Positions 1 to 64,000 of a DNA stretch of 64,000 nucleotides are shown one piece after another. The stretch lies in assembly GCF_947623445.1 (NCBI RefSeq), contig NC_135243.1, positions 8,806,501-8,870,500 of the forward strand, given 5' to 3'. The translations under genes were made by a program, and so were the position numbers. This DNA is from Clavelina lepadiformis. Its lineage: Eukaryota; Chordata; Ascidiacea; Aplousobranchia; Clavelinidae. The notes beneath the pieces were generated by a model, which was not told where the DNA came from, ran no database searches, and saw only the letters and a program-made list of their open reading frames with translations. How positions within the stretch are numbered: the stretch's first letter is position 1; each line of letters begins with the position of its first letter.

Positions 1-694
1 ACAATCATGGCATGAGGTGGCCATTCGCAAGGAATAACTTTCATCCATTATTTTATCAAACATAATCATACTCAAATATTCGTGATGGTATTAACATGTT
101 TTCTCCAAGTTTATTTATGGTGTATGCAGATACATGGTATTCTTTCCGTCATTCGTTTTCGTAGAATCGGCCTATAGCGCAAACCGACACAGCCAGAAAA
201 CATCATTCGACCCTTGGACTTGTCGAAATTGGACATGAGATAAGCAGACAACTTAATCGAAGGTAGTAAACCGTCGTAAAACCCCGAGGCGATCTATTGG
301 CCCTCGCGGAAACAAAACCACAAAATCTCAGCCGCATAGGTTGTGTTTTAATCGTTCTTTTATGTATCATCTTGAACTTACAAAGGAAGTAAAATTCAAG
401 TCTCGCCTTAGGTGAAGTGAACTTTGATCAGCCGCTGACGAAAATTATAAAGGGGACTTAGAAAGGTGGGGCAAGGTCATGCCGACGTAAAATTGTTAAT
501 AATCACTCTTCAATTTAAACACTTCAATTAACTGTTACCCGTAACGTGCGGTTAAGTATGTAAATCTATAGCTTTTCGGATTACTTTAGTAAATGATGCT
601 ATTTCAACTATATTGTGCCTGTACATCTAAAACATACGGTTTTGCGTTACAAGTTATATGTTGAAAATATCAGCTGTCAAGGAAAGGCACGTAT

Positions 695-747
<53 letters not shown>

Positions 748-3700
748 CATGTGTGTGTGTCCAAATACATGATTTCAGGTTGATTTAGGTTATCGACCCA
801 AATTGCAGGATATACATGACAGAAACGTCAAGAAATGTAATCTTGAAAGAAGAACATCCGGAAACCTTGCCTATTTAATAAAATATATTAAACCATCTTG
901 TCGTAAAGACCCACCGCAGATAAATTACCATGGTGCAAAATGTAATTTTCTTCGCACTTACGTAGATTTCTCCATCAGTATATGTTGGGAATCATTTTGT
1001 TGCACTGCTTTCTGAGTACTGAAAATTCAGTGTTACAGATGAAAATATTATGAAGTTATTGAATTTGGAGCCATAACGATAAACATTAATATTTACAACC
1101 TTATAAGCAGATAATGTTTTTGTTTTTTATGATTTACGTTCAAGAAACATGTCATACCGCACACGCCCGATACCGATTCTTGACAAGCACTTTATTAAAC
1201 CATAAATGATAAGCAGAAGTTTGAAGTGTTTCATAAACGCAAAGTATACCTTACAGCAACTTCCACTGCTTTCACAAAATAAACCCAACCGATTAGTCAT
1301 ACATTTGTCCATTGCTTTGCGGCAATGTAGTATACTACAAACTACAAGTTTCAGTGCCTTTCACCAAAACAAAAACCCATAACAGCATATTAGCGTTCAC
1401 AACAATCATATGGTGGAATGGTTTAAAGCATATAATGGTACATTTCTCCTGCGGAAATACGCATATAAAGCACCTTATCATGTTCGTAATACGGACTTCT
1501 TTTACTGTTTGGGATATACAAAGTATAGGGCTCCGCAGGCATTATTGTGATTAATGTGAAAAATATATGTGGATTGTCAGGGTTAGTTGTAAAAAACTAT
1601 AGTTAAAACTAGAGCTAAACTTCTACAGTTTTACGGCATGAAGATCTGACCAACACTACAATACCTTGAGGTAGCTAGGAATATAAATACAACACGCCGC
1701 TTACATGCAGTATACTATCAAAGACATTCCTTTAGAAAAAGGCAGAAAAATAACATCGAAATACTGTCGAAAGTCTTCATGCTATCATAACTTACATCAA
1801 GCATATTGACTGACTGGCCATGACTTATTTCGACCTGACGAAACAAGCCAATGCTTGTAATTAATAACAAAAAAATCAGTGAACCTTTTAAGGTGCTATC
1901 TTTTCATTTTTGAGTCAAAAGCATTAATTTACATAACCCTTATCAAAATCTACTATAGAAGCCAATAAGGTGAGTGCAAACTGTCGTTTGCAAGTAGTTT
2001 TGAAACGAAATCAGATACCCAGGGTCTTTCCTCGTTATAAGCGGATAACGTGCCGCCTGTCAAAGTTTCTACTGCGAATAGGACAGGACGTAATACAATG
2101 CGCAGACTGCTGATGAATTCCGACCGTTTGCGACAGTGCTTGAGCAGTGGGCTAAATGGATCCTTTACCACTCAGCTTGGAAACGAAGACGATCCCATTC
2201 TTTTGAAAACGGTTTCCAAAAATCTGTGTTATATTCCGGAATAATAAGTCATAGGAATATTGGTAATTGATCGGCATCTGTATCTTGCTTTGAACATATC
2301 AGAATATCAAAATTTTAACCTGTACTTTCCCAGGAAAGGACCGTTTGCTTTTTTTAATCGGTTTTTACTGCATCTTATCAACGCTGTCCTTCACTTGTGG
2401 AGAAAATATCAATTGGAGTAACCGAGCAACCGCTAATTGTTATTTCTTCTTTATTTAGAGTTTGGATGATGTCGTTGTGTAACTTCCAGCAGTAAACACT
2501 CGATATGCTGACAGACAAGTAATACATCGAGTTTACGTCAGCTAAATTCTACAAGTTATTCCCAGTGGTGTGTAAAGTGTGTTTTGGCAGTTTGAAGCAG
2601 AAGTTAAGCATCTGATTATCTTTGCAACGCTGTAGGTCTAGCGCCAACACCACATCAGCAATCTTCCCTGCTTTGTAATGCGATATTTTGTATTGTAGTG
2701 CATTGCAGTGTTTTAATATGTGAGATAGATTAGTACAAGATTTTCGGGTAGTTAAATTTAACGTATTTTCATCATTCCGATGACGTACGTTGCAATAAAA
2801 TTTTTACTAAATTTTATAGGGAGCTATTCTTCCTTAGTTTTGGTTAATATAATCGCTAATTGATGATGCACTTCACTTCGAGTAAGCAATATTCTTTAAG
2901 AAATGGTTGAAAACAACAAATTATTATTATCGACGTTTAAAATTGTTTAGGGTTGAAAAGTTCGCACCTATTAATAATTATCAGGAAAGAAAACTTGATG
3001 AACTTGAAAAGCAATTAAAGCCAAAAACCAAAAGTTTTTCCGAAAACTTTGCATCGGACATCCTCGGCGTTTTATTTTATTCATTTTGTGTAAGTGAAGT
3101 AGAATTATTGACCGTACTTTAGTTCTAAAAGCAACGGCATGTAACTTTTATTTGAATGCTCTATAACTGCAATCAATGTAATGGATATTGATTACCAATT
3201 TAAAGTGAAGAAGGTTTCTCGGTTTGTTTGTGTGGTTTTCATAAGTTGTATGACGCAAAAAGCGGCATGAAGTGGTCAAATTTCAAAACTCAAAGATATT
3301 TTTCCAGCAAAAGTATGCTGACAGGAGATTTGGGTTCTTTAAGTCTATATAGTTCATCGATTCTGTCGCGACATTGGATGTGACATGAGTTTCCTTGCCA
3401 ATACGCTTACTGGTAAATACTAGAATCGGCAAATGAATAATTACACGAAGCAGCTGGTTAAATCTTACTCTCTTTAACCTATTGCAAACGCTCATTTTTT
3501 TGAACATTGTTGATTGTCAGCTAATGCTTATGATAAGCATAAAACATAAATTGTTTGTTGTCTATTGGTTAAATATCTCGATTCATTTCAAAAGTTTATA
3601 CACCTGATACGCTTGGATAATTACACCATTTATCACTTAAAGTAGGTAATTGATTGATTGATGTACAGCTGTTTTGATTGTGTTTATTTTTGTCCAAATT

Positions 3701-4916
3701 TTAACGCAGCGTGTTGTCGCATTTTCTAGTGCTATACAAGGTTAACTCAGAAGCGGCCTCCCGCGGTAGCATTTAGTAGCTACAAAGGCATTGGTCACAC
3801 AATAATTGTACGTTGTGCACCATGTACTGCTAAGTCGATTAAGCCTTCGCGATTGCGTTTTATTGCTTTATCTATTTTATAGAATAGAGTAAGTCATTGC
3901 GCAAAGCTTGTTGTATTTACGATAAATCGCTTTCAGTAGGGCAGACCCTGCTGAGCATAGTCTATCATTTATACTGTTTGTTGAAACTCAACATGCACTT
4001 TCCCACGAAAAGAGCTTGTGAGGTCATTAGTTAATTTCGTGGATTTTATAATATTTTGACCTTGTCTGTTCATGTCTATGCTTTTATACCCATAGCAATT
4101 TACCGCTTAAGTGGGAAAACAGCGTGTTTTGATAGATAACCTATACATTTGCAGCACAGCTTAGCTAGGTTTGGAGCCCATAGGAATGTCACCGCGAAAC
4201 AGTCGAATTCTCAGCCCGTTTTATTTGAGCAAGTAACTTTTTCTTCGTCGCATACGTCATCTATACCCAGACTAGATGTCGGGGCATGAGACGACCAGTC
4301 ATTGGGTCATGCAAAACTAAAAATAGATTGGGTCATGTTTTCATAAAATTGGGTCATGTTTTCATCTAAAACTTGCAAGCCATGCCCGTGGAGAGCTTGA
4401 TAGATAAAGCAGTGGGACATAACGCGTTTGTTTCTTTGCGCCACACTCACAAGTCGTAGAGTTTACCAGAATTGAGCGAAAACACACGACGCCGTTTGAC
4501 AGGCAACTAAACTGAAAAGTCAGTTAAAAAACATAAATTTATTTGTCGTACAATGCCATATAGGTACAAATCAGTATTCCTGACGTAAGTAGGAAACATT
4601 TTCCTGAGCTTTTTTTTGGTCGCTTGATGTCATTATGGAAACACAACTGTGACGCTTTGATTAGATTGCATCATCAATATATGCCCAGAATTATAAAATT
4701 AGATTAGATTAAGTCACGAGTCAGAGAATAGTAAATTAACTACATTCGTAAAACATTACCAAAGATATCGACAGCTATCAAAAAGCGTCAGAAACAAGAG
4801 TGTTAAAAATGGCTGTTTCTTGTAGGCTACTACGCACTGGCGTGTTGACAATAAAATTTTTTTGAGCAAATTAAATTTTGGGAAAACTGCTGAGTTTGCA
4901 TTATAAACCTATACGC
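1..4916. other. Gene-poor stretch
   Basis: No coding exon could be supported. It contains a (GT)n tract (697-760) and three short direct copies of ATTGGGTCATG at 4301, 4326 and 4348. The region 1953-2244 is open on both strands (about 60-70 codons each), with no recognised family and no convincing splice context. It may be a chance ORF or an old repeat. Confidence 0.5.
697..760. repeat. (GT)n microsatellite
   Basis: About 24 uninterrupted GT units run from 697 to 744, followed by a TATACAT interruption and five more GT units. Confidence 0.95.
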
Positions 4917-5314
4917 CAGGGATCCTCAAACTTTTTTCGTTGCGACGCCTTTGGAAAAGTTTGCTGGACTTGTGAAGCACTAGCGGTAAGAATCTAATAA
5001 AGACGCGTATTATCAAAGTTGTATTTATTGAAAAAACAAAAAAAGAAATATGATACAACAAAAAATGAATTATGAATTAAAAAGAATGTCATTTAATGTG
5101 ATGTTTGGGCTTGCTTGCTTGCTTTCGCAAAGTTTATCGAATCTTGGGAGAATTCGAATTCATGTGCCAGGAAATAGTCAATTATTGTGTGACGAAATTG
5201 TATATTGTTATGAGTGGATATAAGGTTAGCTACGAATCAGAATTGTTGTGTGACGCTCCTGGAAAATTAAAACGACGCACCAGGGCGTCGCAACGCACAG
5301 TTTGAGAACCACTG
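4917..5314. mobile_element. hAT-type MITE, 398 bp
   Basis: The element begins CAGGGATCCTCAAACT and ends AGTTTGAGAACCACTG, imperfect terminal inverted repeats of the hAT type. It is flanked by an exact 8-bp direct repeat, CTATACGC, at 4909-4916 and 5315-5322, the duplication length expected for hAT insertion. It has no transposase-like reading frame, so it is non-autonomous. Confidence 0.9.
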
Positions 5315-6756
5315 CTATACGCTATAGCAAGTTTTCCTCTTTACCAGAAAACTTATTCAAAGCATACATATAGATTGTAGATTGTTAATACAGTGTTAAA
5401 ATATAGCATCTACCGCAACGTACAGTATTAGTTAAAATATTAGCAAACGTTTATGCGTCTATATCAGTGTTGGCATTAACGTAGGCCGGTGAAAGCCACA
5501 ACAACGACAGTATAACAGTGATTTGTATTTATAGAACCAATCCTTATAAAGTTTGTTAACGGTCCTTGCGTGCTCAAGAAGATTTCAACTATGAAGACTT
5601 CAGCAACCAAAAGATAACCAGTTTTAACTTTTAACCGTTCGATTGTCACTAGGATTTGTTTGGCCGGTAATGAAAAACGTGTAGGTATAAGTTACAATAT
5701 TTTAAGCGTTATTCACCGTATGTTTAGTTTTATACGATGCCATTGTTTATGTCCAAATAAATAAATAGGTCAGGTTTACAAATCAAAATAAGCTTATTCT
5801 ATACATGTTTATAAGTATGCCTACAAGTAAAGGGGCAAAACAAGCAGCGTGAGATAAACATTTATTACATAACAAAAATTTGCAGGTAATAAAGCTAAGC
5901 AATGAAAACGTTGAAAGGATCACTTTGCAATGAATTAATTGATTATATCATACATAACACAAAGCTTCAGCAAGTGTGTGCATTTTTCATAGGTTTTTTT
6001 ACAGTTACAGGTAGGACGCAGTCTAGTTTTCGAACTGCTGCTTACGTTTTGTAGCAGCCTGCACAAAAAACACTTCTAGTGCAGCGGCATAATTTGCGTC
6101 AGTATCACTACAAATATTGATTACTAACCAAAGCTTACTTGTCCGCCTATGTTTCGCTATCAGAATGTTATGGTGGCCGTCAAGTTATAAAGCGTACATT
6201 GCAGCAATCACAATTTCGAAGTCTTTCATGTTGAAAATACTGTGGTAATATGGGGAATTTTGACTTATTCAGCCTATCTGCTTTCTTCTCTCCTTACAAT
6301 TTCTTATACTCTCACTCTCACTCTCTCTCTCATAAAACACAGTAAAAACTAATAAGTGTTCAGAAGAGTTGCGGTTGGGAGCGGCCCAATAAGCTGTTTA
6401 AAAGCAGTGAAAAGTTTACGGCTGGAAAGATAGGTACAGTTACAGTAGATCTTTAGTCAAGCCTGATTAACCGGTTATTGTCCAAATGTAGATTTTGGCA
6501 AATCTTTAACTTTTCGGTTAATCCTTTCTGATTAACCATATCAACTCAAAGAATTATGCGGTTTGTTTGACATTTGTTTACATGTTTTTAAAAGGTTATC
6601 AAGGCATTCAGATTTCTCTGTCACAGAAGGAAGTTGTTTATGGAATAAAGAAACAATTTTTATTGTAAAGTTGGTGTTTAATTGTATAGTTTCAACTAAC
6701 TGAATGCAATTGTTTTTGATTTTAAAGGCATAAGTTTCAGTTAGAAGCCACGAGCT
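5315..6756. other. Intergenic, upstream of the pentraxin gene
   Basis: No gene was recognised. A CT-rich simple repeat lies at about 6308-6331. The last few hundred bases are the presumed 5' flank of the collagen-pentraxin gene; no clear TATA box was seen. Confidence 0.5.
6722..6740 (+). promoter_or_regulatory. Splice acceptor just upstream of the pentraxin ATG
   Basis: A pyrimidine-bearing AAGTTTCAG ends at 6740, 16 bases before the start codon. It could close a 5'-UTR intron or be a spliced-leader trans-splice acceptor, as used by many ascidian genes. The sequence alone cannot tell these apart, and it could also be unused. Confidence 0.35.
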
Positions 6757-9700
6757 ATGAGGATTATACTTCACTTTTTTGCCAGTGCCGTCTGTATTGC
6801 TATTGTTTGTGCACAAGACTCATTCACGTGTGTACGCAATGTTAATTCGTGTAGTCAGTCTGAGGACCAAAGGACCACTTCCGGTCAAGTTCAAAGAGCA
6901 CTCCCTGGTAAACAGGGTCCAGTAGGGATGAAAGGTGAAAAGGGAGATCCTGGGACTCCAGATCAAGAACAAATTAATCGTTTAAAAGGTTTGCCATCAA
7001 AAAGTTGTAGCTTAAAATGTGCATAGTATGATACCTATGCAAATAGGACTTAAGCCAGCTTCTGATTTTCACTGATACTCGAAAAACATATTTAAGTTAG
7101 TTGACATTGTTTTCGTTTTCAGACCGTGTGGCGTTTTTAGAAAAAGAAATACAAGACAAATCAACTGCCAACCAAAGAACAACTGGTAACGTAGAATGAG
7201 TATACTTTTAATTGCACTTGGTAAAATGAGTTTAGTATAAGTTACTCATACTACATAGCAAAATACTTTATAATTAAGATTACTTTATATTGGCATTTTA
7301 TGGCATTTTATTAATTTTTATGGCATTGAATATCAAATAGAGTGGGCTGTAATTGTGGTGTTTTAGATGCAGTATTTTGTAATTAACCAAGGTCCCACAA
7401 ATTTTAAATTGGGTTAAACGCATTGACGATCTTATTGGTAAAATGTATTGTTACAGAAAATGTAAGCCTATAGTTTATTCTTGTTTGTATCTCAGATTGC
7501 CCACTGATCGCCTTTAAGTTTCCTCGTTATCAGCAAATCACTGATTACGTTCGTTATCGTTCCTACTTTCCTGAATTGCCGCAAGCTACTATTTGCGCGT
7601 GGATTGAAAGTACAGAGCCTGCGGCCTCTGTTGTACCAGCTATTATGAGTTATGCTGTTCCGGGTCATACTAACGAATTACTGATTGAAATTGGGAGAGA
7701 CCGAAATTTCCGAATCTTGACAAACGACAGACTACTACGTAAATTTGCGTTATCCAGTTCAAAGTGGCCATACGAAAAGGTGAGCTTGAAATATTATTAA
7801 AAATTCATTCATTTTATTGTTTGTTGTAATTGTTTGGGATGATGTTTGGTCGCAAACGTATTAGAAACAAAGATAATATATGCAACAACTAATGTATGGC
7901 AGAAAATAGTGATAAGTCCTCGCCAAGACAAAAACATGCATTACAGTGGCAGAAGTTTAAAAAAGATGGATTGAAAGTTGGATTGGCCGGGAATTTGCTT
8001 CTTTTCCACGGTCAGGATGAAACCGACCTATTACTTTGGATGATATAAAAACAGCCTAAATTACTAAAATTTATTTCATAGAAGGAACAGAAATCCTGTT
8101 CAGGTAGCCTGCTGCAGTAGCAAATTAAAAAAAACAGGTTGTTTGACCCAGGTCGTTTGTTGAAATGACTAGATGTGCGATGGAACTACAGCATAGCCTT
8201 TGCACTGCCTGATAATTTGATCAGCTTGAGCAAAGTTGCATACAACGACTGTGATGCAGGGCCTAGTATGACTTTAAGGGTGACAAATTTTGTGTGACAA
8301 GCGTTGGTTGTCATAGTTGGGCAGCATCGATACCGTCGGTATTTTAGGAAAAAGATATAGAATCCCTGTACCGGATTATGTTTTTCAAGAAATGTTAGTC
8401 GTTATCTGTCTAAAGTTCCTTTTAAGTAAACCTTAATACCAGGTATTCTGAAAAGCAACATTTTCTACTCAAGAGATAAAACAATTATGTTAGTGTACAT
8501 TAGGGATTATTTAAAATAAAAAATAAGTTATATGATGAAAAGAGTGTGATGCAAAAACAGCCTATAAACAAAAATTAAAATTACAAACTAACTAACTTTT
8601 GGGTATGAAGTAAACCTTTTAGAAAACTAATTGCATCAACTATGCTTCCAGTGCAATTACGACAATTCTGCTTCCAAAAACACACTCAATACATGATGTA
8701 GAGCGAAATCCTTTGGCAATTTAAATTTTCAACTCAAATATTGTCGCCGGTTAAGACTATCTGCTTGTGACTGTAGGCTACTTAGAGTAAAGTGCGTGAA
8801 AAATTGCTGTTATCAGTGCCAAGTGGATTTATTTCGGAAAACTTGTAAATAGGTGCTTAGGGGTGTGAGCTAGAATAGTGGTGAGTTAATTAAAAAAGGT
8901 AAAGTTGAAGAGTGCTTGAAACAAAACAAACAAAATCGTTTGGTCAGTCAACTGCGAGTGCATGTGAGCAAGATGTAAACGTAAGCTGAAAAGGTAAATG
9001 ACTTGAAATTAATGAGTTATTTTAAAGGATTTTATATTGGGCCAACGTGCCCATGGCAACCGAGCTGTGAATTTTTGGATTTATACTATGAAACGGTAGC
9101 TTGCAGCTAACGGTAGGTAGACTATAAGGCATATACTTTAAGCCAGCTTGGTTGGATATGATTTTCAATTTCTGATTTTGTAGTTTTTTTTTATTTTACT
9201 GCACTCTGAACATTTTTGTTAGATCCACTTTTGTGCATTCTACTCACAACCTGCCGGAGTAGCTGGCCTTTTCCTAAACGGTGTCTTACATGGAACTCTA
9301 CTTGTTACACAAAGCGCTGTATCGGGTGGTGGAGATTTAGTATTTGGACAAGATCAAGATGCAGTGAATGCAGGAGGTTTTAACCCCACTCAAGCATTTT
9401 CGTAAGTGTATGTGCACAATTGCATGGGTTGCTATAAAATACAGGGTGCACATGATTTCGTTTTTTACGTTTCTGTTTAGAAAATTGCAAGTTGGTAAAG
9501 TCTCTGTAATGGTATTTTACGCGTTTGTAGTTGAGTTCTGTCTCATGTCCTAGTCATCGATTGAATTTCAACTTTGTGATAAAATCTGATATCTTTTAAT
9601 TTTTTTAAACTTCAAAAGTAACAGTAAGATAATGTTTGGTTCCAGAGGCAACATAACCAATCCTATGATCTGGCCAAGACTATTAACTGCTTCAGAGATA

Positions 9701-9820
9701 AGTGGGATTGTCAGACATTGTGTCTGTCCAAAAGATTACGCAATTGTCATGACCTTGGACAGAGTAGAGCTTCATGGCAATGTTGAGTATTTCATCCCAG
9801 ATGTGTGCCCTACATTGTAA
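6757..9820 (+). CDS. Secreted collagen-like/pentraxin domain protein
   Basis: Five exons: 6757-6988, 7123-7185, 7496-7779, 9223-9401 and 9625-9820, giving 317 residues. All introns are GT-AG with phases 1, 1, 0 and 2. Residues 1-19 are a signal peptide. Six Gly-X-Y triplets near residues 50-67 (GKQGPVGMKGEKGDPGTP) form a minimal collagen-like segment, followed by a short linker. Residues ~99-317 form a pentraxin (CRP/SAP-like) lectin domain with the two expected Cys (132 and 197), a GQDQD calcium-site motif at 235-239 and an MIWPRLLTASEI segment matching the family's C-terminal strand. The usual HxCxSWxS signature reads HFCAFYSQ, so it is divergent. Pentraxins are calcium-dependent, often oligomeric secreted pattern-recognition proteins. 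A role in innate immunity or matrix binding is inferred. The collagen stretch could assist oligomerisation. Intron 3 (7780-9222) holds nothing recognised. Confidence 0.88.
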
Positions 9821-10068
9821 ACGAAGATGCTAAACTCGGAAGAAAGGACCTGATTTCGAAATGATAAAACTTGGCGACACCGATGATTTAATGGAATCTA
9901 TTTCGAAGAAAATTATTGTTCCTTTTTTAACAAAAAACATTCTAAATTTACCTGGTTGATAACGGCCTTGGTTTTTTGGGATTTGTCCGGGTACCGCAAA
10001 GTTGACTCACTCTGAAACATTAATGTATTAAAAGATATGCTTCATCATTGAAATGTAGCTTGTATGTA

Positions 10069-10074
10069 AATAAA
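10069..10074 (+). promoter_or_regulatory. Polyadenylation signal AATAAA
   Basis: A canonical AATAAA lies 249 bases after the pentraxin stop codon. It is the first good candidate for that transcript's 3' end. Confidence 0.55.
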
Positions 10075-11663
10075 CATTCCTTGCTGCAAACCTTGACTTA
10101 ACTACATTTTAAAAAAATGTCAAAATTGCTACACGGCATAAGATTGCTCATACCGTAAGTGGCCCAGCCGCAAGGAGTGCAAGAGTGTAAAGCTCAGGCG
10201 CAGCAACTCCTTTTTTAAAGTAAAATAAACTCAAGGTGGTTAAAATCTTTAAAGTGAGTTTTGTAGAAAATAGCCAGGAAATACAAAAACATCTATAGTT
10301 GATAAGGAGTTATTACCAAACGAGAAGTTGTTTTGTTTGGATGGGTTACACATACCTATACTTGCGTCTTAGGTATACAGATATAGTTCCATATTCTGTT
10401 AAAAGTTAATTTTTTGTTAATTTATTTGTCTTTATTTAGCCTACAAATTGTTCAGTTATCCGCAAGGTGTTGGACAAGACATTTAACCGCGCTTACTCGT
10501 GTGTTGTCTGAGAGTTTATTGAACTTGATTGACATGTTGCCTCAAATGTATTTTTACATCCTAAACTGCTAAAGCTTCCCACTTGATTTAAATAGGTCGT
10601 CTTAAATGATACAATAATTGATCAGCGACGGCTGCTGCGCATTATTATACCTGTACCAGGTATAATTGTTCCCCTTTTTTGTAGGAAAGTGGTGTTCATA
10701 ATGCTAAAACCGGAATTGCAACATAGTTGTAGGAGGCACATTTTAATTTGGTTGGCATCACTATGCCTTCCACTCACGTGCAACAATCTTCCAGCCTGTG
10801 CATGGTATTCTTCCGACAGAAGTGTGGATTTCCTTGCTGTTATCCTTTGCAAGGCAGTGTCAACTTCACTCTTAAACCTTATTATGATACCACTTACACT
10901 CAAACCCTTGAAGAAATCCGTTGCTCTACATTCTACACAATTCTCCAGCCATAGGATAGAATAGAGAGTATACCCACACCCGCCTGGGAAGAAACTGTTG
11001 GATAGATATCCAAGCAAAAACTTTTTACCTATCAGCCGGTTGAACAGTTCAAAAGTCGCATCCATAAATTGAAGAAACGTCGTAAAATATGTCTAATCAA
11101 TAACGCTTGGTTTCTTCAACTAGTCGTCGCTCCTTTCTTCCTAGAGTAACGAGAGCCTACTTTTCAGCTGTTAGCGTAACAGAATTTTTAAATGAATATA
11201 TACAATATGAATAGAGAATGCAGGCATAGGACCTCCTCTAGAGTATACATAGCCTACCCTGGAGTCTGGGTGGTATGAGATACGTGCTTTGATTATATAT
11301 TTCCTTAGAAAGCGTTGCGAACGCTGGAGGGAGGAGCTCAAGCCAATCCGGTATTGGTAACTTTGGTAGAAACAAGAATGTCTTACCAGTTTTGGCGCTG
11401 TCATCTGTAACATTCCTATTCTGAAAATAAAAATAATAAATACCTGCTACTAATCACCCACCAATGGAGACGTATTCCATCCAACACGCTTTAGCTAGCC
11501 TACCACTACAGCTACTACAATACCTAAGCACAGATGGGCATTGAGCGCGCTCCTATTTTAGGGCTATACGCTCGTCGCTCTTTTTTAGCACAAACACCAC
11601 TATGAAAGCACAAAACAGAAAAAAGTTTCATAAAAAAATTAAGTTAAATTGAAAATCTGAATA
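10075..11663. other. Intergenic with an unassigned ORF
   Basis: A 147-codon minus-strand ORF (11065-10622) is the longest open frame here, and the plus strand is also open over much of it. I recognise no domain or family in either reading. It could be a decayed repeat or chance. Nothing else was identified. Confidence 0.35.
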
Positions 11664-12585
11664 CAGTGGGACCTCGTTAATCCGGACCCCGAACAACCGG
11701 AATCCCCGCTATCCGACACAAAACTGCCGGGAACGGATTTCTTCCTATGCATTTTACCCCTTTAATCCGGAAACCCCGCTGTCCGACTCCGACACAAAAG
11801 TTTTGGAACAAATGTGCTAAATCAATAGCAATAAAATCCGATAAACCGGATTATTAACAGTTAAGCGAAAATGATTCACGATTGTCCTAATACACTATGT
11901 ACAGTGGGTAGTTAGTTGACGAAACAATAGCCGATTATCTACGCATAATAACGTTGCGGTCTTTATTCATTCAAAAGTACAGTACTGTACAGCATTACGC
12001 TTTGTAAAAAATTTTAGCCGCACAGCTTTTTAGTCATACTATGAAATACTGTACTGTACAGTATTTTAGAAACGAAAAAATAAATTGTTCATCAACAGTA
12101 ACAAACAACACTTCCGCGGTCGCAAAAAAATACGTACATTACATCGGTTGAGTGCGGCAATCTATTGAAGATATACTGCTGCAACTCAATCGTGCTATCA
12201 GCTTTTGATATCGCATTGCGCTAAGATTGGAAACAGGTCAAAGAAAGTTCAAGACTGCTGGTCCCGCCGGAATGCTTCTCCATGCAAGAGCGGTTGTCAA
12301 ACCGATTTGCGGCCGAATGTTCGTCACTTGGAGAGCATTCGTCTTTAATACGGTGGTTCTGGGGTTCGATACTGGGTCGGATCATGCAAAAAATATAATT
12401 TTATTTTAGTTGCTGTCCAGCCAGAAAGTCGGTACTTAGAATTGGAGTAAGGTGCATACTGCGTTTTGAACACGGTGCTGCATTTGCAAGATTGATTGAT
12501 TTTTTACTTTCCGATAATCCGGATACCCCGCTAAACCGACATTTTTTGACGAAACGAAGTGGTCCGGATTAACGAGGTCTCACTG
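11664..12585. mobile_element. Tigger/pogo-like MITE, 922 bp
   Basis: The left end CAGTGGGACCTCGTTAATCC matches the reverse complement of the right end (CAGTGAGACCTCGTTAATCC), and the match continues into CGGACC. TA dinucleotides flank both ends (11662-11663 and 12586-12587), as for Tc1/mariner-pogo insertion. Subterminal copies of an ATCCGG...CCCCGCT...CCGAC motif occur near both ends. No transposase frame is present. A tRNA-like relic lies inside. Confidence 0.88.
12302..12380 (+). pseudogene. Degenerate tRNA-like sequence
   Basis: The run from AGAGCATTCG through TCTTTAATACG to GGGGTTCGATACTGGG resembles the D-arm end, anticodon arm and T-arm of a tRNA, with a B-box-like GGTTCGA. The 5' CCGATTT can pair with the 3' GGGTCGG allowing G-U wobbles. 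The T stem is disrupted and no proper D stem was found. It is a tRNA-derived relic, possibly a SINE head, and not a working tRNA. Confidence 0.45.
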
Positions 12586-12712
12586 TATTTTTGATTGCTT
12601 TGAGACTAACTGTATGCTGTGAAAAAAGGAAGACTGCTTTGAGTCTAGCTTAAGGCAATTAACAAGTAACCACCTGATGTGACGATGGTTATAATAAGGC
12701 ATATACCGTCGG

Positions 12713-12790
12713 TGTCCAACCTTTTTTGACACAAGATCTACTTTTCAAGGAGCCAATCTCCCCGATCTGCTGGTTCATTGTCAACATTGC
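12713..12790. repeat. hAT-like terminal fragment
   Basis: The segment starting GTGTCCAACCTTTTTTGACA resembles the outer end of hAT elements seen elsewhere in the window. No matching opposite end was located, so it is treated as a fragment. Confidence 0.35.
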
Positions 12791-13092
12791 TAATCCACAC
12801 CCATCGTTTTAATGTTGATATTTGATAAGGATATTTGGAAAATCAAACTTTTTCACGTGTTTCTGAACGTCTACATGCAACTATACGTTCAATAAACTCT
12901 TAAATTTGGTGGGGCCCGCAGTCAGTAAACAGACAACCCGTCTTTGAAAACCAGAGGTAGCTGGTGAAAAACTGGCTGTCACCATGCGGTATGTACAACG
13001 TTATGGCTTACTTTCTCGGTACAAAAAGGGCATATTGTACTTTCATCAGTTATATATTCTAAATACTATATACGGTACTAATGTTGCAGTTA

Positions 13093-14025
13093 CTTTGCTA
13101 CTGAAGGTTCCTACCAGACTATTGGCTTTTCTTTTCGAATCCACAAATCAACCGGGGCAAAAGTTGCTCCAGAAACGTGTTTAGCTCTGTGGAACGTGAA
13201 ACAGCTGCTCTACGTGCCAACACCTACTCTTGAGCAATGGAAGCAATTGCAAATGATTCTGAAAACCATTGGCAATTCCCACGTTGTCTCGGCAGTATAG
13301 ACTGGAAACACATAGCTATAGTAGCTCCACCTAACACGGGCTCGACTTTCTTTGACTACAAGAAAACATTGAGCATAGTTTTGTTAGTAACAGTGGACGC
13401 CCAATATAACTTCATTGTAGTAGATGTAAGAGCTTACGGTAAGCAGACCGATCGTAGTGTCGTTTCCAATTCTCTGTTTGGCAAAAAAATACTTCTCGGC
13501 AATCTGGGTTTACTTACACCCATCCAACTTACCACTACCCACGATCACTGCTTCCCGTAAGTCATCGTTGGAGATGAGGCTTTTCCTCTTCGTGAGCATC
13601 TTATGCAGCCATACCTGGGAGAAGGTTTGACATTCAAACAGTAGGTACTTAACTAGCAACTTTCCCGCGCACGTCGTATTGTCGAAAATACCTTTGGCAT
13701 TATGTCTTCCAGATTCAGGGTCCTTTATTAACCACTTTCGATTTTACCCTGACAAAAGCCGATAACTTTGTTTAAAGCTTGCACAGTGCTACATAACTTT
13801 TTGAGAGCTGAATTGTAACATAGTTACATGGATGAAAAAGCAGCAGACTATGAAGACCGCAATGGAGAGTTGTGCAGTGGACGCTGGAAAGAAGAAGCCA
13901 CAAATAGAAGCTTTTCTACACTCAGACGAGTGGGGTGACGCAACACAAAGAGCTGGTGATTTTCGGGATGAATTAGCAGAATACTTTGATTCAGAAGAAA
14001 GATGTATATCGTGGCAGGCGCGCTA
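13093..14025 (+). pseudogene. Decayed PIF/Harbinger transposase
   Basis: Several frames together show a HARBI1-like DDE transposase. One frame (13093-13253) reads GSYQTIGFSFRIHKSTG followed by ETCLALWN and a P-P-W linker. A second frame (13237-13557) carries FPRCLGSIDWKH with the first Asp, then APPNTGS, FDYKKTLSIVLL and VDVRAYGKQTD with the second Asp. After 13557 the signature continues through VIVGDEAFPL, then RRIVENTFGIMSSRF with the catalytic Glu, then a CTVLHNFLRAEL-like end with interspersed stops. At least one frameshift (~13250) and several stop codons make it inactive. No terminal repeats were identified. Confidence 0.85.
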
Positions 14026-14040
14026 TGTTCTATGTCAGTA

Positions 14041-17000
14041 ACTAAACGTGTGTAGGAGTATTTGACCTCATATTGAAAAAATTAAAATAAATCTCAAATA
14101 CAGAGAAAACATATTTTATTGGGTTAAAAAAGTAATATCAACTATCAAACAATGCTTTAATTTTGCAATTTCCATGAGAACGTTGGACGTTCTACGTAAT
14201 GGCTAAAAACGGTGTTAGACCAATCAGAGGCCAGCATGGTCGGTACTGTTTTTCAGTGCGAGGATTACCCTAACAAATGGCGAATTAAAAGCTTCCAGGT
14301 TGCATGTTTTCGTTTAGCCTGAAATGTATTTAAATACTGATGAATTTTAACTATTTTAGCCCAAAATTGTAGTCTTTAGTTTAGCGGCTCTTGAGTTAGT
14401 TCTTATTATCTTATCCTTACTTAGTTGTTACGCAAAGCTTCATTAACTGTCTGGAAAACCTGCATATGAACCCTCCATCGTTTTTCAGGTGTTTATTAAT
14501 TTAATAGTTTGGGCAAGACTAGCAAAAAAAGATCCACAGGCTCGGAAGTGGTATCTGAAAATTAAAAAAACACCTAACACTTAAATTGGCAAACAATAAA
14601 TAAACACTTAAATTGAAAAACAGTTATGGCATCAAGAAATATTCACATTTTTTGATATAAGGAAAGATATGAGTCAAAACCAGAGCTATACAGACTTTTT
14701 GAGTTCAAAAGTTACGTTTACACTAGCAATGGTTTAAAATGATTAACTGAAAACTTCTTATATCAATTTCTAAATGTATTTAAGTATTCAAGGACTTTAA
14801 CCACCTTAATTTTTAATGATTTTGACTTGTACAGTAAAAGCTTTAACAAGCAGTGGAATGACATATTTAAGACAAAGGATGACATATTTAAAGCAAATCT
14901 CCAATCACCTTAATTAAAAATCTCATTAATATTTACTGTAATAAAACAGAAATACAAAAAAAGATTTGAAAACTAATTTTATCACCATGTTTTCTTTTTT
15001 GTAATGAAGAACCTATTTTTCTTGAGATTCTTTATCACAGTCATTACAAACAATTTGATCTGTAAAATCATTGTAGCAAGTATAAGTGCAAGTATGTACA
15101 CCAAAGAAGATGACGAAACTAGAAGTTACCCAAATTTTGTATAAAAAGTATTGACTTAAACATATATACCGGTATGTAAGATGCAATTAATACAAAATCT
15201 ATAAAATAACATTTACAATCCCGATATCTACTTACCAGAACATAATCCATCTACCAAAACAATTAATTTCTCAGATTTTTCGACATCATCAGCTAGTGTA
15301 GAAGTAGATAATACCACAGCAATTTCCTCTACTTCCAAATTTCCAAATCCAGCGCAACTGATTACCAGTGGTGATAAATAATATAATTACAGAGATAACA
15401 TAATTGCAAGAAAAGGCATATTTTCTTTTACTTGAGTAGCATGATCAGTTGCTGTCGGTTTGAAACTTTTTTCTGCATATCTTGTTGTCCTCGGTTCAGA
15501 TAAATACGTAAATGGTGATGTAAATGAATACGATTTAAGCTAAATAGGTCTGCATCCTAAACTGGTGGCGGTATTATGATGGAGAAGTAATTCATGAAAG
15601 TACATTTATAGTACAGTACAACAGTGTACATATAGCCTACGCCCTACGGAATGACTACACAGAAAGTGGCTTCACATTGTTATTACGGTTACGAGTTAAA
15701 AATGACATATGATTTAAGCTACCGGTACACAAAAGCATATTTAAAATGTCATACGCTTATTTTTTCCCTCGGTACACTTGACATAGTTGAGCCGCTGAAT
15801 CTGTTTGGCTATATTGACTCCTCAGAAGGGCTATTCCCCAAGCATAACATCAATCAATCCTTTTATGTTCCGTCAAAAGCGCGGTGAGGACGAAAAAATC
15901 AAGCCAGTATGACCGCCATTTAAAATGTGTGTTAACAAGGTCAAGCATGGAATAGCTACAGCGACGTTCTCAGAAATACAAAGCATGTGAAGCGCAGCTA
16001 TAGCCGCCACAAACGCAAGAACCAATTAATTTACGCTAACTGTCACAATTTCACCAGAAAATTCTTTTTAACGTTTGAAGCTACTTTCCAGGTCGTTGTT
16101 AACTTAACTTATAAAGTTTATCTTTTAAATTCAATTTAATCCTCCAACCGCTGTAATTAGTATTAACTTTTTGCATTACCTTTCTCCTAAACTTTGGTTG
16201 CTTATCCGTAACAGCAGATTGGCTGATTTACTGTGAACAGTCACGGGTAAAATAGTCAGTTTTATGAATTTATCTCGTTAACAATTAACATTACAACGTC
16301 ATTAGAACAAACTTCTCCCAACTTGACATGAAGTCTTTTATTCAAACAAACAACTTCTTTGCTTCGCGAACAAACTTACGAAACAAGCGATTCGTTTGAT
16401 TCTATTTTTAGAACAGTAGATTAATCAATTAGAACAAAGAGGTTTTGGTTATAACTGACGTGGGCTCGCCGTCTGACATTAGGATTTAATTGTTTAAACT
16501 GACGTAAATATTTCTTAAAAAGGTAAAGACTTTAACTTTGGTCTCTTACGTCACTCTGAGGTTTCATGGTTTTCGCTTCAGTAAAGCCTCGGCCACTGCG
16601 TATCGAAAACTGTATTTGGTTATTTTACGAGCCCTTAACTGATATAAAGCGGGCTTGCGTCAAAAAAGTTTACAATTTTAGGCCAAGAAATGCCCATGCC
16701 GAGCGCTTTGTGAGATGTTTGCTAAAAGTGACTGTAAGTTTCCTTCACCGCATTGATGCGTAACGTGTGTAGATAGAAGACAGATTTACGGATACACACA
16801 TTTGAAGCATGGAGTTGGGGTAAATTACGCTCTTAGATCATAGTATCACAGGTTATTTTATGGGTGCAATGAGGTTACGAACGCATATCTAATTTATGAA
16901 TGAAAACGAATTTCCCAAACACTGCAAGCATATGAACTGAAAAGTCTGGCTGCAAAAGATCGCGAGCCAAAATTTTGCATACAGGTTATTCATTATTGGT

Positions 17001-20000
17001 TGCTATAAACGTTAAAAGTGTTATAGGCTATCTTTGAAACTAATTCTTACTGCCACTTTGAAATTAAATATTTAATAAAAACTTGACAAAATTTTGTTCA
17101 TTAAGTAATAATTCCGGTATTTGTTTCCATGCCAGCAATTTCTCATGTCGTCGAAATGTTTATCAGAGTCTAAGGCCAGGAAACATTTCACCACAATCGT
17201 TTTCAAAACTTTGTGAAAAGAATAAAATCAACCAAAAACTAAATTCAATTGTAGAGAAAAGAAAAGGCAAGCGATACGTCGACCAAATAAGAGAAGATGA
17301 GAAATTATCAGCCAACTTTTTGGGCTCGTGAGAATATTTGATCTCTTTCGGCACGCGGTCTATTTCCGGAAGACCGATTGTTGCGTCACACACGAAGTGT
17401 AATAAATCCTTCAAACGCTTTTGTTATTTAAAAGGCTGTCACGTGCAGATTTTGTCTTCTTGAGTGTTGTCGGTCGGTTCAGCACAAAACTGAACAAGAA
17501 ACGTTGTTGGTAGAAAAGTGCGCTAAGCAAGGAGGTTATAGAGTACTATACTATAGGTATGTTATAGGTCTGTTGAATCAACAACAGTGTTGATACGTTA
17601 TTAAGCTTCATATTTATCGGTTATAGTTGGAAAATAAACCATTATTTGTTGAAAAACTGTAGGTCATCGACATTCTGTTAAAAAAAATCTGAATTCAGCA
17701 TTTCAATATTTAGCAACAAGCAAAAACGTTACGGTTTACGTCATTGATTACGTTACGAAACATTACACGTTCTAAATATATAATTGTTATCCCAGACAAG
17801 GTGTAGATAGATAATATCTTGTCTGGACACCTTGCACAATAAGCGTATTGTATGTAGGGGTTACAAGAAAGGCCTTATTCTAGGTAGAGCTTTATATGGT
17901 AAATTGTCTTTTTTCTATACACAATTAAATGCGCTAATAAAAGTATTATAAATGCAACAAAGCGCTATTGTGTAAGCATAATTATTCAGCAAGTGTTTGT
18001 AAAATATTCAAATCGATATTATTACGCTGTTCTTAACTTTGTTCAGGACAAATTTCTTTATTGAAAGCGACATTTCAGAAGCTTACCAAAAGTGGTGTTT
18101 GATTTTCAAGTTTGTTAAACAAAAACGTAAAAATCTTTTATGAAACCGCTCGTTGAATGCTTAGGTATTTATGACGTCAGACATTATTAGAAATGTAAAT
18201 ACCTAAGCAAACTTTTACCACATATATTTTTCATTCATCTATTACAAAAAGGCCACACATTTACCAGTAATGCGTATTTGTGATAAAAACGCATAAAATG
18301 TGTTGCATAGACAAATTTTGGAAATTCTTTCGAAATTCCCTTTAATACATTGAGTGTTAAAATCCATTACTGTGTAAACAGGGAATTACGCACGCCCAAT
18401 TCCACTGATAGCTAAATCTTATTTCTATCAACAAAATGATTTTAAGTCGTTAAATCTACGTTTGATAACGAACATGAACTCCAGTTTTTTTGAAACGAAT
18501 TAATTTCAGCGTTCTCCTGGTTGAGATCATTCCCATAAATATAGGATAGAGTAGAAACTTGATAGAACATCTTCACTTCGTCAAGCTGGGTGGCCGACTG
18601 GTGATTTATTGTTCTGTCATGCTGGTATGGGCTTTTACCCGTGGGGTGGGCTGCTAAGATTATAGAAGAATAATAAAAAACTTTTACTGACAAGGTACAG
18701 CCGGTCAAGTTCAATTTAACAGCTAAGATTTTATCTAACGGTAAAGTAGAAGAGAAGCAATTTCTCTCCTTCAATATTTGTCTTCTTGTGCGCGCTCGCT
18801 TATCGCCCTTTCTTGCCTTCAGATCAATTTATTTATTACAGAAATTCTATTTTAACAAGGGGAGGAACAACATAATACACTAGCCTATCTCTTTGTCTGG
18901 TTTAGTGCTCTCAAATAGTTGGGCAAAGCCACGTTTCTGAGCGTTCATAATTTGGTAGATAGGACCGATGAGCTGAACTGACCATGAAAGCCGAAAGCAC
19001 GGGAACTAGAAAGATAGTTGCGTAAAAACTACACTATACATTTATACGCTTATACACATTTCAAACATAAGAGTTAAACAAACAGAAACATCTTTTTAAA
19101 AATTATCTCTTGACAAACGACAGGCAATTTTAGACGGGCGCAACACATTGAGTTCTGAAACTTCCATGTAGTCAAAGGTTGGTTTAGGAAAAACGAACTA
19201 AGCGGTAACAGATTTAGCAAAATGTTGAAATAATCGTTTATTGCAACTCTACGAACAAAAGATTGGTATAAAAAACGATTTTTCATAACAAGTGAATGAC
19301 ATCGCTGTTTGTTTTGTTGCTTAACTTTCCCGTTATGGTTTTGCTTTTTTTATTGGCATACACAGTTCTTTCAAACTGTGTGTTGCTTAGAAGCTGCTTA
19401 AGCAATTAGTGCGAATTCCTGCTATTCGATAGCCTGTGAAAGAAGCGAAGACTTAGCCTTTGTGATACGCTAATCTTTTTCTTCAAATCCATCATTATCC
19501 ATTACGTATAATCTTCGGCCGGTCTGCCACGCGCGCAGCCTTTTTCTCCAAAATTTGAAGTGTCCTGGCCTTATTTGAAATACGGGTTAATGGTTGTAGG
19601 GTATGTAGCGTTGCGAACGTGCTGAGCTAGTGTGCCGTACATTCCGCACTTTTCGTTTTCTATGTGATGTTTGCGCAGTAGTACTGGTGCGATGCTGGAC
19701 TTTGGTTCAGCTAACATTGCGCGTTAAAAAAGACCTCCACATCTCTGGTAGAAACGGTTCAGCTTGTTTTGACGGAACAAGTCGCTTGTCGAATAATTCT
19801 TACCATGTCAATTGATTTGTTATGGTTAAACCGCAAAATGGTAGGTTATAACTGACGCTCATATAGAGTTAGAAGTTAGAGATGGGCAAGCTTTCTGAAA
19901 TGCAGATCAAGGCAGAACTGTGGCTTTCATTTATGCAAGGATAAGTGATTTTCGCATTTTTTTGGAACCAGAAGTGACCATATAAAAATTAAGGACAAAG

Positions 20001-20664
20001 CAGTTAACTGAAAGCTCAGTAGCTGACCTGGAAAGTGACGTTTGTAATTGTTAACTGAGTACTTTTGTTCTAAACGTAAACTCGTTACGCAGAGAAACCG
20101 AAAGTATTTTGACCAACCTAACGGTCTATTTGATAAACCAATGTAACAAATATCTCTTTTATATCTTGGTCTGCTTTTTGGTGGGTGCTTTCCTATGTGC
20201 GGCTGTTAATTTAGTATTGCTTATGGCATTATTCGTTAATTTAGCTAAGGGTACAATTGTGTGAACGCGTCATCACGTTCAATACAGTTAAAGACTCGGT
20301 AGGAATGGACCTGCCCACGTTCGGAATTTCTGTTCAAATATTATGCTGTGACGCAATCATGGGTGTTTTTCTATTCAGATGATGACAGGTCCACCAACAA
20401 CAGGGTGTAAGGGTATTTGTTATTTGTCAGGGAGTAAAAAAGGAACTACACAAATATTTTGCTTGGTTAAATACGATGTCGTGATAATATATTACACTGG
20501 AATCTTTTTCTAAATTTATATACAGAAAATGTTGGCAGGCACTTTTAACTGCACCAAGCCGATTTGTTCTGTTCATCTGTTAATTGTTGATCTTTTGTAA
20601 CAGCATTTCTCGATTCATGGGTCGTAACCCAAATGAACTGCACTTTTGGCTCGTTGGTAAAGTC
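14041..20664. other. Intergenic, no supported gene
   Basis: Only short open frames are present: 78 codons at 15651, 82 at 17083, and 110 on the minus strand at 18774-18442. None shows a recognisable domain or linked splice structure. The sequence is AT-rich, with no clear terminal-repeat element that I could pair. Confidence 0.45.
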
Positions 20665-20672
20665 TATAAAAG
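20665..20672 (+). promoter_or_regulatory. TATA-box candidate for the VWC/TSP1 gene
   Basis: TATAAAAG lies 328 bases upstream of the signal-peptide ATG at 21000, so the 5' UTR would be about 300 bases. It is a consensus match only. Confidence 0.3.
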
Positions 20673-20999
20673 TTGCTGCTTCGTAACCACGTTATTATTT
20701 AGCCTAGCCGGGCTGCAGCCAGTATGTAGACGTGTTTTTAAAACTATTTCCAGTGATAAAGAAACGCTGTGCAATGGCGTAAACAGCCAAATTTTAGCCG
20801 TAATTTTCTATAGAAACTACACATTTTTATCAATGGTCTTTGACAACCGCTTCAACTTACTTGCCCATTTACAAAGTTACAATTACATTCTTCAAAAACA
20901 GGTTTTTAGATGCTAGAACACAGTACACTGACCGAATCGGGTGCTGCTGCATACTTTGATTGTAAGCTTGAACCAAACAACATTCCTAAAACCAAAAAC

Positions 21000-23900
21000 A
21001 TGACGATTAGATCATTTTGGTTGGCTCTTCTGGTTGCAGTTTTCATACCAAACGTAACTACCACTCCAGTAGCCTACGAAGCAGACCTGATGGACCTAGA
21101 ACCTTCACCTTTCATAACTGAAAATGACAGCAATATACAATCGACAATTGTTACGTCCCATTTAATGTCCGATGATGATCTAGATTCAAATCTTGATGCA
21201 CTCCCACGCAGACATAGACATCATCATCATCACCACCACCAAAAACATGGTCAAGAAAGTGAAAACGATAATCAGGCTGAAAGTAACCCTGTACAAAGAA
21301 TATACATCGCATCTGAACATGGTGAGCCTCGTCCATTAATAGCGGGTTGATGTAGCTATGGATTAATTATATATCATATTTGGATCTCTGAGAGTGAGAC
21401 AAAAACTTTTTAACCAAATTAGTTTGTAATTTTAATATTAAACGAGATTTGGTAACAGTTTGTTTACCACAGTAAAAAATGGTGTTAAAGTTTGTCTTGA
21501 GCAACTGCAAAGTTGCTTGCGCAGTGTTCATAATGTTGCATTTACCCACGCGTTATATGTCGGAAAGCGCCCGTTCGATGTATTCCGCATCAATCAACTA
21601 GAACCGCTAGAAGGCTAGATAATTGAAGATTACCGTCATATTTTTAGTTGACCAATTGTCAACTTATCAGAACAGACACCGCGAAAATCACCGTGCAAGC
21701 GACTTACGTTTAACTTTCGTAGTTTTTGTGCGACAGTCTGACAAATTTTGCGTTAGTGTTTGTTGATTCTTTGTTTTGCTGAAACGTTAGAGTGATATAC
21801 TATACGGAATGATTCCGTTCTTTCAACTACACCTCTCTCGTAGTAATTAACCGTCATTGCCATCATGCTGCAAGGGTAAGCTAAAATTGATGTAAGACCA
21901 AACCCCATATTGATATTTCTAGCTGTTGAATGAAAACATAGGGCTCAGGTTGATGGTATAAAAGCCTATACTTTCACTATAAGGCCTAATTTTCTGTAGT
22001 GCAACCTATTTTTGTCATCTCGCAAAGGTGTATTTGCCGGCGCATAATTTTCCATCTCAGAATCGACACGAGTGTACATTGTAACAACTAGATAATATGG
22101 TATATTGTCATATTGCTGTGGGATATACAAAGATCCGCTTTACGTATTCTGTAACGGTTTTTCAGCTGAAATGTGCTCACGAGGACGCATGTCTGACATA
22201 AACGGATTTACGTGGAAAAACGGAGAATGCGAAACTTGCCAGTGTGAGAAAAGGCAAGTGATCTGTGAACAAGAGCCATGTCCCGATCTTCCTTGCGAAG
22301 ATCCTGTACCGGTAGAAGGAGAATGCTGTCAAATGTGTCCAGGTATTGCAAAGACTTCATACGTTGCTTATGCTATAATTTTTTATCAGTCTTGTGAAAA
22401 CATTTTCACACATATAGAACACATTTTATTAAACTCAATGAAAATATTTCTGTTGTTGAAACGGTTGTGGCTGCTTGCCAATAAACCGTCTGTTTTACCA
22501 TGGTGTTTGAATTATCATAAAAATAGGTGTTTCTCATACAGAAAAACTCTGTCAAGCTGCTGACGGCAGACATTTCGCCGACGGTGCGGAATGGCATTTG
22601 GACGATTGTACGTTTTGTGAATGTCGAAAAGGCAGAGTTCTTTGTTCGGTTGAAGACTGTGAATTTAAGGCGTGTGCAAACCCAACAAAAGGTAACTTTA
22701 TTTAATTTGCGTTTGCAAAACTGTAGAAAATTCGTTATAAGCTTCAAAGCTTCACTGTGTCACCCACTGCATGAACAGACAATCAGATACAAAATGTTAG
22801 AAATTAAACCGGTGTTTAGAAGTTGTTGGTTACACGTTTATTATTAATTATAATGCTACACATACATGGCAGTATTGAGAAAAGCGAGCAAACAAGGTAT
22901 TTCTTTGTTTGCGTAGCCTTTCCGCAATTAGTTCTGGTGTCTGGCGATTACATCATGCATTTGAAACACCTAAACGTAAAAGGATAAGCTGGAACTGAGG
23001 CGGGTTTTGTGGAAGTTAAAAATGATAATTGCAAAACTGATAAAAAGACGTACTGTGTTAAAATTAAGGCGCATAAAGAAGTCTTATATGCGAAATACAT
23101 CTACGGTACGTTTTAGTTTACCGCCTCGGGATATCGGTTCGTCTGGCTACAGCCAAGAACAGACGTTTGACTCACTTTTCTCAATAAATAACAACTCTTT
23201 CACAATGCCTAGCATTTGTCGCACTCATAATATGGAAAAGAATTAGCGAATACGTTCGAAATTTGCGGCTTACTCACACCCGTCGTTCGGTTTGCGCCAT
23301 AGCCAGAGCGGTTTCCTGAAAATGAACCAACGAACTACAGTACTTTACCCTGAAACTATATGGGTAGCTCTAACACTTACGAATAAACAAATCTTACTGA
23401 GGTTAAATTTTCGGTTTATCTTTTCTAGTTCCAGGACGATGCTGCCCTGTCTGTCCAGATAGGTCATGCCACGAGGACAACGGAAGTAATCACACTGCCG
23501 GAGACGTCTGGGAAGAAGGTATAAAGTTTTATCTGATTGTCATAAAGATCTTAACGTTATTGCATGCTATGATAATATGTTCACAATCTTTGTGGTAACT
23601 TTGACGACTGCTTGCGATATAAACTTACTTGCTTTTTCGCTTGACCATACTGTAAAGTTTTCACATTGTGATACTGCGTATTTCCTGTATATGGTCCTTA
23701 GAGAAAGAAGGGGTGTTATTAACGCGTATCTTATTTTAAGGGTATTTACATACCCTTAATTGTGACGCATTTTTTTTACTGTATCGATTATAAATTATTC
23801 TGCGTACATTTTTATCTTACCAGTTTAGTAGTCTTGCCTATACAGCGCAGAGAAATCAAACAATGAAAATATTTGGGGAAAAATTTACGATATTGCGTTG

Positions 23901-26900
23901 CGATACGTGGTAGTTTGTTTAAACCCATACATCGATCCTTTAATGGTTTTCGGCTTCACTGTCTTCAAAGGACAGATTACTGTGTAAACCAAGACTGTAC
24001 TTGTTCAGACCGGGTTAAACACTGAACATAAGAAGCTCAGGTAATTTTGTTGGTGACGTTTTGTCCTTTGATCGTTCAAGTAGAACCAGGGCACTAACAT
24101 TAAGAGTCTGAAAAACACAGACGTACCACAAAATCTTATAATCGGTTGGAAATACAGTCACCTTCCTTGCACCTTTGCGTGTACGGATTCGACAACAAAA
24201 ACCTCGAAAATCTTCGCCTGATTGTGTGTTGTTAAAACAATGCTTATGTCGCCTTGTTATACAAACTATGTTGTCTTTATCTCAGGACAGTGTACCCATT
24301 GTTACTGCCGGAAGGGTGAAAAGGTTTGTGCCGATGAAAAATGCCCCCACATTAATTGCAGCGACGCTTATAGAAGACCGGGCGAGTGTTGTGCCAGATG
24401 TCCAGGTGACGATAAAAGATATCTGGGGATTTTCAGATTTTTGCTCATTCAGCAATTAATTCTTCAATTGTAGTGCTTACTTCTGCAAAGAATCTTTCGA
24501 ATATAGCAAGAAAATCACGATAAACAGATAATAAAGAAACTACTATGTTTTATTTTCTTTCTTTTTTGAAATATCTCAAAACAAAAATTGAAATTAAAAA
24601 ATGTACATATATGTGCAGTATAGCAACTTAATGGTAATATATGCAAGAAAGCATTGGCCCAACATGAACATTTTATTTTGCATTTACCCAGGGGCTCTGG
24701 ACTGCGTCTTATCTACCTGGGGCAGTTGGAGCGAGTGTCCCATCCAGGAATGCGGTGGCGGAATGCAACGTCGTTACCGAAGTGTTGTTGTGCACCCAAA
24801 GAAGGGTGGATCATTTTGTCCCCATATGAGTGAAGCTAAAATGTGCCCAAAGCTACCCTGTAATGGTAAGAAGTTATCGATGTAACCGTGTTTTTTCACA
24901 GCTTTCAAGTTTCGTGCTGCTCTTTCATGACAATTTCTTTTAGAAATTCCCGTTTGCCCCGTTTCTTCGTGGGAGACTTGGGGACATTGTTCCGCGACTT
25001 GTGGTAGCGGTCGTCGTCTTCGCATGCGCCAGAGAACAAAGGTTACCAAGGCGACGATGACGTCATTGATAGATTGTTCGGATACTCACCTGCAAGAGAG
25101 CATGCCTTGCTATACTGGATCGTGCAATCTGTCTCCTGCGATGCTCATGAGTATGTTATTAAATTAGTTTTCGATCTCACGTGGTTACAGCAGCTCATCT
25201 GATTAGAAGATTTCAGAATTGAAAAAGGACATTTGAAAGAAAATACTACAAGTCCATACTTCGTTTGCTAGTAAAAGTATGGAGGGCTACGTTATGCCAC
25301 AAAGTAGGGCGGTACCAGTTTAAAAGACCACAACTATCCGTGGTAAACAGCTTCATCACACATATCTGGACATGTTATTTCAAATCATCATCCTCATTCG
25401 TTGTCAACCGTTAAAACATTTCACTTTTCTTTCAAGTTTGCATGGCTTTGCTCTCTATAAGTTCCCACGATTAAGCAAAGATACAAGTAAAACGTTATCT
25501 ATCTTACGAGTAGTAATACAAGCCTATTTCGAAGACTTTCCTAAACCACTTCCTCTGCATAGATGCCGAGCCAGACATGGATCACTGTCTGCAAATGAGA
25601 TGGACAGAGTGGGGACCATGCTCTGTTGCATGCGGGGTCGGTCTTCGAACTCGCCAACAAGTTTTGATCAACTCGTCGCATCCCCTTGGCCACCTTTGTC
25701 ATCTGCTGCAGGAAACAAAGCAATGCCATGGACACGACTGTTCAGGATCAACTGGATCGCGTAAGTGTTTTATAAGTTAAAGTCGTATCCGTTGATAGCA
25801 ACGGTTCAGTTCTAGTTATTTTTTGCAAGCCAGCTGGGTTCGGTGTATGACTTTAGATTCCTTTCAGTTACACGCTTTTCTTAACGACGTTTGATTAGGT
25901 ATCCCTTAATTGATATTTTGAATGTAATCTGTTGCCATGCGCATGACCTGGTTAATTTATTATATTTTGGAAATATAGTCATGAACTCAGATGCATCGTG
26001 CGTAGGCCAAATTCGTCCGCTACTATGGTCTCTTCTTCCGACATAAATATTTATTTATAGACCACCTAATAAGTTTCAACAACGTTTACGGGAACAATTC
26101 GAAATGACATGTTATTTGGTTAATGCCTGTCAAAGCGGTCAGGGTTTTACCATGTTAAAGTCTGGTGCTGGTCGCCCACCTTTTGACAGAATCTTGTCTC
26201 CGCGTGACATTTTGTTTAAACAGCTGGATCCGCCCGAGGGGCGTTTAGAAGATCGCAAGTAGACAAAGGACTCGATTTTACGTCTCGTTTTTTTCCGGAC
26301 ACGCGTCTTAATTGTTCCGTAACCCGTACAATGTATACAGCACACCGCAAATAGACGGACTCGTAGACAAAGAGTTGATGCATTTCGACGCTGACAACCA
26401 GTCTCTGATAATGCCTCCATTCAACTTTCATTCCTGTGTGAATGAAGGCAACGTCCATAGCGTTACAAAATACAGAACAATTGGTTTAGTATGTGCCTTA
26501 TGCTTTGCTTGAAATGTAAAAATTAGAAATGCTTAAAGGAACAACTATATTATTGTAAACTTAAATAAATCGATTCGTTATCGGTCAAAGCTGAACAGAC
26601 ATCGTTTTCAAGAAATATAAACAAACACGGATATTTTAGGCGGAAAGCGATTAACGTTATACTTATCATGGTTAAGCTCATTATCTCGTTGACTTTGACG
26701 AATAATCTCTCGATATGAGCTCACGTTTTTTTTTTTTTTTTGAAAAATGATGCATTCGATTTCTTTTGCGTTTAAGTAAAAATTGAACTTGGGTGGCGAT
26801 ACTTTCAGAATTACGTCGCGAGTAATATATACACAGATTACCTATAGTTTGCTTCGGTTTGTTTTTGCTTTGTTTTGAAATAATTTTTTGGTTGTAACGG

Positions 26901-27786
26901 TTTTACAGCAAAAAAATCGGGCGCACAGAACGTTAACTGTTAACTTTGCCTCGCGGCAGCTATAGACCGCTGTGACTATATACTGTAAGAAAATCAGTGT
27001 TCAATCTATTGTATTTACAGGTAGCTAAATCTGTTAAAACTCTGCTGACGTTTACGCTTTCGACAAAATGTATAAAAAACCCCAAACCCTATTTTAATGC
27101 AGTACATTGCATAAATATTTTCCAAAAAAGCAAAGTAATGCTTCCAAAGTTTTTCTGCCTGTTTCTAAAAGAATCATATTTTGCAGCTGTAAATTGCAAA
27201 GTGACCCCATGGAGTTCGTGGACACCGTGTTCCGCATCGTGTGGTGGTAACGCGGCTAAAAGCAAGCACAGATCCATATTAAGGCAAAACTCGGTCGGAG
27301 GACGATCTTGCCCCCAACTTTCAGCGTCAAGGCCCTGTCGACTGGATCCGTGTCCTTTAACCTTAGAACTTAATTTGTATGCCGGTAAGTAAAACAATGG
27401 ACTTTGCAGCTGATAACGGTTTACTTTGCTATGATGCTAGGTGTTTCATAAACCATTTGATGAGTGTTGTTACGAAATAACTGATAAATGCAAAACATTA
27501 TATACATTTTTAATTTCATTTACGATGCTCAAACACACAAGACTATATCAAAAATTTCTACACCCATTTATAAGATTTGCATTACCTTATAGACGATCAA
27601 TGCATGTCACAAGACGACGGTATCAAACATTACACTGAGGGCGAACGATGGAAGCCGGAGAAATGTACTTCGTGTCAATGCGTGAATTCAAGAAAAGTCT
27701 GTCAGCCTATAGAGTGTCCAAAGCAAGAATGTAGTAATCCTGTGGAAATGCCTGGTTTCTGTTGCTTATTTTGTATTGGCCAATGA
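21000..27786 (+). CDS. Secreted VWC(3)-TSP1(4)-VWC multidomain protein
   Basis: Ten exons: 21000-21321, 22166-22342, 22542-22691, 23429-23518, 24286-24405, 24692-24865, 24944-25150, 25563-25760, 27187-27384 and 27593-27786, giving 609 residues. Every intron is phase 1. A signal peptide occupies residues 1-~23. A low-complexity acidic and His-rich segment (HRHHHHHHHQKHG near residue 75) follows. VWC domains lie near 111-167, 170-228, 231-287 and 549-607, each with CxxCxC and CCxxC (CETCQC/CCQMC, CTFCEC/CCPVC, CTHCYC/CCARC, CTSCQC/CCLFC). TSP1 repeats lie near 290-344, 348-406, 418-475 and 482-540, with WGSWSEC, WETWGHC, WTEWGPC and WSSWTPC. VWC modules commonly bind BMP/TGF-beta ligands and TSP1 modules bind matrix and glycans. 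A growth-factor or matrix-binding role is inferred. I do not recognise a named ortholog with this domain order. The exon 1/exon 2 join is the least certain; exon 1 alone also ends in a stop at 21348-21350. Confidence 0.85.
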
Positions 27787-28976
27787 TGAGGAAGATATTC
27801 ATCGTGACAACCTTTCTTCTCGTTAGCTGCTGGTAGCTGCGTCTTTCTTTGCCGATTTTGCTTCCGAATTAGCCTTGCGTTTTGCGTCCTAGGCAGCACG
27901 ACACGCTAAAGGAAGAATCCGCTAATTCATACATTTTCATAGGCTTTGAAATTGAAATGCCGAAAATTGCGTCACGCTTTAGCGTAATTCTCCGCTAATA
28001 TATGGGCCTATCTGCATTTCGAGTTGTTTCATCTGCTTTGACTTTATCACGTACAGTTACAGAACATGAGCTGGTCCTCGATGGTGTTTTCGAAAAAGTG
28101 CTTGCGTAGTTAATATACTGTAGCTGAAATATTTTCCAATCTAAATGTTTGTTCGCAAATGTTTCAATAGCTCCAACAATTCGTTAACGCTAATATATAG
28201 CTTATTCGTAACCTGGACTTAAACAAACGTGCATTTAACTTTTTTCTTTATTTATTATCTTTCTTCCACAAATAGACAAGACACAAGATAATTCTTTATT
28301 CTTTGTTGATACCGTCTGCAGCATATCGCATTTTGTGTTTCGATTTGATATTGCGTTTTCTTGTAGCTTTGCAAAATCTCTAAGTAAAATTGATCTAAAA
28401 GTGTCATATTTTGTTGTCATGCTTCGATTGGGCATGTAATGATTTATACTGATACCTGACGCTGTTTTGGTTTAAGAGCATATGATAGGAGATTTCTATT
28501 GCAGACAAATTTAAGAGGCCTATATACCACATATAGTATCGATCTATGTAGAGCAGTAACTGTACAGTATGTGTCCACTTGTTCTAGTCATCACGTTGGA
28601 GAGTTACCTGTTATAGTTATACGTAGCCTACAAGTCTTAGTTAACACGATTAAATCAGTCTGCAAATTAAAAGTACCGTGCTGCTAACTGTACCATGAGG
28701 AATGCTATATTTAATGTTGCTTTATTAAACTTGAAGCGCAAAATTCAACGCTAAGAGGATAGAGCAGTGGTAATCAGCTTACTTGGTAGTTTGGTACTTT
28801 ATTTGCAATAATTACTCTTGTGCTCTACCTGACAATTGCAAAGTGACAATTTGCAAAACAGGAAACTTTAGACAGAAGCTTATGCACGTGCCATGGTAGT
28901 ATGATAATGTTTAGAAGAAAAACTATTTTTGCCTAATTTGTTACAATTTCCCAAAGGTTGATCAGTTGATTTTATC
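27787..28976. other. 3' flank of the VWC/TSP1 gene
   Basis: No gene and no convincing AATAAA signal close to the stop were found. The stretch ends at the left inverted repeat of the 3.5-kb mobile element. Confidence 0.5.
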
Positions 28977-29154
28977 AACAATATAGTCCTGTAGAATTTG
29001 GTCTAAAAATGGGTCAACCTAGAAAAAATTCTTATAAAGACGTATTATATACTGTTGGAAAGATAATTTCATCAGCTTTTCAATGACAGGTTTTGTCATT
29101 TCTTTTACCTTGGGGAAAAAAAGTTATGACCAAAAACGTGCCAAGGGGTAAAAA
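28977..29154 (+). repeat. Left terminal inverted repeat
   Basis: Matches the reverse complement of 32357-32524. Differences include AGTCC versus TAGTAC at the tip, an extra ~10 bases after GAATTTGGTC, and scattered substitutions. Confidence 0.92.
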
Positions 29155-29372
29155 TTGAAATTAGGGAAAAAAATTTAACATAAAAATATGAACAAAAGGC
29201 TAGAAACTAATGAATTATCAACAGAAAAGCAGGATATAGATGCAAAAGGTATAAATGAAAATAAAAATAGAATTATATATCTGATTCAGGGATTAAGAGT
29301 GAGCAAGACGGGGGGGGCACCTTCGACCAACAGCTTTATGTAAAAGCATACGACATTGTATCATCAAAGAAC

Positions 29373-31676
29373 ATGAGCGTATTTGTTCGATTGGGCGGCT
29401 TTCACCAGCTTATGAGTTTTCTGGGATCAATTGGTTCCCTTATGGAAGGCAGTGGCTTGAGAAGTGCTCTTGAAACAGTATACGTTCCTGTAACTGTAGG
29501 GCACATGTTTACTGGGAACGCATTTTCCCGCGCTGTTCGAGGTCATCTGTTATGCGCAGCAGCTATTCTGTCCCTTATGTTGGAAGAATTTTGGAGTGAG
29601 TTGGCGCCCGGAGAGCAGAGTGCCTTGGAGAAATTGTATGACTCAGACAGTCCTTCTGATCATAATAATGACAACATTGGGCATAAGATGATGGCATTCT
29701 TCACGGAAAAAAAGGAGCAGCTCACACGGGAATCACGTACATCAGCTCTGTGGTTGAGCTATGTTAATTACGTTTCAGTTGTGCAGGAGTTTATTCGAGC
29801 AGAGAGAACAAGCGACTGGTTACTACACATTTCTGCGTCAAAAAGCATGCTGAACCCATTTGCTGCCACAGGCCACAACAATTATGCAAAAACATGTCGC
29901 CTGTATCTTCAAACAGTTGCAGAATTGGAAACAAGTCACCCAGATATCTACCAGCAATTTATGTACGGTAATCACACCGTCAGGCGTTCTAACAAACAAT
30001 GGGCAGGAATCTGGACTGATTTGTCTATTGAACAGATTCTCATGAAATCTCTAAAAGGAAAAGGCGGAGTCATCGGCAAGGGCATCACCGATAATGTATT
30101 AAGGGTGTGGACTAAAACCATACACAGGTGTGCAGAAGTGACAGATGCACTCAGTACAGTCACGTCATTGTCAAATTCTGATGATAAACACAAAGAGGCA
30201 TTTGCTGGAAGAATCAAACGTGATAATGATGATTTTGAAAAAGTACAAACCTGGTTTCGTTCACACAATCCATTTAAAGTTGGAGTTCAGCTTATGGCTC
30301 TAGACTCAGGGTTGGTTGATGACAACAACAGTGTGACCTGTGACCGAGCTGAGGAGATAGGGGCGTCTATCCAAGCTGAACTTGATGGTAAAACCTGTGC
30401 CAGCTATTCCTTCAAGAGGAAGAAGCAAATACGTGCTATACAGAGCCTTTATTCCCGTGTGAAAATTGACCATGATACTATCACCATTGATCCATTAATA
30501 CTCTTTTTGAGATTGGTTGTTGTCATAGAGAGAAAGCCAGAAAACGAAATTGCAGACTACTTCTTCTACGAGTTATCACCGTACCCAATGTCACTGTTCA
30601 AAGATGGAGTTCTACGAACTGCGCAAAAATCAAAACTAAAGTCACACATCTTGGACAAAGTTGAAATGACTAAAGAACCGGACTCCACAAAAATTATTGA
30701 TGGCGGTGCCTTGTTGTGGTGTTGTGACTGGAAGAAGAATGAGAAGTTCCATGAGATCTTCAAAAAGTACATCAGTTTTCTTCAGCATTTGCGCGCCAAT
30801 GTTATCGTTTTTGATGGCTACAGGGTGTCAACCAAAGATTCGACCCATCAAAAACGCTCTGGTACGACGTCTCAAACTGTTGAATTAAATAATCAAAATC
30901 CTTGCCCAACTGAAAGGAACATCTTTTTCTCAAACTATACAAACAAACAAAGATTTGTGGTGGCTTTATCGAAACAACTGGAGTTGAATGGTTTCAAAGT
31001 TCATTTGTGCCCTAGTGATGCAGATACAACAATCGTTCAAGTTGCTTTTGATTCGGTAGGTGGGACACCTGTAACTGTGTACTCCGACGATACTGACGTC
31101 CTTTGCTTGCTAGTGCATCATGCTATGCACCGCGACTATCCTGATATCTTCTTGACAAACATTACAAGAGGGAAAAACTGCCAGCAAAGACAGTGCTACA
31201 GAGTTAGAGATATTATTGCGAAGGTAGATGTTATTGTTTTGGAATACTTGTTATTCGCTCATGCATTTACGGGCTGCGATACAACTTCAGCAGTTCATAA
31301 ATTCGGCAAGATATCTGTATTTGAGAAGTTGAAATCAAGCAGTTTGCGAAATGTTGCCGATGTTTTCTACGAAGACGACGTGTCTCCAGACCAAGTTGGC
31401 AGGGCTTCGATACGGTTCTTCGAATTTTTAAACTCGTCTACGTATACTTTATCGCAAATCAGGAAACAGAAGTACGAGGAAATGGTCATGTCTAATCGTT
31501 CTCACGTTGATCCAGCTTTCCTTCCACCATCACCACGAGCTGCATATCACCACGGCCTCAGAGTATATCACCAGCTGAAAGTTTGGAAAACTTTAAGCAA
31601 CTCAGATTTGAAACCCTTGTCATGGGGTTGGCAAAAGAAAGATGACATGTTTTCTCCAGTGATGACGGATGTATAG
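29373..31676 (+). CDS. Mobile-element protein with FEN1/XPG-type nuclease core
   Basis: A single 767-codon ORF without introns. Residues 1-~430 match a repeat-encoded protein type I know only as uncharacterised, with a VRLGGFHQLMSFLGSIG opening. The C-terminal half has acidic residues in the order and spacing of flap endonucleases. These are D443 (IIDGGALL), D481 in VIVFDGY followed by a K..KR stretch, D549 and D551 in CPSDADTTIV (FEN1 has PSEAE), D572/D573/D575 in YSDDTDVLCL (FEN1 has EDMDCL), and D636 in TGCDTTS (FEN1 has LGCDY). This predicts a two-metal PIN-fold 5' nuclease, possibly the element's transposase or a helper. The frame stays open upstream to 29271 and reads FDQQLYVKAYDIVSSKN just before the ATG, which looks like family sequence. 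The true start may therefore lie in an upstream exon or be lost. The stop at 31674 probably truncates a Cys-rich C-terminus. Confidence 0.75.
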   Translation: MSVFVRLGGFHQLMSFLGSIGSLMEGSGLRSALETVYVPVTVGHMFTGNAFSRAVRGHLLCAAAILSLMLEEFWSELAPGEQSALEKLYDSDSPSDHNNDNIGHKMMAFFTEKKEQLTRESRTSALWLSYVNYVSVVQEFIRAERTSDWLLHISASKSMLNPFAATGHNNYAKTCRLYLQTVAELETSHPDIYQQFMYGNHTVRRSNKQWAGIWTDLSIEQILMKSLKGKGGVIGKGITDNVLRVWTKTIHRCAEVTDALSTVTSLSNSDDKHKEAFAGRIKRDNDDFEKVQTWFRSHNPFKVGVQLMALDSGLVDDNNSVTCDRAEEIGASIQAELDGKTCASYSFKRKKQIRAIQSLYSRVKIDHDTITIDPLILFLRLVVVIERKPENEIADYFFYELSPYPMSLFKDGVLRTAQKSKLKSHILDKVEMTKEPDSTKIIDGGALLWCCDWKKNEKFHEIFKKYISFLQHLRANVIVFDGYRVSTKDSTHQKRSGTTSQTVELNNQNPCPTERNIFFSNYTNKQRFVVALSKQLELNGFKVHLCPSDADTTIVQVAFDSVGGTPVTVYSDDTDVLCLLVHHAMHRDYPDIFLTNITRGKNCQQRQCYRVRDIIAKVDVIVLEYLLFAHAFTGCDTTSAVHKFGKISVFEKLKSSSLRNVADVFYEDDVSPDQVGRASIRFFEFLNSSTYTLSQIRKQKYEEMVMSNRSHVDPAFLPPSPRAAYHHGLRVYHQLKVWKTLSNSDLKPLSWGWQKKDDMFSPVMTDV

Positions 31677-31879
31677 CTGCTGCACCAGAAAATGTCTTGA
31701 AAATCATTCGATGTAGCTGCAAGGGATCATGTAACAGACGCTGCTCTTGTCGAAAAGCGGGCTTAACATGCACATCGTCATGCAAGGAATGTTGCGGAAT
31801 GACATGCACAAATACTACAGTCGTGTTTGATGACGAATTGGGAGAAGAAGAGAGACATTTTATGGATGCGTTTGCATGA
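31658..31879 (+). pseudogene. Cys-rich tail of the element protein, out of frame
   Basis: In a different frame from the main ORF, an uninterrupted reading continues from about 31658 to a TGA at 31879. It includes RCSCKGSCNRRCSCRKAGLT and a further CTSSCKECCGMTC cluster, a CXC/tesmin-like zinc-binding pattern. It overlaps the end of the main frame, so a one-base change near 31660-31674 probably separated the two parts. A programmed frameshift or a short intron cannot be excluded. Confidence 0.65.
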
Positions 31880-32356
31880 TTTTGATTGAAATGTGTTTAT
31901 ATTTTATTAGAACTTAAAACTGTAAATATCGTTTTTACATCTTTACAGTTGGTTTAACCCTAGCAAGACCGGGCTTTTTTGGCACTCCAGGACTGGGGGT
32001 GTACAGATTTTTGGTGTATTTTTGTAACAAAATACCCTATGAAATAGCATTTTAACTAAATACATCTTCACTACGTCTTAGATAACTTTTATGTGTTGCT
32101 TACATGACCTTGCTTATAAAAGAAAAACCTTTTATTTCGGTGAAATCTCTCGTATTATCTCCGTCTCGGTCAACTTTTACCCCCTTAAACGTGTGATAAA
32201 TACCTCTTAATAAAGTTATGTTTTATTTTTTTGCTGTCCTATTGTTAGTTTGCTTTGCTGATAGTAATATTCCAATTTATGGTGTTGTATTCTGTTACGA
32301 AGGTATCGTATTTTAGCTTATAACTTAATTGTATTATAATGTTAGGCAAAATAGTG

Positions 32357-32524
32357 TTTTACCCCTTGGCACGTTTTTGGTCATAACTTTTTTTCCCCAA
32401 GGTAAAAGAAATGACAAAACCCATCATTGAAAAGCTGATAAAATTATCTTTCCAACAGTATATATTACGTCTTTATAAGAATTTTTTCTAGGTTGACCAA
32501 AAATTCTACAGTACTAATATTGTT
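32357..32524 (-). repeat. Right terminal inverted repeat
   Basis: Inverted partner of 28977-29154. It ends 260 bases from the stop codon of the converging SSUH2-like gene. Confidence 0.92.
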
Positions 32525-32784
32525 ATACTGTACTTCAGTAAACTTGGTAGCTACTTTAAATATCTAGAACGCAAAGCACAAACCCACAATAAAGACGTTG
32601 CACAAACAATAGTGAATCATAAATGCGTTGAATATTCAAATCGAAAGCTTTATGTTCTAAGGTAAGCATTAACACACATATCTTAAGTGAAATCTTCGTC
32701 CTGTAATCACAACACTTTCCAAAATAACAAAACATTGATTACAGTAACACTTCAAAATGCAGTCGTAGTAAAAATTACACGAAA

Positions 32785-34857
32785 TCAGAACGTTGGAAAA
32801 TATGGCGCATAAAGTTTGTTTTCATATCCAACAATCCAGAATGAGGTGTCGTAACCATCATATTCACAAAAAACCTGGTACACGTGTAGATAAAAGGCGC
32901 TTTGCTTCTGTACAGAAATAAATTGCATTATAGTTTATGACTATGTGTTTCGTATAGCTTGCAGTACAGAATGTATCTGCTGTCGTTTTAGCGTAGATTT
33001 CGCCTGGCCAGCAATCCTAAAATTCATTTCGTTCTTGAGAACTGGCAAAACTATTAGCGTTAGGTTAATATTTTTCGAGTGTTTCCATTTTATCAAAAAG
33101 AATTCGCTTCTCACACTCAAATTCAAGAAATTTGGAGCAGATGGTACTTCGTTAGTATGCCACATAATATTCTGTAAATACTGGCAATATTTTTTATACA
33201 AAACAAGCCAATTTGAAAACGTGTTGAATTTGATAATGTTATTTTTTCTAATTTTTACAATAAAACGAATACATAACATACAAAATTTAACTAAATATCA
33301 TTCTATTCCATTCATTCATTCATATCATTCCCATTATATACAGCTATACATGAAAGGCAGCACACACCAAAATAACACAAAGCACTTAAACATATATTTT
33401 ACCTGGTAAATAATTTTTCCACCAACTGCCTTTTCTTTATGCCGACGAAGATGATATTGCGCCGGTTTTCTAAGTTCCTTTAGAGATTGAGAAAAAGGAA
33501 CACGGTCCCCCGTAGCATCCGGTAGCATTTTTTTCACCTCACTCGAAAATGTTTTTGTATTTGAGTAGCAATCGTCCCAGTATCGTTCCCTGTCAGACAT
33601 TTATAAAAGAACGTCATTGAACGCTTGACAAACAAGTTTTATGCAACATATTTTTGTTGCCGTTCTTAGCGCAAGCAATTATAGGCTACATACTTACCGT
33701 TCGACTTTTAATTCTGTAAACTCCGTTGTTGGAACACAATTTGTGCGCGGTTGCCTACAATTAATATCAGCATCAGGCATGAGAAAATGAAACCAAATCA
33801 AAATTTATGTTTTTTTTTAAAGACAAGGTTTTCTGAACCTATAACAAGAATAATTAACTGAGCATGCTCACCTTCTTAATCTGCTCTTGCTCGTTTGGCA
33901 AGGTATTCTTACCAGGGAAGGTTGAAAACCGTTGTAATGATCAATACGCAAGTCCCACAGGTTCCTGCGATTTATTTTAACGTGTTCTGGATATTTATTA
34001 AAATATATTGGTCAACTAAAAAAACTAGTCGCATCCTATAAGCAATTAGCTAATTTTTTACAATGAAAGCATGGTTCGTAGAAGCCTATTCCTTATATCT
34101 GCCATTTGTAGATTTTAATTTCACCTGCTTCATTGAACTGAGTGCATGTTCCTGGTAGAATAGTTCGTTTTTCAACGATAGTTTCCAAGAAAAACTGCAA
34201 CAACATGAAGATCATTAACGTATTTTAAGCCATTTGCATTATTGATGATTACGCGAAAAAAAAACAAATAAACAATTCTCACTAAAATAAAAATCACAAT
34301 CCAATCAACTTGGTACCTTCGTTACGAGAACGTGGGAAATCCGTAGTACATTCATATCTTTAATCACCCTCTGGTAGTGATTTTTGTGTTTGGAAATCTG
34401 TTTCAACAGAATGTGTTTCACCCATTCTTGGGTAAAAAGACGCGGCCTGTAAAAAATCTCATTTTCATTAAGCATGTTAAAGTTTTTCGATTTTCGATTT
34501 CGTGCTTTGATGCTATTTACTTTTTTCTCATGCTTTAGTAACACGCAGTAATGACAAGCTTTGTTTAATCAATAAAAGTTTCACAAAGTTTTTAACGGTT
34601 ATACGATTGTACTCTATTGTGGTATGAGAGCAGTTTTTACTGTTTATAACTATTTCACACCTGCCGCTATGTACAGTGAATATTCGCTGATGGTGATTTT
34701 CCTCTGCGGCGTTCTTTCGGTTGTGTTGCCGTTGTACGAGAGAAGGTACCTGGTAAGTATGTTGAACATTTTCAGGAAACAGGGATTCATAGGAGGGCGG
34801 AGGAGATCTTCTTTCCTCCACATCATAGAATCTTTGATTAGAAGATGAAAATGCCAT
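32785..34857 (-). CDS. SSUH2-like protein lacking the zinc region (copy 1)
   Basis: Seven exons on the minus strand: 34857-34661, 34446-34317, 34194-34125, 33986-33872, 33754-33698, 33589-33403 and 32907-32785, giving 292 residues. Intron phases are 2, 0, 1, 2, 2 and 0. The start MAFSSSNQRF leads to RRSPPPSYES with a PPxY motif. Exon 4 carries NLWDLRIDHY, matching NIWEMKVPYY in the plus-strand paralog. Exon 5 ends FTELKVE, matching YSQLEVS. The last exon has SFWIVGYENKLYAPYF, the hallmark C-terminus of SSUH2 proteins. The DnaJ-like CxxCxGxG region between exons 4 and 5 is absent, and the intron there is only 117 bases. The exon 1 donor at 34661 was chosen because it gives phase 2; other donors exist. 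SSUH2 relatives are poorly understood (C. elegans ssu-2; human SSUH2 linked to tooth development), so no function is assigned. Confidence 0.8.
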
Positions 34858-37478
34858 GCAGCTTCTTTGTTGGTGCAGATCAAGATTTCAGATATAGGCC
34901 AAAATCTTTACGAAAATGCATATAGCTGCATGTACAATTGACATTGTGTGATTAAAACAGACTCACTATTTTGCAGCATATTATTTATATATAATCAAAA
35001 GGAGTTTCACATTTGCGCATCTAAATATATAATATCACATTATTCATCAAACTTGTTCACTTTAAACCAGACTTTATGTTTATCGCGCTACAGCTGCTGA
35101 CCCCAAGAAGCCTAGGATTTTCTTGTTTTACACACTATACAGGTATAGCAATCGATTTATGGCTAGGCTATGAATGGGCTTTTACTATTGTATACTGTAC
35201 ATGACGCAGACACGTGTCGTATATGGCTATTAAAATTATAATTTCATACTAAAGCTCAGTATACGAGATAAATATTACCGGCGGTTGGGTTTGTTACCTT
35301 TGTGAGTATACCTCGGTTTGCTGTTTTCAATAACGCTGGAACCTTGGTGTTTTGCGTCCAAAAACAACATCAACCAAAGTAACCCCCGTAGACCTTTTAG
35401 CTGTCTGATAAGCGCTTCTTTGTCAACGATAGTTTCTTTTACGTTTCAACACAGTTATAAATAGTGTTTGGTAAACCGCCATAGCCGGATCAATCTTACA
35501 CCTGTAAATTACGACAAGTACAAGCATTACGAGCAACCTAACAAAGCCAAGATAACAAAACTTGCTTAAAACTATAATGGGAAATTCCTAAAACCTGCGG
35601 TTGACGGAAAGCTCAAAGTTCTGAGTGAAGCATAAACACTGCAGGTGGAAATGTACAAAAGCTCAAGTTCGAAAGAACTTGAATTAAAGTTGGTGGGTAC
35701 CCGTCGATCCCCAACGTATGATATCAAAATAAAAAGCAAAGGTGTTTAAATCTGAGCAAAACGCCGTTGTACTGTTAATTTGTCCAGAGTACATGTCCAC
35801 AACTTTGACGTTTGGTGTATATTTGTTTGGCATTTGACAGACAAAAAATGCGAGATTAGTCTTTCATGAACATAAACTAGTACTGTGTAACGCGTAGGCT
35901 ATATTGGCGCTTGTTGCACATAAATTCAGTTTCAGGAATGTTGGTTCTTGAAATAAAGGAACCGAAAAACTGAGCGACGTGATACGCGTGACCTTCTGCA
36001 CACCACATATGAACTCCATAGCGACCACAGCGAGTACTGTGCAAACAAATGCTGGCAGCAAATAATGGAAAAAGAGGAAGTTTGCATTCGAATAATCGGT
36101 TGTAGTTGATTCAAGCTGACCACTATCTCACTGTTTCTACCACGTATAGGCTACAGCCGCTACACGATGCACATAAAAATTTCATAGAAAAAGATTCTAT
36201 CTATATTTGTACATTATCTCTTACACGCTTAGACGACTTTTTCACTTTTTTTTTTCGGAGAAAAACTAACCGTTACTGACGTTAATTTTCAAACAGAGTC
36301 AGCACACTACAAAATAATTGTGAAAATAACTAACTTGATGCTGATTGACAGCAAATTTTGTAAACTTGATAATGAATCTCGGGTTTGTGAACACCTAAAA
36401 CCACTGAGGCTTCCTCGTTTTCAACACATCTCCAGTAAACATTCGAAATGCAACTATGATCTCGATTAAAGCAAAAATAGCAACATGTTTGCAAAGGACA
36501 CCTTATAATGCTAAAAATTCTCAACTCGCAACTGAGTGCTTTTTGTGTAATGTTGCTATTTAATTTAAGACAAGCCTAAAGGCTGTTGCCTGGAGTTAAA
36601 TAAACAAATTTTAATTAACGTCCAGGCTCTTCTGTGTAATGGATGCAAATACAACATGTTGTATACGATTTGTCTTGTTGTCAATACCAAGATTGGTCAT
36701 ACCACTTCACACGCAGTTTAAACCAAAACATGCCCTCCTTAATCTACCAATGTCCTAAAAAAATACTGAATTTTACAAGCCAATTTTTGCAAACGATTTA
36801 AATTGTGATATAATTTTCTGTGGTACAGTTGGCCTAGTTCTGCCAGACTACTGCCAAAGCCCCAAACCATTGCCTCCTTTTAACTCTTGGCATTTCTTGA
36901 TCGTAGCGATAAAATTCTAGTACAAATAACATAGCATTACAAGCCTATGTACGTTTTTTTTATAAGCCGAAGATATCGATTTCCATTATGTAAGCCCACA
37001 GTATAAATTGAAAACCGGATAGAAATGTTGACAAAAGACATTCTAAAAAGATATAAAAATCTTCACAAACATAACAGGGCGATATGGAAATTTTAATATT
37101 ATCCTGGTTGCAAGATTATGTTGCCATGTGAACCAGTCATACAACACACTGTACAAAGAATAGCACATGGCAATCACTTTTAGCTTTACAGTAAACTCTT
37201 TCATACAATACATTTTTATTGCTTTAGAAAGTACTGGTACGCATCTCAATAAGTTTCTAAAAACCCGTTCAAATTTCTGGATTCAAGTACATGAGCGATT
37301 TATTAGCAATGCCAATAAGCATCAGAGCAAATAGTAAAGACACACTGACACGTCACCATTGCCTTTGTCTGACATCAGGGAAAGAGAAAAAATTGTAACA
37401 TTGTACAGTGCTCAAGGAACTTTTTTATCTGCCGCCTAATACAATGGGCATTACTAGACCACAAACAATTAGAATACT
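34858..37478. other. Intergenic, 5' flank of SSUH2-like copy 1
   Basis: No gene was supported. Short ORFs of 60-68 codons on the minus strand (36123-35864 and 36524-36330) show no domain. The first few hundred bases are the presumed promoter of copy 1. Confidence 0.45.
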
Positions 37479-38420
37479 CAGTAATTCCTCAACTTACGAA
37501 TATTCGTAGATACGAACGTTTAGTTTCGTATTTAGGCCTACCCATTACGATATTAACCGCGGACACTGCATACAGCATTAAACGTCCAATCATCAAGATG
37601 AAGTTCATTCATAATTTGCTCATTGGTGCACGAGAGATACTCCCGTCCTGGCATGACCCTACGGGTTAGACAATGAGAAAAATAGTGCGAGAGCAGAATA
37701 TACGATGCGTGAAATGCAGATTGAGTTTAATGACTTTCAAAATACATTTGCGGCGATGCCTGCACTGTAATGTTCTGATGTAAAATGAAATGACTAAACT
37801 ATGCGCATTGTGCAGAGACAATACAACAAAGCTTGGATGGTTTTCATTAATTATTACAGCAATAATATGAGATCATGCAAAACACAAGCAAGTCCGTACT
37901 TATTTAAAATCGAAGTAATAAACCGAAAAATGTTATGCAGGATAATAACACTACGCAGGCTGTATGTTGTGCAGGCCCGGTTTAATCGAATGACCTTAGT
38001 CTTAGTCAGTAAGGCAATCAGAAGGATGTCGGTAGAACACAAGATTAAAGGTAACAGAAATCAAGGAACATAATGTAATACTTTATGGGCAATTAAAGTC
38101 AAGCATGCTATTTCAGACACTCCTTCCCACTCTGACCCCGACTCAAACGTCGGTGGACCGCTGTAACTCCATAACATACTGTATTTGTATGTTCATGTGA
38201 ATACAATGCAACGATTAGAGACAATTGCGTTTTTATTTTATTTTTGCGTCTTTAAAATAAGAAAACAGCTTAAGTAACATGTTACGTATGTGATGCACGA
38301 ATGTTTGGTAGACATATATAGCACTGTACACCAATTTAAAGTACAATACCAACTTACGAACAATTCAAGATACGAACGGCCGTTCGGAACGTAAATTGTT
38401 CGTAAGTTGAGGAGTTACTT
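37479..38420. mobile_element. MITE with AGTAAYTCCTCAACTTACGAA ends
   Basis: The left end AGTAATTCCTCAACTTACGAA (37480) is repeated inverted at the right end near 38399-38420 with one transition. Inside the right end lies a second palindrome built on ACGAACAATT. About 940 bases in all, with no transposase frame (a 90-codon ORF at 37801 is unrecognised). No clear target duplication was found, so the superfamily is open; Tigger-like is possible. Confidence 0.7.
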
Positions 38421-41400
38421 GTAATTTTACAAGCACAATTGCTTTGTTCACCTATTATTTTGGTTGCCGTTTGGGATAACAGGACAAAAAATCGTGTTAA
38501 CAACTGCCTATGACGCACCTATCAGATAAGTTCGTACTAGCTGCTCATAATGAAGTAAACTAATTAACCTGGTGAGCACTGTACTAACCTGCCTAGGCGT
38601 TTGGGATAAGGCTATTTACTCGTGTGTGTTATACCTGGTTATGTTCGAAAATTCCAACCGTCTCCCTTCTAACAATTCAAATCCTATATCTAACCTTAAA
38701 CCTGTGTTTTTTTAACTATTTTTGGGTCATGAACCCCAATAACATTTTTCTAAAAGCTATGGATCAATTTGCCTAATACACAAGGCAAAAGTCGAAGTTA
38801 GGTTTTAATCAACGTGGTGGTAGTCGAAAAGAAGGCAAACGAAATAAAATACACCCACTGCACTACTGTACTAACTAAACTATACAACAACAGAAAAACC
38901 ACAACTGAATCAGAAAGAATTAAAAGCAAAGGAGCAAGCAGTATACGCTCTCTCCTCATTTACTAGTGTAGTCATTGTGTATTATTACATCACAAACGCG
39001 GTTTTGGAATTGTCCAAAGTAGTCAAGGTGCATGTCTGAATACAGCTGTGGTCTGATCATGTGGATTAACGACCTTGTGGACAGATAAAGACAAATGAAT
39101 TTTCGTAATAATTACATTTCGTTCTAAGGACGCTTTAAATGATTTTCTCGCACCCCTTAGGTGTGATACCGTGTTGCCTGTAGTACTGCATTGTGCTTGT
39201 TGTGCCGGTTAGCTAGATATTGGGTGAACTTACCTGGTGCGCTCAGTGCCGACTCTCCAACTTGGTCGTCAGATCAATGACGTAAAAAGCTAATAAAGTG
39301 CTGTACTCTACAGTCTACTCTACCTTACCAGTTAGCGGTTCAAAGTAACGTATTGTATTTACATAAACCATGTTATACTTTCAGCTCTATCTATTTTTTA
39401 ACATGTTGACTTGGCGCTTTTTGGCAAGGTCATGGGCTCTATGTGTAGTAAGTTTACATTCCTTTTTTTTAAGCTTGTAACTACATCAGTTTGCAATGCA
39501 GTGAAAGACAATTATAAAAAAGTTAATCTGTTTTGTAGTTTTAAATTATGACTATTATTGTGATGATCTACACTCCAACAGCGTAAATGCATATACGTAC
39601 GCTTCAGTTACAGATATTTCTCAGACGAATTATTTGTCGTTATTTTGACATGCCACCACATACGTAGGGAATAAAACCATTGTAATATTGGCAATTAAAA
39701 AGGCAGTATTATGTTGATTGTCAATACTGCGCAGCCTTAATAAGTAGTGTATGGTTACGATATGCTGAAATTTCAGACTGTATTGGCCAGCGTTACCAAC
39801 AGGTTTGTTTCATTTTGTTGCAAATGGTGTTTGTCTAACGCACAACAACACTGGCAAATATAATAATAAGCGATTTTTTTCCTACAGCACTTTGCTAAAC
39901 CGCTAGGTACAAAAGCATATACTGTTCTAATCACATTCTGGCATACGTTTCTAGTTACTGCTCATAATACTCTGGTCCACTCAAGGCGTGTCCGTTTGCG
40001 CAATTTATTTTCTTCAGTTATTCCGGTTCGTCTGTTCGATTACTCCAAACTAATACACAAAGGCAAAATATGTTTATCCGCTTGCTCTGTATAGACTAAG
40101 CTTTGTTGATAAAAAGATACGTTGGCTTATGATTCAAACACAGCAGTATCGATTTATTTTGATACGATATAGTATGGGAAAATTGTGTTATGTGCTACTG
40201 CATGCGTACACTGCAAAGAAATAGTTTATTCGGTATCTGCCACAGGTTGTTTCAGCCAGGCTGAAAAACGTACGTCGAACGTCAATTTTTTCCCCCATTA
40301 TACGGCACGACTTGCAAACTATAAAAGTACAGCAATTCAATTTATAAGAAAAAAATAAGCAGAATTTTCTAATTGATGACTGGTCAGCATACAATATCGT
40401 GTATTACAGCCTAAATGTTACTCGAATAGTGGTTCTGCGATTTTAGCTGTAACATTAGCCTTATTAAGCAGAACCTTAAACTTCGCTCAATGCTTATATG
40501 ATTATATTTACATGACAACAGGAGAGAAAGAAACCTTTGTTCACCCTTGCTTTTCTCAAAACAAGCCTAACTATAGCTGCAGGTGAGTTTCATCAAAAAG
40601 CGAAAGCGACAACCAAAAGTTATACGGGACATAAAAACATGCAAATATTCTTGTCGTAGCAATAAATACATTTGGAAAGACTATGCAGCGTCGCTATGTT
40701 CATGTGAGGTTGTTGTCATGCTTTGGAATTGTATTATGGAGATCGGGTAATGGATCCTATAATATAGCATAGGTGTTGTTGCTACTCATTTTATCTGAAA
40801 TTACAGATGCAATTTATGTGGCGTTTATTTGCGCATTAGTAAGTATAGTTACCGTATAATAATATATCACACTTTATTTCCAGTTTATCCTTTACGATTT
40901 AAAGGTGTGGCGAAATAATATTTCGCACTATTGTTTGTTTGTTTTTCGTGCATCTTCCCACGCTTTTGTTATCTTTAGTTATCAGTTAACTTTTATTCTG
41001 TTTGTTATTTCTCTTGATGATCTGATTTTATTGATTTCGCTTGTCCACTGTTTTTTCACGTTGTTTATACCGCCTCAAGTGTTTCGATGTGGTCCAGTGC
41101 AGATTCATACGTGTCCTGTTTTCGGTTGGTTTCCCGCATGGGCTTCGGGCGGGAGAGATGAGCTGGCGAGAAAAAGGTGGCTTTCATGGCAGTCGTGGTA
41201 TGGGCGGTTAGGAAGAGGACCTGTCGTGGATGTTGGTCACTCAGAACTGCCCTGGTTGCTTTATTATATTTTACCATTTTGATTGTAAAACGTGTGCACC
41301 GTAAGTCAAGCCCCAAAAACGGAGTGGAGTGCTTTTAATCTGATATCGAAATACAATCTCACTACGTTAAAAGAGGCTTGTTGGCTTTGAGTGGGCCGTG

Positions 41401-41565
41401 AAAGCGGTGGAGAAGGACCTGGCAATAGAAAATCTGTAACAAAGGTAACTGATTGTCTACGCAAGCTGCCTCTCCATCTTACACTATAACCTGTGGTTGC
41501 CAACCACTAACCATAAAGCAATAAGCATCCAACATGTGCATTGTCACTTGGCTTACACTGTAGAG
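38421..41565. other. Intergenic, no supported gene
   Basis: A 125-codon plus-strand ORF at 40905-41282 and overlapping minus-strand ORFs at 41316-41065 and 41503-41306 show no recognised family. The segment 41090-41500 is locally more GC-rich than its surroundings, so an old insertion or a decayed gene is possible. Confidence 0.4.
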
Positions 41566-41948
41566 CAGGGGTGTCAAACTCAATCGCACCAGGGGCCAAA
41601 ACTCAAAACTTATTTAACGCCGCGGGCCGTAAGGATAAAACTTGATTGAACGTTTCGTGACACGAGTACATGAATTGGAACAGTCAGCGAAACAGCACCA
41701 AATTTTTGTTTTTTTGGCGGTTTTGGCTGGGAATAAATCGATTTATTCTATCGCATGATGAGGCAACTGTTGTGCTGCTATATTGTGCGATTTGTTATAA
41801 TCTTGTTTCTTGCTTGAAAAAAGTAAGTTATACTGCACAATGATCTCGCGGGCCGGAAATAGTTCAATGTATAAAATAGCATTGCGGGCCAAGTTTTATT
41901 GTAAAGCGGGCCGGATGTGGCCCGCGGGCCGGGAGTTTGACACCTATG
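41566..41948. mobile_element. hAT MITE, 383 bp, exact 8-bp TSD
   Basis: The element starts CAGGGGTGTCAAACTC and ends GAGTTTGACACCTATG, with the exact duplication CTGTAGAG at 41558-41565 and 41949-41956. GGGCCG and GGCCCGCGGGCC motifs near the ends are typical of this hAT group. It has no coding capacity. Confidence 0.93.
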
Positions 41949-42257
41949 CTGTAGAGTGTAGACGGATAGTTATGACTTATGAATTATGATCAACCCGTTA
42001 AAAACAGCAAATTAAAACGTTAAGATTTGACATGTTTGTTGCAATCTCTGCCGATTTGATCTTTCTGACGTATTTCTAAGATTAGAACAGTTGCATAAAT
42101 TCCAAATTTCGTTACTTGGTTGAAAAGTGTTCCATCAACAGTGATTTTGATCCATCAATTTTATGCGAAAAGGTTTTCCTTACAGCGCCACTTCTTACCT
42201 GTGGTCAATGGCTTCTTTCTGTATATCACTGTGGACGTACCTTACAAAGAACATTTA

Positions 42258-42548
42258 CCGTAAAACCTCTATTTGAGCGCCACCTTTATTTGAACGCCAC
42301 CTCTAATAGAACGCCACTTTTAAAGAAGGGTAGAAAAATAGAGCGCCTCCCTCTAATTGAACGCCACCTCTAATAGAACACCACTTTTAGCAGCGGAATT
42401 GTATTAGCAGGTCTCTACTGATAATTCTCACCAGCTAGTCAAAAAATAGAGCGCCAACCTCTAATTGAACGTCACCTCTAATAGAACGCCACTTTTAAAC
42501 AAGAGTTGAAAAATAGAGCGCCATGGTGGTGAAATAGAGGTTTTACGG
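42258..42548. mobile_element. TA-flanked MITE with internal repeats, 291 bp
   Basis: CCGTAAAACCTCTATTT at the left is exactly inverted at the right (AAATAGAGGTTTTACGG), with TA on both sides (42256-42257 and 42549-42550). The interior consists of variants of AATAGAGCGCC, TCTAATTGAACGCCACC and TCTAATAGAACGCCACTTTT. Tc1/mariner-type insertion is inferred from the TA flanks. Confidence 0.88.
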
Positions 42549-42954
42549 TAATTACGCAGCAAGTAGCAATGTTATCGTATCTCTTCAAAGATCGCCTTCG
42601 GCATGCAGTTGTGTGTTACAAGCTACGGTTCGTCACCAACGCCCAACACTGTTACCATGATCACTAGAAAGTGGTGGTCTGCCTAAGATAGGTTTAGTTT
42701 GCAATGGGTTTTCTGTTTTTATCCGCTGATTTACAGCTTTTACCTGTTGATGTTTTATGTAGTTTCAAGTTTAGTGGCCGTGCTAGTTGTCATCAGCAGA
42801 TCAATACCATCACTACTTCCATTAACGTTTTTAGCCTTCTAGACTTTGTCATTTTTCCTACATTAGTGCATATGCTGTTATCAATTAGAACTTGTTTCAA
42901 TTTTGCCCTACCGAGCCAATAATGAAAAAGACTGTGTTTGATTAGTTCATGAGG

Positions 42955-43015
42955 TGTCCAACCCGTGGCCCGCGGGAAGGTTCTGCATGGCCCGAGCGGA
43001 ATTTTTCAAAATGAC
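42955..43015. repeat. hAT-like end fragment
   Basis: GGTGTCCAACCCGTGGCCCGCGGG resembles hAT termini of the group at 41566, but no paired right end or target duplication was found. Confidence 0.5.
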
Positions 43016-43107
43016 TTAGGCCTATATTATCAACTGAATCACCTACGTAATTTATGGCGGACTTACATTCCGAGAAATTGTCATCTATTGTTTGCTTTCT
43101 TTCTCTA

Positions 43108-43192
43108 TTGCTCTATAGTCTATAACTCTATACTATAAAGTAATAGATAGTAGAGATAATAGATAGTAGAGCAATAGATAGATATAATTAAT
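43108..43192. repeat. TAGA-type simple repeat with inverted copies
   Basis: CTATAGTCTATAACTCTATACTAT is followed by AATAGATAGTAGAGATAATAGA-type units; the two halves are partly complementary. Confidence 0.6.
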
Positions 43193-43581
43193 ATACTGTA
43201 GTAGTGTAGTCTCTAGTGCAGGGTTGCACAACTGTTCAAGTTAATTTCATTGCATTACAATGAATCATCACATCACATTTTCCACTTTGTTACGTTCACA
43301 TCCTTTCCACATAATAAATGATTAAGTTGGTCATAAACAATTACTTTAACTCAAACTACTGGCTGAGTGTGCAATAAAATTTAGCTAACAACTGCTATTC
43401 GTATATATATGTACAGCACATGACTGCTACTGGCTGAATATAAGGCCAAGAAGTAGTACATACACAGAATATAGCAAAATTATTTGCTCACTTGCCTAAA
43501 ATTTGGGTCGCAATTATGGCATGTTTGATGTCAAATCTTTACTCATGCAATGTATATTAGCACGACTATTACAAATCCATT

Positions 43582-43870
43582 ACATTAAATCATTGGTTCT
43601 CAACCTTTTACAGTTTTTGGCCCCCTTACAGCGACCCTTAAAATTTGTGGCCCTGCTCATGAATAAATAGCGGAGATTGTATAGCCTTTGCGCCGCTAGT
43701 TTCGCACTGCAAGCACAAGCACAAAAACGTAAGCAGCTTATGTGCTATAGTTGTGCCATTAAGTTTGCAGAGCTAACAGAATGTTTCCGGGGATTTCCAA
43801 TAACGAAATAAGCAAACATCAGTTGTTTCGTTCCTTGACTTGACAATAACGGTTGACTATGAGTTTTACT
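43582..43870. repeat. hAT-derived repeat, copy A
   Basis: Starts ATTGGTTCTCAACC and shares several blocks in the same order with 52556-53160, including TTACAGYGACCCT, GTGGCYCC, GCCGCTA and TTCCTTGACTTGACAATAACG-like sequence. No right-hand inverted end was found, so it is probably a truncated copy. Confidence 0.6.
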
Positions 43871-46800
43871 GAAACTTGTGATGTCAACTTTGTTTGATAT
43901 TTTTCGTCATACATTTTGTCAGTAGGGCTACAATTGACATATATTAATTGCATTTATACTTAAGCAGACTAAAATTAACCCTTTTATATAATAATACATA
44001 GTTATATACTAATGCTTCTTCGTTTTTCAACGATCAAAAAAAGAAATTCTTTTGTCATAACTTTCAACGAGTCAACAATAGTATACCTATAATACATAGT
44101 TTCCGTTTTAAAAAAGAATGCTTGGGTAATTTTTATTTACATCTTACGAGATGTTGAAACAGGCTATCTGTTGCAACTCTTCTAAAACGATAAATAATTT
44201 TGTCAAATACGAAAACATATTGCACTAATAACTATGGCTTTCTATTTTCCCTTTAAAGTTGAAAAGCTTAGATGGTGACGCTGAGACGGGTTTTTCTAGC
44301 TGCAGGTGTATTTCTATGGCAAGGCATACTGGACAAAAGGTAAAACCGTTACCAGTAATATATTGGCTTGGCCAAGCGGAACAAATCGTGTAATTACAGA
44401 CGATTATACATTAACAATTAGAGTGGGGTGGTGGCTCGGGATCGTTGTTTGGACAAAGTGAACGCCAATGTTTTAGACTGTGTAAGCTGGCGGCTGTAAT
44501 GTACTTGCTTGCACTTTTATAAAAATTATTTTTTTGTATAAGTTCACTAAATTATATAAATTTATTTTATTTTATGTACATTAATTAAGCGTACTTCAAT
44601 TTGTACAACAATATTTCAAATTGTCTGAATTTATTCAAGTTTACACAAGTTTGTTTGAAACTATGAACTTATCCTAAACCTTGCAGGTAGGCAACTCCAA
44701 CTGCTAATAATTCACAAAATAAGTAACCTCACACAGGTTAGTTAACAGTTCAAAACATTTTGTAAACTTGTTACACTAAATACGTCAATTGCAGTTTTTT
44801 TACAGATTTTGAAAAACAACAAGTCGATAAATAAGACGTCAAAATATTACTTGTGAGTGTAAACTTCAAATTAATTATAATTATCGACAAATACAGCACA
44901 AAGCCATTAGTTGTGGACCACAGTCTTTTAGGAACGACAAATATTTGGAAAATAAAAACGATGCAACATAGGGTACTTGTCTTGTACATGGCTGTCCTTT
45001 TGATTGATCATTTTAATTAGTTGTTTCTTAAGTCTTATCTAAAATTTATAATAAATTATGATAGTTAGGCCTATATGAACCTTGTCTACAAGTTATTAAA
45101 AAAATTATGTGCGACGATACAAAGCTTGTACACCATTTTTTGAGTTGTGTCACTAAATTATTAGTAGTAAACATTACTTTAATGACTAACACAATCATTC
45201 ATTTTAAGGTAAAAGAAGATTGGTCCATTTTAAAAACGTAACACGTCATTCATTTCGTTACAGTTACAAAAATGTAACTTATGTATACTCCGAGGTTTTG
45301 TCGTTAACGTCGAGCGATTGAGTTCAGTATATAGCTTGGCAAGACAAACTGTTATTATCAAGTGGCTTGATAAGTAGGTTATTTCCGTTTTAAAGCACTT
45401 TGGGAGGTAGATAACATAATACAGGTTCTTTAAACTTTGCCTTGCTATACAAATTTGTATTCATTATTTTTTTTGCTGTGTGACATGTCCAATACCATGC
45501 AGTTAAATATATTTCTGAAAAGTTTAAAATTTAAAATTTATTCCTTTGGAATTGCAACCTCCTGACCAGGTGAACCCTATTCAGAAAGGACCTTTGACTT
45601 CTGTTTGCAATCTTTTGAAGCTTTTTTCTTTGCAATAAAATTTGTCAAACTGTCGTGGATTGTAAATTGTTAAACCGCAATTTAAAGCCCTTGCAGACAT
45701 TTTGACGGTTAAGGTCTAGCATAAAAGTCACTCTAGTATTCACAACGTTGATCACATTGTAATCGCAATATATACCTACTCACAATTACTCTTGAATCAA
45801 CAAGTATTTTCATCATCTTGAAGGTAATGGCAAACCAACTAAGCAAAGTTGGGTGCACAAAGTAGTTGTTTTGCGACTAAAAAGATATGATCAAAACCTG
45901 TTGACGACCGACACAAAATGAAGTTATTGACTTTTCGTCATCATTGGTTTGATCTTTATCAGCCAAACTCATTTCAATAGTTTATCAAAAATTTTATAAC
46001 TTGTAATATTTGTAGCAATCAGTCAAGCGCCCGAAAATATATTTTGCTACAGTCTGTAAACACTTGCTGGGTTAGTACCTCATCAAAATGATGGAAAACT
46101 TCAAGGTCAACTATGTTGGTGACAGACATAATCCGAACAATAAATATGTAATTTGTTGCATAGTATATACGGTGTAATTCCCCAGGTACAACGGTTCTGT
46201 CCCACAGCAAACATTCGTTAAGTTTACACTAATAAACACACTTGTTTGCCAAATCAAATTTGCTGAGTTTGTTACCGTCACTCATATGTGAAACGTTGCA
46301 AAAACGACGTATCTCAACTTTTCAATAAATTGTTTACTCCTTTTTTCATCACAAAGTAATGTTGCGTTACAAGTTTACGAATACAAATGTAATAAACTCC
46401 ACTGTTCATTAAAATAGCATCAAGATACAAAATGCTTTGCTTTACGCCAGCACTGGATGAACTTTAATTTTCCAATCTTAAAATCGGCTTAAGATGGTTA
46501 CCAATTCCTTAACTACTGGGTGAGTTTTGTTTATTTAGTTATTCAACCATTTTTGTTTACGAAAAGAGACAATTGAGCTTTATAAATCTAGTTTTTATGC
46601 ACATCAACTATACTAAGTTACAACCTTACGAATAAATATACATAATATAAAACTTTTTAATATGCCAACAGCTGACAAGCTAACAGGCATGTATGCACGG
46701 TACATACTGCATGCGACTTGGGACTTTCTAACACGCCAGCCGCTGAATGCTATAGACTTTGGGTGATTTCTTGGCTGAAAAAAAACACCAACCATATGCT

Positions 46801-47014
46801 GCACTATGCAGTATGAGTGTACGATCGGTCTAAACAGTTTTTGTTAAAGGCTCACGTGAGAATCTTAAAAAATTATAAAGCATTCATTTTTGTCGTCTCC
46901 TTAAGGAATCACTATTCATGTTTACATTAATTGACGCAAATGCTTTTGGATTAAAACTGTGACTTGCCTAAAAGCAATCTCAAGTGTTCAATTGGTTTGA
47001 CATTCATTGCAGAG
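43871..47014. other. Intergenic, no supported gene
   Basis: AT-rich sequence with scattered short ORFs (72 codons at 44989-44771 minus, 63 codons at 46210-46019 minus) and no recognised domain, RNA gene or paired terminal repeat. Confidence 0.45.
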
Positions 47015-47509
47015 GGTTCCATGACATTTGACCGCGGGAAAATGACCGCGAACAAACTCACCGGGGACAACTGAACGTGATGTAAATTGACCGCGAACAA
47101 ACTAACCAGGAACAGACTTACTGGAATGAAAATTGACCGGGAGGTAAATTGACCGTGCAAGTGCTGAATTATTGTGTTTAAGTTGATGGTAGTATATGAT
47201 ATGTAAAGTACACCCTACACCCTACAAGGGGCCAAAAAACTCTACGAGTGGCAACCTTGACTGCAATACACATACTAAATTGGCTGGGATTAAAGCTGAT
47301 GCGCGACTAGATAGTCAATTAGAATTTTAACCTTTTGACGGCCAATTTGTCGCGGGTTAATTTGATCGCCGGCCAATTTATCAACGGTTAATTTCATCGC
47401 CGGCCAATTTACGTCACGGTTAATTTGATCGCCGGCCAATTTGTTGCCGGTCAGTTGTCCACTACCAGTTGTCGCCGGTGAATTTGTTCACGGTCACTTC
47501 ACGTGATCC
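47015..47509. mobile_element. MITE with ~10-bp TSD and subterminal repeat arrays
   Basis: The direct repeat CATTGCAGAG flanks the element at 47005-47014 and 47510-47519. The ends GGTTCCATGACATTTGACCG and, inverted, GGGATCACGTGAAGTGACCG match imperfectly. Each half holds arrays of AATTGACCGSGAAC/AACTCACCGG-like units, with the right half in inverted orientation as GCCGGCCAATTT. A 9-10 bp duplication points to a MULE/MuDR-like or other long-TSD superfamily. It has no coding capacity. Confidence 0.8.
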
Positions 47510-47519
47510 CATTGCAGAG

Positions 47520-48484
47520 ATGGAAAAATACATGGTTGTCCAGATGTTCAATCATTCACACCTTTTAATATTCGAGGCTGATATTTGCATATAGATCCTT
47601 ATATTATAGTCTTTCATGTCTTTGTCGATAGACACTTTATGGTATGCCTAAACATTCGGTTGGGGTTTAATTTAAAAACCATATTAACATTTGTACAGCT
47701 GTTCTTAAACAATAAAGTGGAATTATTGGACACTTTTGCGACAGATATCAAAGCTAGATAAAACGCTTTTGAGTGTATATAAATGTTATGGGTTCATTAA
47801 ATTCCTTTTCATGCAAATAAAATATCACAAGCTTTATTATTTCGCCAAAGTTTAATGTGTGTGACGTCAAGTCACTCCATGGTTATAACGTATGCACTGA
47901 ACTTAATTCTTTAAATACAATCAAAAAATACATGTACGAAGATGATAACTAAGATCGCCATCAAGCTGAAATGAATTAAAAAAAACAAACGGCATTCAAT
48001 CTATAATAAGGATTATGACTTGGCGCTTTAAGCAAGCAAACTTATGATGTTGTAATTTATTCACTTTGTAATTATAATTATATAATCTTAATAGTCAATT
48101 TCAATGGTAAATAGTCAAAGCAAACTAAACGATTCATTATGATAACAACACCGACAAAGGACCCATAGAGTAAAAGTTTACATCACAGACACAATTATGC
48201 AGCCAGCAGTATAAAGATTAACTCGTTGGCGCTTGTTATCAAACTGTTGACATTGTAATCCAGAATTAAACCGTTAAGAGAAAACATGAACACTGGCTTT
48301 GCCTGTATTCCTTTTAGAAAAGTCATATTTAAATTAATATTCTAAAGTGGGGCGTTTAATTCTTTTTGCAGTTTAGTAATTTTGTTTACTCTACAAAATC
48401 AGTTGGATATGTATGCATTTATAGGCCAATGTACAAAAGTAGCAATGTAAAACTACACCAGTTAAAGCGTTTTGCGAATCGTTG
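47520..48484. other. 3' flank of SSUH2-like copy 2
   Basis: No gene. TTTATT (the complement of AATAAA) at 48056-48061 is a possible minus-strand polyadenylation signal, 424 bases past the copy 2 stop. Confidence 0.4.
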
Positions 48485-51400
48485 TCATGAAATAGAAAAA
48501 CACGGCCCGTAAACTTTGTTTTCTTTTCCAACGATCCAAAACGAAATATTTTTACCTTGGTAGCTGCTGTTGATGTGGTAAACCGGGATACAGAAAACGT
48601 TTTCTTTCTGCAAAGTAAAAGAGAAGCTTAAGATTGATCATATCGAGGCAATGCATTTTATAGAAGATATATAAACATTATATGATCAACACCAGTTTAA
48701 ACTATCTAAAGTTCTAAACCATTATAGAACTCAAAGTATTTTTCAAAGTAGTTTTAATCGAGTCATTTACTCTACAATCTAAAGGTCAAATGAAAATTTT
48801 ACACAGTACTTCTAGTATACGATAAACTTTAGAAAGGCATTAAATTTTCATATTTGAGGCACGCCTGTACCTGGCAATTGTTTGATATCTTATGTTATGT
48901 GTAAGCGGATTTTTAAGTCAGGAGCTTTAGCTTCACTAATGGTAAACCGACGTGGTACCAACGTCACCCTTAAACTCAGGAGCAAGTCTAAAACAGGTTG
49001 ATCTTATATAAAAGAATACTACTCACTGAATAGTCTGCAGGTAAAATAGTTTTGAAAAAAAGTTCTGGGTTAGATAATAATAAGCAAAAGAAAATCGCAA
49101 AATTGACCTTAATTGTAACGTAAAAGAAGGCTCTTGTGATGTCATACATAATCATAGAAAACATTTGCAAAAATTATAAGTTTAGCAATACCTACTGTAT
49201 AACACGTATGTATATGGTACGGCTGTATTGGTTGCTCTAACTGCCAATAGCTTGGTAAGTGATAGCCTATAGCCCAACCACGGCAACCAATACGATACCG
49301 ATTTGATGGGTGGCCTATACGGTGCAAAGGATACCGTAACTTCACGGACGCACTGTTTTGCGCCCAGATTTTTTATGCTTAAAGCAGTAATACATTCAAT
49401 AACAATGCATCACATTGCAAATTTCTTCATATGACGACTAATTACTAATTAATTAGACATCCGCGCAAGGAAAGCAACAGTAACAGCAAGTTGTCAAGCA
49501 ACTTACGACTACTCTATGACATAACAAGAGCCTTCATCTACGACACAATGAAGACCAAAAAATGAGACGTTTTGGGATATTCTTTTGCCGATAATTACCT
49601 AAGCATAAATTAGTTTTTTTAAATGTTTACCAGAATGTACAGTTAATAGCGTTGTTTCGTATAAGACAAACTTGTTGTTAGACTTGCCACTCACTTTAAG
49701 TGTTGGTATGAATATATTCAAAAACTGTAGACAACACAAGGCGTTGACAAGACAACACTTACAATGCAAATTGCCATAAAATAGGATCATGCTCATAGTT
49801 ACAACTTAAAAACCAACACACGATCTAGAGTTCGAAACACTCCAGAAGAAAACGATGCGAATTCGATAGGATTATAGAAGGAGGGGTCGGCGGCGTCATT
49901 AGTCCAGACAACAAATGTGACAAAACTAATCACAATAATACAAAGCTGCAAGACACAAAACTGTGGAATGATAAATGAAATAAAACATTTCAGTCCGCAA
50001 GAAAAAAAGACAAACAGAACAAAGGGGCAAAACCTAAAATTTTGGAATGATAAATAAAATAAACCATTAGAGCACACAAGTAAAAAACAAACAGAACCGA
50101 TCAATCAACAAACAACACAAAATGAATGCGTAAACATTAAAACAATAAGTGCCGAAGAAGTGCATACACACAAATTAAATAATGCATAAAAATATTACAT
50201 AGTGCAGTCATATTTGTTACACTTACTTGGCGCAAAATTTTTCCGTTTTCGTTCTCTGCTCTTTCGCTGTGTCGGCGAAGGTGGTAGCTGGATGGTTTTT
50301 GAATTTTCTTTGGGGATTCGTTGATGGGAACTCGATCGCCAACAGCATGCGGCAGCATATCTTTTACTTCTTGCGGGAATGCTTTTGTATTTGTGTAACA
50401 GTCGTCAGAGTAAAGATCCCTTTGCACATATATATATAAAATAAACTTATGCCCTTTCCATTTACAGTTATTATTTTGTAACAAATGTGACTACACCATA
50501 TGTATTCTTATACTTTATTTAATTTGTGCATGTGCGCTTGTTGGAATTCGGCACTGTTTATTTTAGTATTTACGCATTCATTTTGTGTCATTTGTTGATT
50601 GGTCGGTTCTGTTTGTTTTTTACTTGTGTGCTCTAATGGTTTATTTTATTTATCATTCCAAAATTTTAGGTTTTGCCCCTTTGTACTAGTGTGATTAGCT
50701 TTGTCGTATTTGTTACGTGCACTAATAACGCCGCCGGCCTCATCCTCTTATCGTATCGAATTCCCATCGTTTCCCTCTGAAGTGTTTTTTGAAAAAATCT
50801 GGCAGTTCGGTTAGTTCGTGTTTGTGACAGGGCGTTTTCTCTACTCTATGCTTGTGATCTGTGATTTTGTGATGATGAGTGACCTTTCCTCTTCTACATT
50901 TTAGCTTATAAGTCGACGTCCATTTTGTGTGTAGTTTTCAAATATAAGTGCTCACCAACACTCAAGTGTGACACTGGTGTGGCGGTTCCCTGTGAAAGCA
51001 GATGTAGACCTTGGCTTAGACACTTATACGCATCATGTAACAGTTGTAATGCGTTTTAATTAAATTAAGTTTCATTAAAATGCCTTTTTCCAATTCCGCA
51101 AAACGGTTGTACAAAATTCCCTTTATATACGTACCACTCAACTTTGACCTCATCGAACTGAACCACGGGAAGAATTCTGTTCCGGTTAATGTTTGGATCA
51201 GACCACCTGTGTCATAAAATTTTGCATAAGTTCACAAATTTTTTTTGTAGTTGCAGTATATATATATATATATACCACTGCAGTGAGGTATATGAAGCTA
51301 AAGAATAACATATCAAATTGGGTCTGTACGGTAAAGGGATTAACCTCCTTAGCTTCTGTTTGTTTGATTGAGAAGGTATTCTGATTAAAACAGGTTTCAA

Positions 51401-52294
51401 ATCCTCTGAGCTGCCAACTGGAAAATCCCACATTTCCAAATCAGAATTGTAAGAATTTTCTGTTAAATAATGGAGTTTTCATCTATGTTTGTTTCAATGT
51501 GAAAGGATAAAAAAGAAAACATGCAAATAAAGCCACTGCTGCATCATAAAGATACGCTAATTAAACTTTGTATAAATTTTAACAGTCAAATTTTACCACT
51601 GCTTTGAGAAATGCCTGCCGGTAGTTTAGATCGCTTTTCAACTTTTGTTTCCAACCAGTACTGCAAAATAATTAAAACGGGGCATTAGATAATGGGAAGA
51701 ACGGTATACGATGTTTTAAAAATAGCCTATACTAAAATATAGGTACTTGACAAAGATTTTCTTTGCTTTATGTGTAAGTCAATCAACATTGGAAATAAAT
51801 TATGCAAGCATTTAATGCTTTGAAAAGTATATAGAATATAGTAATATTATTAGTAATATAATTTGAAAACTATGCAGTAAAATACCTTTCCCACCAAAAA
51901 GAGATCTATGTCGTCCACTTTCATATCTTGTATTATCTTCCTTTCCATTTCTGTCAAGCGACTCGGGTCGGACAAGGTACTTTTAACCCAAGTTTCGTGT
52001 ATCGAAGCAGGCCTGTAGAAGAGATATAAATTTTGCAACTGCGCATGTAAAAGTTGCTCAAAAAACTTTGATCTAATGTTTATCAGTTTTTGTATTATCC
52101 AATGCATGGCTTCAAAATTTCATATTACTGTGCTTAAACATGCTGTAGATAAGTATTCGACGTTTGTCTGCTTACATGTGAATAGTTTTGCAATCCCAGT
52201 CAACGATTTCATGATCAATAGATTCGTAGGGAGGTGGAGGTGAAATTCTTCTTTCATCTTCAAAAACTTCCGGATAAAAACCTTCCGACTCCAT
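48485..52294 (-). CDS. SSUH2-like protein lacking the zinc region (copy 2)
   Basis: Seven exons on the minus strand: 52294-52176, 52012-51886, 51660-51597, 51459-51345, 51206-51135, 50419-50227 and 48607-48485, giving 270 residues. Phases are 2, 0, 1, 2, 2 and 0, identical to copy 1. Exons 4 and 7 have the same lengths as in copy 1 (115 and 123 bases). The start MESEGFYPEVFEDERR leads into ISPPPPYESI with a PPxY motif. Exon 4 has EMWDFPVG and LIRIPSQS. Exon 5 ends FDEVKVE. The last exon has SFWIVGKENKVYGPCF. No CxxCxGxG unit lies between exons 4 and 5. Intron 6 is 1.6 kb. Exon 6 lies in the loop of a large inverted repeat. The function of the family is unclear; expression should be tested before treating it as intact. 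Confidence 0.82.
49836..50221 (+). repeat. Inverted repeat, left arm (intron 6 of copy 2)
   Basis: Its reverse complement is found at 50477-50786. The best-matched core (about 50022-50139 against 50560-50683) is nearly identical; the outer and inner parts are more diverged. The arm has an internal tandem-like duplication around GGAATGATAAATRAAATAAA, which makes it longer than its partner. Confidence 0.88.
50477..50786 (-). repeat. Inverted repeat, right arm (intron 5 of copy 2)
   Basis: Inverted partner of 49836-50221. The 255-base loop between the arms is mostly exon 6 of the SSUH2-like gene (193 bases). Confidence 0.88.
51256..51274. repeat. (TA)n microsatellite
   Basis: A TA run of about 9 units inside intron 4 of SSUH2-like copy 2, bracketed by CTGCAG/TTGCAG-type sequence. 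Confidence 0.85.
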
Positions 52295-52555
52295 TCCCAA
52301 GATTTCGCAACACGCATGCACGTATGTCTACGCAACGAAAACTAAACCAACAATTTATGATCATTAATAAAAAAAAGCAATTTCATATTTAATAATGAGT
52401 TTACAATAAAAATAATGTAACAGACTTTTTACTATGTGATTAATTGAAGACGTAAGCTAATAAAATTGTTATCTCGTACGCCTATGTGCAGCAACCTAAA
52501 CATACCTGCCGCTTGCCTAATGTATCAGTGGTTCTCAACTAAATCTCACTTAAAT

Positions 52556-52849
52556 CAGTGGTTCTCAACCTTTCATGGTTAGTGGTCTCTTACAGTGACC
52601 CTCAAAATCCGTGGCTCCTTGCTCATCGATAAAAAATATAGATTGCTGATTGCAAAACACCTTTCACTTCACTACAACGTGTGCAGTAGCCTTCATCGCC
52701 GCTAATTTTGCACAACAAGCAGGAAAACGTCAGAAACGTTTTTCTTGCTCTGCCTCGCCTTCCCTACTACTACAGCATTATTCACTAGTGAGGAGGCATG
52801 TGCTCGTGGCCCCCGGAAAATGCCCCTATGGTCCCCGGTTGAGAAACCT
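52556..52849. repeat. hAT-derived repeat, copy B
   Basis: Starts CAGTGGTTCTCAACC, preceded at 52526 by a second CAGTGGTTCTCAAC, and ends GGTTGAGAAACC, imperfect hAT-like inverted ends. Shared blocks with 43582-43870 continue beyond this end to about 53160, so the copy is rearranged or nested. Confidence 0.65.
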
Positions 52850-52988
52850 TAGCTTAAAAAGTTTCTTCAAGCCTCACTCCTGAAAGACATTTAATTTGTT
52901 CTATTTAAATGCCAGTTTATACTTTGTATGGACAAACTTGATTTCATTTTTAGCTCGTTCATCAACAGCTTTAACTTTAAATCTTAAC

Positions 52989-53019
52989 AACCAACCAACC
53001 AACCAACCAACCAACCAAC
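52989..53019. repeat. (CCAA)n tract
   Basis: Seven CCAA units in tandem. Confidence 0.9.
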
Positions 53020-55240
53020 TGACAACGTTTCAACCTAATGTGTGTTTGCCACTATGAATCCAAGCTTGCGAAACCAAAAAAAGAACGCAGGGAATTTCCA
53101 GTGACCGAATGAGCAAACAAAATTGTTTGCTCCTTGATTTGGTAATGACGATGAATTGTACTGTATCTGTGCCATCAAGCAACGTTCATTACATCAGGTG
53201 GTATCAGATGCCTTTCGTTTACTGCCAATGGCTGCGATTTGCGGCTATATATTGCGATTGAAAATGGCGGTAGCAAAGAGGACGGTACTGAAAAAATGGC
53301 GGTGCAGAAAAAATGGTTAAATGGTTAAAAATGGCAGTGCGGAAAATGCAGGTAACAAATGTCTTTTTGAGAACAAAAGGTAAGATGACCTGCTATAGCC
53401 TATAATAGTCAACACCGCCAAATTAATGAAGATGCAATATTACAAAACTATATACAGAACAGTGAGTACACTATGTAATGAGCACAGGTCAAAGCATGTT
53501 GACGGCAATATTGTTTGCAGGACCACAGACAACAATAGAATAAACTAAACACAAAAAACGCCTATATTGATATATACTGCAGCACATGCAAGTATTACAT
53601 TATCCATACTTTCAGTATATACGTACTACTATGGAATTCACAATATAGAGTGAGTGTATAACTGTATACCTTGGTACCGTGTAGCGGTTTTTCCTTTATT
53701 CTAGGGCCTAGGCCTTTGCAGCCGATCGTATCTGCTTGGCTCCGCTGTGGCGTCGTAAACGTTTATTGGCATAAATTTAGATCAGTCATTTTCGACCTAT
53801 TAATAATTATAATTGATGGCTGTGACAGATCTCCTTGTTTATTTTAACACATAAAGCGCTATGCTTTGTTTAGCTGCAATTACTTTGTACTTCATCTACT
53901 GTATGTGCCTGTGTTGATGTGTCATGTTTGTGTTTTTCATTCCATGCAAGTGTTTTGCATTTGTTTTAACACAGTCCTTTGCAGTAGGCAGATATTGTTT
54001 TGAAATTCTGCTTAAATGTTTTAAGTGAACGACTTTGTTGACGAAGCAAAACTTAGTAGTCGCATTGTGTCTTTTTATGTTTATATTGGGATGAGCTCAA
54101 CAATTACAGTGAGATTTTAAACATTAGCTTTTGTTGAAATTATAGCTACGGTAAGCGTATCGTATAACAGAAAGGCATCTGCTTTACAGTCACACCTTTG
54201 ACTACCTTATTGGTTGTTGATCGTTTCATGCTAAGCCATAACTTTGCGTAAAGAAGACAGCAAAGTGACCATGGCGACTGGGCGTGTCTCATCTCTTGAT
54301 TTTAGTGCGAACGTTTTCTCCTTTTATGCCTTTATTAAATCTTTCGCAGTTTGTGTTCTAAGTAAACTTGCTAAGCGTTTTATTCGCAATTACGTATGTC
54401 CTTCTATAGCCATATGCTGCATGGGGAAAATGGGTGGTTCTATGCAAACATTTTCTGACAAACGAAGAAACATAATTTGCGACACTTATTCACGAGTCAT
54501 GACACTTTTACAACGGCATAATTTCAATGGGTCTACCTAGTGTCTACAGGTACTAAGAGCAGATTTCTTATGTATCGTGCAGTCGTACTTTAAAGAAATG
54601 TTACATCACTGTATTTACTACCCATCAATCAGCTTTTTAAAGAAATGCTCAATTTACTATAATGTATGTATTATATTTTTTGTTATTTCTCCTATTGTTA
54701 TATACAAGCAGCAATTAGAGCCTAATTTTCTTATTTACCATATATTGCGTCACACATTTAAGGGTGTTTTCTATAGTGTTCTTTGGCCTTACACACAATA
54801 AAGAAAATTAAATTTAATCGGTAAATACGAACATACTAATAAAAAACAAAACATTTGTGTGTTGCTTAATAATTCAGAACAATGTAAAGGCAAAATAATT
54901 TTGCACAGGTTGTCTGCGCCCTAACGACGATGCGGCAAAGAGGCACGAACCGTCAGTGGCCGCTACGTGGCGCTAATACACTTATAAACCTTTGCGTGTA
55001 AGAATGATTAAAGGTACTTAAGCAGGATTGCAATACCGGCCTTAATTCTCAGATTTGTCCTTATTTTGAAGGTCTGTGTCTCTATTTCAAAGTGAACATT
55101 CGACGCAATACAGTTTGGAAACTTTTTTCGAAAGCATTATAGAAAACTTTAATGTTGAAAACATTGTTATCCGTGTTGGAAATGACAGACTATTAGTCTG
55201 TGCAGACTTGAGCGACACCTGAAAGCACTGCTGACAAGTG

Positions 55241-55287
55241 GAAGCACTGAAGCATAAATATGAATGAAGCACTGAAGCATAAATATG
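55241..55287. repeat. Two tandem copies of a 24-base unit
   Basis: GAAGCACTGAAGCATAAATA occurs at 55241 and again at 55265, with the following TG also repeated. Confidence 0.9.
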
Positions 55288-55598
55288 TGAACTTGACAAA
55301 ACTACATTACTTTCATATAGTTAGAATATGTAATAAATATTGGTTGACGAAATTAATGTGGTTTTCCGATAGCTTTTCAATATAAAACGTAAAGAAATTT
55401 AAGAAGGAATAAACGAAATGTTGTAACCCCGACCTCAGACGGTTGGCCGTGCATTGGGAAGACAAACCTGAGAGTATTCGACTCACCGACCTTCGGCGAA
55501 CAGTCGACGATCATAAGGTGTGGCATCGTTTTAGCAATTTTAAGTTGTCCTTCAAGCTTTCTCCGCTACGTCAAGCCTTCAGCTGAAAAAACTTTTGG

Positions 55599-55609
55599 GG
55601 GGAATCCCC
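55599..55609. promoter_or_regulatory. Perfect kappaB-like palindrome GGGGAATCCCC
   Basis: Matches the NF-kappaB/Rel consensus GGGRNNYYCC on both strands. Context is intergenic and function is unknown. Confidence 0.35.
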
Positions 55610-58600
55610 TTGGGAACAAAAACAAAGCAAAGCACCGAGGTAAATTTTTTTTGCAAAGTATGCGTTGAACAAATGAGATCTATACGCAAACAGGAAAACG
55701 TGTGTGTACGAATAAAGTGCTGAAGTATTATAAGTTACTCAAATGTGCACTTACCAAACATTAACATAAAGCTTTGGATTCGTATCGTCAACGTTAAATG
55801 ACATCACCTTTATGTTATTATAGCAACGCATCGTTGTTGCATACTACAATTATGTAGCTGTAGAACAGTGAATTTGACAGCGCTTTTGTATCAATTTGCA
55901 CAAAAAGCTTTACATATACACGGGTTGCTGCATCGATGTTTAAATCACAGGGATTCGTTGGTAAACTCAATACGGTAGCAGCATTACCTTTACGGTTAAT
56001 GAGCAACACTTCTATAATCACGCGAAATGTGTTTTAAGTGTTTGCCGGTACAGGCTTAATTGAGTTTTAAAGTAACTGAGTATGTTCTACATGTTACCAC
56101 TTGGATTGAATTCACATTGCTCAAAGCAGTTTGTGCCTAAAATAGGGTGGGTATATCTGCGGCAAGCAGCATTGCAAAATTATGAACGACTTTGCTAAGG
56201 TTGTGTTGATGTTAACCAACCCACGCAACCGCTCACATGACATGGATGACAACAAAGCTGATCAGGGCAACCACAGACTCACTTTCACTCCGCCTTTCTA
56301 ATTTCGATGAACGAGGTTGCACACAGAAAATTCTGTGCGCCAGAGTAAACACAATGCGCCCAATCAGGAAGCCTTGGAAGGGAGTGTTCGAGTGACGAAG
56401 AAAGTGAAAGTCATGGAAAATTCCATGAAAACTCCATGCCGTTTTGACGTTACTTCGCATGCTGTTCGATGTGAACGTTTGCAAAATTAAAACTAGTGAC
56501 ACTGACTGCAGTTGCAAACCGTCAGCTTCGTAATAATTCCCAAGTCGTCAACACTTCATACAAATTTTAAATACTAATGATTAATTATTATTCATGTATA
56601 GTATAGTATATATATAGTTTTTCATATGTAGTAGACATATATAGTTTCTCGATGCTTTTCTTGAAGTGTCGATTTCTCATAGTTGGCTTCCAAATCTAGG
56701 AATGACAAATCATCTTTAGTAACATGACGCTTCTCAAAATATCACTACATTTTTTCATCATAGCGTATATGACAATATATTCTTGACCATTGCACGTTAT
56801 ACTCTAAACCCTGCCAAGAAGTTTTCGATACGTAGTGGAAAATTACAATGTTGATCTGCCAGATGCGTATGTTTTGCCAATTACCTATACATAACCTATT
56901 ATGGTTTATGGCGTTATGAATACATAAGATAACCGTAGACAATATACAAGCTGCGAACGACAAAGTGGATGAAAATTAAATTCTGTTGCAGTATTAACGT
57001 TGCAAGAAACTATACTCAATGCCTTGGGGGTATGAGTATGATCTTGTGTCACGGATATTAAATGACTTCATAAGTTTTGAGGTTACGTCAAAATCACGTT
57101 TTAACCGGGGGCGATTTTGCATCAATGCATATATCATCTATGTCGTTCATCGGCAAGTTCTGCCACAGATAAAGCGAAAACTATTATCTTGCGTTAATTA
57201 CGAACGACCTGCTTATTAAAATATACCGAAACCGCGCGTGGGCTGTCACCGCTTTGTATGTGAACGATTGTGACGATAATTTGTCGCAAAATGGGAGTAA
57301 ATGAATACTTGCGAATACTGGCATCTGTATTCTAGTATGTCAAGTGTGGGCGTATTTGTCATTACCATTTAATCGTTTCATCTTTTTTATATTTACGTCA
57401 TAATGATCATATCTAGGTAATAATGATCATCTCAAAAAAAACGCTTTGAAATCAAATGCCTGACAAGGATTTTTTTAGTTGTAAAGAAAGTTAAAATGTT
57501 AGTGCCAAAAAATTTATACTTACAAGTATAATTAATTTTGACTTCAGTTGTATTTTTGACAACAGTTTTGGCTGTAAGATATTGTTATTGACAATAATGT
57601 AGGCTATGATCATAAAAAGACAATTCTATATTGCGATATTTTTTGCATCTGAACAACTTGTTTTACAACTTTTTAGTTTATAAGTGAATAGAACAAACTG
57701 AAACAATTTGATTCCAATCTCCGGTGTCTTGCTGAGATACCACACGAATAACGAGAAAACTTGTGAACATTTTGGGACATTAATTAATTAATTATCGAAC
57801 TAAGCTTGACCGCATAGCTGTCAAAGCGAATTTGCGTATTTCGATAGAATATTACAAACGAGGCAATTCAAAAATGTAGCCGTTATTTTCATTATTGATG
57901 GTCCGATGGTGGCATTTGATCGTGGTGGTGTTCGATGGTGATTTCTATGACCAGTTTCCTGAGATATTTCATTGATGTAAATAGAAATGTCTACAAGGAA
58001 GAAATACAAAAATGGCATTACGAAAATTATTAATGGCAACCAATCCAACAAAAGTAAATTTGCTATCAAAGCCAAGTTTACATATAAGGTCCCAACTTTA
58101 TAAGAGGAAATGGTTTGTGAAAGTATCCATCAATCGGCAACACCGCCGCGTAAAATTCCCAGTTGCTAAGCAGCATTGCTCTGAAAGTATGACGTAACGC
58201 TGTTATTACCAAGTTTAGGAAAAGCTTTATTACTAGGAGTGTACAACTCTACAAAAAAGCTCGGCGCCAGCTAAGGTTAAAACAACTCTGCATTCCTGTA
58301 GCGTTACACAAGAAGTCATAGCAAAAGCACCGACAGTAAAGTGAAGGCGTCTTTTCTGGTGTCATTTAATTTTCCCACGGTAAATTGACTCCCAACTACA
58401 ACCGATTGTGTTGCAAAAACACAAAACATGGCCGTAACGAAGTGATGGTTCACAAAAACACGTACACTTAATAATGTAACACGTGATCGTAAAACACATC
58501 TGTTGTCAACATGTCTGGTTGCAGAGCATAGAAACCGAGTTTTAAACAGACAGCCTAATCAGCTTGTACAATATCACAACTTTCATCAAAATATTTGATC

Positions 58601-59448
58601 TCTTTTTGAATAGTCATCAAACAATGGGGATAAGTAAATAAGTCTGCTATCACGTGGTCCGAACAAAAGTAGTAAACAGCTAACGGGACGAGAACAATAA
58701 CCAGGAAATTCAACTTGGCATGTTGTTGTTGGACAAGTGCTTACCTCGGCCGTACATTTACAGTGTTCATAACGGATGTAGTATAAACGCCTATAAAGAC
58801 CTTTAACATCTTCATAAATCTGTCAACAAAAGCATTAAATCGCAAACTGGTAAACATAACTCCAAAACCATTGCTGTCCAACTACAGCGTGTTCATGTAG
58901 GCAAATATTTTCGGTTCAAACGATTGCTACTGGTTTGCTTTAGCTTGTGTAATGCTACTAAAAAGGTAGGCTAAAATTATGGATGAAGATAGCTGTAAAA
59001 CTCGTACAAAGGATCCGAAAAGAAAAAGTGGAACTCTTCACAGATATTCCTACAACCTTAATTTAATAATGCCAATAGTTGTTTTTCCAGCTGTCAGACT
59101 TTTTTTGACTGTCATTTAGAAACTATACACACAAAAATTCTACATACAGAACATGAATGGAGCAAGAATACGCAACAAATTAGTAGCAACAATACAAGAC
59201 AACTGATATCTTATGTTGATATTACTTTTAGGAATAAAAAGGAAAGGTCTGCTCTAAATAAGTGTCCATATATTTGCAACATGTTTCCTGGTAATGTACC
59301 TTTGCCAATACCAACAGGCCATAAAAGCATTTCATTACAAATATTTAACAAGTTTTAAACAACAAAAGTCGAGAGAAGCCTTGACGTCAACCGTCCAGAC
59401 TTAAATACTGCAAACGCTGTACAAGCAATTTCGCTCGTTTTTATTTAA

Positions 59449-59459
59449 GGGGAATCCCC
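59449..59459. promoter_or_regulatory. Perfect kappaB-like palindrome upstream of SSUH2-like copy 3
   Basis: GGGGAATCCCC lies 394 bases before the ATG of the plus-strand SSUH2-like gene, a plausible promoter-proximal position for a Rel-family site. Motif match only. Confidence 0.4.
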
Positions 59460-59760
59460 TTCATCAGAAGCACCAGGTTAACTTTGCAAGGTTGTTATTG
59501 TGCTACTATTGTCTGCAGGGGACTTTAATGTACGCCTTTACAGAAAGCACCAATCAGAATGCACAATAACCAAAAACATCACGGCATTATCGAAAAGTAA
59601 AAAAGGCGGCCGTGTATTTAAAGCGACAGTGTCATAGCTCAACATCGCTGTGTCTGATCTCACTGGGTCGGTTTAAGCGAGCTAAAAGGGCCTCGAGCGC
59701 GATACTAAGAGTGTGTAGTCTGCCTCGTGAACTGAGCAATCGCAAACAACAATAATCCTA

Positions 59761-59773
59761 TTTTCTTTTGCAG
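59761..59773 (+). promoter_or_regulatory. Strong splice acceptor 69 bases upstream of the copy 3 ATG
   Basis: TTTTCTTTTGCAG is an excellent 3' splice site ahead of the start codon. It implies either a 5'-UTR intron or a spliced-leader trans-splice site. Confidence 0.5.
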
Positions 59774-59842
59774 CTGCGTATATTTGTCGTAGATTTGTTG
59801 TTAAACGTATCTCGCTTTGATTTCTCTGACTTTAACTTCACC

Positions 59843-61958
59843 ATGGTGAGGAAACCGAGTGCAAGTTCCGCGTCGTCTCCTCCTCCGTCTTACTCGTCAT
59901 TTTCGGGAGATTCCCGCTTCGTTCCTTCTCGAAGAACATCAAGTGAAGCTGACTCTGTTTTCACTGAGTAAGATATATCCAAAATGAATAGTTTTTTGAT
60001 GACTTAAGTCTGTAACTTTCTAAAGTACGGTTTGCATTTCTATAGCTTATGTTTTATATGTCGTCATGACGTTTTTAACCGAGGGTTTGTTGCAGCCAAT
60101 CAACGTCTTCCATCTCGAAACGTGAAGCAAGAGCTGCCATCTGCAGACATGCTTCCACCAAACGAAAATACAGCACCAAAGCTGCTGAGAAAATGCGCAT
60201 CAAAGACATAGAAACTTACACCATTTCGCACGTAAGTCTCATATGTTGGCGTTATTATAGGGAACAAGTTACTACCAATATTTTCATATTAATTTGTGAC
60301 GTCAATGAATAACAATATGCAAGCAATGGCAATAATACGATTCGATTATGTTACAGAATTGCCTGGAAACTATCAAAGAACATCGCTTCAAAACAACCAA
60401 ACAAAAGCCTTACAAAGGTATGGGGCCTGATTTATTCTGTTAAACGTCAATTCAGCTTTCACTGCAGCGAGTTCTGTGATTGTAATCAATCTGTTTTCAC
60501 AGGTAATCTGAGCGCCGGATCAAGACCTTCGACCGGGAAAATTCCGAATATTTGGGAGATGAAAGTCCCATATTACAGTGGTCAGGAAACAAAATATTAC
60601 GTGATACCTCATACGTCGCGCATAGAGAAATGCAGTGGGTATGTTACAAACGTTGTATTACGCAGTAGCTAAATTGTCCGATACTATACATAAATGTGCG
60701 ATTAATTTGCTTGTTTTTTGAAAGCAGTTGCTCGGGTAAAGGTGAAGAAGTTTGCTACAATTGCTCTGGAGCGGGAAGCAAAATGTGTTGGTATTGTCAC
60801 GGCAACGGCATGACAGATGTTACGGGACATCGCTATGAGGTAAGTTTGAAAGTTCTTGTGATGAAATACTGTTGCAAACCAACCGTCTTTAGATTGTTTA
60901 CTATTTTTAAATTTTGTTGTATATTACAGACCAATCATTACACTAATAAACAAGAACTGGTTCGCCACGTTACTCAAGAGACTTGCCACCACTGCGGAGG
61001 CGGTGGATATTCAACGTAAGCGCAAGTGTAGTTTTACTTGTTTAAAATTCAGGGCCGTGATAAATTTTCAGATTTTTAATAATATCTTACGGTTTTTAGC
61101 TGTCACACTTGTGGTGGTAGAAGGGCAAACGAGTGCAGATTGTGCGACGGAAACGGAAAGATGGAAAAATACTCGCAACTTGAAGTTTCTTGGTAAGAAC
61201 AAAAACAACAAAACTGTTATCAAAATCGTTTTTAAAAGATTGAACGATTTGAGAAAAGCTTTTTTGTTTTATTACCATCAAAACGATTTAAATGCAATTT
61301 CTTCTGTTCTAAATCAGGGAGAGAAAATGCAACAATGTCTATCACGGTACAACAGTGTTGCCCAAAAAAGTTGCACGAAAATACCTTCCCAAGTGCAGGG
61401 GCGAGTCTGTCTATCACAAGAGCGAAGAAGGTGCCATAGATCCAATAACGTCGACAGCCTGCGACAATAAAACCGTCCTCGAAACTTCCGAAGACATCTT
61501 CCGCCAACACAGAAGATGGAGCAAAGGATCAACAATCAGAAAACAGGTGACATTCCTTGAACATTTTACCTACACCGACTTGCGTATGGTTACCGCTTAA
61601 GATAAGGACATTCCATATGCATGCATACAGCGTTCTTCAAGTTTCTTTTTTTGGGTAGTTTTGTGGTGATTATTGGTATATGATTTATAGCTTATTTTAG
61701 TCGCTAATATTCTTTATAAAGAGTAAGAGCCATTTGCAATTTCACTAAAAACAAGACCAGCATAAATTAGCTTAAAAATTGCCTAATAATTGAATCGATA
61801 ATGCCTTGCAGCGAGAGACGTTGCGGGAAATTGTCGCTCACGAAGTCTGGTACGACATTGATGGAAATATTGCTTCCTTCTGGGTCATCGGAGACGAGCA
61901 ATTCGTTTACGCTCCCAACTGTCCCCGCTCGTTCAAGCCGGAATGCACTATTATGTAG
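59843..61958 (+). CDS. SSUH2-like protein with full Cys-rich zinc region (copy 3)
   Basis: Nine exons: 59843-59967, 60096-60231, 60357-60417, 60503-60638, 60728-60839, 60930-61015, 61100-61192, 61318-61546 and 61812-61958, giving 374 residues. Phases are 2, 0, 1, 2, 0, 2, 2 and 0. The N-terminus is Ser/Pro-rich with a PPxY motif (SPPPSYSSF). Residues ~125-150 have NIWEMKVPYY and VIPHTSR. Residues 151-238 form a DnaJ-like zinc region with repeated CxxC units: CSGCSGKG, CYNCSGAG, CWYCHGNG, CHHCGGGG, CHTCGG and CRLCDGNG. The C-terminal domain includes YLPKCRGESVYHKSEEG and SFWVIGDEQFVYAPNC. This order matches SSUH2 (ssu-2 homolog) proteins. The chain ends CTIM, a CaaX box. The ATG was chosen because it has an ACCATGG context and opens the PPxY exon. 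Its cellular role is poorly known in any animal; a chaperone-like or membrane-tethered scaffold role is only an inference. Confidence 0.88.
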
Positions 61959-64000
61959 AGTGCCTATACATATACGCAGTTATTGAAGTGCTTGAACTAT
62001 TGCTTATACTTCATACAGCGTTAAAAAGTTCAAGATGTCGCACAACGTTGAGTTTTTGTCTTTGAATGAAATTCTTTCTGCAAAAATAGCATTTGATGTT
62101 GTTTTTACACAGTTCCGGCGTTTGTTTTAGCATTTACGTTTTAGTTGCACTTTTTTGCACTTGGTGTAAACTTATAAAAGTACTTTTAGTATTTGTATAG
62201 TGATGACATGCACGAAAGCCGCCGTGCTTGATGCTGTCATAGTCATAAAGCGCTGTGGTTCATATATACATATACATACTTGTATTTTTTGCAAAAATCG
62301 TTTGCTATTTACACATACAAAAATCTGAAAAAAATATCAGCAATGACTTTGAAGCTTAACAATGACATCACCGCTTTAACTTTGTTTTTTGTTTTACATT
62401 TTTCGTTTTTTTTTCATGTTTGTTTTATCTTTTGTTATAACATTTAATGGTGTTGCGTAACGTTGTAAATTGTGCAATGGTCGGCACAATAAAAATTTAT
62501 GAAACATGTTGTTTTTCACTATTTAGAGACAATTGAAAGTATTGTTGTCCACAACAAAATAACTTTTAGAAATCCATTTACAAGGTTTTAATTTACACAA
62601 GTAAGAATATAAAATTTTTGCCTTTTTAGAAAAGTATTCATTCCACTTCTTCATTCATACATTAAAGTATATAAAAGGCATTAAAGTATATAAAAGTATA
62701 TAAAGGCAGACCGATTCTGCCGACGTCATTAAAACAAGAATGGAAAAGTTATTAAAAGAACTTATTTTCATAAAAATTTAAAAACTAAACACATCAAAAA
62801 AACGTTAACTACAGTTCACTCTTACGATTGAATAATGTGCATTTATGGTGCTTTGTGCTGTGAATGTGCAGTACAGTAAATACTTCTTTATTTTTTATAT
62901 TTATTTTATAACAGTGCGTATATCGAAGGTATGAATCATTTCAGTTAGTTTTGCATTATTTTTTAAATATTTATGTTGCAAAGCACTACAAAATTTGCAG
63001 CAATTTAATTGCTTTATTTGAAACACGCTTTTATGGAGTTGAAATTAATTTAATCTGTCAAAGTAGCAACAAAACTAAGTGACTTAAAACAGGATAACAG
63101 CGGAACAAACTTTTCCTTCGTCGTCAATAAGCATTCAAAACGAATAAGTAATTGGTGTTGTTGGCACAGCATTTATCTGGGAATTATACAATCTAAGTTC
63201 AAAATTTTGTGGCCCGGAGTTTTTTCAGCATTTTTTTAACTGTCCCCTTGTGTGTAATGCAGCGTAATTGCAAAAGCGTTCATATAAGCTTAAACGCGCT
63301 TTATCATATATTGCGCATATATCGAAAAGCGTAAAGTTGTAACAAGAAGTAATAGGTTAAAATTTGGTTTTTTGAGAAACTATTTCCCTCAAAAGTATCG
63401 TTTGTCATATCATTTGCTAAATGTTTATCTTGACCTACGATACTTTTGAAGATGTCGCGGGCGTTAAAATCTTACAATGATAACGAGAACAAAAAACTAA
63501 AAAATGATCATACTTTCATTGCAAAAACAAAGGAATATTTTCTAATACACTTAGAAATAGTCTGTGAAACTTATTATGGCAAAGTAAAAATAACCATTGA
63601 CATGTTTGGACTGGCCTAAATCCCATCATTTAAAGCTAATAAACGCTTTTCAAAAGTTTTATTGATTCAAGCACGAATGACAGGTTGTTTTTAAGGCACT
63701 TTAACTTCCTTTATTTCTTTGTTTGTTTCTGAGAATTTCATCAGACAAAAAGCACCATAAAAATAATATCAAACCCAGAAATCTTGAAGAAAATCCATAC
63801 ATCAGTTTTCAATATGAACCTCGTCTTAGCCAAAGCTAGAAAAAACATTATATATGCGTCAAATCATGAATATTGCTTTTTACCTTAAATACCTAAGTGG
63901 AATGCAAATACGATATAAATGAATGAGATATATGGACATTCCACATGACAATGCAACATAAGGCTTTAGATGCGTGCAATGGTAAATTTTTTTAAGCCCC
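61959..64000. other. 3' UTR and flank of SSUH2-like copy 3
   Basis: No further gene was seen to the window edge. Short tandem ATTAAAGTATATAAAAGG-type units occur at about 62664-62705. Confidence 0.5.
62488..62493 (+). promoter_or_regulatory. Polyadenylation signal AATAAA
   Basis: A canonical AATAAA lies 530 bases after the copy 3 stop codon and is the best candidate 3' end of this transcript. Confidence 0.5.

What the first reader, a model, noticed from the sequence alone, without database searches (positions are those of the whole stretch)
28977..32524. TIR-bounded mobile element whose only large ORF has a complete FEN1/XPG-type nuclease active site
Seen: ~170-bp inverted ends and a single 767-codon ORF. 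Known: FEN1-type 5' nucleases use seven acidic residues in fixed contexts (VFDG, PSEAE, EDMDC, LGCDY). The ORF has acidic residues in the same order: D443, D481 (VFDG), D549/D551 (PSDAD), D573/D575 (DDTD) and D636 (GCDTT). Inference: a DNA transposon may use a PIN-fold flap-type nuclease for mobilisation in place of a DDE enzyme. If the relation holds, this is a distinct mechanism of transposition.
Basis: partly seen in the sequence, partly recalled or inferred. Interest (0 to 1): 0.9.

Follow-up and report, generated by a model that had tools for sequence, protein, structure and literature searches.

The report
AcademX-type transposon with flap-nuclease domain
This is a damaged copy of a cut-and-paste DNA transposon whose protein family joins a probable standard transposase to a DNA-repair-type flap nuclease; the pairing is real and found in many relatives, but it matches a kind of transposon already described.

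Summary
The same ends occur at 14 other loci of the genome. Of 19 two-ended copies from three families with TAGT-type ends, 14 have exact 3-bp duplications, one a 4-bp duplication and four none; an empty-site paralogue confirms 3 bp for one copy. The nuclease homology is real: profile comparison with EXO1/FEN1 gives probability 97.3% (P 1.7e-11), and the acids plus a FEN-type Lys and Arg are strongly conserved.

"Nuclease in place of a DDE enzyme" is not supported. The ORF is a truncated piece of a ~1,000-1,500-aa protein whose N-terminal half (at the edge of Pfam DUF6589) carries a separate D...D...E set in 126 of 127 relatives of at least 1,150 aa. The window copy lacks the first D and has its CXC part out of frame. 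Nuclease plus 3-4-bp duplications is the published description of AcademX, in the DDD/E superfamily Academ. No Academ sequence could be compared and structure prediction was off, so fold and membership are inferred.

The parts
28981..28983 (.). target site duplication, left (ATA)
   Evidence: identical to 32517-32519
28984..29153 (+). left terminal inverted repeat, begins TAGTCCTGTAGAATTT
   Evidence: 25 genome matches to this end
29319..29372 (+). in-frame coding upstream of the called ATG, holds the second D of the putative DDE set (TFDQ; D codon 29325-29327)
   Evidence: open frame of 801 codons; D184 of P0002 is D in 127 of 127
29373..31676 (+). 767-codon ORF, truncated transposase-nuclease protein
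   Evidence: 241 homologues at E<=0.001
29388..29405 (+). RLGGFH motif after the second D, reminiscent of the C/DxxH motif of other DDE superfamilies
   Evidence: H in 127 of 127; position; the comparison is my inference
30030..30032 (+). putative catalytic E of the DDE set (TDLSIEQ)
   Evidence: E419 of P0002 is E in 127 of 127; position
30648..31475 (+). FEN1/EXO1-type nuclease region: D443, D481, K488, R495, D549, D551, D573, D575, D636 (limits approximate)
   Evidence: hhalign to EXO1/FEN1 profile; residues
31679..31877 (+). Tesmin/TSO1-like CXC (cysteine-rich) segment, out of frame with the ORF in this copy
   Evidence: some relatives are named Tesmin/TSO1-like CXC
32357..32516 (-). right terminal inverted repeat, ends ...TCTACAGTACTA
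32517..32519 (.). target site duplication, right (ATA)

Best explanation
The window holds a non-autonomous, internally deleted copy of a TIR DNA transposon, most likely of the AcademX lineage of the Academ superfamily. Longer relatives encode one ~1,000-1,500-aa protein: in some an N-terminal Cys/His-rich part, then a probable RNase-H-fold DDE transposase (DUF6589-like), a FEN1/XPG-type PIN nuclease, and often a C-terminal CXC segment. Shown: TIRs, 3-bp target duplication, copy family, nuclease homology, and co-conservation of the two acidic sets. Inferred: the DDE half cuts the 3' ends and performs strand transfer with a 3-bp stagger; the flap-type nuclease cuts the 5' (non-transferred) strand at the transposon ends, or trims 5' flaps after strand transfer, in the way TnsA complements TnsB in Tn7 (recalled). 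The window copy, without the first D and with the CXC segment out of frame, could probably move only with enzyme supplied by another copy.
For: TIR end with 25 genomic matches. In 19 two-ended copies of three families, 14 have exact 3-bp and 1 has a 4-bp duplication; 20,000 partner shuffles give mean 1.57, maximum 7 for 3-bp matches. Empty-site paralogue L045 reads GAGGGCATGGCC where filled L016 has CAT on both sides. Nuclease: hhalign Prob 97.3, P 1.7e-11 over 192 columns, against Prob 1.0 and 0.4 for residues 1-300 and 301-629 of the same alignment. In 127 relatives of >=1150 aa (of 234 listed) the seven nuclease acids are complete in 117, D-D-E in 126, both in 116; all ten without the full nuclease set still match part of it. 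The Lys and Arg are K and R in 121 of 121 rows without a gap there. DUF6589: P0117 scores 28.0 bits against a cut-off of 27; 15 of 52 members match at E<=0.1. AcademX: 3 or 4 bp TSDs and a nuclease (PMC10045372 passages).
Against: No structure prediction was possible, so neither fold was tested. Sequence and profile searches of solved structures found nothing up to E 10. Pfam nuclease hits are weak (XPG_N E 0.1, 13.5 bits against 22; XPG_I in 3 of 52, best E 0.0012). DUF6589 scores below its cut-off in the window ORF (16.2 against 27 bits) and gave nothing in the window's genome at E<=0.001. The defining Academ paper (Kojima 2020) is not held and no Academ reference sequence was compared. 4 of 19 copies lack an exact 3- or 4-bp TSD, one of them explained by its empty site. 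No experiment shows what the nuclease does.
Confidence: 0.82

Rival explanations
1. The FEN1-type nuclease is itself the recombinase: it makes the end cuts, and the N-terminal half only binds DNA.
For: The nuclease set is complete in 117 of 127 longer relatives, and the Lys and Arg are K and R in 121 of 121 ungapped rows. The DDE fold was not shown by structure.
Against: FEN-type enzymes hydrolyse and are not known to join ends (recalled). The D-D-E set is conserved in 126 of 127. A fixed 3-bp stagger is typical of DDE strand transfer (general knowledge). Academ is listed as DDD/E (PMC9587614, passage).
Confidence: 0.04
2. A DDE transposon superfamily distinct from Academ that carries a FEN-type nuclease and has not been named.
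For: No Academ sequence was available to compare; none of the listed proteins of this family bears a transposon name. DUF6589 is in no held paper.
Against: TSD length (3, rarely 4) and the nuclease are the two traits given for AcademX (PMC10045372). Academ is reported amplified in bivalves (PMC10294476, abstract and passages) and a pearl oyster protein is among the hits.
Confidence: 0.1
3. The 767-codon ORF is a domesticated host gene that happens to lie in a transposon remnant.
For: Among the places of its own family without a stop inside, it has the longest open frame (801 codons). Differences from 12 other copies are less non-synonymous than random (ratio 2.25 against 3.65).
Against: Both TIRs and the TSD are intact, the copy differs from its siblings at 224 of 18,824 positions, and it lacks the first D and has the CXC segment out of frame.
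Confidence: 0.03

Closest known systems
AcademX lineage of the Academ superfamily (Repbase; Kojima 2020, cited in PMC10045372)
   Same: TIR DNA transposon, 3 (rarely 4) bp target duplications, encodes a nuclease; Academ is counted as a DDD/E superfamily.
   Different: No difference found in the traits compared; sequence homology to named Academ elements not tested. That the AcademX nuclease is XPG-type is recalled, not read.
FEN1 / EXO1 / XPG 5' nucleases (PIN-fold flap nucleases)
   Same: Seven acids in order and a Lys and Arg after the second D; profile homology over 192 columns.
   Different: Fused to a putative transposase; third acid D rather than E; GCDTT...GK instead of GCDY...GxG; the exact +7/+14 spacing of Lys and Arg holds in the window ORF but in only 14 of 190 element proteins by a simple pattern count.
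Tn7 TnsA/TnsB (recalled)
   Same: Proposed division of labour: a DDE enzyme for 3' strands and a separate nuclease for 5' strands.
   Different: Both activities on one polypeptide here; TnsA is a restriction-enzyme fold, not PIN. Functional analogy only.
KolobokP (PMC9587614, abstract and passages)
   Same: Eukaryotic DDD/E transposon that also encodes a nuclease.
   Different: Its nuclease is of the His-Me finger homing type; it has long terminal direct repeats.

Membership tests
AcademX (Academ superfamily) | 3 or 4 bp target site duplications | tested here: met
   14 of 19 two-ended copies 3 bp, 1 of 19 4 bp, 4 of 19 none exact; one empty-site paralogue confirms 3 bp and a second recovers a 3-bp TSD for L013
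AcademX (Academ superfamily) | encodes a nuclease rather than a helicase | tested here: met
   FEN1/EXO1-type region, hhalign Prob 97.3. No helicase family among the Pfam matches printed; one search prints 25 of 30 families
AcademX (Academ superfamily) | transposase homologous to Academ DDD/E transposases | not testable with these tools
   no Academ sequence held; Kojima 2020 not held
DDD/E transposases (RNase H fold) | three conserved acidic residues D, D, D/E | tested here: met
   D23/D184/E419 of P0002: 126 of 127 relatives of >=1150 aa. Conservation only; catalysis not shown
DDD/E transposases (RNase H fold) | RNase H fold | not testable with these tools
   structure prediction switched off
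FEN/XPG nuclease superfamily | seven acidic active-site residues in order | tested here: met
   80 of 98 and 117 of 127; of the ten misses, nine are gaps and one a substitution
FEN/XPG nuclease superfamily | sequence-profile homology | tested here: met
   with two negative controls; Pfam nuclease hits weak
FEN/XPG nuclease superfamily | PIN fold | not testable with these tools
   no hit in solved structures by sequence

The most novel reading that the evidence does not exclude
The FEN1-type nuclease is not a passenger but a constitutive half of a two-centre transposase: complete in 117 of 127 longer relatives, which include a soft coral, many insects and a rust fungus, it makes the 5'-strand cut or flap removal at the transposon ends, a eukaryotic one-polypeptide counterpart of TnsA+TnsB.
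Probability: 0.35. Interest if true: 0.65.

Novelty: new member of a known kind. Interest (0 to 1): 0.32.

Why it matters
It shows that the flap-nuclease part of AcademX-like transposons keeps a complete FEN active site alongside a complete D-D-E set in one chain, so the role of a 5' nuclease in a DDE transposon becomes directly testable. It also suggests, from edge homology, that Pfam DUF6589 (function unknown) is a transposase domain. It does not show a new mechanism of transposition.

Tried and rejected
Solved-structure searches by sequence and by profile gave nothing. NCBIfam gave nothing useful. A search of the window's genome for DUF6589 gave nothing at E<=0.001, so it could not be used to look for helicase-bearing relatives. 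To find nuclease-free relatives I searched with the transposase half alone (P0092 residues 195-700); 120 of 359 hits at E<=10 were listed, out of 7,998 scored candidates. The 127 proteins of >=1150 aa from this list and that were aligned with P0002; ten lack the full nuclease set (one substitution, nine gaps). All ten still match part of a nuclease profile; several, among them beetle gene models with most of the region missing, keep only a small part. So no nuclease-free lineage was seen, but only the best hits were visible.

Papers: searches for XPG/PIN/FEN1 plus transposon terms, DUF6589 and Academ terms. Abstracts or passages only were seen of PMC10045372, PMC9587614, PMC10294476, PMC12730594, PMC3627910, PMC10799480, PMC12210899, PMC8290104, PMC9783078 and PMC9143410; of the others, search listings. 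None printed an Academ protein sequence in what I saw. That the X of AcademX stands for XPG is recalled.

Rows dropped before the TSD count: of the 15 window-family loci, L009 and L017 (one terminus incomplete) and L018-L022 (one end found); of the 17 diverged loci, L033, L038, L041 (terminus not resolved) and L032, L042, L043 (no or only a weak inverted repeat). An automatic end finder mis-set several ends; explicit ends were used. In the empty-site query the joins for L011, L012, L013 and L015 were therefore off by some bases, and 40 of 425 candidates were scored, so missing empty sites mean nothing.

Full report
What was checked. The window lies in an unnamed 209-Mb genome of 95 contigs. 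The inverted ends are real: 142 nt at 97% without gaps, extended outward by TAGTCCTGTAGAATTT with one 10-nt length difference between the two ends. The element runs from 28984 to 32516 and is flanked by ATA on both sides. The 767-codon ORF is the only ORF of 180 aa or more listed in the window. The seven acidic residues are at the stated positions.

It is a repeat family. The left end has 25 matches in 15 loci, the window included (loci read). Eight copies with both ends complete, the window copy included, are 3.5-5.5 kb long. Differences between the window ORF and 12 sibling copies total 224 in 18,824 positions, so the spread looks recent. Diverged relatives in the same genome are 31-36% identical in the longer matches. 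I fetched 17 such loci; 11 are bounded by inverted repeats whose ends I could resolve, mostly beginning TAGTCGGGTC or TAGTCCAGTC.

Target duplication. Of 19 two-ended copies in three families, 14 have an exact 3-bp duplication, one (L036) a 4-bp duplication and four neither (L013, L030, L035, L044). Pairing flanks at random gives 1.57 three-bp matches on average and never more than 7 in 20,000 shuffles. Searching 8 of the 19 joined flanks found empty paralogues for two copies. For L016 the empty site reads GAGGGCATGGCC, the filled one GAGGGCAT-element-CATGGCC, which fixes a 3-bp duplication. For L013 the empty repeat shows TAG on both sides with five extra bases between the right end and the duplicate, which explains its apparent lack of a TSD.

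The protein. A search returned 241 proteins at E<=0.001 among 8,000 scored candidates; the 120 listed reach 1,332 aa, near the length limit of that search. Named sources include a rust fungus, an ant, a firefly, a thrips and a pearl oyster, and one bacterial MAG. A second search with the N-terminal half of the rust-fungus protein listed 120 of 359; 78 of the 114 not seen before are 1,300-1,550 aa, with beetles, butterflies, aphids, an ant and a soft coral among the named sources. The window ORF is a fragment. Relative to copy L011 the window copy lacks 676 bp near 29317, and its coding DNA joins a G-run straight to the TFDQ segment, so the first conserved D is absent. Copies L010, L011, L013, L015 and L016 show Cys-containing N-terminal coding pieces in that region, and L010 a DNTDHD piece with the first D. 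The CXC segment of the window copy lies in another frame after the stop. Among relatives the outer parts vary or are incomplete: a CXC-like pattern is found in 75 of 127 (82 with a looser pattern), and an N-terminal CxxCGxxC in 12 of 91 with a long N-terminus.

The nuclease half. Profile-profile comparison of P0002 residues 630-905 (alignment A1) with a profile from 73 EXO1/FEN1-type sequences, including FEN1 and EXO1 of the same genome, gives Prob 97.3, P 1.7e-11 over 192 columns; residues 1-300 and 301-629 give Prob 1.0 and 0.4. VFDG, the DAD pair, DDTD and G(C/S)D align with VFDG, EAD, EDSD and GCD of EXO1; the first D lies outside the local alignment. In the 98-row alignment all seven acids are present in 80 rows; in 127 relatives of >=1150 aa, in 117, and the other ten still match part of the nuclease profile. 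A Lys and an Arg after the second D are K and R in 121 of 121 ungapped rows. In the EXO1 set these sit at +7 and +14 from the D in 113 of 114, as in the window, but only 14 of 190 element proteins show that exact spacing by a simple pattern count. Against: no solved structure is hit and Pfam nuclease hits are weak.

The N-terminal half. P0117 passes the Pfam DUF6589 cut-off (28.0 against 27 bits) and 15 of 52 members match at E<=0.1; the window ORF itself scores E 0.0044, below cut-off, and the family search of the genome found nothing at E<=0.001. D23, D184 and E419 are conserved in 126, 127 and 127 of 127, spaced about 165 and 242 residues (medians), and an LGGFH motif lies about 29 residues after the second D (H in 127 of 127). 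[quoted passage not shown] the resemblance is my inference. The fold is untested because structure prediction was off.

What it most likely is. PMC10045372 states that AcademX generates 3 or 4 bp duplications and AcademH 9 or 10 bp, a difference that seems related to the nuclease and helicase they encode (passages). PMC9587614 lists Academ among the superfamilies with a DDD/E transposase (passage). The element meets both testable traits of AcademX. Homology to a named Academ transposase could not be tested.

How it likely works. Inferred: the D-D-E half frees the 3' ends and joins them across a 3-bp stagger; the FEN-type half deals with the 5' strands or flaps. Its retention in most longer relatives argues that it is needed, not a passenger.

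Noticed in passing
L029:2910-6672: The family-2 element copy at 3151-6286 sits inside another inverted-repeat element with 205-bp ends beginning TACGGTAGC.
   Followed up: no
L013, right junction: Five extra bases lie between the transposon end and the target duplicate, relative to the empty repeat L046; could be imprecise end processing or a later change.
   Followed up: partly
P0117 residues 249-426: Pfam DUF6589 (function unknown) matches just above its cut-off, suggesting DUF6589 is a transposase domain.
   Followed up: partly
P0092 (Austropuccinia psidii): A rust fungus record carries a protein of this otherwise mostly animal family; horizontal transfer or contamination not examined.
   Followed up: no
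L012 and L014: Copies of the element carry about 2.1 kb and 0.9 kb of additional DNA inside them that does not align to the window copy.
   Followed up: no
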